Positions 1 through 64,000 of a stretch of 64,000 nucleotides of DNA are shown here, one piece after another (within the stretch, counting starts at the first letter, position 1; every line of letters starts with the position of its first letter). Source of the stretch: Isosphaeraceae bacterium. GTDB lineage: Bacteria; Planctomycetota; Planctomycetia; Isosphaerales; Isosphaeraceae. Position numbers and translations under genes: made by a program. Location of the stretch: positions 1 to 64,000 of the forward strand of contig JANXSX010000195.1 in assembly GCA_025356475.1 (NCBI GenBank). The letters are read 5' to 3'. The notes under the pieces are model-generated. The model searched no databases. It worked only from the letters and a program-made list of their open reading frames with translations, and was not told the origin of the DNA.

Positions 1-150
1 CGAGACCGCCACGACGGCGACCTCGGAGCCCTTCCCTTGACCGACGCCCTCACCAAGCTCCGAGCCGAGGTCGACTCACGAGCAATCCGGCACGTCGCCC
101 CACTCGAAGGGCCGGAAACCGAAGAACGCGAAGAAGCCCACACCTATTAA
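1..150 (+). CDS. C-terminal end of an unidentified protein (partial)
   Basis: Frame 1 is open from the window edge to a TAA at 148-150 and encodes about 49 residues ending in REEAHTY. The tail is rich in Glu and Arg, as is common at protein C-termini. It is followed by a well-formed intrinsic terminator at 216-248, which supports this being the real end of a transcription unit. The fragment is too short to assign a family; no motif is recognisable. Confidence 0.5.
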
Positions 151-215
151 GCGATTCTTTAGCGACAAGGAGTCCACACTCACGAGAGGCTTCAGCACGA
201 ACGAACAGACCGATT

Positions 216-248
216 GAGGAGGGGAGAGAGCTACCCCTCCTCCTTTTT
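216..248 (+). terminator. Intrinsic terminator after the partial gene
   Basis: A perfect 9-bp stem, GAGGAGGGG (216-224) pairing with CCCCTCCTC (234-242), encloses a 9-nt loop and is followed by CTTTTTG. This is the classical GC-stem plus T-tract layout, on the same strand as the partial gene that ends at 150. Confidence 0.8.
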
Positions 249-270
249 GATCTCACGGTTGGTCGCAGTG

Positions 271-367
271 TTGACTTCTTCCGGGTGGCACTGGCTCGTA
301 CTCGACCAGTGCGTTTGGCGTCATCACGGGGAGCACTGGTCGTGTAGGGGCCAGAGCCACCCGCCGG
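271..367. repeat. Long palindromic repeat, copy 1
   Basis: The left arm is 285-312 and the imperfect right arm is 333-360 (4 mismatches over 28 bases), with a 20-nt loop. Positions 285-322 are identical over 38 bases to 3713-3750 in copy 2, and similarity continues through the flanks (TTGACT at 271 and CCACCCGCCG after the right arm). This is a dispersed, same-orientation repeat able to form a long hairpin. It lies just upstream of the DUF4209-like gene. Confidence 0.85.
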
Positions 368-475
368 AGTCGAGAACTCATAATGCCGCCAAACTTCCTA
401 CTCGCATGCGGGGTTTGGCAGCGCAGTGCGGCTATGATCAAGACTGCTGGCGACGTTTTGAGGGAGTGGCCGAGA

Positions 476-2368
476 ATGCCGACAAAGCAGGAAGCGGCTG
501 TGTACGGGGTGTTGGGTGCTGATGTTGGTAAGCGGTGGAAAGACTGCCTGCGTGACTACGTCGAGAAGTCGATCCACAAGCGAGCACTAAAGCTACTCGG
601 GCAACCCCCCTTCTCCATCCCGGCGGATTGGGACTTACTCGACGACATCGATTACCGGGCAAAAGTTGCCGGAACCGTCGAGGAATGCGCAAAGGAAGTG
701 GCCTGCATCCTCTCGCAGGAAGACTGCTATTTCTCCGAGTTCAAGGGCGCAGTCGAGGGTGCCGACCTTCAGCTGACTAAAAACAAGCTTAAGAACATCC
801 TGCGGCCTGAACTCGCAAAGCTCATCAATCCGGCGGCAATTCGGGCCTACGCCGAAGCCGCGACTCCGGAAAGTTTTTGGGGCCATCTAGCGAACCTTAT
901 CGCTGCCGAGATACATGCCGCCGCGTGCAAGAAACCGCTGCAGTGTGAGGCCGACTGCCTGTCCTGGTCGCTCCTCGCAGCCTTCTTCCAGGTGACAAAA
1001 TTCCAAGACGCCGCCACGCTCGGCGCAACGCTCCGCGGCTCCCTCACCAAGGGAAGGCTCAACGTCCGGGGGAGCCTTCTGCGCATCGTTGAGCGGACAA
1101 ACGCCATGGGGATTGTTGATCCGCCCTTGTCGTACATTCCATACGTCCATGTCGCCCTCTCACCAGCTCACTGCGCAGCGTCCCAGCTTCTGGCATCCGT
1201 GGCTGAGCAATCAGTGATGATACCGGCTGGTCAAGGGAGCGTGATCGCCACCATTGGCAAGTACATCACAGACCAACAGGAAAAGATTCCTACGGAATCC
1301 GCGATGAATGGCATCACCCCGATGATGGTGATCGACTCACGCATGTTCTGGTCTCCGCAATACGAATACTCTGCGCTCAGCTTTTCGGCGATTGCGGCGA
1401 CGGAGTTTTGCCTCCGCTGCGCGGCGGAAGCTAGTCCGAGCCTCGGACTCGACTGCTGCCATGCGAAGCAGATGGAGATCGTGGAAGCACTCCCGCTAAC
1501 GGCCCAGCTTAAGGACGAATTGGGTACCCTATTCTGTTCGACCGGGCCCAACTTCAGAAACAGATCGTTGCACGGAGGGTTTCTCGAGATAGAAAGCAGG
1601 GGAACAGAAACGATCATGCACTCCGGCATCGCGGCCGAGATCGGCGTTCCAGGACTGACCCTGAACAACGACCCCTACATGCCTAAGAACGCGGCCGCGG
1701 TCGCTCTTGGGGTCCTAAGCAGGCTCGATGCCGAACTCGCCCCTCTCGGGCTCGTGAGTCCAGGATCGACGAACTGGACCACCTATTTCCACCCCAACCC
1801 GGCTGACCTCGCGTTCGCCGAGGGATTGTACCAGCCTATGGTAAAACTATGGCTCGAGGACACCGAGAGGAGAGCCATTGTCGGTTTCGTGCAACAAGAG
1901 TTTCCCTGCCTTTCGACACCTTTCCGACTTGGGGTAATCGGGTGGGCAACGCCAAAACCTGGAGCGAGCAAGATCCAGCTGTTCGCACTGTTGGCAGTCA
2001 TGTTCGAGCCAGTAATGCGATTGGTCGCTCATGCGGCGGGCTTTCCGATCCTCCAGAGAGGCAACTCGGCAGGCATCCACGTGACCCACTACTTGTCGCT
2101 CAATGAGAAAGGCCTTTTGGCGGCCCCCTTTCTCGACTGGATTGAGGCCGGATTGTCAGCTAGCGAAAAGGCCGACGCGAGGAATACGCTCAGGATCTCC
2201 GTACGTTGCCGAGACGCCTTTGTTCACGGTGCCATCACGACGTTCGACGAACCGACGAGGAAGGCTTACGGGGCGATAATGGCAAAGTCGATTTGTCTCC
2301 TATTCACTTCTGCCATCAACCACAACGTCTTGACCCACAAAAGTGGTCGGCTACCGATTCCACATTGA
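476..2368 (+). CDS. DUF4209-like protein with two HEPN-type motifs
   Basis: The roughly 630-residue protein carries RNRSLHG (residues 361-367, bases 1556-1576), which matches the conserved RNxxxHG motif that defines the DUF4209 family. Near the C-terminus RDAFVHG (R579-H584) forms a second Rx4H motif. Rx4-6H is the catalytic signature of HEPN-domain RNases, so a nuclease or toxin role in cell defence is inferred, not shown. No signal peptide or membrane segment is seen. The start at 476 is chosen because AGGGAG lies 9 bases upstream; ATGs at 383 and 434 are in frame but lack a good site. It is convergent with a TIR-like gene and the pair is bracketed by palindromic repeats. Confidence 0.75.
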   Translation: MPTKQEAAVYGVLGADVGKRWKDCLRDYVEKSIHKRALKLLGQPPFSIPADWDLLDDIDYRAKVAGTVEECAKEVACILSQEDCYFSEFKGAVEGADLQLTKNKLKNILRPELAKLINPAAIRAYAEAATPESFWGHLANLIAAEIHAAACKKPLQCEADCLSWSLLAAFFQVTKFQDAATLGATLRGSLTKGRLNVRGSLLRIVERTNAMGIVDPPLSYIPYVHVALSPAHCAASQLLASVAEQSVMIPAGQGSVIATIGKYITDQQEKIPTESAMNGITPMMVIDSRMFWSPQYEYSALSFSAIAATEFCLRCAAEASPSLGLDCCHAKQMEIVEALPLTAQLKDELGTLFCSTGPNFRNRSLHGGFLEIESRGTETIMHSGIAAEIGVPGLTLNNDPYMPKNAAAVALGVLSRLDAELAPLGLVSPGSTNWTTYFHPNPADLAFAEGLYQPMVKLWLEDTERRAIVGFVQQEFPCLSTPFRLGVIGWATPKPGASKIQLFALLAVMFEPVMRLVAHAAGFPILQRGNSAGIHVTHYLSLNEKGLLAAPFLDWIEAGLSASEKADARNTLRISVRCRDAFVHGAITTFDEPTRKAYGAIMAKSICLLFTSAINHNVLTHKSGRLPIPH

Positions 2369-2665
2369 CCGAGAGACCGAACAGCTCGTCTCGATGGAAC
2401 CCTGACGAAATAACTCCCATGCCAAACGCCGCAGAGGCCGTGAAACATAGAGCGAGTGACGGGGAAATCGGGAGGTTGTTTCGTCAGCGTTCCTTCGAGA
2501 AAACTTGCCCAGCGCAAGACGAATCAAGGATTTCCTAAATCGTTTGCATCGTAATGGACAACTGGTATACGAGAGGCTGGGTGCCACACCGAAAAGGGCA
2601 ATAACTGTCTTGTCGCCGCGAGTTCAAGTTCTGTGGGGGACTAGCTAATTCCGACTATATACGAA

Positions 2666-3466
2666 CTAGAATAGCTTATTGGTATCGATATCGAATCCAT
2701 TGTGCTTAAGTTCTTGCAGGAGCTTCATTTTCCAACTAGCATCATCAAATTGCACATATATAACCCCAAGAAGATCTGATGGATGCTCAATGTCTCCACG
2801 AAGTAGTGTAAAAACGTGCGATCGCCCCAGGGCCCCCATGAAAAAACCCAATTCGAGGATCACGTTCTGCCTCGCCCTTGCTCTGAGCGCTTTCCCCTGA
2901 TTATTTACTCGACCAACGTCGTCGGGACTAAGCAAAATAATTGCATATGAAACATTCCTATGACGTTCTAGCTTCTCGATGATCGTGTCTCCTCCACTGG
3001 CCTGTTCATGCAAAATGATGGGCGCTAATTCTAAATTTTCAAGAAACCGCGCGACCGCCTCTTTCATTTCATTGTCATGACCATGAACGACAAAGATATT
3101 CCTGGATTTGGCGAGTGGCGAGTTGTCTTCTGACCGATCGTGGGAAGGCTCGGGGCTTCGCTCATAGTCTTCATATTCTTGCAAAGCTGATCGTATAATG
3201 GCTGTCGCACTCCTCATCCCAGCCATGAATTCTTCCGCGAACACACTTCCAGGTGTGCTGGTTGACCAGATTATTGGCACGTACTTAACGTTCTTGAAGG
3301 CCTTCAGTTGTTCACACTTCTCCCCGAAGAGGCGTCGCAATGCGGACTGCACCGTTTGACGCCATTGGGTCGATTCGCCGGAATCCACCCATTGGTAGTT
3401 TGCAGTCTCGGATTCGACAAGAAGTTCCTTGAGACGTTCGTAGGCTGTCCTTTTTGGATCTGGCAT
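2666..3466 (-). CDS. TIR-like nucleotide-binding protein (CAP12/PF10137-type)
   Basis: The 266-residue protein has an N-terminal alpha-helical domain (about 1-95), an acidic linker and a C-terminal TIR-like domain (122-266). Diagnostic blocks are IFVVHGHD (124-131), IEKLER, AIILLSPDDVG (175-185) and RARQNVILELGFF (197-209), followed by PSDLLGV. This order is typical of the predicted nucleotide-binding TIR-like family; relatives act as NAD+-cleaving effectors in anti-phage systems. E205 in LELGFF is a candidate catalytic glutamate. Base composition is AT-richer than the surroundings (22 G/C in 2701-2760), which suggests acquisition. It is convergent with the DUF4209-like gene about 300 bases away. 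Calling it an NADase effector is inference. Confidence 0.85.
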   Translation of the reverse strand: MPDPKRTAYERLKELLVESETANYQWVDSGESTQWRQTVQSALRRLFGEKCEQLKAFKNVKYVPIIWSTSTPGSVFAEEFMAGMRSATAIIRSALQEYEDYERSPEPSHDRSEDNSPLAKSRNIFVVHGHDNEMKEAVARFLENLELAPIILHEQASGGDTIIEKLERHRNVSYAIILLSPDDVGRVNNQGKALRARARQNVILELGFFMGALGRSHVFTLLRGDIEHPSDLLGVIYVQFDDASWKMKLLQELKHNGFDIDTNKLF

Positions 3467-3927
3467 GAAACCTCTTTATTGTTTGTCACCCAGATGCTTC
3501 AGGGAAACCCGACGAGAACATTATCCGAGTTTGGCGCAGTCTGGAGAGTCTGAGGACGCAGCCGAATGCGGCATCAAAATATCGTGGCGAAGCCTTCACA
3601 AACAGAGTAATTTTCGTCTCACAAAACAACAGAACTCCCACGACAAGAAGCTCAATGGCTGTACCGCCGGCCTGGCCATGTTGCGGCCGATAGAACTGTT
3701 GACTCCTTCTCAGTGGCACTGGCTCGTACTCGACCAGTGCGTTTGGCGTCGTCTTGGGAGCACTGGTCGAGTACGAGCCGGTGCCACCCGCCGAGGCCAA
3801 GCCGGAGTGACTTCGGTCGATCAGACCAACGCCCGCAGCGACGACCCTGCATTTCGGGGAGGTGAAAGGACGAGACCTTGGCCCGCCTCGTCCATGCGCC
3901 GTCGGAAACCTCGGAACTACACGACCA
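3467..3927. other. Non-coding stretch downstream of the accessory pair
   Basis: No reading frame here has a good start or a recognisable product. The only clear structure is the second copy of the long palindromic repeat at 3699-3794. The stretch 3467-3698 upstream of the TIR-like gene presumably holds its promoter, but I cannot point to convincing -35/-10 boxes. Confidence 0.4.
3699..3794. repeat. Long palindromic repeat, copy 2
   Basis: Arms 3713-3740 and 3760-3787 are 28 bases each and complementary except at one position, around a 19-nt loop. The left arm plus loop start is identical to copy 1 over 38 bases. This is the best-preserved hairpin of the family. It sits on the far side of the DUF4209/TIR pair relative to copy 1, in the same orientation. 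Confidence 0.9.
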
Positions 3928-4323
3928 TTACTTATCCTTCTTCTCCCGCTTGCCTTCGATGTCGAACTCCTGCTTCTGGCCCCCGAACTCTGCCGCGCCT
4001 TTGCCCTTCAGCTTGTCCCCGTCGATCGTCAGGGTGTAGTCGATAGGGATCGTGTTATCCATGAACTTTCGCTCGGCAGTGAACGTGAGAGTGCCGTCCT
4101 TCAGCTTGAGGTCCTTGACCTTCGTCTCCTCCTGGTCCGCCCAGCTCATCGTACCGGCGAGTTTGTCGTCATCCTTCTTGATCTTCAACGTGGATGTCCG
4201 CTGCTGTCCGCCGATCTCATATTCGCACTTCCATGTCCCGACCGGCTCGACCACCTTATCGTCCACCGCGCCCGCCAGGCCACATACCCCAAGGACCAAC
4301 GCCATTGACAGAATCGCCTTCAT
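3928..4323 (-). CDS. Small exported lysine-rich protein, beta-strand-rich
   Basis: The protein has 131 residues when started at the ATG at 4323, which gives a clean signal peptide (MKAILSMALVLGVCGLAGA). The mature part begins GTWKCEYEIGG and alternates hydrophobic and charged residues (TLKIKK, LAGTMSW, GTLTFTAER, YTLTIDGDKLKGKG), as in small lipocalin-like or beta-sandwich folds. It ends in a very lysine-rich tail. A longer frame to 4392 exists but would bury the signal sequence. Similar small exported proteins are common in planctomycetes, but the function is unknown. It is monocistronic. Confidence 0.7.
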   Translation of the reverse strand: MKAILSMALVLGVCGLAGAVDDKVVEPVGTWKCEYEIGGQQRTSTLKIKKDDDKLAGTMSWADQEETKVKDLKLKDGTLTFTAERKFMDNTIPIDYTLTIDGDKLKGKGAAEFGGQKQEFDIEGKREKKDK

Positions 4324-4678
4324 GATCGCCTCCAAGAGCTTCACGTGAAGGGAGCAGTCCAACGTAGACCACCACCAGCCGCGAACAGCCATAGTATCGA
4401 TTCCGCGACCGGCGGACAGCTACATGAGCCCCAAGGCGGCCAACTTGCAACGATCATTCACCAAGTTCGGACCATTTCCGGCGCGAACTGCGCGAGCATC
4501 TGTTGAACAGGCGGTGGCAGGGATGATTTCTTTGGGGTGGCAAGGGACGATCTCGACTAGTGCGTTGAGCCTCGTCATGCGAGCACTAGTCGCTTATGAG
4601 ACAGTGGCACCCAACTCATGATCTCATCGAGGAGATAGGCTTAATCAAGCATCGAACCTTACTTATGGAGTCTTGGTC
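4324..4678. other. Intergenic stretch with a diverged palindromic repeat
   Basis: This is the divergent region between the small exported protein and the four-helix membrane protein. Only the third member of the palindrome family (4537-4610) stands out. No gene is supported. Confidence 0.4.
4537..4610. repeat. Long palindromic repeat, copy 3 (diverged)
   Basis: The layout is the same as in copies 1 and 2: GTGGCA at the left edge, an inner CGACTAGTGC (4554-4563), a loop beginning GTTG, then GCACTAGTCG (4583-4592) and GTGGCACCC at the right edge. The inner 10-base arms are perfectly complementary; the outer arms have decayed. CTAGT replaces CCAGT on one arm and the compensating change is present on the other, which suggests that the hairpin itself has been conserved. 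Confidence 0.7.
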
Positions 4679-5149
4679 GTGAACTCTCGAAGAACGGGAC
4701 TCGTGCTCTTGAACGTTGCGGGAATCCTGGTAATTCTGGGATCGCTCTACGACTTACTCGTTCCGGCTGTGCCGGCGAACCATCTTCAGTACCTGGGTGC
4801 CACAGAGGGACAATTCGACGCGAGATATGCGCAATTGGACCTTGCCATGCTCAGGTCGATTGGCGGTTGTCTCCTGGCGATAGGGATAACCACCCTTATC
4901 CTGGCCAACGGACCGATCCGCCGAGGGGAAAGGTGGGCGCGTTTGGTCGTGGTTCTCCTTGTGGGAATATCGGAAGGTAACAATGCGTATCGTATGTTTC
5001 CATTCGACTCACCTTGGTATGGCCCGCTCGGGTTCGCTATCATCGCCGTGACTGGCGCGGCCTTGGCCAGTCCGCCTCCAGAGACGGCATTCTTAAGGAA
5101 CGAACATGAGAACAGTCCTCGCATTCCTTTTCCTGATCGCCCAAGCTGA
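4679..5149 (+). CDS. Small integral membrane protein, unknown function
   Basis: The protein has about 156 residues and four predicted membrane segments: LVLLNVAGILVILGSLYDLL, the stretch around IGGCLLAIGITTLILAN, ARLVVVLLVGIS, and GPLGFAIIAVTGAALA. The start is taken as GTG 4679 because GGAG lies 8 bases upstream; TTG 4673 is in frame but too close to that site. Its end overlaps the next gene by 44 bases, so the two are probably translated from one transcript. No family is recognised. Confidence 0.7.
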   Translation: MNSRRTGLVLLNVAGILVILGSLYDLLVPAVPANHLQYLGATEGQFDARYAQLDLAMLRSIGGCLLAIGITTLILANGPIRRGERWARLVVVLLVGISEGNNAYRMFPFDSPWYGPLGFAIIAVTGAALASPPPETAFLRNEHENSPRIPFPDRPS

Positions 5150-5954
5150 CTCAGCCGAGCCTCGGGTTCATCGAGATCTCGCTTATGCTGAGACGAAGAA
5201 CGTCCGGCAGACCCTTGATGTGTATTCGCCGACCGAGGGCAAAGACTTACCAATCGTCTTCTGGATCCATGGAGGGGGCTGGCAGGCTGGCGACAAGACT
5301 GAGGTGCAGGTCAAACCTAGTGCCTTCGTTGCGAAGGGGTTCGTCTTCGTCGCGACCAACTACCGCTTCGTCCCGCACGTGACGATCAAGGAGATGGCGG
5401 GAGATGTGGCGAAGGCGATCCACTGGGTTCACGAACACGCTGTCGAATACGGGGGCGATCCCAACCGGATCTTTGTGATGGGCCATTCAGCCGGTGCCCA
5501 ACTGGCTGCTCTAATCTGTACCGATGACCGATATGTGAAGGCCGAGGGGCTTTCCCCTTCGATTCTCAAAGGGTGCGTTCCCGTCGACGGCGATACTTAC
5601 GACGTCCCGCTCCAAGTTCGTACCGTGGAAGACCGGCGGGCAAAAAGCTATCGGACAAAGTTTGGTGACGACGAGGGTCAGAAGGAACTATCCCCCATCA
5701 CGCATGTCGTCCGGGGCAAGACGACACCGCCGTTCCTCATCCTCCACGTCGCGAGCCACCCGGAGACGAAAGAGCAATCGCAGCGACTCGCCAAGGCACT
5801 TCAGAACGCGGGGTATACGGCAAGCACCGTTCCTGCCGTGGGCAAAGATCACGGATCCATCAATGCCGACCTCGGCTTACCGACCGACGAATCGACAAAA
5901 GCTATGTTCGCGTTCTTGGACGAGATTGTGAGCCGAGGTCAAGCTAAGCCTTGA
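5106..5954 (+). CDS. Exported alpha/beta hydrolase (esterase, HSL/carboxylesterase-like)
   Basis: This is a 282-residue protein with a short signal peptide (MRTVLAFLFLIAQADSA). It contains the oxyanion-hole motif HGGGW (55-59) and the nucleophile elbow GHSAG (Ser128), which together place it in the HGGG-type esterase/lipase group of alpha/beta hydrolases. GKDHGS near residue 237 is a plausible site for the catalytic histidine. AAGGAA precedes ATG 5106 at good spacing. The 5' end overlaps the membrane protein gene upstream by 44 bases. The natural ester substrate is unknown. Confidence 0.9.
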   Translation: MRTVLAFLFLIAQADSAEPRVHRDLAYAETKNVRQTLDVYSPTEGKDLPIVFWIHGGGWQAGDKTEVQVKPSAFVAKGFVFVATNYRFVPHVTIKEMAGDVAKAIHWVHEHAVEYGGDPNRIFVMGHSAGAQLAALICTDDRYVKAEGLSPSILKGCVPVDGDTYDVPLQVRTVEDRRAKSYRTKFGDDEGQKELSPITHVVRGKTTPPFLILHVASHPETKEQSQRLAKALQNAGYTASTVPAVGKDHGSINADLGLPTDESTKAMFAFLDEIVSRGQAKP

Positions 5955-5979
5955 CTGAAAAGCCCCCTTCTTATATCAT

Positions 5980-6014
5980 CGGACAAGTGTAAAACTACGA
6001 AGGAGGCTTGTCCG
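5980..6014 (+). promoter_or_regulatory. Stem-loop holding the ribosome-binding site of the DUF1559 gene
   Basis: CGGACAAG (5980-5987) pairs perfectly with CTTGTCCG (6007-6014), directly adjacent to the ATG at 6015. The 19-nt loop contains AAGGAGG (6000-6006). The Shine-Dalgarno sequence is thus shown in a loop and closed by a stem that abuts the start codon. This could tune initiation; function is inferred. Confidence 0.45.
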
Positions 6015-7037
6015 ATGGTTCCGAGACGTCGCGGATTCACCTTGATCGAGCTTCTGGTCGTGATCGCGATCATTGCGGTGTTGATCGCCCTTTTGCTACC
6101 AGCGGTGCAGGCGGCCCGTGAGGCGGCGCGGCGGCTTCAATGTGTCAACAACCTCAGGCAAGTGGGTTTGGCCCTTGCCAACTATGAGTCGAGTATCGGT
6201 GTCTTGCCGATGTCGATGGCGCTCTCGGGGTCAGGGTCAAATCTGACATGGATGGGCGGCTGGAGCGTTCAAGGGCGGATCTTGCCCTACCTCGATGGTG
6301 GCAATCTCTTCAACACAGCCAACTTTACCGTGAATAAGGAAGTCCCTGGGAACTTAACGTGTATCCGGACGAGCGTTTCTACTTTCATCTGCCCGAGCGA
6401 ACTCCTGACCGATCCGGCGACACACGACTATGGAGTTGCGGGAATCTCAAATTACGCGTGGTCTGGGGGCGACTGGTTCGTCTGGGGAGGCTTCTCAGGG
6501 TCTCAAAACCGCGCGGCCTTCGGGCCGAACCGCGCCCGGCGACTCGCCGAGTTCACCGACGGTTTGAGTCAAACCATGGTCTTTGCCGAAGTGAAGACTT
6601 ACACACTCACTTACATTTGCGACGATAAGGGCTTGGCCCAGATCCGAAACCCGTCTAACATCCCTTCTCCGGACGCCAACCCGGCAAGTATCGCGCCCGA
6701 GTATTTCAGTGGGAGTTGCCGACTCTACAAGCTCGGGCACACCGAATGGTCCGACGGTAATGTTCATTCTTCAGGCTTCACGACGGCCTGGACACCCAAC
6801 AAATCGATCGTCGGCACATTGACTGGCTCGGCCGATCTCGACTTGAACGGGACCAACGAGGAAGACGGTGGTCCGACCTTCGCAGCGTTGACTGCTCGGA
6901 GTTACCATCCCGGAGGCATCAACGTCCTCGTGGGCGACGGATCGGTCAAATTCATCAAGACGACCCTAGCCGGGTCCGTCTGGCGAGGGCTTGGGACCGT
7001 GTCGGGTGGGGAAGTCATTTCCTCAGATCGTTATTGA
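6015..7037 (+). CDS. DUF1559 protein with type II pseudopilin-like N-terminus
   Basis: The 340-residue protein begins with a prepilin cleavage/methylation signal: RRRG then [20 protein letters not shown], with predicted cleavage after G7. It is followed by the AAREAARR(x)QC segment typical of planctomycete DUF1559 proteins. The C-terminus has [12 protein letters not shown], the H-X9-DG motif that defines the family's tail. These proteins are massively paralogous in planctomycetes and are thought to be surface or envelope pseudopilin-like proteins with unknown ligands. The ribosome-binding site is strong and sits in a hairpin loop. It appears to be a single-gene unit. Confidence 0.95.
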
Positions 7038-7076
7038 TGCTCCAGACATTTCACCGATTTTCGCTTTCACGAAATC

Positions 7077-7106
7077 TTGACAGACTTGGCGGAAAAGGAT
7101 TATTTT
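7077..7106 (+). promoter_or_regulatory. Candidate sigma-70-type promoter for infC
   Basis: TTGACA (7077-7082) matches the -35 consensus exactly; 18 bases later comes TATTTT (7101-7106) as a -10 candidate. It would leave a leader of about 140 nt before the proposed infC start at 7256. A long leader is common for genes under translational feedback. Confidence 0.5.
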
Positions 7107-7255
7107 CTACAGTTGCCTCACGGCGAGCGAAGAGTCACCAGAGGGGTGGCGCTCGAATGCCCGGACCGTGACGGTTGGAGCCATGCCGAGTTGGCTCCAT
7201 CCGCTCAAGCTCCACGAGTGCAAGGCCAGGTAGCACGTCCCTCGGGGAGGACGCC

Positions 7256-7786
7256 ATCGACCGGAACGACCGCAACGCGCCTACAGCGCCCGCTCAGCGG
7301 ATGAACGAACAAATCCGCATCTCGCCCGTGCGCGTGATCAATGCCGAAGGGGAAATGCTCGGTGTCATGCCGACTGGCAAGGCCCTCGAACTCGCCCGTG
7401 AGACGGGTTTCGACCTTGTGGAAGTTGCTCCCAATGAGCGACCCCCTGTCTGCAAGATCATGGACTTCGGCAAGTACAAGTACGAGCAAAAGAAACGCAC
7501 GAGTAAGCAAAAGCAGCACCAGGTGCAGGTCAAGGAAATTCGCGTTCGGCCCAAGACCGGCGACCATGACATTGAGGTCAAGGTCAAGCGGGCTCGCGAG
7601 TTCCTCGAACACAAGGACAAGGTGCTGGTCAACGTCCTCTTCCGGGGTCGCGAACTCGCGCACATTGACGAAGGCCGAAAGGTCATGAACGAGGTGCTCG
7701 CTGCCCTCGACGATGTCGCGAAAGTCGAAAAGAACCCGTCGATGGAAGGTAAACGTATGACCGCCATCGTGGCACCTCGGGCGTGA
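7256..7786 (+). CDS. infC: Translation initiation factor IF-3, ATC start
   Basis: IF-3 binds the 30S subunit and checks start codon/initiator tRNA pairing. The sequence shows the N-domain block [35 protein letters not shown], and the C-domain [13 protein letters not shown] and [10 protein letters not shown]. The start proposed here is the ATC at 7256, with GGGGAGG 5 bases upstream, giving 176 residues, close to the usual 170-180. The first ATG (7301) begins right at NEQIRIS, lacks a ribosome-binding site and trims the usual N-terminal lead. Non-canonical starts (ATT, ATC, ATA) are known for infC in other bacteria and allow self-regulation. It heads infC-rpmI-rplT. Confidence 0.95.
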
Positions 7787-7869
7787 CGCGGCGGTGGGTT
7801 GCGCGGAAAGGTGAGGCTCTAACTCCGGTCCGCTGATCCTGAGTCGTCGCAATGTTCTCGGTTTGGTGA

Positions 7870-7909
7870 GGGACTTCGCCTAGTTTGCCATTGGCGAAGT
7901 CCCGATTGT
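7870..7909 (+). terminator. Strong hairpin between infC and rpmI (terminator or attenuator)
   Basis: GGGACTTCGCC (7870-7880) pairs perfectly with GGCGAAGTCCC (7893-7903) around a 12-nt loop and is followed by GATTGTTTTGTT. The stem is long and GC-rich, but the T-tract is interrupted. It separates infC from rpmI-rplT within what is usually one operon, so it may terminate partially or take part in L20-type control. The regulatory role is inferred. Confidence 0.6.
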
Positions 7910-8023
7910 TTTGTTACGATACCCGACTCGGCCGATCCCGGGGGGGTCGCCGTCGTTGTTTGTCAGGTCGTTCGGTCGGACCCCCGCAGCCGGGCCGGAA
8001 TCTTTTTTCTCGAGCAGATTGCC

Positions 8024-8326
8024 ATGCCCAAGCTCAAGACCCACAAGGGCTTCAAAAAACGGTTCAAGGTTTCGGCCACGGGGAAGGTGACCCACAAGAA
8101 GTGTGGGTCGTCGCACCTGATGAGCCATAAGAGCGGCGGCCAGGTCCGTCGTCTACGGAAGAAGAAGGTCCTTCGCGTTGAGGCCGAGCGTAAGCGGATT
8201 CGCCGCCTGCTCCACGTCCGCGAGGGTCGCAGCCCGGTCGCAGTCGCAGCCGCACGCCTCGAAGCGTTGACGGTCGACGCGACTCTCGAAGCCGCTCCCG
8301 ACATCGACGCTCCGGCCCAGGCCTGA
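8024..8326 (+). CDS. rpmI: 50S ribosomal protein L35 with C-terminal extension
   Basis: MPKLKTHKG, KKRFKVSATGKV, and the block SHLMSHKSG followed by a basic RRLRKKK stretch are diagnostic of bL35. The usual length is about 65 residues; this one has 100. The extra C-terminal ~35 residues (from EGRSPVAVAAARLEAL to the end) are acidic and Ala-rich, unlike the basic core. It sits between infC and rplT in the standard order. The TT-rich region ahead of the start (TTTTTTCTCGAGCAG) has a modest GAG ribosome-binding site. Confidence 0.97.
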   Translation: MPKLKTHKGFKKRFKVSATGKVTHKKCGSSHLMSHKSGGQVRRLRKKKVLRVEAERKRIRRLLHVREGRSPVAVAAARLEALTVDATLEAAPDIDAPAQA

Positions 8327-8415
8327 GTCAGTTGGGTTGATGGTGACGATGGATGATTCACGCTCAAAATACTGGAAATTCGGTCCTCTTACTCCTGTGA
8401 ACTGAGACTCAAGCG

Positions 8416-8814
8416 ATGCGTGCAAAGAAGGGCGCCGCCCGCAACAAAGCCAAAAAGCGGCTGTTCCGCAAAGTGGAAGGGTTTGTCGGCGGTCGCCGTC
8501 GCCTGCTCCGTACCGCGAAAGAGACCCTGCTCCGCGCAGGGATGTTCTCATTCCGCGACCGACGCGCCAAAAAGCGTGACTTCCGCAAGCTTTTCATCGT
8601 CCGCGTTTCGGCGGCCGTCGAAATGCGTGGTCTCCGCTACAGCCGCTTCATCCACGGGCTCCGGCTCGCGAACCTCGGGCTCGACCGCAAGAGTCTCTCC
8701 GAAATCGCGATCTTCGACCCCGAAACGTTCGACGCGATCACCGCTCTGGTTCGTGACGCCCTTGCCAAGCATGACGAGGCTGTGAACGCTCGGAACCTCG
8801 CCAAAACGGCTTGA
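8416..8814 (+). CDS. rplT: 50S ribosomal protein L20
   Basis: The protein has 132 residues and the standard bL20 layout: a basic N-terminal helix (NKAKKRLFRKVEGFVGGRRR), FRDRRAKKRDFRKLFIVRV, and RYSRFIHGL ahead of the globular C-domain (GLDRKSLSEIAIFDPETFDAI). L20 binds 23S rRNA early in 50S assembly and in several bacteria represses its own operon by binding an mRNA leader. Third gene of infC-rpmI-rplT. A short Ala/Arg-rich tail (NARNLAKTA) follows the core. Confidence 0.97.
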   Translation: MRAKKGAARNKAKKRLFRKVEGFVGGRRRLLRTAKETLLRAGMFSFRDRRAKKRDFRKLFIVRVSAAVEMRGLRYSRFIHGLRLANLGLDRKSLSEIAIFDPETFDAITALVRDALAKHDEAVNARNLAKTA

Positions 8815-8830
8815 GTCGTGTATGCATCTG

Positions 8831-8910
8831 GTGGCCACTGGTCGAGATCGACCAGTGTTGCCAACCGGGATTGGGGAAGACCACTGGTCGAATCCGGCCA
8901 GTGACACCCA
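8831..8910. repeat. Palindromic repeat, copy 4 (rearranged form)
   Basis: Two near-palindromes lie side by side: 8836-8857 (CACTGGTCGAG/ATCGACCAGTG, one mismatch) and 8882-8903 (CACTGGTCGA...CCAGTG). The edges GTGG and GACACC resemble the outer edges of copies 1-3. The motif CACTGGTCGA is shared with the right arm of copies 1 and 2. It fills the rplT-pheS intergenic gap and could also slow or terminate transcription there. Confidence 0.65.
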
Positions 8911-8925
8911 CGTTCCTCACCTTGA

Positions 8926-9948
8926 ATGTCGACCTGGATCGCCCGACTCATGACCGCGACCGATCAGGCACTGCGCGACCTCGATACGCTCGAAGCCGAA
9001 GGTATCACCGCATTTACGTCCGCAGGGCAACCCGACGCTCTCGAAGCGGTTCGGGTTGAGTTCCTGGGGATGAAACAAGGCCGCGTCAAGCTTGCCCAGG
9101 AGCAGCTCAAGTCGCTCGACCCTGCGGCCAAACGGGTCTTTGGCCAGCGTTTCAATGCGGTCAAAACCGCTCTGGAAGCGGCTTTTGAACAGGCGAAACT
9201 TGCCAGTTCCCGACCTACTCAGGTGGTCGAAGGGCTCGACGTTACTCTGCCTGGCAGGCGTTCTAAGCTTGGGCATCGTCACCCTTTAACGCAGACAGCC
9301 GACGAACTCATCGACATTTTCGGTCGGTTGGGCTTCACGGTGGTCCGTGGTCCTGAGGTGGAAGATGTCCACCACAACTTCGATGCCCTCAATATCCCGC
9401 CGACCCATCCAGCGCGTGACCCTGCGGACAACTTCTACATCACGGACCGGATGATGCTCCGGAGCCAGACCTCACCGGTTCAGATCCGTGTGATGGAAAA
9501 TCAGCCTCCGCCCGTTCGAGTGATCGCCATCGGGCGGGTCTACCGGCCTGATGCGGTTGACGCGACGCACTCGTTCATGTTCCATCAGATCGAAGGTCTG
9601 ATGGTCGACACGAACGTGACCATGGCGGACTTAAAGAGCGTTTTACGCCTATTTGCCCGCAGTTATCTGGGCAAAGACGTGAAGATCCGCTTCAGGCCCA
9701 GCTTCTTCCCATTCACCGAACCGAGCGTCGAAGTCGATATGCTCTGGCACGGCGGCGACCGTTGGGTTGAAATGGGTGGTGCAGGGATGGTCGACCCCAA
9801 CGTATTCAAGGCAGTCGGGTATGACCCCGAGAAGGTGACGGGCTTCGCCTTCGGGTTAGGAATCGAACGCCTCTGCATGCGTCGGCATGGAATTAGCGAC
9901 ATCCGGCTTCTCTACCAGAATGACACACGGTTCCTAGCCCAGTTTTAG
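8926..9948 (+). CDS. pheS: Phenylalanyl-tRNA synthetase alpha subunit
   Basis: PheS is the catalytic subunit of the alpha2beta2 enzyme that charges tRNA-Phe. The 340-residue protein has an N-terminal coiled coil (residues ~10-95) and the class II core: [22 protein letters not shown], motif 1 region, motif 2 around [27 protein letters not shown], and motif 3 [18 protein letters not shown]. The start is uncertain between ATG 8926 and 8950; neither has a strong ribosome-binding site. pheT is 2.9 kb downstream rather than adjacent. Confidence 0.97.
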
Positions 9949-10028
9949 CTCGGTTGAGTTAAGCTCAATTGGGGACCGGTGAAGTCGAGCGACTCTCCAC
10001 CCATACCACGCTAACCGAGGACGAACCG

Positions 10029-10265
10029 ATGTCGACCGATTCCTCTACACGTGTAATCATCTCGTGTGGAAGCACCCACGATGCCTGCTCGGTCCACCAC
10101 CAGGACTTCCCGGAAATTCGCTCGCAAGGCGAATCCCCCAAGGTCGCCTCTGAGCATCTAGCGAACCAACTCACGCGAGCCTTGGATTCCGCCCTTACTA
10201 CGTATCGTCGAGACCAGATCCAGTCCGCGATCGATGAGGTTAAGGCGTTCTCGACCGAACCTTGA
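10029..10265 (+). CDS. Small conserved-looking hypothetical protein
   Basis: The predicted protein has 78 residues. The start is set at ATG 10029, which has GAGGACG upstream; a longer frame begins at 9969 without support. It has a Cys/His-containing middle (ISCGSTHDACSVHHQDFPE) followed by an amphipathic helix ending in DQIQSAIDEVKAF. C and H spacing is suggestive of metal binding but does not match a known motif. It lies in the region inserted between pheS and pheT. Function unknown. Confidence 0.5.
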   Translation: MSTDSSTRVIISCGSTHDACSVHHQDFPEIRSQGESPKVASEHLANQLTRALDSALTTYRRDQIQSAIDEVKAFSTEP

Positions 10266-10508
10266 ATCGAAACCGCCTGCCCTTCAGCTCTTCCCCACCT
10301 ACCTCACTCCTCCTTGCGGGGCTAGGTGAGGCTCTGCGCATCGGAATGAATTAGAGGCGACTTCTGACGGGTGGATGCTGCCGTGAACAAGCCGATGCGG
10401 TTCGAACTCCTTGTGCGGGGAAACTCCACTCAGCATGTCAAAGCCCCGTCGATTCACACTTCTTGACATGATAATCCTTGTCGCGTGCTCCGGTTCCCGA
10501 GGACTCAC

Positions 10509-10877
10509 ATGAGCAAGGCCCGGTTCGGATTCCTGCTAGGCGTGCTGCTGTTCTTGGCCGTCTGTTATCTGGTCCTGAGCGTGTCTCAGTCGCCCCCTCC
10601 ATCAAGGCTCGTTCCCTTGTTCTCCGAGGACAAGTTTTATGCGTTCATTGAAGGCACATCTATCACCCTGCCGGGCGGGGGATCGCTTGTCATTCATAAG
10701 GACCGCATAGAATCGCTCAGAATTGAACCGGTGTCTAAAGGCGATCAAGTGACATTCGAACTCGTCAACGACGAAGGGCGGTATTCTGTAGAAGGCTACC
10801 TCTCGCTTCATAATTCAGACGGGGATTATTATCCGATCGTCAACCTCGGTCGGGGGTGGGGCATATCAAAGCAGTAA
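10509..10877 (+). CDS. Membrane-anchored hypothetical protein
   Basis: The predicted protein has 122 residues. A basic start (MSKARFG) leads into one hydrophobic segment (FLLGVLLFLAVCYLVLSV), then a Pro/Ser linker and a soluble beta-rich part on the outer side (YAFIEGTSITLPGGGSL..., DQVTFELVNDEGRYSVEGYLSL). GAGGA stands 6-7 bases before ATG 10509, so this start is preferred over GTG 10485. No family recognised. Single gene between pheS and the permease. Confidence 0.65.
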   Translation: MSKARFGFLLGVLLFLAVCYLVLSVSQSPPPSRLVPLFSEDKFYAFIEGTSITLPGGGSLVIHKDRIESLRIEPVSKGDQVTFELVNDEGRYSVEGYLSLHNSDGDYYPIVNLGRGWGISKQ

Positions 10878-10917
10878 CAGGGCGTTTCCAATCCCCTCGT
10901 GGCATCACGGTCCAACC

Positions 10918-10947
10918 GGTGCCATAGAGCGTCCATGCTATCTGGCA
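10918..10947. repeat. Imperfect hairpin in the pheS-pheT interval
   Basis: GTGCCATAG and CTATCTGGCAC pair with a 2-base bulge around a short loop. It lies downstream of the membrane-anchored protein gene and may act as a terminator, but no T-tract follows. The edge GTGCCA/TGGCAC recalls the edges of the long palindromic repeats; relation is not established. Nothing else is evident in 10878-11098. Confidence 0.3.
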
Positions 10948-11098
10948 CAAACCACGGGCCACCGGAACGACGGTCTTCACCTCATTCGAAGGTCTAGCCC
11001 CCTAGGCGGCCCTATTTGGCACGGGAGCGGAGCGGCATACTCCGACTTTCGGTACCATCGCTTCACACTCCACAACAAGTAGCAAAATCTGTCAGGTT

Positions 11099-11362
11099 AT
11101 GCTTGCCCGGCTCCTGAATACACTTCTAGCGTCTTCTCCAATCCAGAACGGTGTTCTGAACACGGCGGCCCGCCTGGAGTCGTGGCCCTTTGCTCACCTT
11201 GCTCGATTTGCGATAATCCGTAACCCGGCATGGACATACCTGCTCATCACCGGCAAACCTAACATCTCCGCACAATGCGACCAAACCGAACTGTCTCTCA
11301 AAGCCCTCGATGACCTGGCCACGCTCCATTTCGGGAAACCCCCACAGCCAAGAGACCCGTGA
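11099..11362 (+). CDS. Small hypothetical protein coupled to the permease gene
   Basis: The 87-residue frame has its TGA (11360-11362) sharing a base with the permease ATG (11362), the layout of translationally coupled genes. It begins MLARLLNTLLASSPIQNG and includes a hydrophobic patch (WTYLLITGKPNI); the end is Pro-rich. No family is recognised and the ribosome-binding site is weak. It could be a genuine leader gene for the permease or a chance frame. Confidence 0.45.
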   Translation: MLARLLNTLLASSPIQNGVLNTAARLESWPFAHLARFAIIRNPAWTYLLITGKPNISAQCDQTELSLKALDDLATLHFGKPPQPRDP

Positions 11363-12873
11363 TGCCCGAACCTAAGTCGATGGACGACCCCCAGAATCCC
11401 AGCCTTGTCCGAGGCCTAGGCACTCTTGATGCGACGATGATCGTCATGGGCTCGATGATTGGGTCGGGCATCTTCCTCGTCTCAGCCGATGTCGCCAGAT
11501 TGGTCGGCTCTCCGGGTTTGTTGCTTGTGATTTGGGGCATTTCAGGGCTGATGACCATCGCTGGTGCGCTCTGCGCGGCGGAGGTTGCCGCGATGCTTCC
11601 GAAGGCTGGAGGACAATATGTCTTCCTGCGAGAGGCCTATGGATCTTGGCTCGGTTTCGTGTTCGGCTGGGCGACATTCCTGGTTGTGCAGACCGGGACG
11701 ATCGCTGCGGTGGCAGTGGCGTTCGCCCGATTTCTCGGGGTCTTCGCGCCTGGAGTGGCCGCCGACAACTGGATCGTTAGCCCTGTGCTCCTCGGGGCCA
11801 GCGGATTTGCCTTCAGCCTGACGACCCAGCAACTTGTCGCGATACTCGTCATCGTCGCCCTGACGATCAGCAATACCCGAGGGCTCAAGACGGGAAGTCT
11901 GATCCAAAACACCTTCACCGTGACCAAGACACTCGCCCTGCTCGGGCTGATTGTGATCGGGCTGCTGATGGGGGGCCGACCGGAATCCGCCCTCAAAACG
12001 GTCGACTTCTGGAACCCGACCGCTAACGGCTGGACGGCAGACGCGGGTCTGGACAGCCACTTACAAGGGCTCGGTCTGCTGGGAATCTTTTTGGTCGCCG
12101 CAAAGGCGATGATCGGCCCGCTGTTCTCCCAGACGGCCTGGAACGGTGTGACCTTCACTGGCGGCGAGATCAAAGATCCGGGCAGGACCTTACCGCGAAG
12201 CCTCTTCATGGGCTGTACCGCCGTGGTCATTCTCTATTTGCTCGCCAATTATGCATACTTGACCACTCTGCCATGGGACACAATCAAGAATGCCCCCCAG
12301 GACCGGGTGGCGACCGCGATGATGAACGCCTTGTTGGGCGTACCCGGCACTTATGTGATGGCTGGGGCAATCTTGATATCGACATTCGGATGCGTGAATG
12401 GCCTGATCCTTTCCGGGGCTCGCGTCTATTATGCAATGGCCCAAGATGGCCTATTTTTCAAGTCAATCGGCACGACCAACCGGCATCATGTCCCCTCGGT
12501 GGCCCTGATTGCTCAGGGAATCTGGGCTGCGTTCTTGGTCCTCCCGGTGACGGTGAAAGCCGATAAGACATATGGCAACTTGTATGGACAGTTGCTTGAC
12601 TATATCGCTCCAGTGGACTTAACCTTTTATGCGTTGATGGTTGGTGCCGTGATCGTCTTGCGCCGCAAGCTGCCGACGGCCGACCGCCCTTATCGCACGA
12701 TCGGCTACCCATTCACACCGCTATTTTATGTGGGGATGGCCGCCCTACTCGTGGTCGGGTTTCTCGTCACTGGCCCGAAGACGTCGGGGATCGGCTTTGC
12801 GATCGCTCTGACCGGCCTCCCTGTCTATGCCCTCTGGGCGAAGTCCTCAAAATCGTCCGCAACTCCCCACTGA
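11362..12873 (+). CDS. APC-family amino acid permease
   Basis: This is a polytopic inner-membrane protein of about 503 residues and 12 predicted helices. The first helix carries the substrate-site signature GSMIGSGIF, and LPKAGGQYVFLREAYG matches the conserved helix 2-3 region of the amino acid-polyamine-organocation superfamily, most like the LAT/basic-amino-acid branch. NGLILSGARVYYAMAQDG is the conserved helix 8 region. It presumably imports or exchanges amino acids by proton or antiport coupling; specificity cannot be read. It lies 9 bases before pheT, so the two may be cotranscribed. Confidence 0.93.
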   Translation: MPEPKSMDDPQNPSLVRGLGTLDATMIVMGSMIGSGIFLVSADVARLVGSPGLLLVIWGISGLMTIAGALCAAEVAAMLPKAGGQYVFLREAYGSWLGFVFGWATFLVVQTGTIAAVAVAFARFLGVFAPGVAADNWIVSPVLLGASGFAFSLTTQQLVAILVIVALTISNTRGLKTGSLIQNTFTVTKTLALLGLIVIGLLMGGRPESALKTVDFWNPTANGWTADAGLDSHLQGLGLLGIFLVAAKAMIGPLFSQTAWNGVTFTGGEIKDPGRTLPRSLFMGCTAVVILYLLANYAYLTTLPWDTIKNAPQDRVATAMMNALLGVPGTYVMAGAILISTFGCVNGLILSGARVYYAMAQDGLFFKSIGTTNRHHVPSVALIAQGIWAAFLVLPVTVKADKTYGNLYGQLLDYIAPVDLTFYALMVGAVIVLRRKLPTADRPYRTIGYPFTPLFYVGMAALLVVGFLVTGPKTSGIGFAIALTGLPVYALWAKSSKSSATPH

Positions 12874-12881
12874 GACTGATC

Positions 12882-14894
12882 ATGATCGTAAGCTGGAATT
12901 GGCTGACCGAGTACCTCCGTCTCGACATGCCTGTCGATACGTTGACCGATCGACTCGCCCTCTCTGGGCTGAATCACGAAAGCACCGGCGATGCAGGAGG
13001 TGACTTTGCGATCGATCTCGAAGTGACCAGCAACCGACCCGACTGCCTTTGCCACATCGGGGTCGCACGTGAGATCTCCGTCTTGTTTGATAAGCCGCTC
13101 AAGGTCCCCAATCCCCAGCCTAAAGCCAAGGGGAAACCGGTCGAAGATTACGCATCCGTGCGGATCGATGATGCCACGCTCTGCTCCCGCTTCACCGCCA
13201 GAGTCATCCGAGGCGTCAAGATTGGGCCTAGCCCTTGGTGGTTACGGAAGAGGCTCGAAACGCTCGGGCAACGGTCAGTCAATAATGTGGCGGATATCAC
13301 CAACTATGTGATGTTTGAATGCGGCCAGCCTCTCCATGCGTATGACCTCGCCGGTCTCAAAGGCCACGCGATTATCGTCCGTCGCGGTGTCCAAGGAGAG
13401 TCGATGGTCGCGATCAACCAAAAGAAATATGAGTTCACCCCTGAGATGCTCGTGATCGCCGATGCCGAACGACCGGTCGGGCTCGCGGGTGTCATGGGTG
13501 GTTTCGACACTGAGATCTCCGATAAGACCACCAATATTTTGATCGAAGCCGCTCAGTTCGACGCGATGTCGATCCGCCGGACCGTGCGAGCGCTCAACCT
13601 CCCGAGTGAGGCCAGCAGGCGATTCGAACGCACCCTCGACCCGGCGATGACCGAGTGGGCAAGCCGCCGCGTTGCGGAACTGATCCTCAAACTCGCCGGG
13701 GGTGTCCTCGCTCCTGGCCTGATCGATATGGGAGGGGCCGACATCGTCAGGACTCCAGTCACCCTTCGGCTCGACCAGATCCCCCGAATTCTTGGGATCA
13801 CGATCGATGAGCCAACGATTATTCGGATCCTCCAGGCACTTGGGCTGAACCAGGAGTCGAGTGAGGTCGGCTCGACGACATGGACGCCGCCAAGCTGGAG
13901 AAGTGACCTTGAACGTGAGATCGACCTGATCGAAGAGGTGGCACGCATTCACGGGTTTGAACATATCCCTGACGACCGGTCTGTTCCACTTACGAGTACA
14001 ACTCGGGGTCCGCGCGAACGTGTTGAGAACGCAGCGCGTGAGGTCTTAATCGGACTTGGATTCGACGAGGCTGCCACCTTCAGCCTTGTCGGTGAGCCCT
14101 TTAGCCACGCCCTCGAAACGGACTCAACAGGCCCAGCGATTACGGTTGAACACACGAGTCGCAAACGCGAGAATCATCTCCGACGCTCGCTTTCGCTCAG
14201 CCTGCTCGAAGCAAGAGCGGGTAACGAAGCACGCGGAAACACCGATGCCGACCTCTTCGAGATCGCTCAGGTCTACCACCGAAGCGACGGCCCACTTCCC
14301 TCGGAACCGACTCGTCTGGCGATCGTTGGAGGACATGATTTCTTCGGGATGAAAGGAGTGGTCGAGGGCTTGCTCGCCAAGTTCCACCTCGACGGTCAGC
14401 TCGAAGCGAAGCCAATGACGAACGATCTGTTCGCCCCCGGTCGGGGTGCGCAATTGTTCCTGAATGATCATTCGCTAGGCTATCTCGGCGAGGTCGAGCG
14501 GAGCAAGCGAGATACCCTCGGCCTTCGAACCGCATGCGCAGTTGCCGAGCTCTCGTTCGACCTCATCCGCGAGCGAGCTATCCTGGTTGCCCACCATCAA
14601 GATATGCCTCCTTTCCCAGCGGTAACCCGCGACCTCTCGCTTGTTGTCGACAAGACGCTGCCCTGGTCCGACCTTGCCAGCCAGGCCAAACAGGCAGCCG
14701 GCCCTCACATGGAAACAGTTTCTTATCTCGATACCTTCGCTGGTGGCAACCTGCCGCCGGACAAGCAGAGTGTCCACTTCAGCCTCAAGTTCCGGCACGC
14801 CGATCGGACATTGACTGGCGAGGAGGTTGAGACTTCGATCCAGTCTGTAATCCAAGCATGTTCCGACACGTTTGCCGCAACACTGCGAAGTTGA
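12882..14894 (+). CDS. pheT: Phenylalanyl-tRNA synthetase beta subunit, lacking the tRNA-binding OB domain
   Basis: The 670-residue PheT starts with IVSWNWLTEYL and then runs directly into LEVTSNRPDCLCHIGVARE at about residue 50. In most bacterial PheT (~790 residues) an EMAP-II-like tRNA-binding OB fold of ~110 residues lies between these blocks; it is absent here. The B3/4 editing region (VNNVADITNYVMFECGQPLHAYD), B5, the catalytic-like core and the C-terminal FDX-ACB domain (PPFPAVTRDLSLVV to the end) are present. The Phe-charging role is not in doubt. The gene is separated from pheS by three or four unrelated genes. Confidence 0.97.
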   Translation: MIVSWNWLTEYLRLDMPVDTLTDRLALSGLNHESTGDAGGDFAIDLEVTSNRPDCLCHIGVAREISVLFDKPLKVPNPQPKAKGKPVEDYASVRIDDATLCSRFTARVIRGVKIGPSPWWLRKRLETLGQRSVNNVADITNYVMFECGQPLHAYDLAGLKGHAIIVRRGVQGESMVAINQKKYEFTPEMLVIADAERPVGLAGVMGGFDTEISDKTTNILIEAAQFDAMSIRRTVRALNLPSEASRRFERTLDPAMTEWASRRVAELILKLAGGVLAPGLIDMGGADIVRTPVTLRLDQIPRILGITIDEPTIIRILQALGLNQESSEVGSTTWTPPSWRSDLEREIDLIEEVARIHGFEHIPDDRSVPLTSTTRGPRERVENAAREVLIGLGFDEAATFSLVGEPFSHALETDSTGPAITVEHTSRKRENHLRRSLSLSLLEARAGNEARGNTDADLFEIAQVYHRSDGPLPSEPTRLAIVGGHDFFGMKGVVEGLLAKFHLDGQLEAKPMTNDLFAPGRGAQLFLNDHSLGYLGEVERSKRDTLGLRTACAVAELSFDLIRERAILVAHHQDMPPFPAVTRDLSLVVDKTLPWSDLASQAKQAAGPHMETVSYLDTFAGGNLPPDKQSVHFSLKFRHADRTLTGEEVETSIQSVIQACSDTFAATLRS

Positions 14895-14999
14895 CATGCC
14901 GCAAGACTTGTAGCATTCTCGTCTTGAAGTAAAAGTCTGCTCATAACCCGATTCATTTTTGTATACCGAATCGATTCAATATCATCAAGGCAAGTTATC

Positions 15000-15467
15000 A
15001 TGTTTGACACACGCTGGGACAACTGGTCTGGTGATTTCGCGGAATCGTTCCAGGCCAGTCAGCTCGCACCCGAGGTCCGGCACCTGGTGTCGGACATTCT
15101 GAGCCACTTCGGTACGGCGGTTCGAGCGATCGATCACGAATTTCCGGACGAGGTTTCGAGCGGGACTTTCGCCCGGGTCTTGACCGAAAAGATGCCCAGG
15201 CTGGGGATTCCAGACCAGGCGAGGCCCCATATCCCCGAGGTTGTCGCCCTGTTCCTGGAGTACTTGCAAGAAACCGGGCGCGTCGGCGAAGGGGAGGACT
15301 GGGCCGCTCAGATTCGGGTCATCGGCCACTCCTATCAGGAGCGTTTGAAGCCGGGCGGAGTCAAAGGGGTGACGATCAAGAAAGCCCCTGGGACCAGCAA
15401 TGTGGGCCGAAACGACCCTTGCCCCTGTGGTTCCGGTAAGAAGTATAAAAAATGCTGTTATCAGTGA
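15000..15467 (+). CDS. SEC-C motif protein
   Basis: The 155-residue protein has a helical body of about 120 residues and ends in [16 protein letters not shown], the SEC-C zinc-binding motif found at the SecA C-terminus and in many small proteins. This motif binds zinc and mediates protein contacts. The body does not resemble SecA or a known nuclease. AAGG precedes ATG 15000. The 3' end overlaps by 7 bases the convergent TPR gene, so the two mRNAs are partly antisense. Confidence 0.85.
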
Positions 15468-17146
15468 TTATCCCTAGGGTCAAGTGCGTCGGACGGTAGG
15501 GCGAGCGGCCTGGGCTCCTCCGCCTGGGCTGCATGGACACGAAGCCATACAGGATCGGCGATGTCGAGTTGTCGAACGCCGGTTAACACTAGGCGGAACT
15601 TGGAACTGTCCGACGCTTCCTGCTCAACGTGGGCGATGATCTCCTCTTGACCAAGCGAGATCAAGCCTTGCAAGGGTCCCGTAGCGATGACTGTCAGGAT
15701 ATGATCATCATTGGGTGCTTCATTGATCAATTCGAGGATGAAGTCCCACTGCTCATCGATCTCGGCGAAGGCGCACAGGGCCGTGACCGCCGTGACGGCA
15801 CCAGTCTCGTCGGCGTCATCTTCCTGGGCGATGGCTTGTAAATAGGCATGGATTAGCTCATAGCGGCGGTCATCCAGCCATGGAGAGGTGTTGGGATCAA
15901 ACCGCTCACCACCAATCGGAGACCGCCGGGTTGGGCCGGTCCGCGCCTTGGCCTGGACTTCCGCATCGTTTCGGATCGTTGATAACCGCTCGCGTGCCTT
16001 GACCACACTCGGGTTGTCCGCGCCGTGCAGATGAGTGAGGATCGCCACAACACGGCTCGCGGTCACTTCCGCCTCGTCGGCCCTGCCTTCTGTCGCCGAC
16101 TCCTCGGCCAAGGTGACTAATGTGCTGGCCAACTCTTGGGACTCAGATCCGAACACCTGTTCAGCCCTCCGAACCTCTTTACGATACATCACCAAAATCA
16201 GGCTATGCGTATCTGCCCACTTCTCAATGGCATGGGCGTCTTGGTCCCGTCCCGCACTTCGGAGGAACTGGCAGATTGGTCCAAGCGTCCAGAGCACGAT
16301 ATCCTGATCGAGGGTCGTTGACTGCGTGCGGATGGTCGTAATCAACTGCTCAAAGAGTGGGCCTGCTTCGTTGGCCTTCCCTTGACGAACGAGGAATTCT
16401 GCGAGCCGGTAACGGGCTTCGAACACCTCGGTCGAGTCTTCGGCGAAGGCTTCCTCGAACCCAGCCATCGACTCGCGATAATAGAGTTCAGGGTCAAAGT
16501 CAAAGCCGCGATGGTCATACATCACCGCCAACCGCTTGGCAATGATCGCAGTCTCGGGGGCTCCGATCCCTCGCAAGCGTTTGGACAATAAGTGAGCCGT
16601 CAAGAGCAGCGGTTCCGCCTCGACATAGTGACCAACCCAGTAGCGACGCCAGGCCACTTTCGACATCAGGTCGGCAAACTCAACGCCTTCACGCCTCTCT
16701 TCTTCATAAGCCATGATCATCCGCACACCCAAAAGTTCCACTTCTTTGTCTCGTGGATCGAGTTCGAAGAGCGCTGATGCGAGATCCTCAACGGATTGCA
16801 AAGTGTCAGGGTGGCTCAGACCGAGCTCAGCCTCATAGATCGCCAGCGCCCTACGTACTGCCGGGACCGAGATCTCATGCTGCTCGCGGGCCTTGGCAAG
16901 GTGCCCGAGCTGGCCCAACAGCCATGCGACGTTCAGGTGGTCAGGCCCATGAATCGCTTCCGCAAGTTCGAGTCCCTTTTGGACCGGCCCATCAAGCTCA
17001 GCAATTTTTCCGGCAATCCGCCACTCAAAAATCTGCTGCATAAGACGGGCAAGTTCGGCCACGTGATCGGGCTTGGTATCGTCACATGACGTGTTCTCGG
17101 CAGTTCCGGCACTCACTCTGAACCCCCTCCGGAAGTACGCCGACAT
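15461..17146 (-). CDS. Tetratricopeptide-repeat protein
   Basis: The 561-residue protein has repeated helix-turn-helix units with the Tpr pattern, e.g. [36 protein letters not shown] and [33 protein letters not shown]. Spacing of units (A..L...G...A...Y..AL) is that of the kinesin-light-chain-like TPR_12 type. No enzyme domain or signal peptide is seen. AGGAAA precedes the ATG. It probably serves as a protein-protein scaffold. Convergent 7-base overlap with the SEC-C gene. Confidence 0.85.
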
Positions 17147-17213
17147 GCAGGGCGGTTTCCTATGAATGATTCATCTAGTCCTGAAATATGATGCGTCGAA
17201 CGGACTTCGAGAC

Positions 17214-18449
17214 TCAATCTACTCGATGAACAACCCGATCGGAATCCGTCGGAGTCAGCTCAACTCGCGCCGAGTTGATCGTCCGCCACGATTGTGGCCC
17301 CTGTTTCGGCATCGGTAGCCGCAGCCCGACTCGTGTATGGCGAGCGAAAGCAAGGTCGAAGTCACGTCGTTGTCCCAACTCACTATAATCGGTGGGATAG
17401 AGCAAGAACACCCCTGCGGAGACGGTGGCAAGGATCGCCAACCGGAGCGGAGCCATGTCGGAGACCCCTACTCGACCAATCCCGAGAGCGATCAACCCCA
17501 GTAAGGCTGGTACGTAGTGCATGGCGTATCCTGCGACGCCAAAGTGGATTGTCAAGTGCATGATTAAAGCAGGCAACACACTCACCCACATGACAAGCAT
17601 CCACTGAGGATGATCTCTATAAACCCGCACCAAGCCGCGTGGAACGACAACGAGAGCGAGTCCAAAGGTTCCCACCAACGCCATCACGAGCTTCACTGAG
17701 TAGCGGATGGGGGCATCAATCACGCCAAGGTGAAATGCTGAGTTCATATAGCCTGCAGAGTGGGCGAATTCTGCGGTCATTGTGCGGTAGTTCGACCAGC
17801 CCCCGACACTCCAAAGCATCGTCCCGATCCAGGCAAGGTTAATCGCAGTGAATAGACAAAGTGGACCAATTGCCCCGCGATAACGGTGTCGCCAAAGAAT
17901 GATGCCGAACACCGGGAGCCAAAGGGTGCCGATGTCTTGCCGATAACCGGTTCCGACCGAGAGTAGCGACGCGGCCAGCCAGGGGTGCCACGCTCGGGTC
18001 GGCCTACAGGCGATGCCGAGCAAGGTGCAGCCGACGGCCACGATCGCGGTATAGTTCCCTGCCAATGCTCCGTAAGACCAGAAGACCGGAGAGAACGCGA
18101 GCAACGCCGCCCCTCCTACTGCTGTTGAGGGTCGGACCAAACTGCGGAACCACCACCAGGCTGCGACGATCGCGACGGCACTGGTGAACATGTCCAAGAT
18201 CACGAACCCACGATAGCGATCGCCCAGGAGGTCGCCGAGGACCCTCCCACCAGCCAAAAACAAGGTATGGTGAGGAGGAAGGACAAACCGGTCGATGACC
18301 CCCAAATAGCCAAACTCGTCGGACTCGATCGGCCCCAGCCGCGCCACGGGCCACCGTGTCAGTGCAACGGTCAAAACCGCGATCACGCACGCCCAACCCA
18401 TTTCGGCTCGCGATGGTTCAATCGGTCGTTCACCATCCGTGGTGTCCAT
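17214..18449 (-). CDS. Polytopic membrane glycosyltransferase (GT-C / PMT-like)
   Basis: About 411 residues and some ten membrane segments. The first outer loop carries ESDEFGY, matching the acidic catalytic-loop motif of lipid-phosphate-sugar dependent GT-C enzymes (PMT/ArnT/GT39-like). Members transfer a sugar from a polyprenyl-phosphate donor to lipids or proteins on the outer face. Start is ATG 18449 with GAGG 10 bases upstream; GTG 18458 is in frame but overlaps that site. Acceptor unknown; family assignment is by topology and motif only. Confidence 0.7.
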   Translation of the reverse strand: MDTTDGERPIEPSRAEMGWACVIAVLTVALTRWPVARLGPIESDEFGYLGVIDRFVLPPHHTLFLAGGRVLGDLLGDRYRGFVILDMFTSAVAIVAAWWWFRSLVRPSTAVGGAALLAFSPVFWSYGALAGNYTAIVAVGCTLLGIACRPTRAWHPWLAASLLSVGTGYRQDIGTLWLPVFGIILWRHRYRGAIGPLCLFTAINLAWIGTMLWSVGGWSNYRTMTAEFAHSAGYMNSAFHLGVIDAPIRYSVKLVMALVGTFGLALVVVPRGLVRVYRDHPQWMLVMWVSVLPALIMHLTIHFGVAGYAMHYVPALLGLIALGIGRVGVSDMAPLRLAILATVSAGVFLLYPTDYSELGQRRDFDLAFARHTRVGLRLPMPKQGPQSWRTINSARVELTPTDSDRVVHRVD

Positions 18450-18625
18450 CAAAATCACACCTCAAGGAGACGCGAAAACACACCTTCTCGTCGAAAGCGA
18501 ACTCGCCAATCCGACTTACGTCACACTTATTATTCCGCAAACGAGGTCTACCGTCGAGGTGAAAATCCTTCCTTGAGAAGGCTGGAAAGACAGGAAGAAT
18601 ACGAAGCCTAGAGTCCTCCCAGATC

Positions 18626-19666
18626 TCAACTTTGTAAAGTGGCCGATAAGCTCCAATCCAAGGGCCAATCCAAGATGATTGTCGAGCCAATTCCTGGGGT
18701 GGATTTCAAGTAGGCTTCTCCACCGGAAAGTTGAGTCATCATCGCCACGATCGCTAGGTCGAGCCCATGCCGATCTCGATCGGTTCCGGCGAGTCGGTTG
18801 AACCGTTCTGGGGTGAGTGTCACCACTTCGGGACCTTCCCGGGGCGGTATATTTGAAGAGACTTCAACCCGCCAGCGATCTTTCCCCCCAGGCTGAAATC
18901 GAACGTGAACCAGGTTTTGCTCGCCTGCAGATCTGGCATTGGCGACCGCATAAAGGATCGCCAGGCTTGCCCATTTCTTGTCGACAATCACTTGAGTGGG
19001 ACATCCGTCGACTCGTTCGACAAGGACCACTTGTGGAGTGATCCCAAAACGTGCCGACCGTTCATCCATGAACAACTCGTTCGCAAACGTGCTCAGACCG
19101 AACAGAGTCGGCGCTCTTACAGGGGCTGCTTGCGAAATCTGGAGATAGTCATTGACATAATAGAGAAGTCGATCGAGTTGACTAATGTTTACGTTCATTA
19201 TACTTAGATATTCGCAGCCCAAAGATCGATCTGCTGTCTGCACAACTTCCTCAATCATGCGTGAGGAGAGTGAAATCACGTTCAGCGGCGTGCGGAGGTC
19301 GTGAACCATTGTTGCGAGCAACCGCCGATCAATCATCGCCTGGGTCGAAACTCGCGATAAACGACCGAGCCTGCGTCTCCACTCCGACGCGGAGGCATGC
19401 CACTCGATAATGTCGTCGGCCTGCGCGTCTTCGACATAGGTCGCGTTATGATCAAAATGTGCGATTATCTGTGCAAAACGACCGAGCTGTCTCCTCAGCA
19501 CGTGTACCGACGATTCTTCCGTGACAACGACCCCATAAAAACGGCCTTGAGGTCGTTTATCGAGCTGGATGGGTATCAATTCACACTCGAACGCAGCGAG
19601 GCCCGGCGGGCACTCGCCGAGTAAATAGATGCGAGGAATGAGCGAATCATCGCTCTCGGTCGACAT
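18626..19666 (-). CDS. Sensor histidine kinase-like protein with degenerate ATPase domain
   Basis: The 346-residue protein has a variable N-terminal part, a clear dimerisation/phosphoacceptor helix with the H-box MVHDLRTPLN (His122), and a HATPase-like C-terminal domain ending SGGEAYLKSTPGIGSTIIL. The N-box asparagine is not recognisable around AILYAVANA, the G1 box DxGxG is missing and the G2 box reads GLDLAIV in place of GLGLAIV. It may bind ATP poorly or act as a regulator. GGAGG precedes ATG 19666. It follows the GTPase-like gene by 29 bases, so an operon is likely; no response regulator is adjacent. Confidence 0.75.
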   Translation of the reverse strand: MSTESDDSLIPRIYLLGECPPGLAAFECELIPIQLDKRPQGRFYGVVVTEESSVHVLRRQLGRFAQIIAHFDHNATYVEDAQADDIIEWHASASEWRRRLGRLSRVSTQAMIDRRLLATMVHDLRTPLNVISLSSRMIEEVVQTADRSLGCEYLSIMNVNISQLDRLLYYVNDYLQISQAAPVRAPTLFGLSTFANELFMDERSARFGITPQVVLVERVDGCPTQVIVDKKWASLAILYAVANARSAGEQNLVHVRFQPGGKDRWRVEVSSNIPPREGPEVVTLTPERFNRLAGTDRDRHGLDLAIVAMMTQLSGGEAYLKSTPGIGSTIILDWPLDWSLSATLQS

Positions 19667-19695
19667 CGGCGTCGTCCTCCCAGATGGACAAGTCT

Positions 19696-21168
19696 TCAAA
19701 CTTTGGCTTTGTCGCGAGCAACGGATTTCCAGAGTCGGGCACCTTGCTTTGTCACTTGACCGAACAATCGCTTTGCCTTCGAACGGGTCGACACCTTTTG
19801 TAAGTGACGAATGAGCGCTGCACGTTCAGCGCGGGGGATCAAGCTCACGAGTGGCGGCAACATCGCCCTTACCAAGTCGACTCCGATTGCGCCATACTTG
19901 GCGCAGATCACCTCGGTCAGGGTCGGAGCCAATTCCGCCTGGAGCGGCTCGAGCGTGGCCTTCCAATCGTTTTCCCCATCGTGGGTATCGAGTTCGACCA
20001 CGAGAACCGGGACGGGCTCTCGGCTCGGATGTTCGGTGAGCCACCGGTGCCAGTCGCGGGCGAAGGCAAGATCGGCGGCGCTCGGCGGTCCCGAGATCAG
20101 CAACACCAACAGATCCGTTTCCACTGCTGCCGCTACAGCGTCTGCCCGACTCGATCGGTCCCGATAGCCCTCACCTGCATCATTACGAAACACCTGGTAA
20201 GCGGGCAGTTCAATGATCTTCGCCTCGCGCAGGCGCACGAGATTCATCAGCTCGGTGGACTCGTCTAGCAAGGTGGATGTCTCGTTCCTCACGGACTGAA
20301 GAGCAGTGACGAATGCGGATTTGTCGATTCCTTGCTGCGAGGCGACACCGATCGTCACTGTCGAATCCCACAAAGGTGCATCGCTGACCCGCTCCAATAA
20401 TCCTCTGCGAGTGAGCCTCCGATATTGGTCGGCTCCGATCACCAAACGGCCGCTATACAGCTCGATCAAGTGGACCCCGAGCCGATTGACAAACGCCCGA
20501 TAGAACCAGCGCATCATGTTTTGTTGCATGTCGCGCCAGGCGGGCTTCTGGATCATATGCTGGGTGCCGAGCCGGACCAGTCCCGTCAACGGGTTGAAGA
20601 GTGGTAGTATAACCGAATAAATATCACTCGCTCGCGAGACGAAATTAGCTGCTTGCACCGCCTTTTTCCAATGCCCGGTCGTGATCAGGTCGCCACCGGG
20701 AACCTGACGACAGAGGTGGTTGAGGTCTTCGGTCGCAAGTTCGAGAGCCGTCAGAAGTTCAACGACTGCAACGTGGCCGATCGGGTCGGTGGCATCCGGC
20801 TGATAGTGCGCTGCGAGTGCATGCGCGATTCGTTTCCCGGTCTCAGTGTAGATGTCGAAGTCAGAGAGCCGACTCATCTCGAGCGTCTCGCCCTGTTCCG
20901 CTTCGTGCTGGATTAAGTCCCAAGCGACCCGGTCGCGCGGCGAGAAAGTTTGGGGAGCGTCCCAATCGAGCGGTGGGAGGAGTTCCGTCTGGTCCTTCGT
21001 CCAGCGGGCGAGCAGAATCGAGAACAGAAGGCCACAGATAATCCAAGCGACACCAACAGGTATGATCCATCCCTGGTTCCATAACCACAGCGTACCAAAG
21101 CCCATATAGGCCAGGATCGGTCCCACGAGTAGAATCAACAGCACCCAGGTCCGCCACGGTCGGATCAT
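19696..21168 (-). CDS. Membrane-anchored GTPase-like protein with degenerate P-loop
   Basis: The 490-residue protein has two N-terminal membrane segments (about 8-30 and 36-53), a helical middle (90-260), then an alpha/beta domain starting DSTVTIGVASQQGIDKSAF (~268-286). The latter sits where a Walker A (GxxxxGKS) is expected, with D-K-S in place of G-K-S. Later strands (AAVETDLLVLLISG, EPVPVLVVELDT) fit a Ras-like fold in which VLVV(E)LD resembles the N/TKxD strand. Family resemblance is to large membrane GTPases of the DUF697/YcjX kind, but this is tentative. It precedes the kinase-like gene in one operon. Confidence 0.55.
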   Translation of the reverse strand: MIRPWRTWVLLILLVGPILAYMGFGTLWLWNQGWIIPVGVAWIICGLLFSILLARWTKDQTELLPPLDWDAPQTFSPRDRVAWDLIQHEAEQGETLEMSRLSDFDIYTETGKRIAHALAAHYQPDATDPIGHVAVVELLTALELATEDLNHLCRQVPGGDLITTGHWKKAVQAANFVSRASDIYSVILPLFNPLTGLVRLGTQHMIQKPAWRDMQQNMMRWFYRAFVNRLGVHLIELYSGRLVIGADQYRRLTRRGLLERVSDAPLWDSTVTIGVASQQGIDKSAFVTALQSVRNETSTLLDESTELMNLVRLREAKIIELPAYQVFRNDAGEGYRDRSSRADAVAAAVETDLLVLLISGPPSAADLAFARDWHRWLTEHPSREPVPVLVVELDTHDGENDWKATLEPLQAELAPTLTEVICAKYGAIGVDLVRAMLPPLVSLIPRAERAALIRHLQKVSTRSKAKRLFGQVTKQGARLWKSVARDKAKV

Positions 21169-21329
21169 GTCGATACGCCCCTACTCTTGAGTTCGTTCAC
21201 AATAGCTTTAAATTGACGAAAATTGGAGTAATTTTGGCATGGCTTCACTTCGGGGCGGCCTGGGCAGTTTGTGCGAGAATCATATGACTATCGGACACAG
21301 CTTTGATCGAGAGGACGCCTAGAAATTCC

Positions 21330-22577
21330 TCAAAACGGAATATTTCCAGCTCCTCCCTCAGTCTTTGCGGCGGGGGCAGCCTTTGTTCGCGTTGCACCAG
21401 TCGCTGGCACGGCACTTCCAGGCGCGCCGATGGGGGCAACTCGACCTGCGGGTGTCGTGGTCGGAGGGGAGACGGCGGCAGAGGCACCTCTCGCATTGGG
21501 GTCGGGAGGCCGCGCGTCATAGACTCCGGAATTTGTACTCCCCGAGAACCTGACAAGCGTGCCCGCGACCAGAGGCACTTTACTGTACACGATTAATGCG
21601 TCGGCAGGTCGAAATGCCCCACACACCTGGACCCGACCGGGGCCTGCCTTGCCCAACACACGCACGGGCACGTCGACCACATATTCGTTGCGAAGGATCT
21701 GGACTGTCGGCGCGACCGATCCCTTGGGGTTCCGTGGATCGTCCGTCTTCAGGGCTGCAGAGGCGATCAAAGCGATCGGCGAGTCGGGCAGAGACAGACT
21801 GCCGACCCGGGTCCCAGGCTCGAGGGCTCCGTCTCCATTTGCCACACTTACCCAGGCGCAGGACAGGCTTGAGTGCAAATCTCGAAGCGGGACGAACATA
21901 TCGACCAGAGGGAGAATGGCCTCAATCTTGGCGTCAATCGGCCCATCCTCGCCGATCAGTTTGGTGGTCTTGCCGATCATCGCGGCGACTCCAGCAGCGC
22001 CTCCGGTGGGACGATCGATCGGAGTTAGCGCCCTCAAAGATGAGACATCGGCAACCTCTGCCAGGGGCTGACCTTTGAGGAGAAATTGGCCAGGGGTGGC
22101 CATCACAGCGAGCACTCGTCCCGCGAACGGAGCCCGTAGCACGGCTCGATCCACCGCGAGCTGGGCCTTCTGCACCTTGGCCTGAGCCGCTTCGATCTTG
22201 GCTTCGCTGACCTGAGGCAAGCTCTCAGACTTCGCTTCCGCTTGGATCTGTTTCAGATTGGCCTGGGCGATCGTCAGGTCCGCATAGGCGTCGGCCTGGT
22301 CGAGCTTGGCGACCTCTTGGCCCTCACGGACATTCGCACCGACCTGAGTCGTGATGGTTTTGACCACCCCGTCGCTCATCGCCACGATTTCGACCCGACG
22401 CGCAGCCTCGAGCACAATGGGGACTTGATAACGCGACGGATCAATGAGATCGAGCTTGATCGTTTCGACAGCCACGGCCCCAGCGGCCTGGGCCGAGGCC
22501 GGAGAAGGCAGCCCACCCACCAGAAGTAGGCATACGGCAATGGATCGGTTCATGAGGATATTCACCAACATGTCCAT
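21330..22577 (-). CDS. HlyD/RND-type periplasmic adaptor protein
   Basis: About 415 residues; signal peptide NRSIAVCLLLVGGLPSPASA. Then the split lipoyl (barrel-sandwich) domain: VEIVAMSDGVVKTITTQVGANVREGQEVAKLDQAD, a coiled-coil hairpin with ANLKQIQAEAKSE... AAQAKVQKAQLAV, and the second lipoyl half LRAPFAGRVLAVMATPGQFLLKGQPLAEVAD. This is the architecture of membrane fusion proteins of tripartite efflux or secretion pumps. The C-terminus is Pro/Ala/Thr-rich and low complexity. Start 22577 has GAGG 6 bases upstream and keeps the gene clear of uvrA. No pump or outer-membrane partner gene is adjacent. Confidence 0.85.
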   Translation of the reverse strand: MDMLVNILMNRSIAVCLLLVGGLPSPASAQAAGAVAVETIKLDLIDPSRYQVPIVLEAARRVEIVAMSDGVVKTITTQVGANVREGQEVAKLDQADAYADLTIAQANLKQIQAEAKSESLPQVSEAKIEAAQAKVQKAQLAVDRAVLRAPFAGRVLAVMATPGQFLLKGQPLAEVADVSSLRALTPIDRPTGGAAGVAAMIGKTTKLIGEDGPIDAKIEAILPLVDMFVPLRDLHSSLSCAWVSVANGDGALEPGTRVGSLSLPDSPIALIASAALKTDDPRNPKGSVAPTVQILRNEYVVDVPVRVLGKAGPGRVQVCGAFRPADALIVYSKVPLVAGTLVRFSGSTNSGVYDARPPDPNARGASAAVSPPTTTPAGRVAPIGAPGSAVPATGATRTKAAPAAKTEGGAGNIPF

Positions 22578-22635
22578 GCGTAGCCTCGATCTTTCCAATT
22601 GCCGGAATCGATCGAGGCTCCCGAATTCAATAAGG

Positions 22636-25152
22636 TTATCCGCCTCCCCGGCCAGCGTCAACGCGTAACGCATATCCAGTCGCGCTTCCGGGAACCTTGG
22701 CGACTTGGCTAGGTGGCCCCATCGCCACGACGTGTCCCCCGTCGGGCCCGCCGCCTGGTCCTAGGTCGACCACCCAATCGGCGGCTCGGATCAGGTCGAG
22801 ACTATGCTCGATCACGAGGACCGTGTTCCCCAGATCCACCAGCCGATTTAAGACCCCCAGGAGTCGAGCGACATCAACAAAATGGAGGCCGGTCGTGGGT
22901 TCATCAAGGATATAGAGGGTTCTTCCGGTGGCAACTCGTCCGAGTTCGGCGGCAAGTTTGACGCGCTGGGCCTCGCCACCGGAGAGGGTCGTGCTCGACT
23001 GGCCAAGTGTGACATAGCCAAGCCCAGCCTCGTGGAGCGCATCGAGCCCAGCGCGAACCTTGGGGATGGCCGCCCACCGATCGCGGACCTCATCGACTCG
23101 CATCAAGAGCAGCTCGCCGATCGACTTACCGCCGAACCTCGCTTCCAGAGTCTGCCGGTTGAATCGGAGGCCGCCGCAGGCTTCGCATTTCACGTAGAGA
23201 TCGGGCAAGAACTGCATGGCGATTTTGCGTTGACCTTGGCCCTCGCAAACTTCGCAGCGGCCCCCTTTGACATTGAAGCTGAATCGATTGGGTTTGTAGC
23301 CGCGAATCTTGGCGTCCTTGGTCAGCGCGTAAACCTTGCGAATCTCGTCGTAGACACCGGTGAAAGTCGCAGGAGTTGACCGAGGTCCCCGACCAATCGG
23401 TGATTGGTCAATCTCGATCAGCTTGTCGATCTGCTCAAGACATTCGATCGCCTCGTATTTGCCTGGCTTGGGTGCCAGAATCCCTAGCGAGAGATTGATC
23501 GCCCTCGCAAGGATTTCCAACACGAGCGTACTCTTGCCGGAACCGCTGACTCCTGAGACTACCGTGAGGCACCCGATCGGGAACACGACTGTGTCCCCCT
23601 TGAGATTATGTTCACTTGCACCAAGCAGAGTCAACCGACCTGGACTCGTTGCCAGTCGTGAAGTTGGTTCAGGAATGGGCTTAGGCGCGTCCTGAAGATA
23701 CTGGGCGGTGATCGAGTTTGGCGATTGAATCACGTCGGCGAGAGTTCCTTCGGCAAGGATCTGGCCTCCCTCGGGCCCAGCGCCTGGACCAAGGTCGACA
23801 AGCCAGTCGGCAGCTCGGATCGTCGCTTCATCATGTTCGACGACGATCACGGTGTTGCCATCATCGCGCAACTGCCTGAGTGAATCGAGAAGACGCGTGG
23901 TATCACACGGGTGAAGCCCCGCCGTGGGCTCATCCAGAACGTAACAGACACCAACGAGGCCCGACCCAATCTGCGTTGCCAGCCTGACGCGCTGAAGCTC
24001 GCCACCGGACAAGGTGTTCGCGCCGCGATCGAGCGTCAAGTAGCCCAGCCCCACCCGATCCAGGAACGACAGACGGGCCACCACTTCCTTGATGAGAGGA
24101 GGTCCAACCTGGTCGAGCGGATGTTCAAAACGGAGGGTCTCGAGCCACGCGCCCGCTTGCGTTGCCGTCAACAAACAGAGTTCGTGGATTCCCTTACCAC
24201 CGAGTGTGACCCCACGGGCTTCGGCTCTCAGCTTAGATCCCTGACACTCAGGGCAGACATGATCATCGACGATCCCGACGCCGTCACACTTGGGGCAAGC
24301 CCCATAGGGCGAGTTGAAGCTGAAGGTGCGCGGCTCGATCTCTGAGAGACCGATCCCGCAACTCGGGCAGGCAAAATGCAAACTGGCAACGTGATCGACC
24401 CAGGCATCGCCTTGTTCGGCGGAGAGGATGATCGACCCATCCGCAAGCTTTAGAGCCAGGTCGACACTCTCGGCTAGTCGAGCGCGAATCCCCTCGCGGA
24501 CGACCAGTCGGTCGACCACTGCCTCGACGTGGTGAACTTTGGTCTTGGCCAGTTTGGGATCTTCGTCGGCGAGCAGTTCCATCATCACGCCATCAACCCG
24601 TGCTCGCAGCAGCTTGGCACGACGGATCGTCGCGAACGCGTCGGCATGCATCCCCTTGCGTCCCTTAACAAGAGGTGCAAGAATGAGAACTTTCTTCCCT
24701 TCTTGCATCGCCAGGACGCTGGATATCATCTGTTCTGCGGTCTGCCGACGGATGGGAGCACCACAACTCGGGCAGTGAGGAACACCCGCTCGGGCGTAGA
24801 GCAGACGCAGGTAGTCATAGGATTCAGTGACCGTCGCGACCGTGCTGCGGGGGTTCGCGGTCCCTTGTTTTTGGTCGATCGCCACGGTCGGCGGCAAGCC
24901 CTCAATCCGATCGACATCGGGCCGCTCAAGCTGGTCGAGGAACTGGCGAGCATAACTCGACAGACTCTCGATATAGCGCCTCTGGCCTTCGGCGTAAATC
25001 GTGTCAAATGCCAGCGAACTCTTTCCCGACCCACTGACGCCCGTCAGCACGATCAGCTTGTCGCGAGGTAGGTCAACATCGACCCCTTGGAGGTTGTGCA
25101 TCCGGGCACCACGGACCCGAATCGAGTCTACAGCATCGAAATCCATAGACAC
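22636..25152 (-). CDS. uvrA: Excinuclease ABC subunit A, short form
   Basis: UvrA finds bulky DNA lesions and loads UvrB. Both ATPase halves are present: Walker A GVSGSGKSS (38-46) and GVSGSGKST; signatures LSGGELQRVRLATQ and LSGGEAQRVKLA; and Cys pairs of the zinc modules including CEVCEGQGQRKI...CEACGG. The UvrB-binding domain (about 120-250) is present, so this is not a UvrA2-type paralogue. It has 838 residues instead of ~940 because the insert between GACPKCDGVG and CPECQGSKLR (residues ~284-307) is nearly absent. The start may be GTG 25152 or ATG 25146. Confidence 0.95.
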   Translation of the reverse strand: MSMDFDAVDSIRVRGARMHNLQGVDVDLPRDKLIVLTGVSGSGKSSLAFDTIYAEGQRRYIESLSSYARQFLDQLERPDVDRIEGLPPTVAIDQKQGTANPRSTVATVTESYDYLRLLYARAGVPHCPSCGAPIRRQTAEQMISSVLAMQEGKKVLILAPLVKGRKGMHADAFATIRRAKLLRARVDGVMMELLADEDPKLAKTKVHHVEAVVDRLVVREGIRARLAESVDLALKLADGSIILSAEQGDAWVDHVASLHFACPSCGIGLSEIEPRTFSFNSPYGACPKCDGVGIVDDHVCPECQGSKLRAEARGVTLGGKGIHELCLLTATQAGAWLETLRFEHPLDQVGPPLIKEVVARLSFLDRVGLGYLTLDRGANTLSGGELQRVRLATQIGSGLVGVCYVLDEPTAGLHPCDTTRLLDSLRQLRDDGNTVIVVEHDEATIRAADWLVDLGPGAGPEGGQILAEGTLADVIQSPNSITAQYLQDAPKPIPEPTSRLATSPGRLTLLGASEHNLKGDTVVFPIGCLTVVSGVSGSGKSTLVLEILARAINLSLGILAPKPGKYEAIECLEQIDKLIEIDQSPIGRGPRSTPATFTGVYDEIRKVYALTKDAKIRGYKPNRFSFNVKGGRCEVCEGQGQRKIAMQFLPDLYVKCEACGGLRFNRQTLEARFGGKSIGELLLMRVDEVRDRWAAIPKVRAGLDALHEAGLGYVTLGQSSTTLSGGEAQRVKLAAELGRVATGRTLYILDEPTTGLHFVDVARLLGVLNRLVDLGNTVLVIEHSLDLIRAADWVVDLGPGGGPDGGHVVAMGPPSQVAKVPGSATGYALRVDAGRGGG

Positions 25153-25312
25153 AGTCGCAAACTCCGGCTTCTGGTAGGCTTCGAACTATCTTGGATTGCC
25201 GGCCAGAACCCCCTTACATACTCTATGGACCGGCTGGTTGAATAGGAAGTGGCGCGACTTTGCAACCGAGTTCTCTCTGTATTTGCCTAGTTCTCCCCGA
25301 CGGATCAATCCC

Positions 25313-25570
25313 GTGCAAGTTGCAGTTCAGCTATTCGCCGGAGCCCGCCAATTCGCTGGCAAAGCGTCGGTGATCGTCGAGCTGATTGAGCCCTGTACGA
25401 TCGCCAATCTCAAGACCGCACTTGCCCTGGCGATCCCCGCGCTGGCCCCCCTGCTCCCTTCGACCCGGTTCGCGATCAATATGGAATACGCCAGCGACGA
25501 CGATACGATTCCTCAAGGTGCGGAAGTGGCCGCGATCCCGCCGGTCAGTGGAGGCTCGGAGCCACGATGA
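25313..25570 (+). CDS. moaD: Molybdopterin synthase sulfur carrier subunit MoaD, with residues after the di-glycine
   Basis: MoaD is the beta-grasp small subunit that carries a C-terminal thiocarboxylate for dithiolene formation. From GTG 25313 it reads MQVAVQLFAGARQFAG and ends IPPVSGGSEPR. MoaD proteins normally end exactly at the Gly-Gly; here SEPR follows. The four extra codons overlap the moaE ribosome-binding site and start (TGA 25568-25570 overlaps ATG 25567). A longer frame back to 25196 lacks family similarity. First gene of moaD-moaE-moaA. Confidence 0.9.
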   Translation: MQVAVQLFAGARQFAGKASVIVELIEPCTIANLKTALALAIPALAPLLPSTRFAINMEYASDDDTIPQGAEVAAIPPVSGGSEPR

Positions 25571-26004
25571 TTGCGATTACGCGCGAACCGATCGACCATG
25601 CTGCAATCACCGAAAGTGTCCGGTCCAACCTGGCGGGAGCCGTCTGTTCGTTCTTGGGCACGGTTCGCGAGCTGACCCAGGGGAAGCAAACGTCGTCGCT
25701 GGAATACGAAGCCTATCCCGCAATGGCGCTCAAAAAGCTGGAGGAGCTTGCCGTCGAGGCTCGTCATCGGTGGCCAATTGTTACGTTAGCGATTGTCCAC
25801 CGAGTTGGCCCACTGGAACTGGGAGAGATCGCCGTCGTGGTGGCAGTGAGCTGCCCGCACCGGGGTGAATCGTTTGAAGCTTGCAAGTGGTTAATGGATA
25901 CGATCAAAGAGGTTGTGCCGATCTGGAAGCGTGAACTCTGGGCGGACGGCACTGAGGAATGGGTCCACCCTGGTGTCGCCACTGGACCAGCTCCGGTAGA
26001 ATGA
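25567..26004 (+). CDS. moaE: Molybdopterin synthase catalytic subunit MoaE
   Basis: MoaE (145 residues) uses two MoaD thiocarboxylates to convert cyclic pyranopterin monophosphate into molybdopterin. Family blocks are AVCSFLGTVRE, LEYEAYPAMA, VHRVGPLELGEIAVVVAVSCPHR and VPIWKREL, the last holding the catalytic lysine. Both gene borders are ATGA overlaps (with moaD at 25567 and moaA at 26001), so all three are translationally coupled. Confidence 0.97.
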   Translation: MIAITREPIDHAAITESVRSNLAGAVCSFLGTVRELTQGKQTSSLEYEAYPAMALKKLEELAVEARHRWPIVTLAIVHRVGPLELGEIAVVVAVSCPHRGESFEACKWLMDTIKEVVPIWKRELWADGTEEWVHPGVATGPAPVE

Positions 26005-27020
26005 TGGTTATGAACACCTCCACAGCCGCCGTTAACCGCCTGATCGACCGCTTCGGTCGAGTGCATAACAACCTGCGGATCAGCGTAACCGACCGCTGCA
26101 ATATCCGTTGTGTTTACTGCATGCCCGAGAATGTCGAGTTCCTCCCTAAGCAGAGCTTGCTCAGCTATGAGGAAATTGAGCGGTTTGTGCGAGTCGCAGT
26201 GACGCAAGGTATCGACAAGATCCGGCTCACGGGGGGCGAGCCGCTGGTTCGCAAGGACCTACCTCGGCTGGTCGAGATCATCGCCAAGATCCCCGGCATT
26301 AAGGATGTCGGGTTAACGACCAACGGCATCTTGCTCGCCCCGATGGCCAAGGCCCTCTGGGATGCGGGTTTGCGTCGGATCAATATTAGTTTAGATACAC
26401 TCGACCCGCAGAGGTTCCTGGAACTCACGCGCCGGACGGGCGTCGAACAGGTGATCGAGGGGATCCATGCCGCCAAGGCGGCGGGTTTCGACCCTGTGAA
26501 AATCAATGCGGTCGCGATCAAGGGAGTGACCGAAGCCGACGTCGTTCCCTTGGCCAAATTCTCACGCGAGTATGGCCTGGAACTCCGATTCATCGAGTAC
26601 ATGCCGCTCGACGCCGGCGACCAGTGGGAGCGTGGCAAGGTCCTGTTCGCTGCGGAGATCCTTGATCTGCTCTCCCAGGGGATCTCGCCTCTGCTGCCCG
26701 ACCCCAAATCCGATCCACGAGCCCCTGCGCAGGATTACGACTATATTGACGGTGGCGGGCGTGTCGGCCTGATCGCCTCGGTCAGCCGGCCCTTCTGCAT
26801 GAGCTGTAACCGGGTCCGGCTCACCGCTGACGGCAAGCTCCGCAACTGCCTCTTCGCTCTCAATGAGACTGATATTCGTGACCTGATCCGCGGGGGCAGC
26901 GACGACGAAACACTTGCCAAAGCGTTGCGAGATAGTGTCGCCGACAAGTGGGAAGGGCACGAAATCAACACAGCGCGTTTCATCAAGCCCGACCGACTCA
27001 TGCACTCGATCGGCGGCTAA
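26001..27020 (+). CDS. moaA: GTP 3',8-cyclase MoaA (radical SAM)
   Basis: MoaA converts GTP to 3',8-cyclo-GTP in the first step of molybdenum cofactor synthesis. The radical-SAM cluster motif CNIRCVYC (C33, C37, C40) is followed by RLTGGEPLVRKDL. The C-terminal auxiliary cluster CMSCNRVRL...LRNC and the final Gly-Gly (SIGG), needed for activation by MoaC-system enzymes, are intact. Start 26001 overlaps the moaE stop as ATGA. No moaC is seen nearby. Confidence 0.97.
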   Translation: MMVMNTSTAAVNRLIDRFGRVHNNLRISVTDRCNIRCVYCMPENVEFLPKQSLLSYEEIERFVRVAVTQGIDKIRLTGGEPLVRKDLPRLVEIIAKIPGIKDVGLTTNGILLAPMAKALWDAGLRRINISLDTLDPQRFLELTRRTGVEQVIEGIHAAKAAGFDPVKINAVAIKGVTEADVVPLAKFSREYGLELRFIEYMPLDAGDQWERGKVLFAAEILDLLSQGISPLLPDPKSDPRAPAQDYDYIDGGGRVGLIASVSRPFCMSCNRVRLTADGKLRNCLFALNETDIRDLIRGGSDDETLAKALRDSVADKWEGHEINTARFIKPDRLMHSIGG

Positions 27021-27075
27021 GGAATGGGCCGTTACCAAATTCCCGATTTCTTACACACTCACGTATCACCCACCA

Positions 27076-27111
27076 AAACTCGTTCCCACGGAGGACCATG
27101 GGAACGAGTTT
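27076..27111. terminator. Bidirectional hairpin between moaA and tal-pgi
   Basis: AAACTCGTTCCCA (27076-27088) pairs perfectly with TGGGAACGAGTTT (27099-27111) around a 10-nt loop. It lies between convergent genes, with A-runs on one side and T-runs on the other, so it can serve as a terminator for both strands. Confidence 0.75.
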
Positions 27112-27163
27112 CGTGACCAGCTCGACTCAAGGAGAGGGAAGTTATTTCCGTTCAGTTCCTCAA

Positions 27164-30055
27164 TCAGCCGATGGCTGCGGCGATCAGCTTCGCCAAAGTC
27201 TTCAATCCTTGATCCACATCCGTTCCAAGGTGGATGCTCAGGGCCCGGCGTCCTCGCGAGGTCAGGGACTCGAAATCTCCGAGAGCCTGGGCCTTGACCA
27301 GGGTCGCGAAGCCGAACTTCTCGCCTGGAATCGCGACGTCCGCTCCATCGTCGGCAGTGATCTGGAGGAACACCCCTGAATCAGGTCCACCCTTGTGGAA
27401 CTGACCGGTTGAGTGCAAGAACCGAGGTCCGTAGCCGGTTGTCGTCGCGACCTTGAACGTGTCGCGGATCTTGGTTCGGATCGATTGGATCACCTCGTCG
27501 CGACCTTCCGTCTCGTCAAAATACTGAGTCATCGCCACATAGTCATGGGCACCGACTCGGTCGAAATGGGAACGGAGCAAGGCGATAATTCCATCCTTAC
27601 CCGTCGACGACCCCGCCTTGACCACGAGCGCCGCTGCGTTCTTGGCGTCGGTCCGCAAGCTCAAGCCCTCGAAGCTTGCGATGACTTCGGGGGCTGGCAT
27701 CTGACCCTTTTCTAGCCAGGTGGCGAGCAGAGCGTGGGTGTTATCCTTGCTCTCCTGCACGTTGGGCTGGTCGAACGGGTCAATTCCCAGGCGCTGACCG
27801 GCGAGCGGAGTCGCGATCTCCCAGCGGAAGAATTCACCGCCGAGATCGGTAATCTCCGCCATGACCAGGTCAATCACCGGATGACCGGCATCCGCAAGTG
27901 CTTTTAAGCCAGGCCGATCTTCGATCCCAGGGGCGTCAAGAGTGCGGATCTGAACGAAAACGCGGTCCTTGCCATAAGAGGCTGGACCCGCGAGCGACTC
28001 GCCCGCGACCGGAAGGATTCCCTTTCCTTCCTTGCCCGTGCTCTCGGCGACGAGTTGTTCAATCCAGAGACCGAGTGCTTCAACCGGCGGCGGCGTAACA
28101 AGGGTCAACTTATCGCGACCCGCCTTCGCGAGCGCTCCAAGTGCAGCACCGAGCTGCGCACCGGGGTTCTGACCGATTGGCTGGTCGGGCGAGCACGCCT
28201 TGATGGCTGCTCCGGCATGGTTCAGAATCGCCGCCACGTCCAACCCCATCAGGGCGGCGGGGACCATCCCAAAGTAGGAGAGGACCGAGTACCGACCGCC
28301 AATGTCGCTGGGGTTCTCGAAAATCTTCCGGAACCCGTCACGCTTGGCGTCGTCATGCATCTTCGTGCCGGGATCAGTGATCGCCACGAAGTTCTCGCCC
28401 GCCTTATCGCCCTTCAGCTTCTTGACGACATCATAGAAGTAGGCGTAGAAGACCGACGGCTCAATCGTCGTGCCACTCTTGCTCGACACCACGAACAAGG
28501 TCTTCGCCGGGTTGATCGCCGCCTCTAGTTTGCGGATCGTCGCGGGAACGGTGCTATCAAGAACAAGCATCGTGGGATGCCCATGCATGGGGATATTCAC
28601 GCGTCGGAGGACTTCCACCCCCAGACTTGAACCTCCCATACCCATGACTACCACATGTTCAAATCCGGCGGCCACAACCTCGTCGGCGAAGCTGGTCAGT
28701 TCGGCCACGTGGTCCTTGACCAGTTCTGGAACCGTCAGCCAGCCCAGCGCGTTGGAAATGATCGCCGTGTGCTTGGGGTCCGTTTTCCAGACGGTCGCGT
28801 CCTTCGCCCACATCCGCTTGACGGCGCCCACCGCCTCAAGATCGGCCAAGGCCGCCGAGGCTGCATCAGCATACTCACCCAGAACAGCGATCGAGCCGAT
28901 GCCTGCTGCTTTGATCAAGCCATCACGCTTGGATTTGACAGCGGCAAAGAGCTGGGCGAACGCATCGGCGAACAGCTTCACCCCTTCACGAAGCAATTGG
29001 TCCGTCACATCATCGAGATCGATCCCAACCTCTCTCAGCGTGGCGATATCCTTCTTCGCCTGCTCGGTCCCTTGCGTAATTGTGACCTCAGCGACCCCGT
29101 GATCGCGGAACGCGTCATAAGACGCCCTTGGCATCGTGCTGACGGTTTCCGGACCGATCAGGCCAGCCGTATAGAGCGTGTCAGGATATGTCGGATTCTT
29201 GGTCCCAACCGACGCCCAGAGCAGTCGCTGGACCTTGGCCCCCTTGGCCTTGAGATCGGCGAACGGGCTGGCCTCGAACAGGTCTTGATAGACCTTATAA
29301 CTGTTCTTGGCGTTGGCGATCGCCACCTTACCCAGTAAACCCTTGAGCTTGGCCTGGATAGCCGCGTCGGTGGTGTTCTTGAGCTTGGCGTCGATCCGCT
29401 TATCGACTTCGGCATCGATCCGCGAGATGAAGAAGCTGGCCACCGATGCAATATGATCGACCGGCTTCCCCTCCGCCGCGCGACGGGTCAACGCCTTGAT
29501 ATAGGTCTTGGCCACAGCCCGGTAGGCTTCGAGACTGAATAGCAGGGTCACATTGACATTGATGCCGGAGTAGAGCAATTCTTCAATCGCGGGAAGGCCC
29601 TCAGCGGTACCGGGCACCTTGATCATGGCGTTGGGTCGACCGAGCAAGTTCCAAAGGATCTTGGCTTCTTTGATCGTTCCGGCCGTGTCATGGGCCAGCA
29701 GAGGCGAGACTTCCAAGCTCACGCAGCCATCGACCCCGTCGCTCGTGTCATAGACCGGTCGGAAGCAATCGAGGGCCTGCTTGATGTCGGAAACCGTTAG
29801 CGCCTGATAGATCGCGTCGAGCCCGTCTCCTTGGGAAACCATCAAGGTCGTGTCGGCGTCGTACGCATTCCCTTGACTGATCGCCTTATGAAAAATTGAA
29901 GGGTTGGACGTCATGCCTTGCAGGCCGTCCTGGACGATCAACCGCGTGAGTTCACCCTCGTTCAGCATCGTCCGGCTGATGTCGTCGAGCCAGATACTCT
30001 GACCCAGAGCCTGGAGAGCGGCAAGATTGGCGGCGGACGTCGCAGCAGTGGCCAT
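27164..30055 (-). CDS. Bifunctional transaldolase / glucose-6-phosphate isomerase
   Basis: About 963 residues. The N-terminal part (to ~370) is transaldolase: SIWLDDISRTML, GMTSNPSIFHKAI, IKVPGTAEGLPAIEELL (Schiff-base lysine region), SGINVNVTLLFS. The C-terminal part is PGI-like: VVMGMGGSSLGVEVLR, FVVSSKSGTTIEPSVFYAYF, GGRYSVLSYFGMVPAALMG. The fusion links the non-oxidative pentose phosphate pathway to glycolysis; it is known from several bacterial groups. Start is ATG 30055, not the frame's outer 30082, because family similarity begins soon after and GGAG lies upstream. Confidence 0.95.
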   Translation of the reverse strand: MATAATSAANLAALQALGQSIWLDDISRTMLNEGELTRLIVQDGLQGMTSNPSIFHKAISQGNAYDADTTLMVSQGDGLDAIYQALTVSDIKQALDCFRPVYDTSDGVDGCVSLEVSPLLAHDTAGTIKEAKILWNLLGRPNAMIKVPGTAEGLPAIEELLYSGINVNVTLLFSLEAYRAVAKTYIKALTRRAAEGKPVDHIASVASFFISRIDAEVDKRIDAKLKNTTDAAIQAKLKGLLGKVAIANAKNSYKVYQDLFEASPFADLKAKGAKVQRLLWASVGTKNPTYPDTLYTAGLIGPETVSTMPRASYDAFRDHGVAEVTITQGTEQAKKDIATLREVGIDLDDVTDQLLREGVKLFADAFAQLFAAVKSKRDGLIKAAGIGSIAVLGEYADAASAALADLEAVGAVKRMWAKDATVWKTDPKHTAIISNALGWLTVPELVKDHVAELTSFADEVVAAGFEHVVVMGMGGSSLGVEVLRRVNIPMHGHPTMLVLDSTVPATIRKLEAAINPAKTLFVVSSKSGTTIEPSVFYAYFYDVVKKLKGDKAGENFVAITDPGTKMHDDAKRDGFRKIFENPSDIGGRYSVLSYFGMVPAALMGLDVAAILNHAGAAIKACSPDQPIGQNPGAQLGAALGALAKAGRDKLTLVTPPPVEALGLWIEQLVAESTGKEGKGILPVAGESLAGPASYGKDRVFVQIRTLDAPGIEDRPGLKALADAGHPVIDLVMAEITDLGGEFFRWEIATPLAGQRLGIDPFDQPNVQESKDNTHALLATWLEKGQMPAPEVIASFEGLSLRTDAKNAAALVVKAGSSTGKDGIIALLRSHFDRVGAHDYVAMTQYFDETEGRDEVIQSIRTKIRDTFKVATTTGYGPRFLHSTGQFHKGGPDSGVFLQITADDGADVAIPGEKFGFATLVKAQALGDFESLTSRGRRALSIHLGTDVDQGLKTLAKLIAAAIG

Positions 30056-30478
30056 CGCAGGGCAGCTCCGAGAGACAATCAAAAAATGGGTGTTGAGACT
30101 AAGAGTTTACCCGAAACCGACCAAGAAACGCGAGACACTCGACCAAGGACTCGATTGCGTGCATGGATGCGTTAGCGTGTGAGGGGCCGCAAGTATCGAA
30201 GTTTTTAGCCGACGGTTGAGCGAACCGATACCACCGGATCACCAGGGCTCACGAAAGCGTGTCGCTGGCAGATCGATGGTCCATTCTTATCCGGTTTGCA
30301 ACGCTTTTGAGTTGGAAACTCGCGGATTAATCCTCATATCCTGCTATGACTTTATATAACTCGAAAGTTACATGACGCAAGCCATCCCAGGCCCAAGGCC
30401 GGATCAGTTCGATGCCACTTGGCAAAAGCTGCTGCCGACCCTAGACTATTCTGATCAGTCTAAATTAGGGAGCATTCG
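30056..30478. other. Divergent intergenic region, tal-pgi to toxin-antitoxin pair
   Basis: About 420 bases without a supportable gene. The stretch is AT-richer towards 30290-30370. Visible structures are a small perfect hairpin TAACT-CGAA-AGTTA (30357-30370) and the inverted repeat at 30442-30462 near the antitoxin start. Promoters in both directions must lie here, but I cannot fix their boxes. Confidence 0.4.
30442..30462. promoter_or_regulatory. Candidate antitoxin operator (inverted repeat)
   Basis: TAGACT (30442-30447) and AGTCTA (30457-30462) form an inverted repeat with a central TGATCA palindrome (30452-30457). It lies 17 bases before the antitoxin ATG, where Phd/VapB-type antitoxins usually bind to autoregulate. 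Function inferred from position. Confidence 0.45.
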
Positions 30479-30727
30479 ATGGAGAGCGTCGAATCATTCG
30501 AGGCAAGCAACCACCTTCTCCAGCTCCTTGAGCGGGTTGCTCGTGGTGAGGAATTCACGATCACACAACACGGCCAGCCAATTGCCAGGTTGGTCCCAAT
30601 ATCCCTATCGAACCCAAAGCCCGACATACAGCAAGTCATTGAGGAGCTCAAAGCTTTCAGTAAAGGCAACAAGCTCGGCGATAATCTGACGATCCGAGAG
30701 ATGATCGAGGAAGGTCGACGGTTCTAG
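30479..30727 (+). CDS. Phd/YefM-family antitoxin
   Basis: The protein has 82 residues. The N-terminal half reads SNHLLQLLERVARGEEFTITQHGQPIARLVPI, the hallmark of the Phd/YefM (prevent-host-death) fold that binds DNA and represses its own operon. The C-terminal helix (LTIREMIEEGRRF) would wrap the partner toxin. GGGAG stands 6 bases upstream of the ATG. The PIN-domain toxin begins 10 bases downstream and is interrupted by a stop codon. Confidence 0.85.
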   Translation: MESVESFEASNHLLQLLERVARGEEFTITQHGQPIARLVPISLSNPKPDIQQVIEELKAFSKGNKLGDNLTIREMIEEGRRF

Positions 30728-30737
30728 TGTCGCTGTT

Positions 30738-31187
30738 ATGAAAGCATTCTCAGTGGTAGAAATCAAAAACAACTTCGTGCTTGACTGCTCTGTCACGATG
30801 GCCTGGTGCTTCGATGATGAAACTACGGATTACACCAATAGAGTTCGCGATAGCTTTGGAGAAATGAGAGCAATCGTCCCGGCCCTGTGGCTCATCGAAG
30901 TTGCGAATACCACTCTCGTTGGCGAACGTCGGAAGCGGCTCGACGAAACCGGAAGCTCTCGTTTTCTTTCACTATTAAGAAGTCTCCCTATCGAGATTGA
31001 CCGTGAGTCGGGGGACCGAGTCTGGACAGATTCGATCCACTTGGCCCGTGTTCACCACCTGTCCGTCTACGATGCCACCTAACTGGAACTTGCGATCCGA
31101 CTTGGTCTACCCCTTGCCTCCCTCGACCGCAAGCTCAATGCGGCAGCGGAAGCCGTCGGGGTGCAGTTCTCTCACCCGACCCCCTGA
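30738..31187 (+). pseudogene. VapC-type PIN-domain toxin interrupted by a TAA codon
   Basis: The frame opens with FVLDCSVTMAWCFDDE (first PIN Asp) and continues through ALWLIEVANTTL (conserved Glu) to HHLSVYDAT, then TAA at 31080-31082. Past the stop the same frame continues LELAIRLGLPLASLDRKLNAAAEAVGV to a TGA at 31185-31187. PIN toxins usually read YDAxYLELA...LDxxL here, so TAA has replaced a Tyr codon (TAC/TAT). The truncated form loses the last acidic residue and the final helix/strand. The toxin is therefore most likely inactive, unless the stop is read through or is a sequencing error. The upstream antitoxin is intact. Confidence 0.85.
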
Positions 31188-31295
31188 CCAATTTATCCCT
31201 TTTACGGAAATTGCTCAAGCGGCATACCTCCGCCAGCCGATGCTGATTCCGTGATCGGTGTAGATTCATGCCACGATGCCGTGGGAGGGGGTACG

Positions 31296-32207
31296 ATGCC
31301 TGCCAAGAACGACCAGTCTCGGGATGAAGTTCCGGATCCATTGAGCTTTGCGTCGATCTTCTCGGCGTTAAAACCGATCGATCAACGGATATCGAAGCTC
31401 GATCGTGCGATCAATTACGAGCTGAATCGGATGGCGGATCTGCGTCAACATATTGAGCAGTTCCGGGCTTCGCTGGTCTCGGAAGTCTCTGAGCTTGAGT
31501 GGGAGTTGTACGGTCGGTTCGAGGCGGAGAAGACGGCTCGGACGTTGAAGTCTCGGCCCGGCGAGACGGTTTTGAAGCTCAAGATGACCCTGGGCGGGAT
31601 CGACCTGTTGCTCGACAAATGGCACAGGCTGGAGGGGATTCTCCGATCGGGCGGGACCTGGTCGGAAGCCCAATCCAGGTTGGCCCTCGACCTCCTCAGC
31701 ACACCGGTCGAGTTCCGTGACGGCGATACCGAGATCGACTTCCCTGCGGGTACCAACCTCACGGAGGCACGGATCCAACTTGTCCAGCAAGAGGTCGATT
31801 GCCTGAAAAAACTCAAGGCCGATCACGTGGGACCTCGGGACGCCAGGCGCTTCGAGCTTGCCCAGTCTGGTGCAATTCTGCTTCCCGATGAGGCGTTCAA
31901 ACGGCTCCAAGGCGAGATCAAAAACTGCGAAAAAGCCCTGAAATGGGCAAGTATCGAACGGACTCGACTCCTCAAGCTCAAGACCGAAGAGCCCATTGAC
32001 ACCGAGACTCCCAAGCCCATGAACACGCCTGCAAGCGATGCGAAACATATGCCTGAAGTCAAAGTGCCGGCACAGGATGATATGCTAGCGATTTTGCAAG
32101 ACTCATTCACCCAAGCCGAACAGCACTCAACCCCCATCCCCGTCACGAGCCCACCCACTTCCGACTTGCGAGCGGGCACCGAGACAAAGGATATTTATCC
32201 GAGGTGA
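31296..32207 (+). CDS. Coiled-coil hypothetical protein
   Basis: The 303-residue product starts at ATG 31296, which has GGAGGGGG upstream; a longer frame from 31251 lacks support. Residues ~25-75 and 150-225 are charged heptad-like helices (RISKLDRAINYELNRMADLRQHIEQF; LVQQEVDCLKKLKADH). The C-terminal ~90 residues are Pro/Thr-rich and probably disordered. No transmembrane segment or enzyme motif. Function unknown. Confidence 0.7.
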   Translation: MPAKNDQSRDEVPDPLSFASIFSALKPIDQRISKLDRAINYELNRMADLRQHIEQFRASLVSEVSELEWELYGRFEAEKTARTLKSRPGETVLKLKMTLGGIDLLLDKWHRLEGILRSGGTWSEAQSRLALDLLSTPVEFRDGDTEIDFPAGTNLTEARIQLVQQEVDCLKKLKADHVGPRDARRFELAQSGAILLPDEAFKRLQGEIKNCEKALKWASIERTRLLKLKTEEPIDTETPKPMNTPASDAKHMPEVKVPAQDDMLAILQDSFTQAEQHSTPIPVTSPPTSDLRAGTETKDIYPR

Positions 32208-32244
32208 TCTCGTGTCAATCACTGAGTTTACTCATGTGGATTGC

Positions 32245-33438
32245 TCACTTATTGCCCAGATTCTCGAAGAGATACAAGCCACTCTTGCCGGGACAGACGA
32301 GGTCGAGATCGCCATCGCCATCAATGTCGATTGCGGTCATCTGCAAGCCTGTTCCAGCGGTGCCGGCGGGGAAATCCTTGAGGGCATCGCGTTTGGGGCC
32401 TTCCTTGGGAGCATTGGTCGCCGGTTCTCCCTTGAAAATCGTGTGCTTCGTGAATGAACCGCTCGACTTGTCGAATGTGAAGTAGCCCACGAACGAGCCG
32501 TCGGTCGCGCCTGGTTCGATCTCATGAGCATATACTCGCTTGCCAGTGACAAGTTCGTTTGCCTTCCCGTCGCCGTCAAGATCCGCCCAGAGCAACGTGT
32601 GGACGGAGGCCATGGTGTCGTCGATCGTATGCTTCGTCCAAGTCCGTTTCCCATTCACAGCCGGGCCTTGTTTCATCCAAAAAAGCCCGAAGTCGTGGCC
32701 GTTCCCCCAGATGATGTCACTTAGGCCGTCACCGTCGAAATCCTTGGCCAAGATCTGAATACCCGTCGTACCCAAGTTCCACTCAGGATGCCATGTCCAC
32801 GAGTCGTTTGAGGGGTCGGCGGGTGCTTCATACCAACCCTTCGGCGTGAGCAAGTCGAGCTTGCCATCCATATTGATATCGCCAGAGCCGACCCCGTGCC
32901 CTGCCCCCTCAGTTCCAAAGTCATGTTTCTTGAACTCCGGCTTGGGGCCTTTCTTGATCAGCTCGTACCAGACAACGACATTGGTAGGAGCCGGAAGGAA
33001 ATCAACCTGGCCATCACCAGTCAGGTCGACCGCCCAGGCCGCTTCGCTCGTGCCGGGGAGGTCGATTTCATGGTAAGTCCAGGTCTTACCGCTGTCGCCA
33101 GGGTTCTCGACCCAGCCGATGTTCTTACCAAAGTAGGAGACAGTGACATAATCGATCTTACCATCTGCATTGACGTCGACCGGAAGAGTGGCAAAATCGT
33201 TATAATATGTCCCTTGTTTGACGACTTCACGAACGGGGTGTTTGGTCCAATTCGGCGATTTGTACCAGAACTCCCCTGAAAGGATGTCGAGCTTTCCATC
33301 GCCATCGACGTCAAAGACCCCCGCCGCTTCATAAGGGCTAGCGGAGTTGATATCGATCTTCTTCCACCTGGGTTCCGCAGCAACAGCGACGGTCGAAACA
33401 GTGATCAGGACCGCCAAGGCGTGAGTCAATTTGATCAT
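32245..33438 (-). CDS. Exported FG-GAP/VCBS repeat protein
   Basis: The 397-residue protein has a signal peptide (MIKLTHALAVLITVSTVAVA) and at least six calcium-binding-loop repeats of the form DxDGDGxxDI/L (e.g. VDGDGKLDIL, VNADGKIDYV, LTGDGQVDFL, INMDGKLDLL, FDGDGLSDII, IDGDGDLDLV). These are spaced about 45-65 residues, as in beta-propeller FG-GAP proteins. Such proteins are numerous in planctomycetes and act outside the cytoplasm, probably in ligand or polysaccharide binding. GAGGA precedes the ATG. Confidence 0.92.
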   Translation of the reverse strand: MIKLTHALAVLITVSTVAVAAEPRWKKIDINSASPYEAAGVFDVDGDGKLDILSGEFWYKSPNWTKHPVREVVKQGTYYNDFATLPVDVNADGKIDYVTVSYFGKNIGWVENPGDSGKTWTYHEIDLPGTSEAAWAVDLTGDGQVDFLPAPTNVVVWYELIKKGPKPEFKKHDFGTEGAGHGVGSGDINMDGKLDLLTPKGWYEAPADPSNDSWTWHPEWNLGTTGIQILAKDFDGDGLSDIIWGNGHDFGLFWMKQGPAVNGKRTWTKHTIDDTMASVHTLLWADLDGDGKANELVTGKRVYAHEIEPGATDGSFVGYFTFDKSSGSFTKHTIFKGEPATNAPKEGPKRDALKDFPAGTAGTGLQMTAIDIDGDGDLDLVCPGKSGLYLFENLGNK

Positions 33439-33469
33439 CAGCAGGAATCCTCAAGAGTGGGAGAGCGTC

Positions 33470-33790
33470 TCAATCGGTATCGTCGTTCTCGTCGTCATCC
33501 TCATCATTGTCGGGGTGGAGTTCCCACCCCAGCGCCGAAGCGGCTTGGGTCAGTTGCTCGATCGCGGGTTCAGGCTCGATCGCCGCGACTTCAAAGTGGA
33601 TCGCTTCGAGGGTTAGTCCATCAAGGACTGCAAAGCCACGCGACCGCAAGCTGGGAATTTCCAGCCAGCTATCGCGATCTTCATCTTGAACGACCCGAAC
33701 ATCAAGGCCGAGACCAGCCAAGGCCGCCGACCAATCGTTGAGAGTTCGCGCCGGGGCCTGCCACTGAGGGATCGCCAGCAACTCAATCAT
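33470..33790 (-). CDS. Small acidic hypothetical protein
   Basis: The protein has 106 residues from ATG 33790, which has GAGG 7 bases upstream; the frame's outer start at 33880 has no support. The body alternates strands and helices (LAIPQWQAPARTLNDWSAALAGLGL, GFAVLDGLTLEAIHFEV) and the last ~13 residues are nearly all Asp/Glu/Asn. It lies between the FG-GAP and oxidoreductase genes on the same strand. No family is recognised. Confidence 0.6.
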   Translation of the reverse strand: MIELLAIPQWQAPARTLNDWSAALAGLGLDVRVVQDEDRDSWLEIPSLRSRGFAVLDGLTLEAIHFEVAAIEPEPAIEQLTQAASALGWELHPDNDEDDDENDDTD

Positions 33791-33932
33791 GACCAACCTC
33801 GAAGAGAGCCCGGACGGAACGGAGAATCCGCGATCCTCTACGATACCCCCAACCGCCGCCGACGCCAGCCCCGACCCCACGAAACGTGACCCTGACGCTT
33901 CTCTTCTGGCGAGCCAACCAACCCTGTGCGAC

Positions 33933-35237
33933 TCACACCTCCGGCAGAACCCACGGGGCCCTCGGGTTCATCCGGCTCAAAAAAGCGTTCGCATGATGGG
34001 TTGTGATCACACGTTCATTCTTTGCGTCCCACCTGAGTTTTTCTCCGGTCCAGAGGGCGATATTCCCAAGGTGTCCCACAGTCGAGAGCCGGTGTCCGTA
34101 CTCGAAGTGGCACGTCGTCTGCTCCCGAGTCTTGATCGCGTTAAGCCACTCACGATGGTGACCAACCGAGGCAGGGATCGACTGAGGAGGGATCTCGATC
34201 GTCGCCCCACGCGTTGTCGGGAAGATCTTGTAACCCCCATAGGAGGCCACCAAAGTCGCGTCGGTCCCCTGGAACATGATCCCCTGGCTCATCCCTTCGA
34301 AGCCGTGCGCACTGCCGTCGGTTTGGCTCCAGATCAAGTCAAAACCTTTCGGACCCTTCGCATAGTGATAAAGGACCTCAAGCGTGTCGGGAGTCTCACA
34401 ATTATCGTCGAGTACATATCGTCCACCGGTTGCGGTGATGGTTTCAGGCGCATCAACATCCATCGCCCAGTGGACCAGGTCAACGATGTGGCAAACGAAA
34501 TCACAGAGGATTCCACCCGCGTAATCCCAGTGGAATCGCCAGTTGAACAAAAATCGATTCGGGTTGAACTCCCGCTTCGGAGCTGGCCCAAGCCACATGT
34601 CATAATTCAAACCCGCCGGAGCCGCACAATCCGCCGGACGACCCAGACCCCGCCGGTCAGCCGCCATCCAGACCCTTGCCTTACTGATCGGACCGAGCGC
34701 ACCCGACCGGACAATCTCAACCACCCGTCGATAGTTGTCCCCGGCATGAATCAGGTTCCCCATCTGCGTGATACGCTTGGCCTTGGTCGCCGCAGTGACC
34801 ATGGCGCGGCCCTCATCGATCCGAAACGACAATGGCTTTTCACAATAAACATCTTTGCCCGCCTGACATGCAAGGATCGTCGGAATGGCATGCCAATGGT
34901 CGGGAGTCGCCACAACGACGGCATCGATATCCTTGCGATCGAGCACTCGACGAAAGTCTTCCACCGCCTCCGGCTTACCCCCAGCCGCTTCCTTGGCCTT
35001 GAGTCGATTCAGCTCATAAACATCACAGACGGAGGCGATCCGCACGTCTGGCATCTTCTTAAAGATATCGAGCAGCCCCGACCCCATCCCCCCAACTCCG
35101 ATGAAGCCCAAAGTGATCGAATCGTTAGCCCCGATCACCCTCGAAGCCTTTGCCGGCTCCTCAGCCTGACCTAGGGCTCCAGTAGCCAGCAGCGCGGTCG
35201 ATGCCGCCATCATTTCACGACGAGTAGGGTTTGTCAT
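33933..35237 (-). CDS. Gfo/Idh/MocA-family oxidoreductase with export signal
   Basis: This 434-residue protein begins with RREMMAASTALLATGALGQA, resembling a twin-arginine export signal. The Rossmann part has GFIGVGGMGSGLL and the conserved VVATPDHWHA and CEKPLSF (Lys of the EKP motif) typical of the family; the C-domain has CDFVCHIVDLVHWAMD. Members reduce or oxidise sugar-like substrates with tightly bound NAD(P). Export with prefolded cofactor explains the Tat-like signal. GAGGAA precedes the ATG. Substrate unknown; the paralogues often work on oxidised sugars or inositol. Confidence 0.93.
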   Translation of the reverse strand: MTNPTRREMMAASTALLATGALGQAEEPAKASRVIGANDSITLGFIGVGGMGSGLLDIFKKMPDVRIASVCDVYELNRLKAKEAAGGKPEAVEDFRRVLDRKDIDAVVVATPDHWHAIPTILACQAGKDVYCEKPLSFRIDEGRAMVTAATKAKRITQMGNLIHAGDNYRRVVEIVRSGALGPISKARVWMAADRRGLGRPADCAAPAGLNYDMWLGPAPKREFNPNRFLFNWRFHWDYAGGILCDFVCHIVDLVHWAMDVDAPETITATGGRYVLDDNCETPDTLEVLYHYAKGPKGFDLIWSQTDGSAHGFEGMSQGIMFQGTDATLVASYGGYKIFPTTRGATIEIPPQSIPASVGHHREWLNAIKTREQTTCHFEYGHRLSTVGHLGNIALWTGEKLRWDAKNERVITTHHANAFLSRMNPRAPWVLPEV

Positions 35238-35364
35238 GACGATCGTTCCTCGAAATTCTTCCCGAATCGCGGTTTACAATCCTTGTTTAACCGACTCCAG
35301 GCCTGATCTCAAGCCACCTCCCACTTGACCGATCGGGTTAGGGCTCTTAGTATAAGTTCTCCAT

Positions 35365-35451
35365 GCCGAAGTGGCGGAATTGGCAGACGCGCTAGGTTCA
35401 GGTCCTAGTGAGCTAACCATGCTCGTGGAGGTTCAAGTCCTCTCTTCGGCA
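35365..35451 (+). tRNA. tRNA-Leu (anticodon CAG)
   Basis: The 87-nt gene has acceptor arm GCCGAAG (35365-35371) pairing with CTTCGGC (35444-35450) and discriminator A. The anticodon stem CTAGG/CCTAG encloses TTCAGGT, giving anticodon CAG at 35399-35401. The long variable arm is typical of class II tRNAs and the T loop GGTTCAAGTCC is intact. CCA is not encoded. A strong terminator follows at 35461-35496. Confidence 0.97.
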
Positions 35452-35460
35452 CTTGTGGGG

Positions 35461-35496
35461 AAAGGACTTACGTCGTTGAGGCGTAAGTCCTTTTTT
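35461..35496 (+). terminator. Intrinsic terminator of the tRNA-Leu gene
   Basis: GGACTTACG (35464-35472) pairs with CGTAAGTCC (35482-35490) and is followed by six T residues; A-runs on the 5' side extend the pairing. It starts 10 bases after the tRNA, so it ends its transcript. Confidence 0.92.
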
Positions 35497-35628
35497 CGTG
35501 CGCTCCCAAAAAATGGGGCAAATTGGGAGCAGTATTGCGCCGGCGTTGGCTTCTCCGGGCGATAGATCGATCCTGTCCCTGCTGTAAATCCTGTCCAGAA
35601 TCTTCCACCACTTTGGAACAATCTGCAC

Positions 35629-35931
35629 CTATAAAGATCCTCCAGCGATCCCCCCAACAATCAAGAAAGGCTCGTCGCCACGCGTAACGGCCTCGGGGAG
35701 TGGATCATCGGGAAGTTCGAGGGAGAGATCTTGCTCGCAGGCGAAAAATCTTAGGAAGGGCCGCCTCCGTCGGGTGTGGTGGTCACGGATTGTCCCGAGC
35801 AGCATCGGATACCGAGCTTCGAGGGCGTCAAGGAGTGTGCGCTGCGTCGCTCGCCCTTCGACGTGTAATTCCAACTCTCCAGAGACGTTTGCTAGTATCC
35901 GGAGATGTGCAGGGATCACAACGCGAATCAT
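35629..35931 (-). CDS. MoaD/ThiS-family sulfur-carrier-like protein
   Basis: 100 residues with a beta-grasp pattern: [27 protein letters not shown], then [11 protein letters not shown], and [13 protein letters not shown] at the end. The block LxxLPxx...[14 protein letters not shown] is typical of MoaD/ThiS/SAMP proteins. Ser-Leu follow the final Gly-Gly, so maturation by trimming would be needed if it forms a thiocarboxylate. The ATG overlaps the TGA of the upstream BNR-repeat gene by 4 bases (ATGA), so the pair is translationally coupled. Not part of the moaDEA cluster. Confidence 0.8.
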
Positions 35932-37043
35932 AACAGAGTCTGAACCTCAACTGACATGACAGCGGGAAGATCGCGAACGATGGCCTTCCAGCTATCGCCC
36001 GCGTTTGCCGAGCCGTAGACCTGACCTCCGGTCGTGCCGAAGTAAATTCCGCAAGGGTCGAGCGAGTCGACCGTCATGGCGTTTCGTAAGACATTGACAT
36101 AACAGTCGCTCTGCGGGAGACCCTCGGTCAACGCTTCCCAGACGTTGCCACCGGTCCGACTCCGATAGACACGAAGCTTGCCCTCGGGCGGGTAGTGTTC
36201 GCCATCGCTCTTGATAGGGACGACGTAGATGGTCTCCGGCTCGTGGGCATGAACCTCGATCGGGAAGCCGAAATCGGTCGGCAAGTTCCCGCTTACTTCA
36301 TGCCACAACCCCCCGGCATTATCACTGCGCATCACGTCCCAGTGCTTCTGCATAAAAAGCACATCAGGCGTTGATGGATGCATTGCGATCCGGTGGACAC
36401 AGTGACCAACCTCGGCGGTCGGGTCGGGAATGTATTCAGATCGCAAGCCTTGATTGATCGGTGTCCACGATTTACCACCGTCATCGGTCCGGAACGCGCC
36501 TGCCGCCGAGATTGCAATGAAGATCCGCTGAGGATTGCTCGGATCAAGCAGGATCGTGTGCAAGCACATCCCCCCCGCCCCAGGCTGCCAGGACGCGCCC
36601 GAGGGATGGCCCCGCAGCCCCTCAAATTCCTTCCAGGTCTGACCGGCATCCACCGAGCGAAACAGCGCAGCGTCTTCAACTCCGGCGTAGACGGTATCGG
36701 GGTCAGTGAGCGAGGGTTCGAGGTGCCAGACCCGCTTGAACTGCCACGGCTTCTGGGTGCCATCATGGGACCCATGCGTTCCAGGGAAACCCTCATATGT
36801 GAACTGATTTCCGACAGGTTCCCAAGTCTTCCCACCGTCGTCGGACCGATGGATTGTCTGACCGAACCAGCCGCTCGATGGAGCGGCGTAAATCCGGTTA
36901 GGATCGACGGGCGAGCCCTTCAGGTGATAGACCTCCCAGCCTCCGAAAAGAGGCCCGGTGACCTCCCATTGATCACGATTCGAATCAGAAGTCAAGATAA
37001 ACGCACCCTTACGCGTCCCCACTAAAACACGCACTCCGCTCAT
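35928..37043 (-). CDS. BNR/Asp-box repeat protein (sialidase-like beta-propeller)
   Basis: The 371-residue protein has several Asp-box motifs (S-x-D-x-G-x-T-W): [33 protein letters not shown], and [11 protein letters not shown] at the end. These mark a six- or seven-bladed propeller as in sialidases and photosynthesis factor Ycf48-like proteins. The catalytic Arg triad and Tyr of true sialidases are not evident, and no signal peptide is seen, so a cytoplasmic non-sialidase role is likely. Start ATG 37043 has AAGGAG 6 bases upstream. It is coupled to the sulfur-carrier-like gene. Confidence 0.85.
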
Positions 37044-37075
37044 CACATGCTCCTTCAGGAATGATTGGGAATGGG

Positions 37076-37639
37076 TTATCCGTTAGTCGCAACTCGGCAA
37101 ATCCTCTTGGCCTCGGCCTGAGCAGCGGTATCGAGATTTGCAAGGCCGCGCTCGAAATCCTTGCCTACCATCGCGTCCATATTCATGACGAGCGAGAACG
37201 CCTTACCCATGAAATTGTTCTTTCCGTCCATACTCCAGTTGACGTGTGTACCGACCGGAGTGGGGGCAAGTATAAACTTGGTCTGATTCGTAGCCTTGAA
37301 AGGCCGGAAGAACTCCAGGTTGATGGAGACGAATTCGCCAATCCTGCTTTCGATGATCGTCATCCGACCCGCCCCAACCTTCTTGTCCCCAGTCCAGCTA
37401 TAAACGGCCCCAGGGCCGGCACTCGGTCCCTCAAACGTCTTCTTCATATTCGGATCAATCTTTTCCCAAGGAGACCAATCCGCCCAAGGATGGAAGTCGT
37501 TAATCAGCGAGAAGACTACTCCCCCGGGAGCCGCAATCTCAGCGCTCCGCTCAATCCGGAAATGGTCCGGACGGGTGCCAATGAAAGCGAAAAATCCACC
37601 CACGAGAACGATGACCACGAATGCGATCGGTATCAGCAT
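37076..37639 (-). CDS. SRPBCC/polyketide-cyclase-like protein with membrane anchor
   Basis: The protein has 187 residues from ATG 37639 (GGAG upstream). It begins with one hydrophobic helix ([19 protein letters not shown]), followed by [36 protein letters not shown] and later GAGRMTIIE. The pattern is that of the START-like SRPBCC fold (ligand-binding helix-grip), as in polyketide_cyc2 proteins. The ligand is unknown. It is upstream of no obvious partner; the BNR-repeat gene follows it on the same strand after a short gap. Confidence 0.8.
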
Positions 37640-37985
37640 CTCGAATCTCCTGCAGGGTTGACGAACTTGTTTGGATTTTACATTTGTCATGCGGGATGTC
37701 TGTTCTTGAGGTGGAACATCCAGCGATCATCGTGAGATACAACGTGGCAAGCGACAACCGAGACCAAAGGTTCACGAGTTGAGTCGCATGAATGCGCAGT
37801 CGGAGAACGTTTGTCAAGGGATGAACTATCGTCACCGCTCATCCCAACTGGACGATCCTGGAAACTCAACAGCTTTTCTCTCAATTGAGGAGCGGATTCG
37901 TCGGTCTCTTTCGCGTGGAGAGTTACTGATGTAGTCTGTGAGCGAGGTTGAGTTTTCAAGGATAGCCTGACGGAGAAGAAGTATC

Positions 37986-39119
37986 ATGCGACTCGTGCAT
38001 TCGTGGTCCATCGTTGTGACACTGGCGGTCATCATGTCTGGTTCGGGATTGCTTGCCGACGAGTTCTCGACCCAGAAAGCGGCAGGCTTGGATTTGCCGA
38101 GGAGCTCGCCAGAGGCGCAGGGGATCTCCTCTGAGGCGATTCAGGCGTTCGTTGAAGCGGCAGACCAGCAGATCCATTCGATTCATAGCTTCATGCTTGT
38201 GAGGCATGGGCATGTGGTCGCCGAATCCTGGTGGAAGCCGCAATCGGCCGAGACTCCACACGTCATGCATTCATTGAGTAAGAGTTTTACGTCCACGGCT
38301 GTCGGGTTGGCGATCGCTGAAGGCAAGTTGAGCCTGGACGACGAGGTTCTCAAATTCTTCCCAGAGGATCTGCCATCGGAAGCCTCCAAGAACCTCAAGG
38401 CTATGCGGGTTCGCGACCTCCTCACCATGTCGGTCGGCCACCAGAGTGAAGCGGCCATCCGTGATGCAAAGGACAGCACCTGGACCAAATTCTTTCTGGC
38501 GCACCCGGTGCCCCATAAGCCTGGGACCCATTTCGTGTACAACACCCCAGCCAGCTACATGTTGTCCGCAATCGTGCAAAAAGTGACGGGTGAGACCGTC
38601 CTTGACTACCTTCGCCCGCGCCTTCTTGACCCCTTGGGAATCCAAAAGTTCTCCTGGGGTACGAGCCCTCAAGGGATTACTCTGGGCGGATTTGGTCTCT
38701 TCCTCCGCACGGAAGATATCGCCAAGTTCGGCCAACTCTACTTGCAGAAAGGCAAGTGGCAAGGGAAACAATTGATCCTTACCTCGTGGGTGGACGCTGC
38801 CACTGCGCGACAGACCTCCAACGGCAGCAACCCCAAGAGCGACTGGGATCAGGGCTATGGGTTTCAGTTCTGGCGCTGTCGACACAACGCTTATCGCGGT
38901 GATGGTGCCAACGGGCAATACTGCATCGTCATGCCCGACCAAGACGTTGTCATCGCTATCACCGCAAACACGGGTAATATGCAACTACCGCTCGACCTGA
39001 TCTGGGACAAGCTTCTGCCGGCAATGAAACCGGCGGCACTTCCTGAAAACGCAGATGCTTTGAACAAACTGAAACAAACCCTCACAAATCTCAGCACCGA
39101 CAAGAAAGACAAACAATGA
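37986..39119 (+). CDS. Beta-lactamase-fold (class C-like) serine hydrolase
   Basis: The 377-residue protein has a signal peptide (VTLAVIMSGSGLLA). The nucleophile motif is SLSK (Ser96, Lys99), the second motif YNT (in FVYNTPASYML), and DGANGQYCIVMP lies where the HxG/KTG strand is expected. This is the AmpC/EstB/D-aminopeptidase group: many members are esterases or peptidases rather than beta-lactamases. GGAGAAG precedes the ATG. A hairpin follows at 39145-39166. Confidence 0.88.
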   Translation: MRLVHSWSIVVTLAVIMSGSGLLADEFSTQKAAGLDLPRSSPEAQGISSEAIQAFVEAADQQIHSIHSFMLVRHGHVVAESWWKPQSAETPHVMHSLSKSFTSTAVGLAIAEGKLSLDDEVLKFFPEDLPSEASKNLKAMRVRDLLTMSVGHQSEAAIRDAKDSTWTKFFLAHPVPHKPGTHFVYNTPASYMLSAIVQKVTGETVLDYLRPRLLDPLGIQKFSWGTSPQGITLGGFGLFLRTEDIAKFGQLYLQKGKWQGKQLILTSWVDAATARQTSNGSNPKSDWDQGYGFQFWRCRHNAYRGDGANGQYCIVMPDQDVVIAITANTGNMQLPLDLIWDKLLPAMKPAALPENADALNKLKQTLTNLSTDKKDKQ

Positions 39120-39144
39120 TCTATTGATCGAACCCGTGCCCAGT

Positions 39145-39166
39145 GAGACGCTTGGTTGCGCGTCTC
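39145..39166. terminator. Hairpin between convergent genes
   Basis: GAGACGC (39145-39151) and GCGTCTC (39160-39166) form a perfect 7-bp stem around an 8-nt loop between the convergent hydrolase and cytochrome genes. There is no T-tract, so termination would have to be factor-assisted or weak. Confidence 0.4.
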
Positions 39167-39183
39167 CTGGCCTTCAGCTCAGA

Positions 39184-41883
39184 TCACTCTGGGTCAGGCT
39201 TCTTGGGTTGTGGATCGCTCAAGAGATAGGCGATCAGGTCAAGGACCTGATCTTTTGCCAAGACGTTGACTGTCCCAAGAGGCATGTTCGAGAGTTCCGA
39301 CTTGCGTCGTTGAACAATCTTCGACTTGTCGACGGTGATGACTTCCGACGATGCAGGAGGCCGAATCACAACGACCTGATCATCCTCTCGCTCGACCCGG
39401 CCTATGATGACCGACTCGTCGGTCATTTCGATCAAGGCAGTCGCATATTCGTCCGCGATCAGTTTCGACGGAATGAGGATCGATTCCAGGAGATCGCGAT
39501 CTTTCTGACGTCGCGCAATTCCACCCAGGTCAGGCCCGACGCTCCCCCCTTCCCCTTCGATTCGGTGACATTGGATGCAGCCCGTTTCACGAAAAGCCTT
39601 GCGCCCTGCATCAATGGATCTCCCGGAGTTGAGTTGATTCATGATCGGTAGGAAATCGTCGATATCCCAGGCTTGGACGAATGGAAGTTCAGGCTTGAGC
39701 TGAGCGATCCAGGAACTTAGCAGCTTGATCGCTTCGTCATCGACCCGGTTCGACACCAGGGGAGGCATCTGCCCAGTCCCTCGTTTTTCGAGCCGATGGA
39801 TCAACACAGACCGTTCGGGAGCCCCCGGCGCGATCAACATCGCATTACTAATACCAAACGTATCGTGCTGGGGCCGGGCCCCGATCAGGTTCATCTTCTC
39901 ACGAGGGGTCGCAAACGATAGCAGCATCTTCGCGTTCCCGCCCCCCGCATCGACATGACACCCCGAGCAATTAACGTTCAAGTAGGATCGTGCGCGTTGT
40001 TCCAAATCTGCTCTAGGGTCGCGCGGATCGACGAGCTTGTCACGATCTTTGGAGCTTCCCAATGGTTTGTCGAAAAGACCGATATGATCAAGTGTGCGTA
40101 GCTGATTCGCGGTGGTCCCGCCATAATTGTGGTCTCGGTCCAGTTGCGATCCGGTGACACCTAATGCGAAATTGACAGCTCGGCTATGGCAAACCGTACA
40201 CTCAACCCGACTGGGAATCCGCCACTTTTGGGTTGTGTTGCCGATGGAGATCTCCAGATCTTGCCCTCCTTTATCGACCAGAGTCGCATCGGTCTGCTCC
40301 TTATTCCACAGATAAGAATAGCCCTCCCACTCGTTGAGATGACGTAGGAAGAGCCGAGTCTCGACCCGAAATCTTGATGCCGGGTTACCTGGCTCATGCT
40401 CCATCGAGAGCGTCTGGACCAAGGCCGTGTCGTTGGGAAAGTTCCAGCCCTTGTTCGAGTCAAAGCCCACCTTCTCAAGACCGGGGATGGCCATGAACCG
40501 ATCCGCGCTTGCGCCATCAGCCCAACCAGGGGCAACAACTGAGAATGAGATCAATCCAGGCTTGACCTGATGTGTCTTTGTGAATGCGAACAAACCGGTT
40601 TCACTCAGTCGCGTCGGGAAAGCGGGTCCAGGTTCGGTCTTGGGCATCGGTACGAGCCGATAGATCCCTCCGCCGTTATCCACGACAAGGAGATCTCCGC
40701 GTTGGTCGACACGAAAGGCGGTAATTTGGAGTGTGGTGTCGGCCAGTTCGCGATGCCAGATCACTCGGCGACCGTCATGCTTCATACCCCAGATTCGGCC
40801 AGTCGCAAAATCACCATAAACATAAGCACCATTCAGCGCTGGGTGTTTGTCACCGTAGTAGACAACACCCCCAGTGAGGGATCGAAATTCCGCGTGAGAA
40901 TGCTCAATAGTCGGAGCAACCCGTGGGGTCGGACCTTTCTTCCTACCCAAGTAGAACGGATGGTTGCCTTCATAGATGCTCCAACCATAGTTCGCGCCTC
41001 GTTCGAGTAGGTAGGCCGTCTCCCAGTGGTCTTGACCATTATTACCGACCCAGATATGTCCGGTTTTGCGATCGATCGCCATTCGCCAGGGGTTGCGGAG
41101 CCCATAGGCCCATATCTCTGGACACGCGTCAGTAGTGTCGACAAAGGGATTGTCCTTCGGAATGGAGTAGGCCTTCTTCTCAGTGGGATGATCGACATCG
41201 ATCCGCAATACGCTTCCGAGCAAGTCGTTGAGGGTTTGGCCAGAATCCAGTGTGTCGGAGTCGCTCGTACCATCGCCGGTCGTGATGTAGAGCATTCCAT
41301 CGACACCAAAAACCATCTCGCCGCCATCGTGCCCCGCCGACTTCCACTCAATGATCATTTGTTCGGATTTGGAAACGATGCGTCCTGGCGGTTGGCGATC
41401 CACGGTGTAGCGAGTGATCCGGTTGTGCCGAACCGGCTCCTCGCGATTACTATTGGAAAACACATAGACATAGCCGTTCGTGGCATATTGGGGGTGAAAA
41501 CATACGGAATACGCGAGCTTTTTTGGCATATCGAGGAGATCTTCGGACTCCTCGGTATCGGGATCATCCGTAATTCGGACGATCCGCGAGCCTTTCTCCG
41601 GCTCAGGAGAGACCTGGATCACCCAAAGCCTGTCTGTCCCTGGCTCATCCGCGACATAGATCGGGGCGACCCAACTCAGCTTGGTAAACGTCCTCGCCAC
41701 CGTGTAGTCCAAGGGAGGCTCGGGTGAACCCAACAACTTAGAGGAGTTCCACGGAATGCGGACCTGGAGTCCTACGGGGCCGTCCTCACCGGACGCCCAA
41801 ACAGGCGTGCCAACGACGACAACGAGGGTTATGAACAGAATCCGCATGACCACTTGAAAGGAGGGCAAATGCATATCGTTCAC
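39184..41883 (-). CDS. Exported PQQ-type sugar dehydrogenase fused to multihaem cytochrome c
   Basis: The protein has about 899 residues and a signal sequence (RILFITLVVVVGTPVWA). Residues ~50-420 form a soluble aldose dehydrogenase-like propeller (GSRIVRITDD, HDGGEMVFGVDGMLYITTGDGT, EIWAYGLRNPWRMAID, LLERGANYGW). The C-terminal half carries three CxxCH haem sites: CTVCH (~560), CSGCH (~637) and CIQCH (~767), the last in a planctomycete-type domain ending in a DLIAYLLS block. It could oxidise a sugar and pass electrons out. Start is uncertain: GTG 41883, ATG 41874 or ATG 41847. It is the last gene of a five-gene block. Confidence 0.88.
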   Translation of the reverse strand: MNDMHLPSFQVVMRILFITLVVVVGTPVWASGEDGPVGLQVRIPWNSSKLLGSPEPPLDYTVARTFTKLSWVAPIYVADEPGTDRLWVIQVSPEPEKGSRIVRITDDPDTEESEDLLDMPKKLAYSVCFHPQYATNGYVYVFSNSNREEPVRHNRITRYTVDRQPPGRIVSKSEQMIIEWKSAGHDGGEMVFGVDGMLYITTGDGTSDSDTLDSGQTLNDLLGSVLRIDVDHPTEKKAYSIPKDNPFVDTTDACPEIWAYGLRNPWRMAIDRKTGHIWVGNNGQDHWETAYLLERGANYGWSIYEGNHPFYLGRKKGPTPRVAPTIEHSHAEFRSLTGGVVYYGDKHPALNGAYVYGDFATGRIWGMKHDGRRVIWHRELADTTLQITAFRVDQRGDLLVVDNGGGIYRLVPMPKTEPGPAFPTRLSETGLFAFTKTHQVKPGLISFSVVAPGWADGASADRFMAIPGLEKVGFDSNKGWNFPNDTALVQTLSMEHEPGNPASRFRVETRLFLRHLNEWEGYSYLWNKEQTDATLVDKGGQDLEISIGNTTQKWRIPSRVECTVCHSRAVNFALGVTGSQLDRDHNYGGTTANQLRTLDHIGLFDKPLGSSKDRDKLVDPRDPRADLEQRARSYLNVNCSGCHVDAGGGNAKMLLSFATPREKMNLIGARPQHDTFGISNAMLIAPGAPERSVLIHRLEKRGTGQMPPLVSNRVDDEAIKLLSSWIAQLKPELPFVQAWDIDDFLPIMNQLNSGRSIDAGRKAFRETGCIQCHRIEGEGGSVGPDLGGIARRQKDRDLLESILIPSKLIADEYATALIEMTDESVIIGRVEREDDQVVVIRPPASSEVITVDKSKIVQRRKSELSNMPLGTVNVLAKDQVLDLIAYLLSDPQPKKPDPE

Positions 41884-41969
41884 TCATTGTGTCGAGGCGG
41901 TGGTGAGGAAAAGCTAACGTGATCGGTGAATCCCAGCGGATGCAACGACGAATCAGTTCTACCCGAAGC

Positions 41970-43436
41970 TTAGGCGATAATACCGTTGATAACTTTGCCA
42001 TGAACATCCGTGAGTCGATACTGTCGCCCTTGGTAACGTGAGGTCAGGCGTGTGTGATCGATACCACAAAGGTGTAGCATTGTCGCTTGCATGTCATGGA
42101 CATGAACAGGATCACTTGTGATATTCCAAGCGAAGTCGTCGGTCGAGCCGTAGACAGTGCCTGGCTTGATACCTCCGCCCGCAAGCCACCAGGTATAGGC
42201 CTTGCCGAAATGGTCCCGCCCTTTCGGACTGGCCGGATCTCCTTGACCGAAGGGGGTGCGACCAAACTCGCCACCCCAGACCACCAGGGTGTCATCCAGC
42301 ATCCCACGTTCCTTGAGGTCGCGAACGAGGGCGGCGGACGGTCCTTCGGTATCTCGGCACTGCATTTCGAGCTGCGTAAAAAGGTTCCCATGCTGATCCC
42401 AGCCAGAATGCATGAGTTGGACGAATCGTACACCACGTTCGAGCAGCCTGCGCGCCACGAGGCAGTTATTGGCATACGATCCTTTCAGCAAGGCATCAGG
42501 CCCATAGCGCTCAATTGTCGCTTTCGACTCACCGGAGAAATCGACAAGGTCCGGGACACTTGTTTGCATCCGAAACGCCATCTCATATTGAGAGATTCGC
42601 GTGTCGATTTCAGGGTCGCCATAATCGGCGAGATGGGCAGCGTTGATCTCGGCCATCTCATCGAGCAAGGCTCGCCGCCCTTCCCGACTGACACCCGGCG
42701 GGTTCGCAAGGTACGGGACAAGATCGCCCGTGTTGCGGAACCGAACGCCTTGGAATCGACTGGGGAGGAAGCCGCTACCCCAGTAATAGTCAAAGAACAG
42801 TTGACCGCACGTCTTACCTTTATCACTTGAAGTCATCACAACAAATGTCGGTAGATTGTCCGTTTCACTTCCAAGACCGTACGAGAGCCAGGAGCCCATA
42901 CTGGGGCGACCTGGCACTTGGGAACCGGTCATAAAAAAAGTCACGCCGGGTGCGTGATTTACAGCCTCAGTATGCATACTGCGGACGACGCAAATATCGT
43001 CGGCAAGGGCCCCAATGTTGGGCAACATCGAGCTGATTTCAAGCCCCGATTCCCCATACTTCTGGAACGGTTTGATCGCGGGAACGATCGGCCACTTCGC
43101 ATTGCTGCTCGACATCGTCGACAGTCGGGTCGTCCCGCGCACCGAGTCGGGGATATCTTTACCGGCCATCTCTCGCATCACAGGTTTGGGATCGAACAGG
43201 TCGACATGCGACGGCCCTCCCCCTTGCCAAAGGACGACGACCCGCTTCGCTTTGGGAGCGAAGTGGGGCAGTCCGGGCAACCCGTTCTCAGCGCTCGACG
43301 AAAGGCCGCCTGCTCCAAGCGCACTATCCCCGCCCAGGAGCGACGCAAGGGCCGCAAGGCCGACACCACCTGCTGCCGATCCGAATAACTGCCGCCGTGT
43401 GACTCTCGCAATATTCTCTTGATGGAGTTCGTTCAT
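41970..43436 (-). CDS. DUF1501 protein, copy A
   Basis: 488 residues; TRRQLFGSAAGGVGLAALASLL is a Tat-like export signal. The core reads FAPKAKRVVVLWQGGGPSHVDLFDPKP, then SMHTEAVNHAPGVTFFMTGSQVPGRPSMGSWLSYGLG and VVWGGEFGRTPFGQG...GRDHFGKAYTWWLAGGGIKPG. This is the DUF1501 family, related in fold to sulfatases/phosphatases (alkaline phosphatase superfamily) and planctomycete-rich. It is regularly paired with a PSCyt/DUF1549/DUF1553 protein; its partner here is the gene just upstream (46070-43482). Substrate unknown. Confidence 0.93.
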   Translation of the reverse strand: MNELHQENIARVTRRQLFGSAAGGVGLAALASLLGGDSALGAGGLSSSAENGLPGLPHFAPKAKRVVVLWQGGGPSHVDLFDPKPVMREMAGKDIPDSVRGTTRLSTMSSSNAKWPIVPAIKPFQKYGESGLEISSMLPNIGALADDICVVRSMHTEAVNHAPGVTFFMTGSQVPGRPSMGSWLSYGLGSETDNLPTFVVMTSSDKGKTCGQLFFDYYWGSGFLPSRFQGVRFRNTGDLVPYLANPPGVSREGRRALLDEMAEINAAHLADYGDPEIDTRISQYEMAFRMQTSVPDLVDFSGESKATIERYGPDALLKGSYANNCLVARRLLERGVRFVQLMHSGWDQHGNLFTQLEMQCRDTEGPSAALVRDLKERGMLDDTLVVWGGEFGRTPFGQGDPASPKGRDHFGKAYTWWLAGGGIKPGTVYGSTDDFAWNITSDPVHVHDMQATMLHLCGIDHTRLTSRYQGRQYRLTDVHGKVINGIIA

Positions 43437-43481
43437 ATGTCAGTCTCTCGGAGAGGTTCATAGCTCGACAAGAACCGACCG

Positions 43482-46070
43482 CTATTCGCGCGTGAGGGCT
43501 TCGTCTAAATTAAGGATGGCCAGACAGACCGCCGACAACGCCGCATGTTCGCTCAACGAGATTGACGCATCACGTTGCGAAGCACCGAACCCTAAGAAGA
43601 GTTTGGCACCCGCCGGATCAGCCTGATAAATGGCGAGTTGCTTCGCATAAGCTCTCCGGAGCACAGCCAGATCGATTTCAGTCGGCTTCCGAGTCAGGAC
43701 TCGTCGGAAGACATCGATGAGCTGGGCATTGAGGTCCGGGGAGGACTTGATTCCCTGCTGCGCGAGCATGCGAGCCGCTTCAACCCAGGTCGGATCGTTC
43801 AGTGTCGTCAAGGCGTGCAGTGGTGTACTTGTGATCGAGGTTCGGACACGGCAAGTTTGCCGGTTCGACGCATCAAACATATTTGCCGGGCCAACAGTGC
43901 GCCTCCAGAACGTATAGAGACTACGCCGATATAAATCTTGATCGGATGATGCCGGATAGGTGAAATCCCGTTCTTTGGTGATCGCCAACGCTTCCCAGAT
44001 GGCATCGGGCTGGTACGGATAGACCGGTGCCCCACCGATCTTGGGGTTGATGAGAGAAGAACTGGCCAGCGACCAGTCGCGAAGGATGAGTGATGGCATC
44101 CGGAAGCGACTTGATCGGGCGAAGAGGCGATTCTCTAGGTCCCTTGAGCGAAGTTTAAGGCTCATTCGACTCGTCTGTCGATATGTTGCACTTGTAACAA
44201 TCAGTCTCTGGATCGCTTTCATGCTCCAGCCATGATCACGGAACTCAACTGCAAGCCAGTCGAGCAGTTCGCCATGAACGGGGTACTCGCTTTGAACACC
44301 GAAATCTTCCGCCGTCTTGACTATCCCCATCCCGAAGAAGTGCTGCCACATCCGATTGACTTGCACGCGAGAGGTCAACGGATGCTCGGGAGCCACCAAC
44401 CACTGCGCAAGTCCAAGTCGATTTTTGGGAGCGTCGCTCGCAAGTGGAGGGAGGAACGCGGGAGTCGCAAACGTGACTTTGGCGATTGGGTTGAGGTATT
44501 CACCGCGACTAAGGATCGAGGTCTCACGTTCTTTGGCGTCACTCATGATCATAACGCGCGGGAGCTGATCACCTCGGTAGTCGGCTAGCTTCTTTTTGAG
44601 TTCCTCATGCTTGGCGATCGACTGCAATTTCGCGACTAAACCGGGCCTGACTTTCTCGTCGAATTGTTTCCGAAGACCCGCCTCAAGCGATTTTTTCTCC
44701 TCATCAGATCGATCCGCATCCAGCTTTCGCAAGACAGTCAGCACGGGGTCAGGTAGCCCTTTCCCCTCGGAGGGTTTGCCGTCCGCGAAGATTCCGGCTC
44801 GCCATCCCTCAAAGGCCGAGTCCGCACTGAGCTTGGCATCAGGACTTAACGCTGCGATCTGGAGATCGAGTTCCGCGACCCGCGTCTTGTACTCCTCAGT
44901 CGGGAGTTCGAGAAACGGTGCGGCAACCCGAATTCGCGACGAAAAGAACTGGGGGGTCCCACTTTCGGGAACTTTGTTAAAGGCGTCGAGCAGGCTGTAA
45001 TAGTCTCGCTGGGTGATGGGATCATATTTGTGATCGTGGCACTGCGCACATGCCATGGTCAGTCCCAGCCAGGTCGTGGCAGTGGTGTCGATTCGGTCGA
45101 ACAGATTCACAAAGCGTTGTTCTTCGGCGATCGCACCCCCTTCACCGTTGAGCAGATGATTACGATTGAATCCGCTGGCGACCTTCTGGTCGGTCGTGGC
45201 ATCGGGCAAGAGGTCACCGGCCAATTGCCAGATCGTGAACTGGTCGAAGGGGAGATCCGAATTAAGAGCCCGGACGACCCAGTCTCGCCAGATCCACTGC
45301 CAGGTATCACCATCCTGCTGGAAGCCGTTACTGTCCGCATATCGCGCGGTGTCGAGCCAATCGAGGGCCATCCGCTCGCCATAATGCGGGCTCGCCAACA
45401 ACCGATCAACGAGTGTCTCATACGCATTGGGATCACTATCGTTGACAAACGTATCGACTTCTTGCGGACTGGGCGGGAGGCCCACTAGATCAATGGAGAG
45501 TCGTTTGATCAGAGTTGGTCGATCGGCTTCGACCGAAGGAGACAAACCCTCTGTCTCAAGCTTCGCAAGCACAAACCGATCGATCGGGTTTCGCGTCCAT
45601 CCAAGGTGTTTTACCGCTGGCTCGATCGGTCGCTTGGGTGTTACAAACGCCCAATGGGCTTCGTAGTTAGCCCCTTGTGCGATCCACTGTTCGAGAATCC
45701 TCTTCTGTTCAGTCGACAGATGCCGGTTCGATCTCGGAGGCGGCATCTGTTCTTTAGGATCACTCGTATTGATGCGTTTGATCAACTCGCTCGACGCTGG
45801 ATCCTTTGGGATAATCGCTTCAGCCTCAATGGCAGCGTCACGCAGGTCCAATCTGAGGTCGGCTTGTCGTTTATTCGCATCTTGCCCGTGGCAATAGAAG
45901 CAATTCTCCGAGAGAATTGGCCGGATATCGCGATTGAAGTCGAGCGCCGTCGGGGGTGAGCCCGCAACGCAACTTGCAGATACAATAAACAGTGCAATAC
46001 TTGTGCGTAAGACTTGATCGGCAATCTGACCACTACATTGAACGGATTTCTCAATCACAGGTAACCTCAT
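43482..46070 (-). CDS. PSCyt1-DUF1549-DUF1553 cytochrome protein, copy A
   Basis: The 862-residue protein has a signal region and the PSCyt1 haem domain: FNRDIRPILSENCFYCHG (CxxCH ~ residue 57), RLDLRDAAIEA and EQMPPPRSNRHLS. The DUF1549 domain follows (NPIDRFVLAKLETEGLSPS; SLDLVGLPP-type motif; DRLLASPHYGERMALDWLDTARYAD; QLAGDLLP), then DUF1553 (PLTSRVQVNRMWQHFFGMGIVKTAEDFG; RRSLYTFWRRTVGP). The start overlaps the upstream DUF1501 stop as ATGA (46067-46070). Function inferred: periplasmic redox partner of polysaccharide breakdown. Confidence 0.95.
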   Translation of the reverse strand: MRLPVIEKSVQCSGQIADQVLRTSIALFIVSASCVAGSPPTALDFNRDIRPILSENCFYCHGQDANKRQADLRLDLRDAAIEAEAIIPKDPASSELIKRINTSDPKEQMPPPRSNRHLSTEQKRILEQWIAQGANYEAHWAFVTPKRPIEPAVKHLGWTRNPIDRFVLAKLETEGLSPSVEADRPTLIKRLSIDLVGLPPSPQEVDTFVNDSDPNAYETLVDRLLASPHYGERMALDWLDTARYADSNGFQQDGDTWQWIWRDWVVRALNSDLPFDQFTIWQLAGDLLPDATTDQKVASGFNRNHLLNGEGGAIAEEQRFVNLFDRIDTTATTWLGLTMACAQCHDHKYDPITQRDYYSLLDAFNKVPESGTPQFFSSRIRVAAPFLELPTEEYKTRVAELDLQIAALSPDAKLSADSAFEGWRAGIFADGKPSEGKGLPDPVLTVLRKLDADRSDEEKKSLEAGLRKQFDEKVRPGLVAKLQSIAKHEELKKKLADYRGDQLPRVMIMSDAKERETSILSRGEYLNPIAKVTFATPAFLPPLASDAPKNRLGLAQWLVAPEHPLTSRVQVNRMWQHFFGMGIVKTAEDFGVQSEYPVHGELLDWLAVEFRDHGWSMKAIQRLIVTSATYRQTSRMSLKLRSRDLENRLFARSSRFRMPSLILRDWSLASSSLINPKIGGAPVYPYQPDAIWEALAITKERDFTYPASSDQDLYRRSLYTFWRRTVGPANMFDASNRQTCRVRTSITSTPLHALTTLNDPTWVEAARMLAQQGIKSSPDLNAQLIDVFRRVLTRKPTEIDLAVLRRAYAKQLAIYQADPAGAKLFLGFGASQRDASISLSEHAALSAVCLAILNLDEALTRE

Positions 46071-47518
46071 GCCAGAATATCCTTGACTACTCTACCATGG
46101 ACGTCGGTAAGTCGAAATTGGCGGCCCTGGAACTTATGCGTAAGCTTTGTGTGATCAATCCCGAGGCAGTGGAGCAACGTGGCCTGGAGGTCGTGAATAT
46201 GGACTGGATTCTCAATCACGTTGAAGCCGAAATCGTCGGTCGCCCCATAGACGGTACCAGGTTTGATCCCCCCTCCTGCCATCCAGATCGAGAAGGCTTT
46301 GCCATGGTGATCGCGACCATAAGCCTCCCGTTTAGCTTCGCCTTGCGCGTAAGGAGTTCGACCAAATTCCCCTCCCCATATCACCAGAGTGTCGTCGAGC
46401 AAGCCGCGCTGTTTCAGGTCCTTGACCAAGCCGGCTGAGGCCTGATCGACATCTCTGGCGAGGATTGGGAGCCGACCGTTCAGATCACCATGATGATCCC
46501 AGTCGCGATGATACAGTTGAATGAATCGGACGTCACGCTCGGCGAGTCGGCGGGCAAGGAGGCAATTATGTGCGAACGTTCCGGGTTGTTTGACATCCTT
46601 CCCATAAAGATCCAGAACGGAGTCGGGCTCATGGGAGAAGTCGACGAGGTCGGGAACGCTCGTCTGCATCCGGTAGGCCATTTCGTATTGGCTGATCCGC
46701 GTCTCGATCTCAGGGTCGCCCGACTCCGCCTCCTGGATCCGGTTCAATTCTGCCAGTCCGTCGAGCATCGTCCGACGGCGCTTTCGGGTCATCCCTGCAG
46801 GATCGGACAAATAAAGAACGGGGTCGCCCGCACTTCGAAACTGAACTCCCTGGTGGCGACTCGGTAAGAATCCGCTCCCCCAGAGCCGTGCGAGCAGGCC
46901 CTGGCCAGCTCCGCCTTTAATCGACACGGAGATGAGTACGACGAATGAGGGCAAATTTTCGTTCAACCGCCCTAGCCCATAATCGGTCCAGGCACCGATA
47001 CTCGGACGCCCCGGCTGCTGACTTCCGGTCTGAAAGAAGGTGATTGCCGGGTCATGATTAATCGCCTCAGTGTGCAATGATCGAATAATGCAGATATCAT
47101 CAGCAATAGCACGGATACTTGGTAAGAGATCGCTGATCCGGGCACCACTCTTACCTCCCGGTTGGAAGGAGAACTTGCTCGGCTGAAGTGCGAGCCTCGG
47201 TTGAGATGCAACCATTCCCGTGATCCGCTGACCCTTCCTCACCGAATCGGGCAAGTCTTCGTTGAATCGGCTGCTTAATAACGGTTTCTCATCAAGCAGA
47301 TCAAGATGTGACGGTCCACCCGACTGGAACAGGCAAATGACCCGCTTTGCTTTCGGTGCAAAATGGGGCGATCCCGGCAGGCCCCCGGCAAAGGTGCCAG
47401 CATCCGCCAACGCGTCACTTGTGAGGATCTGTGCGAGCGCTGCAGTCCCGATGCCAAGACCGGTCTTGACCAAGAATTCACGACGGCTGGACGCAATCTC
47501 ATATTTGTGACAGGCCAT
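46067..47518 (-). CDS. DUF1501 protein, copy B
   Basis: About 483 residues with a Tat-like signal (SRREFLVKTGLGIGTAALAQIL). Conserved blocks match copy A: FAPKAKRVICLFQSGGPSHLDLLDEKP, SLHTEAINHDPAITFFQTG, VIWGGEFGRTPYAQG, RDHHGKAFSIWMAGGGIKPGTVYG. ATG 47518 is preferred to TTG 47524; neither has a clear ribosome-binding site, and coupling to the upstream gene (TGA at 47529-47531) may help. The two DUF1501 copies are clearly similar throughout, which indicates duplication. Confidence 0.93.
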   Translation of the reverse strand: MACHKYEIASSRREFLVKTGLGIGTAALAQILTSDALADAGTFAGGLPGSPHFAPKAKRVICLFQSGGPSHLDLLDEKPLLSSRFNEDLPDSVRKGQRITGMVASQPRLALQPSKFSFQPGGKSGARISDLLPSIRAIADDICIIRSLHTEAINHDPAITFFQTGSQQPGRPSIGAWTDYGLGRLNENLPSFVVLISVSIKGGAGQGLLARLWGSGFLPSRHQGVQFRSAGDPVLYLSDPAGMTRKRRRTMLDGLAELNRIQEAESGDPEIETRISQYEMAYRMQTSVPDLVDFSHEPDSVLDLYGKDVKQPGTFAHNCLLARRLAERDVRFIQLYHRDWDHHGDLNGRLPILARDVDQASAGLVKDLKQRGLLDDTLVIWGGEFGRTPYAQGEAKREAYGRDHHGKAFSIWMAGGGIKPGTVYGATDDFGFNVIENPVHIHDLQATLLHCLGIDHTKLTHKFQGRQFRLTDVHGRVVKDILA

Positions 47519-47528
47519 GATCAATCAA

Positions 47529-50500
47529 TCAATTCTTGGTGATAGTTTCATCAAGGTTTAAGATCATACTGGCGACAACCGTCATGCTGGCCAATTCTGA
47601 CTTCGATAGTGTGGCGTCGAGGGCCGACGAACCCACCTTCAAGAGACCATCAACACCTAACGGGTCGCTGGCGAATTCAGCTCGGAATCGCTCAAGGATG
47701 TCAGTGAGGACCCGAGACTCCTCAAGACGCGGAGTGCGCCCGGTGGCCAGGCGGAAGCCAAATGTGATCCGTTCACGATCGCTATCTCCCCCTTCGCGAA
47801 TCATGCGTGCTGCGAGTTGACGGGAAGATTCTAGGTATGTTGGTTCGTTCAAAAGTACGAGTGCTTGCAGCGGCGTGTTGGTCCGTGAGCGCCTTGCAAT
47901 GCAGAATTCTCGCTCGGGGACATCGAACGTCAACATCGCCGGTTGCGGCGCGGTGCGTTTCCAGAACGTATAGAGGCTCCGCCGATAGAGGTCGTCCCCC
48001 TGGCTATTCACCCACTTCGTGCCCGGATAGTCCGCACCGACCACAACGCCGCTGTAGAGACCCTCGGGCTGGTAGGGAAAGACGCTCGGCCCGCCAACAT
48101 GACGCTTCAGAAGGCCGGAGATCGCAAGAGCCTGGTCGCGAATTAGCTCCGCTGGGAGACGGACGCGAGGCCCACGGGCTAAAAGTCGGTTCTCGGGGTC
48201 GAGGCTGAGTAAGCTGGGAGTCACCGCCGACGCCTGTCGATATGTCGCGGACAGAACGATCGTCTTATAAATCGATTTGACGTTCCAACCTCCATCAACA
48301 AACTCTCGTGCCAACCAATCGAGCAATTCCGGATGACTGGGCCACTCGCCTTGGGAGCCGAATTCTTCCAAAGTTTTGACGAGCCCCGTCCCGAAAAGTT
48401 GTGCCCAGAACCGGTTCACGACCACTCGCGACGTGAGAGGATGATCCTTCTGGGTGAACCAGAGGGCCAGACCAAGGCGGTTGCGTGGAGCCCCATCAGG
48501 CCAAGGAGCGAGCAGTTTCTCAGGCACCCCTGGTTCGACCGGCTCCCCATGCGCATCATATTGCCCACGGTTCAGAACGAACGAGGGACGGGCCACGGGG
48601 AGATCCGCCATAACCATCACACTGGGCAGATTACGACTTAGCTTCAGATGTTGCTCCCACAGATTCTCGTTTCGCGTCGCAAACTCTTGCCACTCAACAT
48701 CCGTTGAATCAAGAACTACGTCTCTTACCCAGTCCAGTGCATCATCGGCGAGAGCATCTTTATCAATGAGTTCAAGGGCGTATGCAAGTGCATTGGATCG
48801 GAATGTGATCAACACTTCGTCCCGAGTCAGAGCTCGTGAGAAGATCCGGACTTCATCGACAAGGCCACGATAGGACGCGGAATCTTTGCCGCCATCTCCA
48901 CCCAGAAGGTAGGGTGAACCCGAAGGATCGCTGAACAAGCCATCATAAGGGATGCGTGTGAGGATCTCGCGACCATCGATGAACATCCGCACATTGCCGG
49001 CCTTCGCCCCTCCCCCATAGGTGAGCGTGACCTGACGCCAACGCCCTGGAGTCATCTTGGCCCCGACCGACACGACTCGAAGCGCCTGGGCGGGAAATCG
49101 ATCGTTCATCCGCAATTCCAACTCACCATCAACCAGACGGATTTCTTGACCTTTGCCATACCCAGCCCCTTCAGGGACACCGCTGTAGCTCTGATTTGAG
49201 AGCAACGCAACATCGTGTGGGTTATCACTTGAAGGATTGAGCCAGAACGCAATCGTCACACCTGTTTTCTTATCAAACTTGATGTGCTTTCCTTCAACCT
49301 TAGCCAATGGCGAGCTCGCGTCTCCCACCCAAGCTTGCCCAGTGATTCCGGGAACCAGTTTGGGCTTCATTCCTGGGAACGAGAGAACATCGACCTTGGG
49401 CTTGTCGGATTCGCAAGCGAGATGAAGCAAAAGGTCTTTGGTCGGAACCGCAGCGTTGGCCTCGGCAATTTCCTTTTCAAGGAGGGGCTTGAATTGATCG
49501 CGCCATCGCCAGGCCTTCCGGCGTTCTGAGAGCTTCGGCGCATGTTCTACGAGCTCGCGTTCGTTGCGTTCAAGAGTGGCCGACTGATCCCGCGTGGGAG
49601 CCGAGAGGAACGGGACGGCGTTGGCAACGCGACCGTCTTCACCATGTTCGGGTACGGAATTAAAGAACGCGAACATCCGATAATAGTCGCGCTGGGAGAT
49701 TGGATCGAATTTATGATCGTGGCAGCGTGAACACTCCATAGAGAGCCCGAGCCAGGCCATACTTGTCGTTCGGACGCGATCGGCCACATACTCGACGCGA
49801 TACTCTTCCTCAATGATCCCGCCCTCGGAATTGATCACATGGTTCCGACCGAACCCGGTCGCCAGTCGCTGGTCGAGGCTCGGCTTGGGGAGCAGGTCGC
49901 CGGCCAACTGTTCAATCAGAAACTGGTCATAGGGCTTGTTCGCGTTGAAGGATTCGATGACCCAGTCGCGCCAGCGCCACATCGATCGCGCAGAATCGTT
50001 ATTGAAACCGTGCGTATCCGCGTACCGGGCGACGTCGAGCCAATCGATCGCCAGACGCTCGCCAAAGTGTTCGGACGCGAGCAGTCGATCGACCACCGAA
50101 GCGTAGGCCAGCTCACCTCGAGCACCAATGTCCGCGAGGAAATCGTCGAGTTCGTTCAATGGCGGCGGCAAGCCAATCAGGTCGAAGCTCACCCTCCGTA
50201 GCCAGGTTTCGGGCCTTGCCTCAGGACTGGGCTTCAGGCCTGAAGTCGTAAGTCTCGCGGAGACAAAAGCGTCGATGGGGTTGCGAATCTCCTGAGGAGT
50301 CCTTCCCAGAATCGGCATCGCAGGTCGAATCGGCGGTAAAAACGCCCAGTGGGGCTCGTACTTCGCTCCTTCGGAGATCCATCGAGCAAGGATCTCAACC
50401 TGCGCAGGGCTGACCTGCCGATGCGAGTCGGGAGGAGGCATCCGCTCCAGGGGGTCAACCGAATTGAGGCGAGCGATCAACTCGCTGTCGTCTGGCTTGC

Positions 50501-50708
50501 CGGGAACGATGGCTCGAACGCCGTCATGGTCCGCAGTCGCCCCATCGAAGGAGTCGAGCGATCGACCCCCCTTGACCTTGCCTTGCGAGTGGCAGTGGAA
50601 GCAATTTTCCGAAAGAATCGGCCTAATGTCCCGGTTGAACCGGAGGTGCTCCGCTTCCGCCGGCAGAGCCGCCGCAATCAGCACGAAAAACGCAGCGGGG
50701 TTCATCAT
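47529..50708 (-). CDS. PSCyt1-DUF1549-LamG-DUF1553 cytochrome protein, copy B
   Basis: The 1059-residue protein starts with a signal peptide (MMNPAAFFVLIAAALPAEA) and the haem domain FNRDIRPILSENCFHCHS. DUF1549 follows (RNPIDAFVSARLTTSGLKPSP, IDWLDVARYADTHGFNND). A LamG/concanavalin-like domain (~415-600: KTGVTIAFWLNPSSD, MFIDGREI, LVDEVRIFSRALTRDE) is inserted before DUF1553 (PLTSRVVVNRFWAQLFGTGLVKTLEEFG). LamG domains bind carbohydrate, so the protein may dock to a glycan. It is 197 residues longer than copy A because of this insertion. First gene of the block. Confidence 0.95.
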   Translation of the reverse strand: MMNPAAFFVLIAAALPAEAEHLRFNRDIRPILSENCFHCHSQGKVKGGRSLDSFDGATADHDGVRAIVPGKPDDSELIARLNSVDPLERMPPPDSHRQVSPAQVEILARWISEGAKYEPHWAFLPPIRPAMPILGRTPQEIRNPIDAFVSARLTTSGLKPSPEARPETWLRRVSFDLIGLPPPLNELDDFLADIGARGELAYASVVDRLLASEHFGERLAIDWLDVARYADTHGFNNDSARSMWRWRDWVIESFNANKPYDQFLIEQLAGDLLPKPSLDQRLATGFGRNHVINSEGGIIEEEYRVEYVADRVRTTSMAWLGLSMECSRCHDHKFDPISQRDYYRMFAFFNSVPEHGEDGRVANAVPFLSAPTRDQSATLERNERELVEHAPKLSERRKAWRWRDQFKPLLEKEIAEANAAVPTKDLLLHLACESDKPKVDVLSFPGMKPKLVPGITGQAWVGDASSPLAKVEGKHIKFDKKTGVTIAFWLNPSSDNPHDVALLSNQSYSGVPEGAGYGKGQEIRLVDGELELRMNDRFPAQALRVVSVGAKMTPGRWRQVTLTYGGGAKAGNVRMFIDGREILTRIPYDGLFSDPSGSPYLLGGDGGKDSASYRGLVDEVRIFSRALTRDEVLITFRSNALAYALELIDKDALADDALDWVRDVVLDSTDVEWQEFATRNENLWEQHLKLSRNLPSVMVMADLPVARPSFVLNRGQYDAHGEPVEPGVPEKLLAPWPDGAPRNRLGLALWFTQKDHPLTSRVVVNRFWAQLFGTGLVKTLEEFGSQGEWPSHPELLDWLAREFVDGGWNVKSIYKTIVLSATYRQASAVTPSLLSLDPENRLLARGPRVRLPAELIRDQALAISGLLKRHVGGPSVFPYQPEGLYSGVVVGADYPGTKWVNSQGDDLYRRSLYTFWKRTAPQPAMLTFDVPEREFCIARRSRTNTPLQALVLLNEPTYLESSRQLAARMIREGGDSDRERITFGFRLATGRTPRLEESRVLTDILERFRAEFASDPLGVDGLLKVGSSALDATLSKSELASMTVVASMILNLDETITKN

Positions 50709-51069
50709 GGCAATCTTCCTGCGAAAGGGTCTACTCTAGTTTGCCATGACGGTCGGCGAAACGGAAGGCTGAAGCTACACGCTACTGACTGGAAGACTTG
50801 TGTTCAAACGTTCCCGTCCGCCAGTACTCCAGATAAGGCTTAGATCTTAATCATGCATTGCTCTACCGTCTGCTCACTTCTCATTTCGATGAACTTATGT
50901 TATTAGGTCGCCATTGCTTTCGCATGCTGACTTACCATCCAAGCAGGTAGGTAGGTGGAGATGCCCCTTGCCCCGGGGGTGCCCTGCCCTTAGGATCGAA
51001 CTTGGGTTCGTCGCACGCGTGCGGAGCCAAGACTGTTTCGACCGCTAGACCTGTTTGAAGGAGGGCTCG
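50709..51069. other. Divergent intergenic region
   Basis: About 360 bases between the PSCyt operon (minus) and the cytochrome gene (plus). Short repeats (AGGTAGGTAGGTGG at 50945-50958) are visible but no gene, RNA or clear promoter boxes. It must contain the start region of the five-gene operon. Confidence 0.4.
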
Positions 51070-51480
51070 ATGCCGTTTCTCAAGCGAACTCGCTTAGTCA
51101 TCGCCTTAGTCGTTGTGATTACGGCGGGAAGTGGTACTGCTCGCTGGTCGATGGCCCAGGACGACGGGAAGCGCAAGGAGTTCATGCGACTGAAGCTGGA
51201 GACTGCCAAGGCTTTGCTGGAAGGTCTGGCGCTTGAGAATTACGAGTTACTCGAAAAGAACGCGATCGCCCTCAAGAAGTTGAGCATGGGGGCGGAGTGG
51301 GAGGTCCTTACCATTCCTTCGCTGGACTACGTGGGATTCACCAGCGATTTCCAAAGAGCGGCTGATGAACTTCGTGACAAGGCAAAGGCCAAGAACATTG
51401 ATGGCTCAACCCTTGCGTACACGAAACTGACGCAAAGTTGTGTGAAGTGCCACCAATCGATGCGGAAGCGGGTTCCCTGA
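51070..51480 (+). CDS. Exported cytochrome c class II-like protein
   Basis: 136 residues from ATG 51070, with GGAGG 6 bases before it. A signal peptide (LVIALVVVITAGSGTARWSMA) is followed by a helical bundle and a C-terminal haem site CVKCH with QSMR after it, the layout of cytochrome c'/class II. It lies divergent from the multihaem cytochrome operon and may serve as an electron acceptor. The physiological partner is unknown. Confidence 0.85.
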   Translation: MPFLKRTRLVIALVVVITAGSGTARWSMAQDDGKRKEFMRLKLETAKALLEGLALENYELLEKNAIALKKLSMGAEWEVLTIPSLDYVGFTSDFQRAADELRDKAKAKNIDGSTLAYTKLTQSCVKCHQSMRKRVP

Positions 51481-52048
51481 ATCCTGGGAGAGAGCAGGCT
51501 CGACCGTGACGGCAACAGACCGGATCGGTCGAGTTTCAGATTTTCGTGGACCGATCGAATCGGATCGTCATCGGATCGTCTATAGGTAAGGACAGGGCGA
51601 CGCACAGGGACGTTTGACCGACCATTTTACGGAGATTCAGAGCGCGAGGTTCGTACTCAGGTCGGCTGGATTCGGCGATAGGGATTTCCGCGAACAGATG
51701 GAATAGCTCACTGAGAAGAGGCACGGGAGTTCTATCGCGGCGCCAGATTGACGACGAGTACATTTGCGGATAATGATTACTGAGTCGTTTATTTGCATAA
51801 GACGTTCTCAAGTAGGGTGTTTGTCGTTGATTTGATGGAACAACAAGTCACCGAACGGAACTTAAGTTTTATGATCGATGTGTGGGTTTCCACACGTGTC
51901 AATCCCCACATAATGTGATCACAAGGAGTACCGACCCTAACCGTTCGCGTTTGAGCTTGATCAGTCCGTTCCACGCTCTTGTCGCTCGTCTCAAGACGGA
52001 GTTTGCCGCCACCCGAAGCGTGCCGAGGCACGGTGCGGGCAGTCGGCT
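51481..52048. other. Intergenic stretch without a supported gene
   Basis: 568 bases between the cytochrome gene and the FtsK/SpoIIIE gene end. Near its start CTCGACCG (51499-51506) and CGGTCGAG (51526-51533) form an 8-bp inverted repeat followed by TTTCAGATTTT, a possible weak terminator for the cytochrome gene. Frames in the remainder are short and lack start signals. The stretch near 51770-51930 is AT-richer. Confidence 0.45.
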
Positions 52049-55000
52049 TCAGACTCGGCTTGCCAAGTGCTGTCGCATCGAATCGAGCATTGGTGTGGAC
52101 GGGAAACCGTATGGACGGAACTTCTCGAGTCGATTTTGTTCTTCGCTCGCGAACATCGCCCGATTGGGCCCGAGCTTGCTGGCGACCGGTGAATCGAGAA
52201 AGTGACCAGAATCGTTCTGACTCATCTGAAAGAGCACCCGCATGTCGAACTCTCGCAAACTCTGATGATCGAAAATTCGATTCAGATTATTGAGATTGTC
52301 GCACCAAATGACCAGGTGGACCCCCAGGCTCGGCCCTTCGCGAAGCAGGTAACGGAGTTGATCGTTCGGGCTGAGCGGGTCGTCTGCGCTCCGTGAGAAG
52401 CTGTAGTCCTCTTCACCTTTCCGAAGGTCACGGAATCGGGCGAGATCATAAATGAACATGAAGATTTCGGGCCCGTCGGTGGCATCGGGACCGGCCCTCC
52501 GTACAACTTCTTGACTGGCTTCGGTCAAGATCCGACTCGCGTCCCGACCTCCACCGACCTCGATCTGTTGCGGGTAGGTCAACGTGAGCCGGCGGAACCA
52601 CTCCGCGCGTGGGTGATCTTCCGGAGTGCCGTCGAGCACAAGGAATTTCGCCCCAGCCCGAATCGTCTCGGAATCGGCTGGGGCATATTGAGCAGCCAGG
52701 CTGAGGAATGCGGCGGCGATCACCCCCTCCGCAGACTCTTCGTTCTGGCCGACGATGAGGAGATGGTTCCCCCCTTGGCGACGGAACAGCGCTGCGGTCG
52801 GCTCTTTGATGGCGACAGGATCGCCCAGCCAGGCTGTGGAGGAACGCGGGGAGGATTGCCATGAAGGCTCGTCCAGCAAGCCCTTCAGCTTTGCGTTGCG
52901 ACCAAGCTCCGCAGGAGTGTCCCCTTCGAAGACGATCAACGAGCGCTTCAGCTTGGGAGGTTCGCGCCGTGCCCGTTCCTGGAGTTGGTCCAGGTACACC
53001 TCGCGTCGGTCATCGGGCAGCCAAACAACCTGGAAGAAGTGGTTTCCTTCAGGCATCCCGTTCGCGTCGTTGTAAACGGCTTCACCCGGTCGCGAGAGCA
53101 GCCGGGCCGCGTTATTCTGCTCGTTGAGGATCAAATACGCATCCGACTCGCTGCACTGAAGCGCAATGCGAATCGCCATCTGTCCGAGCGTGGCACGGGC
53201 CAACGTGAAGGCCCCGCCCAATGTCTGTGAGCCGAGTGTCACATGGACGCCGAATGCCCGACCTTGGCGAACTAGTCGGTCGAGGAGAGTGGCAGCCTCC
53301 TGCGCCAGTTTGTCTTCTTCAACGAAGAACTCCTGAAACTCATCAACGATCAGAAGGACGCGGGGAAGGGGCGGCGATCCAGCAACATTCCGATATCCGT
53401 TCAAGTCTTGAACGCCTGCATCTCTGAACAAGTCGCCACGTGTGCGCATCTCTGTATCAAGTCGCTGAAGTACGCTAATGCCGAACTCGCGTTCACTCTC
53501 GATAGCGATCACTGACGCGTGCGGAAGGTCATGGGTGGCGTAGACCTTGAACTCGACCCCCTTCTTGAAGTCGATCAAGTAGAGATCAACTTCGTCTGGG
53601 CTGTAGGTCAGCGCCAAGTTGGCGATCATCGCGTGCAATAATGTCGATTTGCCTGATCCAGTCCGACCAGCGATCAACACGTGTTGGGATGTTCCTTGAC
53701 CGAGCGCGAGATGTTGACGCTTATTGGGGCCACTCTTACCGAGAGCGATATCGATGCCCGCACGGCTATCCCCGGCCCACCAGGCTTCGGGAGCGGGGGC
53801 GATGAACTCGAAGGGGACGACCACTCTTCGGACGTCACGCGCGGCCTTGGCACTCTTCTGGATCAGCCGGGTGGCGACGTCCGCAGGGGGCATCGCATCG
53901 AGCCTGACAGGGAAGCGCCCGAAGTCCGGATCATTCCAGACGAGTCGATCGTCCTGCCAGGTCAAGGTCTCCGCATGACTTATCAAGTCAGCATACGTGA
54001 TCCCTTCCGGGAGCGGACGGTCCTGGTCGACGGCAACCATCGTCAGCACACCGCAAGGAACCCCTCGGGTGACAATTCCCGCCAAACGAGCGGCCGACTT
54101 CTCATCGAAGCCCGCAGGGAAGTCGGCGATGACCACCACTCGGTAAGATTCGGCGACTTCACCGGCGGCTGTGTTGTACTCTTCGATCGTTGCATAGTTG
54201 TTTCTGAGGTACTTCTGAGCAACTTTCTCCATATGAGCACTCAGCTCTGCCAAACGCTCTTCGATTTGGCGAGGCTCGGTCCAGACCTGGCCGTTCACAA
54301 GAGCGTCGTCGAAATCGGCCAGGTGCATGAACGCGCCGAAGTTGCGACCGATGCCAATGGGGTCGATGAGGGTAAATCGAACCGAACCTGGCGGCAAACT
54401 CGTCAGGAGTCGGAGCATCCCCGCCTGCAAGGCTTCGATCGATTTCGTCCGACCCGCCGCAGGTGCCGAGACCACCAGATTGGCCCGTGCGGGAAACGCG
54501 CGAATGGCCAAGAAGGGTAACGGTTCGGAAAGACTCTCCATCAGACTGACGTCAGGCGAGACTCCGTTCTGAAGCTGATTTAGATCGATGGGTATTTGAC
54601 CCATCGGCAAAACCCGAGGGACGGAACTCGCATGCGAAGAACTGGTGGGGTCGGACTGATCCCACGACGGATTCGACTCCGCAACCTCGTGAGTCACAAC
54701 TTTGAGTTCGTCGGTCACGTGGCGCATCGCCTCACGCCATCGATTCGCCATCAACTCATGTGAAGTTGCATGCCGAGAATGGATCTTTTCCTTAACCTCT
54801 TGATATTTCTCTTCGAGCCGACGAGTGGCGGTCTCAGACTGTTCGTGGAGTTCCTTGAGCCTACGATCGTGAGTGTCGATGGCTTCGCGAAGATCGACTT
54901 GTTGCTTGGTCCGTAGCTCGACCATTCTCGTCGCGTAGGTCTCGTTGATCTCACGGAGTCGTTCATCACGTACCGATTCGGCAGTGGCAAGTGCCTTTGT

Positions 55001-55993
55001 ATGCTTTGTCTTTGCGAAGAGAAGGCCCTCATCTCGCTGAGTCGCGAGTCGATTGCGTTCGGTGGTGTTCTTCTCTTGGGCTAAGGCCATGCAGTGCGTG
55101 CCCAGAGCATGGGCATCGACCACCTGTTGCTGAAGCGGGTAGTAGTGGACACTCACCTGAGTTTTTGAAAGGTTGCGTAGCTGAGTACGAATGAGGTATC
55201 CAAAAATGAGCGCACCAACAAGTGCGAGCGCTGTGCCAATCAAAAACTCTTGGAGCCAGATCATTGGACCGAGTAGGAGTGCAAATATGAAAATAAATGG
55301 CCAGAAAGCAGGCCCTTTCATTGTTTTGGGGATCACCAACCCTTCAACGAGTTTGAGTGGTCGCTCGACTTTTTCTAAACGGTCAAACAAGCCTTCCACG
55401 GGGTCGTCGAACCGATACGTCTCGCGCGTCGGCTTGTCGGGTGGAGGCTTGAGACCAAACTTTTCGTATGCTTCAAAAAGAGCGGCGAGTCGACTTTCAT
55501 ACGCTTGTGTGATCCGTCCTGCATCGTCAATGGGCTTTCGCGCTTTGGCGAAGGTCATGGCGGCTGCGTTCTCACCGGCATCATTTTGGCTGGTGACGTT
55601 CGACTTGTCGCGCTGATAGTCTTGACGAGATCTTTCCTTGCTCGCGTCAAAATCCGCAGCGATTTTACGACTTGATCGCGCGAAAACCGACTTGGTCGAC
55701 TCTTCACCCATCAGTGCCGATTGGACGATCGCTCGACGTCGATTTCCGTCCGCCTTTCGGGCGTCTTCCTCCAGAGTGAGCGACCTCTGTTTCAGTGCGT
55801 CGCCCGCCCGTTCGGCTTCGGTATCTGCGGTCGAGTCACTGGTCGAACGCGTTGTCTCGATCGTCGATTCAGAGCGTGCCCGTTCCGCTATTGCGACCAG
55901 GAGTGTTCGCAACGTCTGGCGTTGGCGCTCGACCAAGCTGCTCGGGTTGGAGTCGGTGGTGGGTTCATTCTGCATGACCGGGGCGTTGCTCAC
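52049..55993 (-). CDS. Membrane FtsK/SpoIIIE-family ATPase, EccC/EssC-like architecture
   Basis: The protein has 1314 residues from GTG 55993. Order: a charged helical region (1-220); two membrane segments (~230-268, FIFIFALLLGPMIWLQEFLIG); a coiled coil (~290-435); a degenerate ATPase-like domain (~490-690, SAPAAGRTKS in place of Walker A); an intact FtsK/SpoIIIE domain with Walker A GRTGSGKST (~776) and Walker B LLIVDEF (~880); and a second degenerate ATPase-like domain (~1060-1300). One active motor between inactive P-loop domains is the layout of T7SS coupling ATPases; true FtsK has one motor plus a gamma domain, which is not seen. GTGA overlap couples it to the 79-residue protein gene. 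It lacks an FHA domain. Function as a secretion motor is inferred. Confidence 0.85.
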   Translation of the reverse strand: MSNAPVMQNEPTTDSNPSSLVERQRQTLRTLLVAIAERARSESTIETTRSTSDSTADTEAERAGDALKQRSLTLEEDARKADGNRRRAIVQSALMGEESTKSVFARSSRKIAADFDASKERSRQDYQRDKSNVTSQNDAGENAAAMTFAKARKPIDDAGRITQAYESRLAALFEAYEKFGLKPPPDKPTRETYRFDDPVEGLFDRLEKVERPLKLVEGLVIPKTMKGPAFWPFIFIFALLLGPMIWLQEFLIGTALALVGALIFGYLIRTQLRNLSKTQVSVHYYPLQQQVVDAHALGTHCMALAQEKNTTERNRLATQRDEGLLFAKTKHTKALATAESVRDERLREINETYATRMVELRTKQQVDLREAIDTHDRRLKELHEQSETATRRLEEKYQEVKEKIHSRHATSHELMANRWREAMRHVTDELKVVTHEVAESNPSWDQSDPTSSSHASSVPRVLPMGQIPIDLNQLQNGVSPDVSLMESLSEPLPFLAIRAFPARANLVVSAPAAGRTKSIEALQAGMLRLLTSLPPGSVRFTLIDPIGIGRNFGAFMHLADFDDALVNGQVWTEPRQIEERLAELSAHMEKVAQKYLRNNYATIEEYNTAAGEVAESYRVVVIADFPAGFDEKSAARLAGIVTRGVPCGVLTMVAVDQDRPLPEGITYADLISHAETLTWQDDRLVWNDPDFGRFPVRLDAMPPADVATRLIQKSAKAARDVRRVVVPFEFIAPAPEAWWAGDSRAGIDIALGKSGPNKRQHLALGQGTSQHVLIAGRTGSGKSTLLHAMIANLALTYSPDEVDLYLIDFKKGVEFKVYATHDLPHASVIAIESEREFGISVLQRLDTEMRTRGDLFRDAGVQDLNGYRNVAGSPPLPRVLLIVDEFQEFFVEEDKLAQEAATLLDRLVRQGRAFGVHVTLGSQTLGGAFTLARATLGQMAIRIALQCSESDAYLILNEQNNAARLLSRPGEAVYNDANGMPEGNHFFQVVWLPDDRREVYLDQLQERARREPPKLKRSLIVFEGDTPAELGRNAKLKGLLDEPSWQSSPRSSTAWLGDPVAIKEPTAALFRRQGGNHLLIVGQNEESAEGVIAAAFLSLAAQYAPADSETIRAGAKFLVLDGTPEDHPRAEWFRRLTLTYPQQIEVGGGRDASRILTEASQEVVRRAGPDATDGPEIFMFIYDLARFRDLRKGEEDYSFSRSADDPLSPNDQLRYLLREGPSLGVHLVIWCDNLNNLNRIFDHQSLREFDMRVLFQMSQNDSGHFLDSPVASKLGPNRAMFASEEQNRLEKFRPYGFPSTPMLDSMRQHLASRV

Positions 55994-56229
55994 AGGTGCT
56001 CGCTCCGATCGGAACAATCTTGGCGGATGCGATCGAGAACATCGGCAAGCTTTTGCATGCCGATCAGAGCGGCATCGACGGCTGGTTCAATTGGGAACAG
56101 GTAGCGCTGTTCAAACCGCTGGCGGGCAACGTCGTTCCACGTCGGCTCGGTCAAATTCCACTCATCGCGGAGTGTTCGGACTGCACTCTTGAGCCGACTT
56201 GCACCGGCCATGACCTTCGCATTCGCCAT
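55990..56229 (-). CDS. Small helical WXG100-like protein
   Basis: 79 residues. A first helix (about 8-24, ASRLKSAVRTLRDEW), a short turn with TEPTWND (W31), then a long second helix (F39, Y43 ... DVLDRIRQDC). The Trp at the turn, the hydrophobic spacing (WNDxAxxxFxxxY) and the two-helix layout recall WXG100/ESAT-6 proteins, although Gly is replaced by Asp and the length is short. The stop overlaps the start of the FtsK/SpoIIIE gene (GTGA at 55990-55993). The identification as a T7SS-type substrate or chaperone is tentative. Confidence 0.6.
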   Translation of the reverse strand: MANAKVMAGASRLKSAVRTLRDEWNLTEPTWNDVARQRFEQRYLFPIEPAVDAALIGMQKLADVLDRIRQDCSDRSEHL

Positions 56230-56250
56230 ACAAACACACCTTCGAGAAGT

Positions 56251-56856
56251 TCAGTCGGGGTCCGGGGGTTCCGGAGACGATTCAGGCTCGTCCTCAGCCG
56301 GGGAGTTCGCAGGGGTCTCAGTCTCAAAGTCTTGGATCACTTGCACCATCCTCTCGGAAGGTGTCAGCGATGGGATTGCAATATTCAAATATCCTTCGAG
56401 GGCATCGACCAACCTGTTGAGGAGCATCATAGCTCGTTCGACATCGGCTGCGGCCAGGTTGCTGATCCGGCGTGTTGAGGCCCGATACTCAAGAGCGGCC
56501 TGCTGAAGCTTCGGCTCCCACTTCTTAACTAAGATAACACGAAGTTCGGCGTCATGAAGACTTGCCTCAGCCTTCCGAAGGATCTCTTTTTGCTCACTCA
56601 TCGCTGGTGAGCCATCGGCGGTCTTCGCGATTTTCCGGCGAAAGACTTCCGCGCGGGCTGACGCGACAGCCTCGCGACGTTTCTTAATCTGGAGCTGCCA
56701 AAATTCGCGACGATCGTGTTGCAGCCATTGAACCGTGCGGCGAACCTCGGCATCGACAGTCCCGAGCGAAGCAAGTGCCTCTTCCGAAAAGATCCCGAGA
56801 GCGATCCGAAATATCTTCAGGGACTCGATGGAGCGGACATCGGCCTGGGTGCTCAT
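56251..56856 (-). CDS. Helical coiled-coil protein, first gene of the secretion-like operon
   Basis: 201 residues, almost all helical: two long amphipathic helices (VRRTVQWLQHDRREFWQLQIKKRREAVASARAEVFRRK and KILRKAEASLHDAELRVILVKKW) give a long hairpin, followed by an acidic/proline-rich tail. Size and hairpin form resemble PE/PPE or LXG N-terminal domains, but no signature is found. It stands 21 bases upstream of the 79-residue protein gene and so belongs to the same operon. Function unknown. Confidence 0.75.
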   Translation of the reverse strand: MSTQADVRSIESLKIFRIALGIFSEEALASLGTVDAEVRRTVQWLQHDRREFWQLQIKKRREAVASARAEVFRRKIAKTADGSPAMSEQKEILRKAEASLHDAELRVILVKKWEPKLQQAALEYRASTRRISNLAAADVERAMMLLNRLVDALEGYLNIAIPSLTPSERMVQVIQDFETETPANSPAEDEPESSPEPPDPD

Positions 56857-57087
56857 GGGTCAGATCCGAAGTCGCAAGTCGCTCGTTGGAGTAGGGAATT
56901 CACAACCGCCCAAGGTTCGCGACATCTGAATTCTCACTTCTCTGAGCGTAGCAGTGCCCTACTGGGCTGTAAAGTGGCAAGCCGGATCCCACTGGCGATC
57001 AAGCCCGCGCCCCAGTTGACTTTACGAGTGTGCGCCTTCAACCTGTGTCTGCGTGCGAACGTCTCTCCCACCTTGGCAGGAATCGAC

Positions 57088-57999
57088 ATGATGAACCCGA
57101 TTTTCCGAAGACGAATGATCTTGAGTCTCGCGGCCCTGCTCCCCTTGCTCGCCATCCCGAACGTCGAAGCGGCGGAAAAGCTCCGCCTCTTGATGATTGA
57201 TGGTCAGAATAATCACGACTGGCAAATGATGTCACCGGCCATGAAGACGTCGCTTGAAGGCACAGGTCGGTTCACGGTCGATGTCGCAACGACCCCCGGG
57301 AAGAATGCATCCAAAGACGCTTGGACTCGCTTCCAGCCCGACTTCACGAAGTATGACGTGGTTCTCTCGAACTACAACGGCGAACTCTGGCCCAAGTCGG
57401 TCCAGGATTCGCTGGTCGCCTATGTTGCCGGGGGAGGCGGGCTCGTGGTTGTTCACGCAGCCAATAATGCGTTCGAAGCCTGGCCGGAGTGGAACGACAT
57501 GATCGGCCTCGGCTGGCGGAACAACACCTTCGGCGAGCGTCTCACCACCGATGACGCGGGCAAGGTCGTCCGAACTGCCAAGGGTGAAGGGCCAAGCTCC
57601 GGGCACGGTCCCCAACACGAATACAAGCTGACGATCCGCGATGCCGACCACCCCGTGACCAAAGGCATGCCCATGACCTGGCAACACAGCAAGGACGAAC
57701 TCTACCATGGCCAACGCGGTCCTGCCAAAAACATGCACATTCTTGCGACTGCGTACTCTTCCAAGGATCAAGGAGGAACCGGCACCAATGAGCCGATCCT
57801 CTGGGTGATCCCTTACGGGAAAGGACGCGTTTTCACCACAGTCCTTGGCCACGTGAATGGCGGAGAGACCGTGGCGATCCGCTGCATCGGCTTCCAGACG
57901 GTCGTCGCTCGGGGCAGCGAATGGGCAGCGACCGGCAAGGTGACGTTGCCGATCCCCAAGTACTTCCCCACAGACGCGGTCAGTGTCTCTACGAAATGA
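57088..57999 (+). CDS. Exported ThuA-domain protein
   Basis: 303 residues. Signal peptide (FRRRMILSLAALLPLLAIPNVEA), then the ThuA (trehalose-utilisation, glutamine amidotransferase-like) fold: LRLLMIDGQNNHDW, YDVVLSNYNGELWP, VAYVAGGGGLVVVHAANNAF, HPVTKGMP and GKGRVFTTVLGH. The Cys of class I amidotransferases is absent. Family members are abundant in planctomycetes and appear in sugar-catabolic loci. AGGA is 6 bases before ATG 57088. A longer upstream frame from 56716 overlaps the minus-strand coiled-coil gene and is not used. Confidence 0.9.
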   Translation: MMNPIFRRRMILSLAALLPLLAIPNVEAAEKLRLLMIDGQNNHDWQMMSPAMKTSLEGTGRFTVDVATTPGKNASKDAWTRFQPDFTKYDVVLSNYNGELWPKSVQDSLVAYVAGGGGLVVVHAANNAFEAWPEWNDMIGLGWRNNTFGERLTTDDAGKVVRTAKGEGPSSGHGPQHEYKLTIRDADHPVTKGMPMTWQHSKDELYHGQRGPAKNMHILATAYSSKDQGGTGTNEPILWVIPYGKGRVFTTVLGHVNGGETVAIRCIGFQTVVARGSEWAATGKVTLPIPKYFPTDAVSVSTK

Positions 58000-58017
58000 T
58001 TCGCAGCCTTCGCATGC

Positions 58018-59286
58018 TCAGTGGGCAGCGCTCTTGAAATGCTTGTCGGCGAAGGTCCACCAGACCTTCCAATCGTCAAGCGTCATCGAGTGCTTCCCCG
58101 GTCGGATGTGGTAGCCGAGCTTGCCGTCGGACAGAGTGCCGACGGCAGGCATCGTTTTGGAATCGAGACCACCAGCCCCAAGGAACCGATAGACGGCGTC
58201 GGCGGCAACGAGTGCCTCAAATTGTCCGGCGGGGTTAGCCCAAGTATCTTCGACCCCGTTCGTCAGGAGAAGCGGTCGAGGAGCAACCAGCGCGAATAAG
58301 CCGTTCTGATCAAATGGTAACTTCTCAGGGGTGTCGTTGAAGGCCTTAAACTCGTCGCAGAACCAGTGAGGGAAGCGGTCGTTGATTTGCTTGACCGACT
58401 CGCCAACCTTGCCTCGACTCGGGGCGGTCCCGCCGCAACCTGCCTGGTGGGAAGTCACGATCGCGATCCGATCGTCCAAGGCACCCGCCAGGATCGAGGC
58501 CTTCCCCAGCCGAGAATGGCCGACAACTGCGATCCGACCAGCGTCAATCCTCGGGTCGGTGACCAAGTAATCGATGGCCTTCTCGATCCCCCAAGCCCAG
58601 GCCGAGACAACAGACCAGTCGCTTGCCCCGCGTTTCGTCTTGGATTCGAGAGCGAAGATGCCATCAGCCAGACCCGGATGGTCAGGTGCAACATCACCAC
58701 AATAGAAGGTCGCAACGGCGAATCCTCGGTCGATATTGGCCTCGATCGACCAGGTATCACGCTGGAAGCCGCGACCAGCTTCCGTCGCCTTATTGTCTTG
58801 CGATTTCGCCGCCTTGTCCGGCACCCAGGCGGTCGGCAGCGGGATGACTGGGTGATCGAGAACCGCATGATTCCCATAAAAATTTGCACCAAGGAAGATG
58901 GGAACCTTGCCTTGGATTTTATTGGGTATCACCACGAGCAGATGGATCGTCGGGGAGCCCGGCCGGTCGAAACTGATCGCAACATCCCGAAGTGTCGCTT
59001 TCCCTTGCAGGGCCTTATCATCCTGATACGCGACCTTGGCCACGATCGACCCGACCAGCTCGGGTCGTTCCCCATACATATAATGAGCGAACAGGGCTTT
59101 GAGTTCAGGACGACGCTTGGCGGACCAATCCTCCTTGGTGGAGACCTTTCGGCCGTCGAGCATCGTCAGGGGATCGGGCAAACCAGCTTGCGACGGGAGC
59201 TTGTCGATCGGTGGAAATTCCGCCTGGGCAGATCCAACCAACACTGCAAACGCACAAAGCAGAGACTTGGGGGCGACACGACTCAT
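58018..59286 (-). CDS. CE15-like (glucuronoyl esterase-type) carbohydrate esterase
   Basis: 422 residues; signal peptide (SLLCAFAVLVGSAQA). The nucleophile elbow is GHSRLGK (~252), where family members read G(C/H)SRxGK, followed by DDRIAIVTSHQAGCGG, and the late His in HIRPGKHSM. Glucuronoyl esterases split ester bonds between lignin or other alcohols and 4-O-methyl-glucuronate of xylan. The order and motifs match the bacterial branch of CE15. Convergent with the ThuA gene. Substrate inferred from family only. Confidence 0.85.
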   Translation of the reverse strand: MSRVAPKSLLCAFAVLVGSAQAEFPPIDKLPSQAGLPDPLTMLDGRKVSTKEDWSAKRRPELKALFAHYMYGERPELVGSIVAKVAYQDDKALQGKATLRDVAISFDRPGSPTIHLLVVIPNKIQGKVPIFLGANFYGNHAVLDHPVIPLPTAWVPDKAAKSQDNKATEAGRGFQRDTWSIEANIDRGFAVATFYCGDVAPDHPGLADGIFALESKTKRGASDWSVVSAWAWGIEKAIDYLVTDPRIDAGRIAVVGHSRLGKASILAGALDDRIAIVTSHQAGCGGTAPSRGKVGESVKQINDRFPHWFCDEFKAFNDTPEKLPFDQNGLFALVAPRPLLLTNGVEDTWANPAGQFEALVAADAVYRFLGAGGLDSKTMPAVGTLSDGKLGYHIRPGKHSMTLDDWKVWWTFADKHFKSAAH

Positions 59287-59469
59287 CGCAGAGGATCTCC
59301 AGAATGTGAGAGCGAAGGAGAGACCTCATTCATAGCCGGTTCGCCCACCGGTTCCTAGTCGGCAACCGAATGGAAGTGGCAAGTTCTCGACGTTCAAGCC
59401 TGCGATGGTTACCCTGATCAAGTCGTGTGAGGTTCAAACAGTCTCCCGCCAAGAGAGTGAGGCATCGAG

Positions 59470-60270
59470 ATGTCGACCTGGTCGAAGTCGCAGCGTGTTC
59501 GTCTGATTGGTCTCCTTTGGTTGGGAATTGCCTTGGTTGGCAGCGGGGCGGACACTCCTGGCGATGAGAAATGGATCCAACTTTTCAACGGTAAGGACCT
59601 GACCGGCTGGACCCCCAAGATTACCGGCTACCCCCTGGGCGAGAACTTCGCCGACACCTTCACCGTTGCGGACGGTGTGATCAAGGTTCGTTACGATAAA
59701 TATCCCACGTTCGAGAAGCAGTTCGGCCACTTGTTCTACAAGGATAAGTTCTCGAACTATCGCGTCCGGGTCGAGTATCGGTTTGTTGGTGATCAGGCCA
59801 AAGGGGGTCCGTCGTGGGCGACCCGCAACAGCGGGATCATGATCCATTGCCAGCCGCCGGAAACCATGAGGAAGGATCAAGAGTTCCCCGTCTCGATCGA
59901 GGTCCAGTTCCTGGGCGGGGATGGCAAGAACGCACGATCCACCGGCAATCTCTGTTCTCCGGGGACCCACGTAGTGATGGACAAGAAGTTGCTGACTCGC
60001 CACTGCACCAACTCCTCGTCCGAGACCTTCGCCGGTGATCAGTGGGTGACCGTCGAGGCCGAAGTCCACGGTGATAAGACCATCATCCACAAGGTCAACG
60101 GCAAGCCTGTCATCGAATACGAACAGGCCCAGTACGACCCCGGCGACAAAGACGCCCAGCCGTTCATCAAAGATGGTGCCGTGTTGATCAAAGAGGGCTA
60201 CATCGCCCTTCAAGCTGAGAGCCACCCCATCGAATTCCGCAAAGTTGAGATCCTCCAGCTCAAGGATTGA
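59470..60270 (+). CDS. 3-keto-disaccharide hydrolase domain protein (DUF1080)
   Basis: 266 residues with a signal-like hydrophobic segment (IGLLWLGIALVGSGA). WIQLFNGKDLTGWTPK is the family's opening motif; NYRVRVEYRF, ATRNSGIMIHCQ, SIEVQFLGG and GYIALQAESHPIEFRKVEI give the jelly-roll/concanavalin-like fold. DUF1080 proteins are very common in planctomycetes; some hydrolyse 3-ketoglycosides. GAGG is 9 bases upstream. Its neighbours (ThuA, CE15-like, amidase) are all exported or sugar-linked. Confidence 0.93.
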   Translation: MSTWSKSQRVRLIGLLWLGIALVGSGADTPGDEKWIQLFNGKDLTGWTPKITGYPLGENFADTFTVADGVIKVRYDKYPTFEKQFGHLFYKDKFSNYRVRVEYRFVGDQAKGGPSWATRNSGIMIHCQPPETMRKDQEFPVSIEVQFLGGDGKNARSTGNLCSPGTHVVMDKKLLTRHCTNSSSETFAGDQWVTVEAEVHGDKTIIHKVNGKPVIEYEQAQYDPGDKDAQPFIKDGAVLIKEGYIALQAESHPIEFRKVEILQLKD

Positions 60271-60479
60271 TCGGTCGCCAAAGACTGCGACGGACATCCA
60301 TTTCGCAGAGCCAACGGGAACATGCGTTCGGTGGACCAGCCGAGCGTCTGTTCCTGTTGTCCGCCCACCCCTTGGACCCTGGGGCCAGCGTCGCAAGCCT
60401 GTTGAGTGATTGCGCAAGATAGGCGATGATTGGACCTCATGATGATCGTCCGCCCTGCCCTTGCAATCGACGAGCGACC

Positions 60480-62276
60480 ATGATTGACGAGCCCCTGGAT
60501 TCCGCCGAGACTGCCCCTGAACTCCCAAATCGTCGCAAGATTCTCCAGGCTCTGACGGGGCTCGGGATCGGCACCCTGACCTTCCGCCGAGCACTCGCAG
60601 CGCAGGCCGCAGCATCGACCGAAGTCACTCCGGCCATGATCAAACAGGCTGAGTGGATCGCCGGCTTTGAGCTGACCGATACCGAGCGAGAGGCGACCGC
60701 CAAGGCGATCCTGCGGAGCATGAACGCCTTCGAAGCCCTCCGCAAGGTTGAGGTCGGCTACGATGTTCCTCCTTCGATCTCGTTCCACCCCGCACCCGGT
60801 CGCACTCCCGGCCAGAACGTCTTACGCAACCAAGCAGTGGCCATCGAGTCGCGAGCCCCAAAACGGCCCGATTCTGCGGAAGGAATCGCCTTCCTGCCCG
60901 TCTCCGAACTCTCCGCATTGATCCGATCTCGTCAAATTAGCTCGACCGAACTCACCAAGCTTTACCTGGGCAGGCTTAAGCATTTTGATCCCTTGCTCAA
61001 ATGTGTCGTGACTCTCACCGAGGATCTTGCCCTCAAGCAGGCTGCCAAGGCCGACGAAGAACTCGATTCGGGGATCTACCGGGGGCCACTTCACGGGATA
61101 CCTTGGGGGGCCAAAGATCTGATCGCGTACCCAGGCTATCCCACAACCTGGGGGGCGACTCCGTTTAAGGATCGAGTCATTGACATCAAGGCAACCGTCG
61201 CGCAACGGCTGGAGCAAGCAGGTGCAGTGCTCGTGGGCAAGATGACCCTCGGTGCCCTGGCAATGGGTGACCTTTGGTTTGGTGGCATGACCCGGAGTCC
61301 CTGGGACCCTCGGCGAGGTTCGAGCGGGTCGTCGGCAGGCTCGGCATCTTCGGTGGCCGGTGGACTCGTCGGCTTTGCGATCGGTAGCGAGACACTCGGC
61401 AGTATCGTCTCACCGTGTCGGGCCTGTGGCTCGTCAGGACTCCGGCCCACTTTCGGTAGGGTGAGTCGTCATGGCTGCATGTCCTTATCCTGGACAATGG
61501 ACAAGATCGGCCCCATCGCCCGATCGCTCGAAGACTGTGCTCTCATCCTCGACGCGATTCATGGAGCGGATCCGCTGGATCCAACTGCGGTTGACCAGCC
61601 CTTCTCCTGGCCCGGTCGAGTGGACATCCGTGGGATGAAGGTCGGTTATATCAAAGGGACGGCCAAGGAGGAGGACCGCAACGAGCTCAAGGTGCTTCGC
61701 GACCTCGGTGTGTCGCTGGTCCCGATCGAACTTCCCAAGGATTTCCCCGCAACTGCAATCTCGATGATGTTGGGAACGGAAGCTGCCGCTATCTTCGACG
61801 ATCTCACACGCAAACATATCACAGAGGGTTTGAACTCGTGGCCGGATACCTTCCGCCAAGGTCAATTTGTCCCCGCAGTCGAGTATCTGCGCGCCTCACG
61901 AGTCCGCACGCTCCTAATGAGGTCGATGGCGAAACTGATGGAGACTGTTGACGTCTATGTTGGGTCCGGCGAGGACCTCACGATCACCAACCTCACCGGC
62001 CATCCGACCGCCGTCCTACCGCACGGCTTCCGAACAGTGAATGGTCGCGAGATGCCAGGTTCGCTCACCTTTACCGGCCAACTCTACGGGGAAACCCCGC
62101 TCCTGACCCTAGCCTACGCCTTCCAGCAAGCCACCGGCGATCACCTCAAGCGGCCCCCGCTCGATCGCTATCTCGCTGAGGAAACGGTCGCACCTGAGGA
62201 GAAGGAACGAGAAAAGGAAAAAGACAAAGAGAAGGATAAAGCGAAGGAAACGCCGACAAAACCCGACAAACCCTGA
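60480..62276 (+). CDS. Exported amidase-signature enzyme
   Basis: About 598 residues. The start at 60480 gives NRRKILQALTGLGIGTLTF, a Tat-like signal. The amidase signature triad is visible: Lys in HGIPWGAKDLIA (~211), the Ser-rich stretch GSSGSSAGSASSVAGG (~281) and the cis-Ser/nucleophile in IGSETLGSIVSPC. This is the GatA-like fold of hydrolytic amidases. The C-terminal ~30 residues are almost only Lys/Glu/Asp/Pro (REKEKDKEKDKAKE), probably disordered. It is not GatA: the gat partners are absent and it is exported. Confidence 0.9.
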   Translation: MIDEPLDSAETAPELPNRRKILQALTGLGIGTLTFRRALAAQAAASTEVTPAMIKQAEWIAGFELTDTEREATAKAILRSMNAFEALRKVEVGYDVPPSISFHPAPGRTPGQNVLRNQAVAIESRAPKRPDSAEGIAFLPVSELSALIRSRQISSTELTKLYLGRLKHFDPLLKCVVTLTEDLALKQAAKADEELDSGIYRGPLHGIPWGAKDLIAYPGYPTTWGATPFKDRVIDIKATVAQRLEQAGAVLVGKMTLGALAMGDLWFGGMTRSPWDPRRGSSGSSAGSASSVAGGLVGFAIGSETLGSIVSPCRACGSSGLRPTFGRVSRHGCMSLSWTMDKIGPIARSLEDCALILDAIHGADPLDPTAVDQPFSWPGRVDIRGMKVGYIKGTAKEEDRNELKVLRDLGVSLVPIELPKDFPATAISMMLGTEAAAIFDDLTRKHITEGLNSWPDTFRQGQFVPAVEYLRASRVRTLLMRSMAKLMETVDVYVGSGEDLTITNLTGHPTAVLPHGFRTVNGREMPGSLTFTGQLYGETPLLTLAYAFQQATGDHLKRPPLDRYLAEETVAPEEKEREKEKDKEKDKAKETPTKPDKP

Positions 62277-62360
62277 CCAAGAGCGAGTCGTCGAGACCTG
62301 GGGACGAGCCGTGGTCCGCTGCTTTCCCCTGGGAACCTACCATCTTCCGAGCGCATCTTC

Positions 62361-63083
62361 ATGTTTTCTCGATCAAAGTTACGTGAACGCAACCGACATG
62401 ATGAATTGATGGACCAGCCCGGGCTTTCGGAGGCGGATCACTTTGAGGCGCTTCGGGCCCTGAGACGGGTCAATCTCGTCAGTGGCAGCAGTACGAGACT
62501 CTGGCCTTCGATCGAGCGACTGGCCCAAAAACGCAGCATGGATCGACCCCTTCGGGTTCTCGACGTGGCCTGTGGAGGTGGCGATATCGCCCTCAACCTC
62601 GCCCAGAAGGCTAAGGAGACGAAGCTCCCTGTGGTCGTGCATGGGTGTGACATCAGCATGCAAGCGATCAACTTCGCAACGCTTCAGGCTGAGTCTCGTG
62701 AGCTCAATTCCGACTTTTTCCAACGAGACGCCCTCGCCGATTCACTCCCGGACGGCTATGATATTTTGACATGCACCCTCTTTCTACATCATCTGGAACC
62801 CGCCGACGCGACCACGCTCCTCAGAAATCTGGGCATAATGGCACGTGAACTTGTGATGGTCGATGATCTGATTCGCAGCCGTCTGGGTTACGTCTTGGCG
62901 CTCGTGGGATGTCATATCCTGAGTCGTTCGCACATCGTCCATTACGATGGTCCAGTCTCGGTGCAAGGGGCCTACACCATGACGGAGGCCCTTCAGCTCG
63001 CGCACTCTGCCGGTCTCGCCGGCGCGACAATTGAGTCCCACTGGCCCGAGCGTTTTCTCCTGACATGGAGCCGGTCCGGATGA
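62361..63083 (+). CDS. Class I SAM-dependent methyltransferase
   Basis: 240 residues with motif I VLDVACGGGDIA, HGCDISMQAI, and motif post-I DILTCTLFLHHLEP. The region VRL..VDDLIRSRLGYVLALVG resembles methyltransferases that act with type III polyketide synthases or in quinone-like lipid synthesis. The stop overlaps the start of the flavoprotein gene (ATGA, 63080-63083). The substrate is probably a lipid or quinone-like ring, inferred from this neighbour. The start has only a weak ribosome-binding site. Confidence 0.85.
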   Translation: MFSRSKLRERNRHDELMDQPGLSEADHFEALRALRRVNLVSGSSTRLWPSIERLAQKRSMDRPLRVLDVACGGGDIALNLAQKAKETKLPVVVHGCDISMQAINFATLQAESRELNSDFFQRDALADSLPDGYDILTCTLFLHHLEPADATTLLRNLGIMARELVMVDDLIRSRLGYVLALVGCHILSRSHIVHYDGPVSVQGAYTMTEALQLAHSAGLAGATIESHWPERFLLTWSRSG

Positions 63084-64000
63084 CCGACCAAACCACCCCT
63101 TGGGATGCCATCGTCCTGGGTGCAGGCCCTGCAGGAAGTCTTGCCGCTCGACAGCTCGCACGTGGAGGGGCGAGGGTTCTCCTCCTGGAGAAGAAGGTCT
63201 TCCCCCGACCTAAGGTTTGTGGAGCATGTCTGAATCAGCATGCGATTGAAGTTCTCAACTCGGTTGGATTAGCACATATTGTTGGAATTGGTATCCCTGT
63301 TCATCGTCTGCAAGTTGGGCTCAACGGCCGATCGGCCAGCTTGCCACTCCCTACAGGAGTTGCGATCTCACGATCCAGCCTTGATCTCAAACTACTTCAA
63401 GAAGCGGAGTTGGCCGGGGCAACAGTCCGCCAAGGGACTTCGGGGTCGGTGCTCGATATCGACGGTGAAGTGCGCCAGGTCCGTATCACATCCGGTGATC
63501 AGATCTCGACCGAATCCGCACGCCTGGTCATCGCAGCGACCGGCTTAGGGACCAGTCTGTCTGCATCGGAGCCACTCAAAACCACGGTGACCGCCCAGGC
63601 TCGATTGGGGGCTTCCTGCGTCGTGAGCGAGTTCCCCGAGCACTACCACCAAGGTTCGATCTTCATGGCCGTAGGCCGAAACGGGTATGTCGGATTGACA
63701 CGAGTCAGCGACGACGAGCTGAACATTGCCGCCGCCTTTGATGGGCCATTCCTGAGAACGTGTGGGAGTCCCTCGCTCGCAGCGGCTCAAGTTCTCCGCG
63801 AGGCGGGGTTCCCAGCGGTCGATTCGATGAGTGAAGCGAGCTGGATGGGGACGCTCCCTTTGACCAGAACGACTCGCCCTGTTGCACTGGCACGACTTTT
63901 GCTCGTAGGTGATGCGACCGGTTATGTCGAACCATTTACCGGCGAGGGAATGGCATGGGCCTTGGTCTCGGGGTGGACCGCAGCCAATCTCTGGCTGCGA
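63080..64000 (+). CDS. Geranylgeranyl-reductase-type FAD oxidoreductase (partial, cut by window end)
   Basis: 307 codons without a stop up to the window end. The dinucleotide-binding motif is VLGAGPAGSLAARQLA, then FPRPKVCGACLN, and the second FAD motif LLVGDATGYVEPFTGEGMAWAL. These are the hallmarks of the geranylgeranyl reductase/lycopene-cyclase-like flavoproteins that reduce isoprenoid or polyketide chains. Translationally coupled to the methyltransferase. Type III polyketide synthase genes often complete such clusters, but the window ends before the next gene. Confidence 0.9.
   Translation, partial: MTDQTTPWDAIVLGAGPAGSLAARQLARGGARVLLLEKKVFPRPKVCGACLNQHAIEVLNSVGLAHIVGIGIPVHRLQVGLNGRSASLPLPTGVAISRSSLDLKLLQEAELAGATVRQGTSGSVLDIDGEVRQVRITSGDQISTESARLVIAATGLGTSLSASEPLKTTVTAQARLGASCVVSEFPEHYHQGSIFMAVGRNGYVGLTRVSDDELNIAAAFDGPFLRTCGSPSLAAAQVLREAGFPAVDSMSEASWMGTLPLTRTTRPVALARLLLVGDATGYVEPFTGEGMAWALVSGWTAANLWLR

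Follow-up and report, generated by a model that had tools for sequence, protein, structure and literature searches.

The moaD gene described here very probably encodes a pro-MoaD, in which a four-residue tail (SEPR) would be cut off after the Gly-Gly motif by a JAMM-type protease encoded on contig C229 of the same genome, with the usual thiocarboxylation following. The features which carry this reading were read from the sequences themselves, namely the tail, its variability among relatives, an intact protease gene and the co-occurrence of masked MoaD ends with JAMM genes. Adenylation by MoeB and thiocarboxylation both require a free C-terminal glycine, and in the proposed mechanism the SEPR tail would block this residue. 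The stand-alone JAMM/Mec-type metalloprotease of C229 is predicted to cut after Gly-Gly, and the mature MoaD would then work normally with MoaE. According to the published accounts discussed below, JAMM trimming of fused MoaD and of archaeal precursors is already known, and the present case would be a short bacterial tail of that kind. New in our study are the graded range of states in a single family, from direct stop to fusion, the preference for small residues just after Gly-Gly and the phylum-wide link with JAMM.

The moaD locus and its encoded tail

The window, i.e. the whole analysed stretch of 64,000 nucleotides, carries moaD, for the small subunit of molybdopterin synthase in precursor form, on the forward strand at 25313..25570, with a GTG start, 85 amino acids and a TGA stop; the start at 25313 was set by alignment with relatives, the mechanical list of open reading frames beginning upstream at a TTG. 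The C-terminus as encoded is PPVSGG-SEPR-stop. The Gly-Gly codons (GGA GGC, 25550..25555) form the expected mature C-terminus, with the predicted cut after 25555, and they are followed on the same strand by the tail codons TCG GAG CCA CGA (25556..25567), which were read directly. The ThiS family profile (PF02597) matches MoaD residues 5-81 with an E-value of 7.3e-10, up to its last position, and as this match ends at the second glycine, SEPR lies outside the domain. The presence of four residues after the Gly-Gly, reported in the initial annotation, is thus confirmed by the SGGSEPR-stop reading beyond the end of PF02597.

The stop codon of moaD (TGA, 25568-25570) and the start codon of moaE (ATG from 25567) share an ATGA overlap at 25567..25570. 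On the forward strand, moaE, the large subunit of molybdopterin synthase, extends over 25567..26004 (PF02391, 4.9e-41), and the solved structures related to it in sequence are those of MoaE proteins; likewise, the best solved matches of the family MoaD profile are molybdopterin synthase small subunits. The next gene in the same direction (26001..27020, with a provisional start) is moaA-like and was recognised by eye from its radical-SAM-like sequence; its frame is listed from 25959, and candidate ATG starts in this frame lie at 26001, 26004 and 26010. Two motifs, GGAGG (25550-25554) and GGAG (25558-25561), were found by eye 12 and 5 bases 5' of the moaE ATG, and it is plausible that the tail region doubles as the ribosome-binding region of moaE.

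The protein therefore has the ThiS/MoaD beta-grasp domain with Gly-Gly, and its gene adjoins, indeed overlaps, moaE. A free C-terminal glycine is absent as encoded, SEPR standing after Gly-Gly, and for this reason the MoaD has been filed as a precursor. It differs from a MoaX-type fusion, in which MoaD and MoaE share one frame, as the two genes here are separate and overlapping. Coding past Gly-Gly, as expected of a JAMM-matured Ubl/MoaD precursor, is seen here and in 32 of the 41 family genomes with this gene.

Variation of the MoaD end among relatives

Homologues of this MoaD were found in 41 of 45 genomes of the same family, its own included. A stop codon directly after Gly-Gly is present in nine of the 41, tails of 2-21 residues in 29 and in-frame MoaD-MoaE fusions in two (L045 and L046, both of genus g18 in the window genome's family). 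One locus (L007, 1738-2277) has 180 extra residues, the first part of which matches the MshEN domain, and its stop still overlaps moaE as ATGA. The tails are unalike except among a few near relatives, and masked and direct-stop states are both present within the single genera g2, g6, g17 and g20. In the window and in most loci of the family, moaD is followed by moaE. Where the moaE start of a tailed locus could be placed (28 loci, the window's among them), the two genes overlap in 19 cases, by four bases in 17 of these, as against none of the eight direct-stop loci. Such a pattern would be expected if the protease tolerates many tails, so that the moaD stop may have drifted within the family, often to the moaE start, and in one genus such drift would have led to the full MoaD-MoaE fusion.

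The initial annotation had held that relatives with a direct stop would point to a sequence error, the true gene ending after Gly-Gly. Nine of the 41 relatives do stop there, yet the 32 others are masked in different ways, some of them in assemblies of only 4-9 contigs, and the four-base overlap with moaE recurs in 17 of the 28 tailed loci. A sequence error is hence considered ruled out, with hardly any probability left to it.

When the related MoaD tails were aligned, as had also been proposed, Gly-Gly was found constant and the tails variable. PVSGG stands at the expected end in 28 of 28 aligned family MoaDs, and Gly-Gly is retained in all 63 distinct masked loci scored. Likewise, every one of the 192 MoaD loci scored has it, aligned to the last profile columns, although the search used a profile whose own end is Gly-Gly, and MoaD loci without the motif could be missed. 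This retention disfavours the other proposal of the initial annotation, that the carboxylate chemistry is not at Gly-Gly. It also bears on the reading in which the tail is kept, MoaD-SEPR is dead or non-canonical, and a CysO-like carrier on contig C105 serves MoaE. That carrier has a free Gly-Gly (AVAGG), and its gene neighbours are an E1 of its own and a gene resembling pyridoxal-dependent synthases, which would suit such a role. Against it stand the PVSGG kept despite differing tails, the position of moaE directly after moaD and the published work in which fused MoaD was active only after cleavage (PMC4326299, PMC4443979). In addition, moaC, a MoeB-like E1 with a rhodanese-like end (seen by eye) and molybdopterin oxidoreductase matches are present in the genome, from which the cofactor is presumably made and the pathway seemingly in use. 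We regard this substitution as very unlikely, and trimming of a pro-MoaD as the preferred explanation.

Of 547 named-record loci matching a pattern that ends in IPPVSGG, the 80 examined, which are not a fair sample, comprised 42 direct stops, 28 MoaD-MoaE fusions and 10 other tails. Five of these ten are titled Planctomycetota, Isosphaeraceae or Singulisphaera (L235, L236, L237, L239 and L246), and in one (L250) the end is set by the contig extent or is ambiguous. The remaining short tails are ADV in Methylomirabilota, AHV in Abditibacteriales, AF in Bacteroidia and SDAV in Chloroflexi, going by record titles (L272, L287, L295 and L298); each has moaE nearby and a tail starting with Ala or Ser. 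Short tails are therefore not confined to Planctomycetota.

The residue directly after Gly-Gly also deviates from the rest of the tail. In the family short tails, Ser, Ala, Gly, Thr or Cys occupies this position in 26 of 29 cases versus 67 of 222 residues further along the tail, and in the 27 phylum fusions outside the family a small residue is present in 16 of 27 versus 90 of 270 linker residues; the p-values of both comparisons are too small owing to relatedness. Counted by genus, only small residues stand directly after Gly-Gly in 12 of 15. Lys, Arg, His, Pro, Trp, Phe and Tyr are absent from this position in all 29 family tails and all 27 of these fusions. By reasoning, a TGA stop lost through one substitution would in many cases become Arg, Leu or Trp, and the 29 tails show none of these there. 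In the archaeal JAMM CsRpn11, a Gly just after Gly-Gly was reported to speed cleavage and a Glu to stop it (PMC6043591). Glu nevertheless stands there in two family members, which speaks against the JAMM reading, and in six of the 27 phylum fusions. Of four tails in other families of the phylum, two start with Ile and one with Leu, and among the named masked MoaDs of other phyla six start with His and one with Leu. Because of these Glu, Ile, Leu and His exceptions, the small-residue trend is not general.

Masking and JAMM proteases

Two Prok-JAB proteins are encoded in the genome, on contigs C165 and C229. The search for a JAMM/Mec-type protease gene, suggested along with the tail, thus succeeded with C229, whose complete gene encodes a free-standing metalloprotease of at most 150 residues (PF14464, 8.8e-19). 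The catalytic E, HSHP and S..D are intact and invariant in 20 aligned family members, and the best solved matches by sequence profile are 2KKS, 2KCQ and JAMM1 (5LDA, 5LD9). Relatives of this JAMM are present in 43 of the 45 family genomes; every one of the 41 with MoaD is among them. The gene lies beside a cysteine synthase, and a homologue of the latter occurs within 1.5 kb of the JAMM in 28 of 30 loci checked among the 43 found. This gene context suggests that the enzyme acts, in the manner of Mec, on a CysO-type carrier, and it counts against the JAMM reading in so far as the main role of the enzyme may be on a CysO-type adduct. The same JAMM may, we infer, serve both the CysO-type carrier and MoaD.

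The tail might instead be removed by another protease, such as a carboxypeptidase of general action or the C165 JAB protein. In favour of this are the second JAB-domain protein itself, a fused genome of the phylum (G198) with no JAB-type hit, and the protease of MoaX, which is unnamed in the available text of PMC4326299. The C165 protein, however, is encoded next to ubiquitin-like, E2 and E1 genes of its own, contains what looks by eye like a membrane stretch, and probably has its own substrate; a carboxypeptidase could hardly handle the 180-residue extension or the fusions of the same family. Removal by such an enzyme is accordingly thought unlikely, and the C229 JAMM remains the favoured candidate.

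Other carriers and proteases of the genome were also noted. The C165 run (L049, 4120-7672) consists of a YukD-type ubiquitin-like protein, E2 (UQ_con), E1 (ThiF) and the JAB protein with a long C-terminal part, and looks like a bacterial ubiquitin-like conjugation operon. On C105 (L050, 4063-8123), threonine-synthase-like, CysO-like carrier (ending AVAGG), E1 and aminotransferase class V-like genes form what is probably a carrier-based sulfur pathway, the carrier and E1 alone having been matched to families. A second masked sulfur carrier occurs on C192 (L051, 6565-7821), where ThiS runs in frame into ThiG (VGGG followed by SG). A second MoaD was not seen in the genome; its other two ThiS-family matches are this fusion and the CysO-like carrier. 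The ThiS-ThiG matches listed include many with a stop between the parts, or ThiG alone, and an unbroken full-length frame was found in at least four of 214 phylum genomes (G000, G046, G105 and G149). All four have a JAB hit (best E-values 8.3e-23 to 1.1e-8), JAB hits being common in the sample (125 of 214 genomes). As a lead, the same JAMM may free ThiS from the ThiS-ThiG protein of the window genome. In two genomes of another family (f12; L331 and L332), with the tail Ile-Arg, the JAMM adjoins a CysO-like carrier and is unlike that of the window genome, with no match to its profile.

In the phylum sample, MoaD was found in 149 of 214 genomes, of which 148 were classified as 32 masked (27 fusions and five tails, the window's own included) and 116 unmasked; G191 was left out of the classes, as were second matches in G125, G146 and the family genome G023 (C49). 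A Prok-JAB hit at E<=1e-9, a cut-off picked after the data had been seen, is present in 31 of 32 masked genomes versus 26 of 116 with an exposed Gly-Gly (Fisher 4e-15), and this and the related co-occurrence figures are inflated by relatedness. At 1e-3, the figures are 31 of 32 and 52 of 116, and with the narrower JAMM profile A1 they are 25 of 32 and 18 of 116. The moaE gene was not seen in the fetched stretch of 20 of the 116 unmasked genomes, some of which may hold other MoaD-like carriers; restricted to the 96 with moaE, a good JAMM is present in 21. Counted by family, at least one such JAMM occurs in seven of seven families with masking versus 15 of 37 others (p 0.009). For 20 of the 31 masked genomes with such a hit, the JAMM region was retrieved: 13 fit the strict HSHP...S..D pattern and the other seven keep HxH...D by eye, one with the spacing one residue shorter.

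The good JAMM hits in 26 of the 116 unmasked genomes argue against the JAMM reading, as does G198, a fusion in a 91% complete genome without a JAB-type hit. JAMM without masking is common, and hence the protease seems to permit masking and not to require it. In a MoaD+MoaE tree of 188 rows (23 without MoaE), 15 masking changes were counted, nine of them in the window genome's own family. Only three supported independent pairs (two without the own family) were obtained, too few for significance; JAMM changed the same way in 1.8 on average and the opposite way in 0.0. Taken with the intact JAMM gene, the kept Gly-Gly and the published precedents, the co-occurrence of masking and JAMM supports the proposal of the initial annotation that the tail is trimmed by a protease.

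Known systems and the meaning of the tail

Mec+ is a JAMM-type protease. In mycobacteria it was reported to hydrolyse the CysO-cysteine adduct, linked to a sulfur carrier and cysteine synthase (PMC3227635), and the JAMM of the window genome also adjoins cysteine synthase; the described substrate of Mec+ is, however, this adduct and not an encoded tail. In the M. tuberculosis MoaX, a MoaD-MoaE fusion, the cut between Gly82 and Ser83 was found to be needed for activity (PMC4326299). There, as in the window MoaD, Gly-Gly is masked by extra sequence starting with Ser, whereas the mask is an entire MoaE domain in place of four residues. A further bacterial case is provided by Deinococcus radiodurans, where DRJAMM (DR0402) cleaves the MoaD-MoaE fusion DR2607 and leaves a C-terminal Gly (PMC8832034); here too a bacterial MoaD is matured by a JAMM, although DR2607 is a fusion and the window protein has a short tail.

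Among archaea, HvJAMM1 of Haloferax was described to cut SAMP1-MoaE after Gly-Gly, also in vivo, restoring molybdopterin synthase (PMC4443979). SAMP1 is a MoaD-type protein ending VSGG with a JAMM cut after Gly-Gly; on the other hand, SAMP1-MoaE is an artificial fusion in an archaeon with its own samp1 and moaE as separate genes. In Caldiarchaeum, CsUb has a nine-residue tail past Gly-Gly and CsJAMM cleaves CsSAMP precursors, those named being Csub_C0702 and Csub_C1603, the latter labelled CsMoaD (PMC6043591). This archaeal system, to which CsRpn11 also belongs, resembles ours in its encoded tail after Gly-Gly and JAMM processing. Many bacterial MoaD-MoaE fusions have been noted, the phyla named in the available part of that source not including Planctomycetes (PMC4443979), and a survey counted such fusions in 775 of 33957 bacterial genomes (PMC11237513). 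In our literature search, with most subscription journals outside its coverage, no title or abstract opening dealt with a short-tailed bacterial MoaD. QbsE/QbsD was considered as well, the search for it yielding no paper.

These precedents also bring up a regulatory function, in which uncut MoaD would be a stored inactive form and JAMM activity would set the cofactor output. HvJAMM1 turned SAMP1-linked MoaE back into active synthase (PMC4443979), and MoaX cleavage is described as slow or regulated (PMC4326299). The tails are, however, unconserved and absent in nine of the 41 family genomes, and both states occur within single genera, which drift fits better than conserved control; such a storage role is rated improbable. 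Returning to simple maturation of a pro-MoaD, a wider reading is possible and falls a little short of probable: a permissive JAMM may have freed the moaD stop from selection, so that it would have shifted again and again, both in this family and in other parts of the phylum, and tails, overlap, the 180-residue extension and the fusions would be steps of one path, with ThiS-ThiG perhaps also cut and a small residue directly after Gly-Gly as the main rule left within the family.

For annotators, these outcomes suggest that extra codons in a MoaD-like gene probably mark a precursor and not an error. A tailed moaD moved to a host without the protease may fail, as was reported for MoaX, which failed to complement E. 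coli mutants (PMC3227635). The family would further offer a natural series from separate genes to a fused precursor. Our study suggests how, given a general protease, a gene need not itself fix the protein end that catalysis requires.

Follow-up and report, generated by a model that had tools for sequence, protein, structure and literature searches.

What does a large membrane ATPase do when it is encoded together with two small helical proteins in a planctomycete? Type VII secretion systems (T7SS) are well described in Actinomycetota and Bacillota, and Planctomycetota are diderm bacteria. A first-pass annotation of 64,000 nt of Isosphaeraceae DNA (the window, i.e., the whole stretch analysed) proposed that three minus-strand genes within it form a type VII secretion-like operon. 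The contig that holds the window (C228) belongs to a near-complete genome of 5.9 Mb. The layout of the three genes is as annotated: a gap of 21 bases (56230-56250) separates the gene for a long helical hairpin (HEL; protein P0003) from that for a small hairpin (SML; P0002), and the sequence GTGA is common to the end of SML, which closes with CTGTGA (last codon plus stop), and the start of the ATPase gene (Table 1). These reading frames are more than chance occurrences, since the ATPase matches the Pfam family FtsK_SpoIIIE with 136 bits and many planctomycetes conserve both the sequences and the order of the two small genes. A scan for promoters and terminators was uninformative. Elsewhere in the window, at 41970-50708, DUF1501-like genes alternate with planctomycete cytochrome c/DUF1549/DUF1553-like pairs, as read from sequence and unscored; these are unrelated to the operon.

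Table 1. Genes of the window operon and regions of the encoded ATPase
Feature	Position in window	Strand	Basis
HEL (P0003), long helical hairpin, 201 aa	56251..56856	minus	AF2 model; conserved family A3/A6; no Pfam family
SML (P0002), small hairpin, 79 aa, WXG100-like, W31-x-D33 at turn	55990..56229	minus	AF2, WxD conservation, Foldseek, profile
EccC/EssC-like membrane-anchored ATPase, 1314 aa, GTG start	52049..55993	minus	Pfam, NCBIfam, PDB profile comparison
ATPase: charged N-terminal region, probably coiled coil, residues 1-226	55316..55993	minus	Read from sequence, no dedicated predictor
ATPase: two membrane segments, residues 230-247 and 250-268	55190..55306	minus	Hydropathy
ATPase: second charged region, probably coiled coil, residues 273-440	54674..55177	minus	Read from sequence, no dedicated predictor
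ATPase-like domain 1, degenerate, without Walker A	53894..54556	minus	FtsK_SpoIIIE 29.7 bits; weak hhalign to EccC
ATPase domain 2, predicted motor; Walker A 53645-53668, Walker B 53336-53356	52964..53821	minus	Pfam, conservation, hhalign
ATPase-like domain 3, degenerate P-loop	52052..52876	minus	hhalign 95.6% probability to EccC ATPase domains

A four-gene set and its paralogue

Another contig of this genome (C26) carries a second copy of the operon. This copy has four genes, with an extra protein of 90 residues encoded in front. The extra protein matches the Pfam WXG100 family above threshold (39.0 versus 27.3 bits), all 13 members of its own group match this family, and the best matches of the planctomycete WXG100 profile are the structures of HP0062 (2e-13) and EsxB (5e-10). 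A separate, weak WXG100 match in this genome (20.1 bits, below cut-off) lies within a 433-aa frame at G000:C28:21779-21970.

How general is each arrangement? There are 62 loci with enough upstream DNA to assess. In 45 of these, WXG100, HEL, and SML lie directly upstream of the ATPase gene, in the order WXG100, HEL, SML, ATPase. The ATPase gene stands alone in five loci. The WXG100 gene is missing from the other 12, two of which are duplicate records, and all 12 belong to the clade of the window operon (clade A), whose members consistently lack this gene. The usual, ancestral planctomycete unit is a set of four genes: WXG100, long hairpin, small hairpin, and ATPase. Hence, the gene order noted in the first-pass annotation is indeed conserved in other planctomycetes, but the three genes are not the ancestral unit, and the true WXG100 gene is the one missing here. 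Clade A does not replace the four-gene copy (B), because 20 of the 21 genomes that bear clade A retain B as well. Since clade-A loci lack WXG100 while their genomes keep the four-gene copy, the operon in the window is a WXG100-less Isosphaeraceae paralogue of the four-gene set. Among the close relatives of the ATPase that carry names are MAGs of Isosphaeraceae and Singulisphaera.

Across 195 Planctomycetota genomes, the WXG100 and ATPase genes have identical distributions, both being present in the same 27. Were genomes independent, a random 27-on-27 match would have a probability of ~1e-33, but this assumption does not hold. This co-occurrence is not due to linkage, because the genes are scattered in two genomes—at four distant chromosomal sites in one (G052) and at three in the other (G037)—with all of the genes kept. 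Where it is present, the four-gene set acts like a single functional unit. Beyond the four core genes, no neighboring family recurs in more than about six loci, and the large clusters of neighbors consist of core genes or of wrong-frame overlapping ORFs.

The ATPase and the hairpin proteins

The ATPase has the two membrane segments and the three ATPase-like domains that had been described, although domain 1 is less well supported than the others. The membrane pair is found by hydropathy in 81 of 83 full-length homologues. A Walker A motif (GRTGSGKS, residues 776-783) and a Walker B motif (LLIVDEF, residues 880-886) are present in the middle domain only; the core residues of these motifs are invariant in 18 homologues, and domains 1 and 3 are degenerate at the equivalent sites. 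The middle domain is the predicted active motor. Its hhalign scores against the three domains of EccC are 211 (D1), 161 (D2), and 80 (D3). For the protein as a whole, the best matches in both NCBIfam and PDB are EccC/EssC; it scores 115 bits with EccCa, 104 with EssC, and 33 with FtsK in NCBIfam, and the comparison of EccC/EssC with FtsK profiles gives 104 versus 37 bits. The ATPase is a homologue rather than an equivalog of EccC/EssC, because these scores fall under the equivalog cut-offs. Like the ATPases of T7SS, it combines tandem FtsK-like domains with an N-terminal membrane pair, whereas FtsK has a single motor with a gamma domain. PADLOC matches to SspH/mad8 were set aside as motor-domain similarity only.

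The large coiled coil next to the membrane had been suggested as a possible adaptation to the planctomycete envelope. This idea did not hold up: the coiled coil is probably not such an adaptation, because relatives of the ATPase that have no membrane segments, encoded in proteobacterial defence islands (CoCoNuT), are reported to have a long N-terminal coiled coil (PMC11090510). The feature that is common in planctomycetes is the membrane pair.

The 79-residue protein P0002 is modeled by AlphaFold, from 34 homologues, as the antiparallel two-helix hairpin that had been anticipated (residues 2-30 and 33-78, pLDDT 91), with Trp31 at the turn. WXG100 proteins are two-helix hairpins of ~100 residues with a tryptophan at the turn, and the model has this form. 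Its top solved neighbors in Foldseek are EsxB/WXG100 proteins (TM about 0.8, probability 1.0), with E-values that are weak for small hairpins, and EsxA ranks first when the SML family profile is compared with PDB (E=0.004). Thus, the fold bears out a WXG100-like protein, but the curated profile does not: P0002 scores 15.0 bits with WXG100_ESAT6 (TIGR03930), under the cut-off of 44.85. P0002 itself has no Pfam match, and 15 of the 59 SML family members match PF06013 weakly (E<0.1, best 2.5e-4). The glycine of the WxG motif is absent; instead, all 59 small proteins and all 35 WXG100 proteins have WxD. By sequence, P0002 is a remote relative of WXG100 proteins.

The 201-residue protein P0003 was likewise correctly described as a helical hairpin. 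In its AF2 model, two long helices (residues 7-76 and 87-158) form one hairpin (pLDDT 87, helices mostly >90), followed by an acidic, proline-containing C-terminal tail of mostly low confidence; there is no toxin domain at this end, and no signal peptide or membrane segment was noted. Foldseek returned generic coiled coils only (SMC, F-BAR, chemoreceptors), and the profile of the wider HEL family found nothing specific in PDB or Pfam and no LXG match. What occupies the position of P0003 in relatives? Plasmid loci with the same WXG100 and motor families have other proteins in this slot. In a plasmid of Helicobacter sp. NHP19-012 (L174, 8001-12403), the gene order is WXG100, WHH nuclease (44.6 bits), SUKH immunity protein (SMI1/KNR4, 29.1 bits), a 77-aa protein, and FtsK; a toxin/immunity pair in this slot is as expected of an export module. 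In a Caballeronia plasmid, the slot holds a coiled coil with a nuclease-like domain, a reading that follows PMC11090510, together with VWA, CARF, PP2C, and STK genes. In a Rhodococcus sp. AH-ZY2 plasmid (L175, 834-6264), the ATPase of the WXG100 module has an N-terminal TerD domain and adjoins TerD genes, and the corresponding slot encodes a 314-aa protein with a HEL-like stretch, matched weakly by the HEL profile (E=1.4e-4 at Z=10000); the Caballeronia coiled-coil protein gives an even weaker match. Three HEL members from Phycisphaerae have a C-terminal Imm33-like domain (L097:4560-5621, L113:3998-5068, and L159:309-1343, with 54, 33, and 49 bits, respectively). Because plasmid relatives hold nuclease-type proteins in this slot and Phycisphaerae have Imm33-like fusions, comparison suggests that it is a carrier/effector slot, and that planctomycetes generally may have retained the carrier without the toxin. 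From the position of the slot and the weak profile match, we read P0003 as a putative LXG-like carrier, devoid of a toxin, that would serve a minimal WXG100/EssC-like translocase.

Translocase or intracellular motor

What would such a set of proteins do? One reading, which in our judgment is evenly poised between right and wrong, is that the window operon, as the WXG100-less paralogue, encodes a minimal type VII-like translocase anchored in the inner membrane. The ATPase would form a hexamer held by the membrane pair and the coiled coils, with the middle domain as the sole ATP-driven motor and the degenerate third domain as a docking site for a helical client complex. This complex would consist of a WXG100 protein, P0002, and P0003. 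The four-gene copy could supply WXG100 protein to both paralogues, or a P0002 homodimer could replace it here. P0003, which has no toxin domain, would stand in for the carrier/toxin protein of the mobile relatives. We infer secretion by the planctomycete set, with polypeptides, rather than something else, being moved across the inner membrane.

The type VII label stands in part. The EccC/EssC-like motor and the hairpins fit it, but a genome search for EccB and EssB/YukC found neither above cut-off, and the YxxxD/E export motif is present in 0/35 WXG100 proteins and 2/59 small proteins. Moreover, no outer-membrane part was identified. The genome has one YukD homologue (53.5 bits), which belongs to a separate ubiquitin-like conjugation operon. 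That operon (G000:C165, L177, 7119-10671) has genes for a YukD-like UBL, an E2-like protein, a ThiF/E1-like protein, and a JAB-like membrane protein; the UBL alone was scored and the rest were named by sequence reading.

The missing EccB/EssB and the absent motif also favor a serious rival, that the proteins form a membrane-bound complex of motor and adaptors with an intracellular task (envelope stress, conflict, or quality control) and no role in secretion, the hairpins being structural adaptors only. It gains further from relatives that adjoin TerD genes, from relatives with TM-less ATPases in CoCoNuT/TerY-P defence islands, which may not secrete at all, and from the HEL family itself, which is present in a single copy per operon: a search of 59 relatives for HEL-like proteins outside the operons found none except one marginal match, and hence no toxin versions or substrates. 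On the other hand, a WXG100 protein and an EccC-like motor encoded with a toxin/immunity pair on the Helicobacter plasmid fit export better, and the membrane pair is conserved in planctomycetes. We regard this intracellular complex as less likely than not, though a serious contender. Far less probable is an FtsK-type DNA translocase whose small proteins are unrelated helical partners. The ATPase does belong to the FtsK_SpoIIIE superfamily, and in the maximum likelihood tree of motor domains, the group formed by all planctomycete motors and the Caballeronia plasmid motor (support 99/96) joins FtsK, but weakly (88/60); branches are long, the tree does not discriminate between a deep affinity with T7SS domains and one with FtsK, and the T7SS alternatives are not rejected by AU tests (p 0.24 and 0.42). 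An earlier motor tree that included the degenerate third domains was discarded. Thus, the claim that the ATPase is of the EccC/EssC type and not FtsK is upheld by the profile scores, which differ by a wide margin, but is not settled by the tree. The three ATPase-like domains, the conserved WXG100 partner, and the presence in the same genome of an ordinary, separate FtsK (a 791-aa frame) also argue against DNA translocation.

A further alternative, compatible with either export or intracellular work, concerns the window copy specifically: it may have drifted to a separate function, for example by relying on P0002 homodimers as the sole WXG100-like client. The consistent lack of WXG100 in clade A and the retention of the four-gene copy beside it both speak for this, but the window system could simply use WXG100 protein made by the other locus. 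We consider such drift a real prospect that nonetheless falls short of even. Returning to the translocase, a broader version is doubtful as a whole: Planctomycetota would have a chromosomal, minimal type VII-like translocase built from just four proteins, among them a toxin-free LXG-like carrier and, as its only membrane component, the ATPase, and with no known toxin-delivery role, which Isosphaeraceae duplicated into two systems with one common WXG100 protein. In a diderm phylum, a co-inherited set of four genes would offer a simple setting in which to ask what the EccC/EssC motor and WXG100 proteins do when accessory machinery is absent, and whether the WXG100/motor pair first served in export or as an adaptor within the cell. 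The nuclease-type proteins that replace the long hairpin in mobile relatives provide a testable link to polymorphic toxin delivery.

Relation to known systems

WXG100/motor modules, including those of planctomycetes, were already noted in 2012 and 2024. Stand-alone "solo WXG" modules with a YueA-like three-domain ATPase, the middle domain being active, have been described, and planctomycetes were named among their carriers (Zhang et al. 2012, PMC3482391); PMC11090510 and PMC4978471 also cite Anantharaman et al. 2012 for WXG100/FtsK modules. In the part of the literature that was searched, we found no description of the four-gene planctomycete set and its co-inheritance, of the membrane pair as a planctomycete feature, of the long hairpin family, or of the WXG100-less paralogue. 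Relative to the solo WXG modules, it is a co-inherited chromosomal set of four genes, a membrane pair, a long hairpin partner, and a WXG100-less paralogue that distinguish the system here.

T7SSa and T7SSb (EccC/EssC, EsxA/B, LXG-Lap1-Lap2) have in common with the planctomycete set the motor family, the hairpin partners, and the logic of small partners plus a long carrier; they differ in that the planctomycete set has no detected EccB/EssB, no YxxxD/E motif, and another number of ATPase-fold domains. LXG effectors require two WXG100-like small partners (PMC9600955). P0003 with its small hairpins is similar in architecture to LXG proteins with Lap1/Lap2, i.e., a long helical protein with small partners, but P0003 has no LXG match in Pfam or PDB, and LXG effectors carry a C-terminal toxin that it lacks. 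In H. pylori, HP0062 has WRD in its hairpin bend, and an FtsK/SpoIIIE gene lies near HP0062/HP0066 (PMC3397514, PMC4978471). Among solved structures, HP0062 lies closest to the planctomycete WXG100 proteins, and its WRD agrees with the WxD that these and the P0002-type proteins have in place of WxG; the P0003 family is not reported at that locus. The CoCoNuT/TerY-P relatives (PMC11090510) likewise combine an ATPase that has a coiled coil and three ATPase domains, of which the central is active, with two WXG100-like proteins and a coiled-coil protein. Unlike the planctomycete set, they have no TM helices, they are accompanied by CARF, VWA, PP2C, and STK genes, and their coiled-coil protein bears a nuclease domain. 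Set beside these systems, the window operon looks like a stripped-down, chromosomal version of the WXG100/motor module known from earlier surveys.
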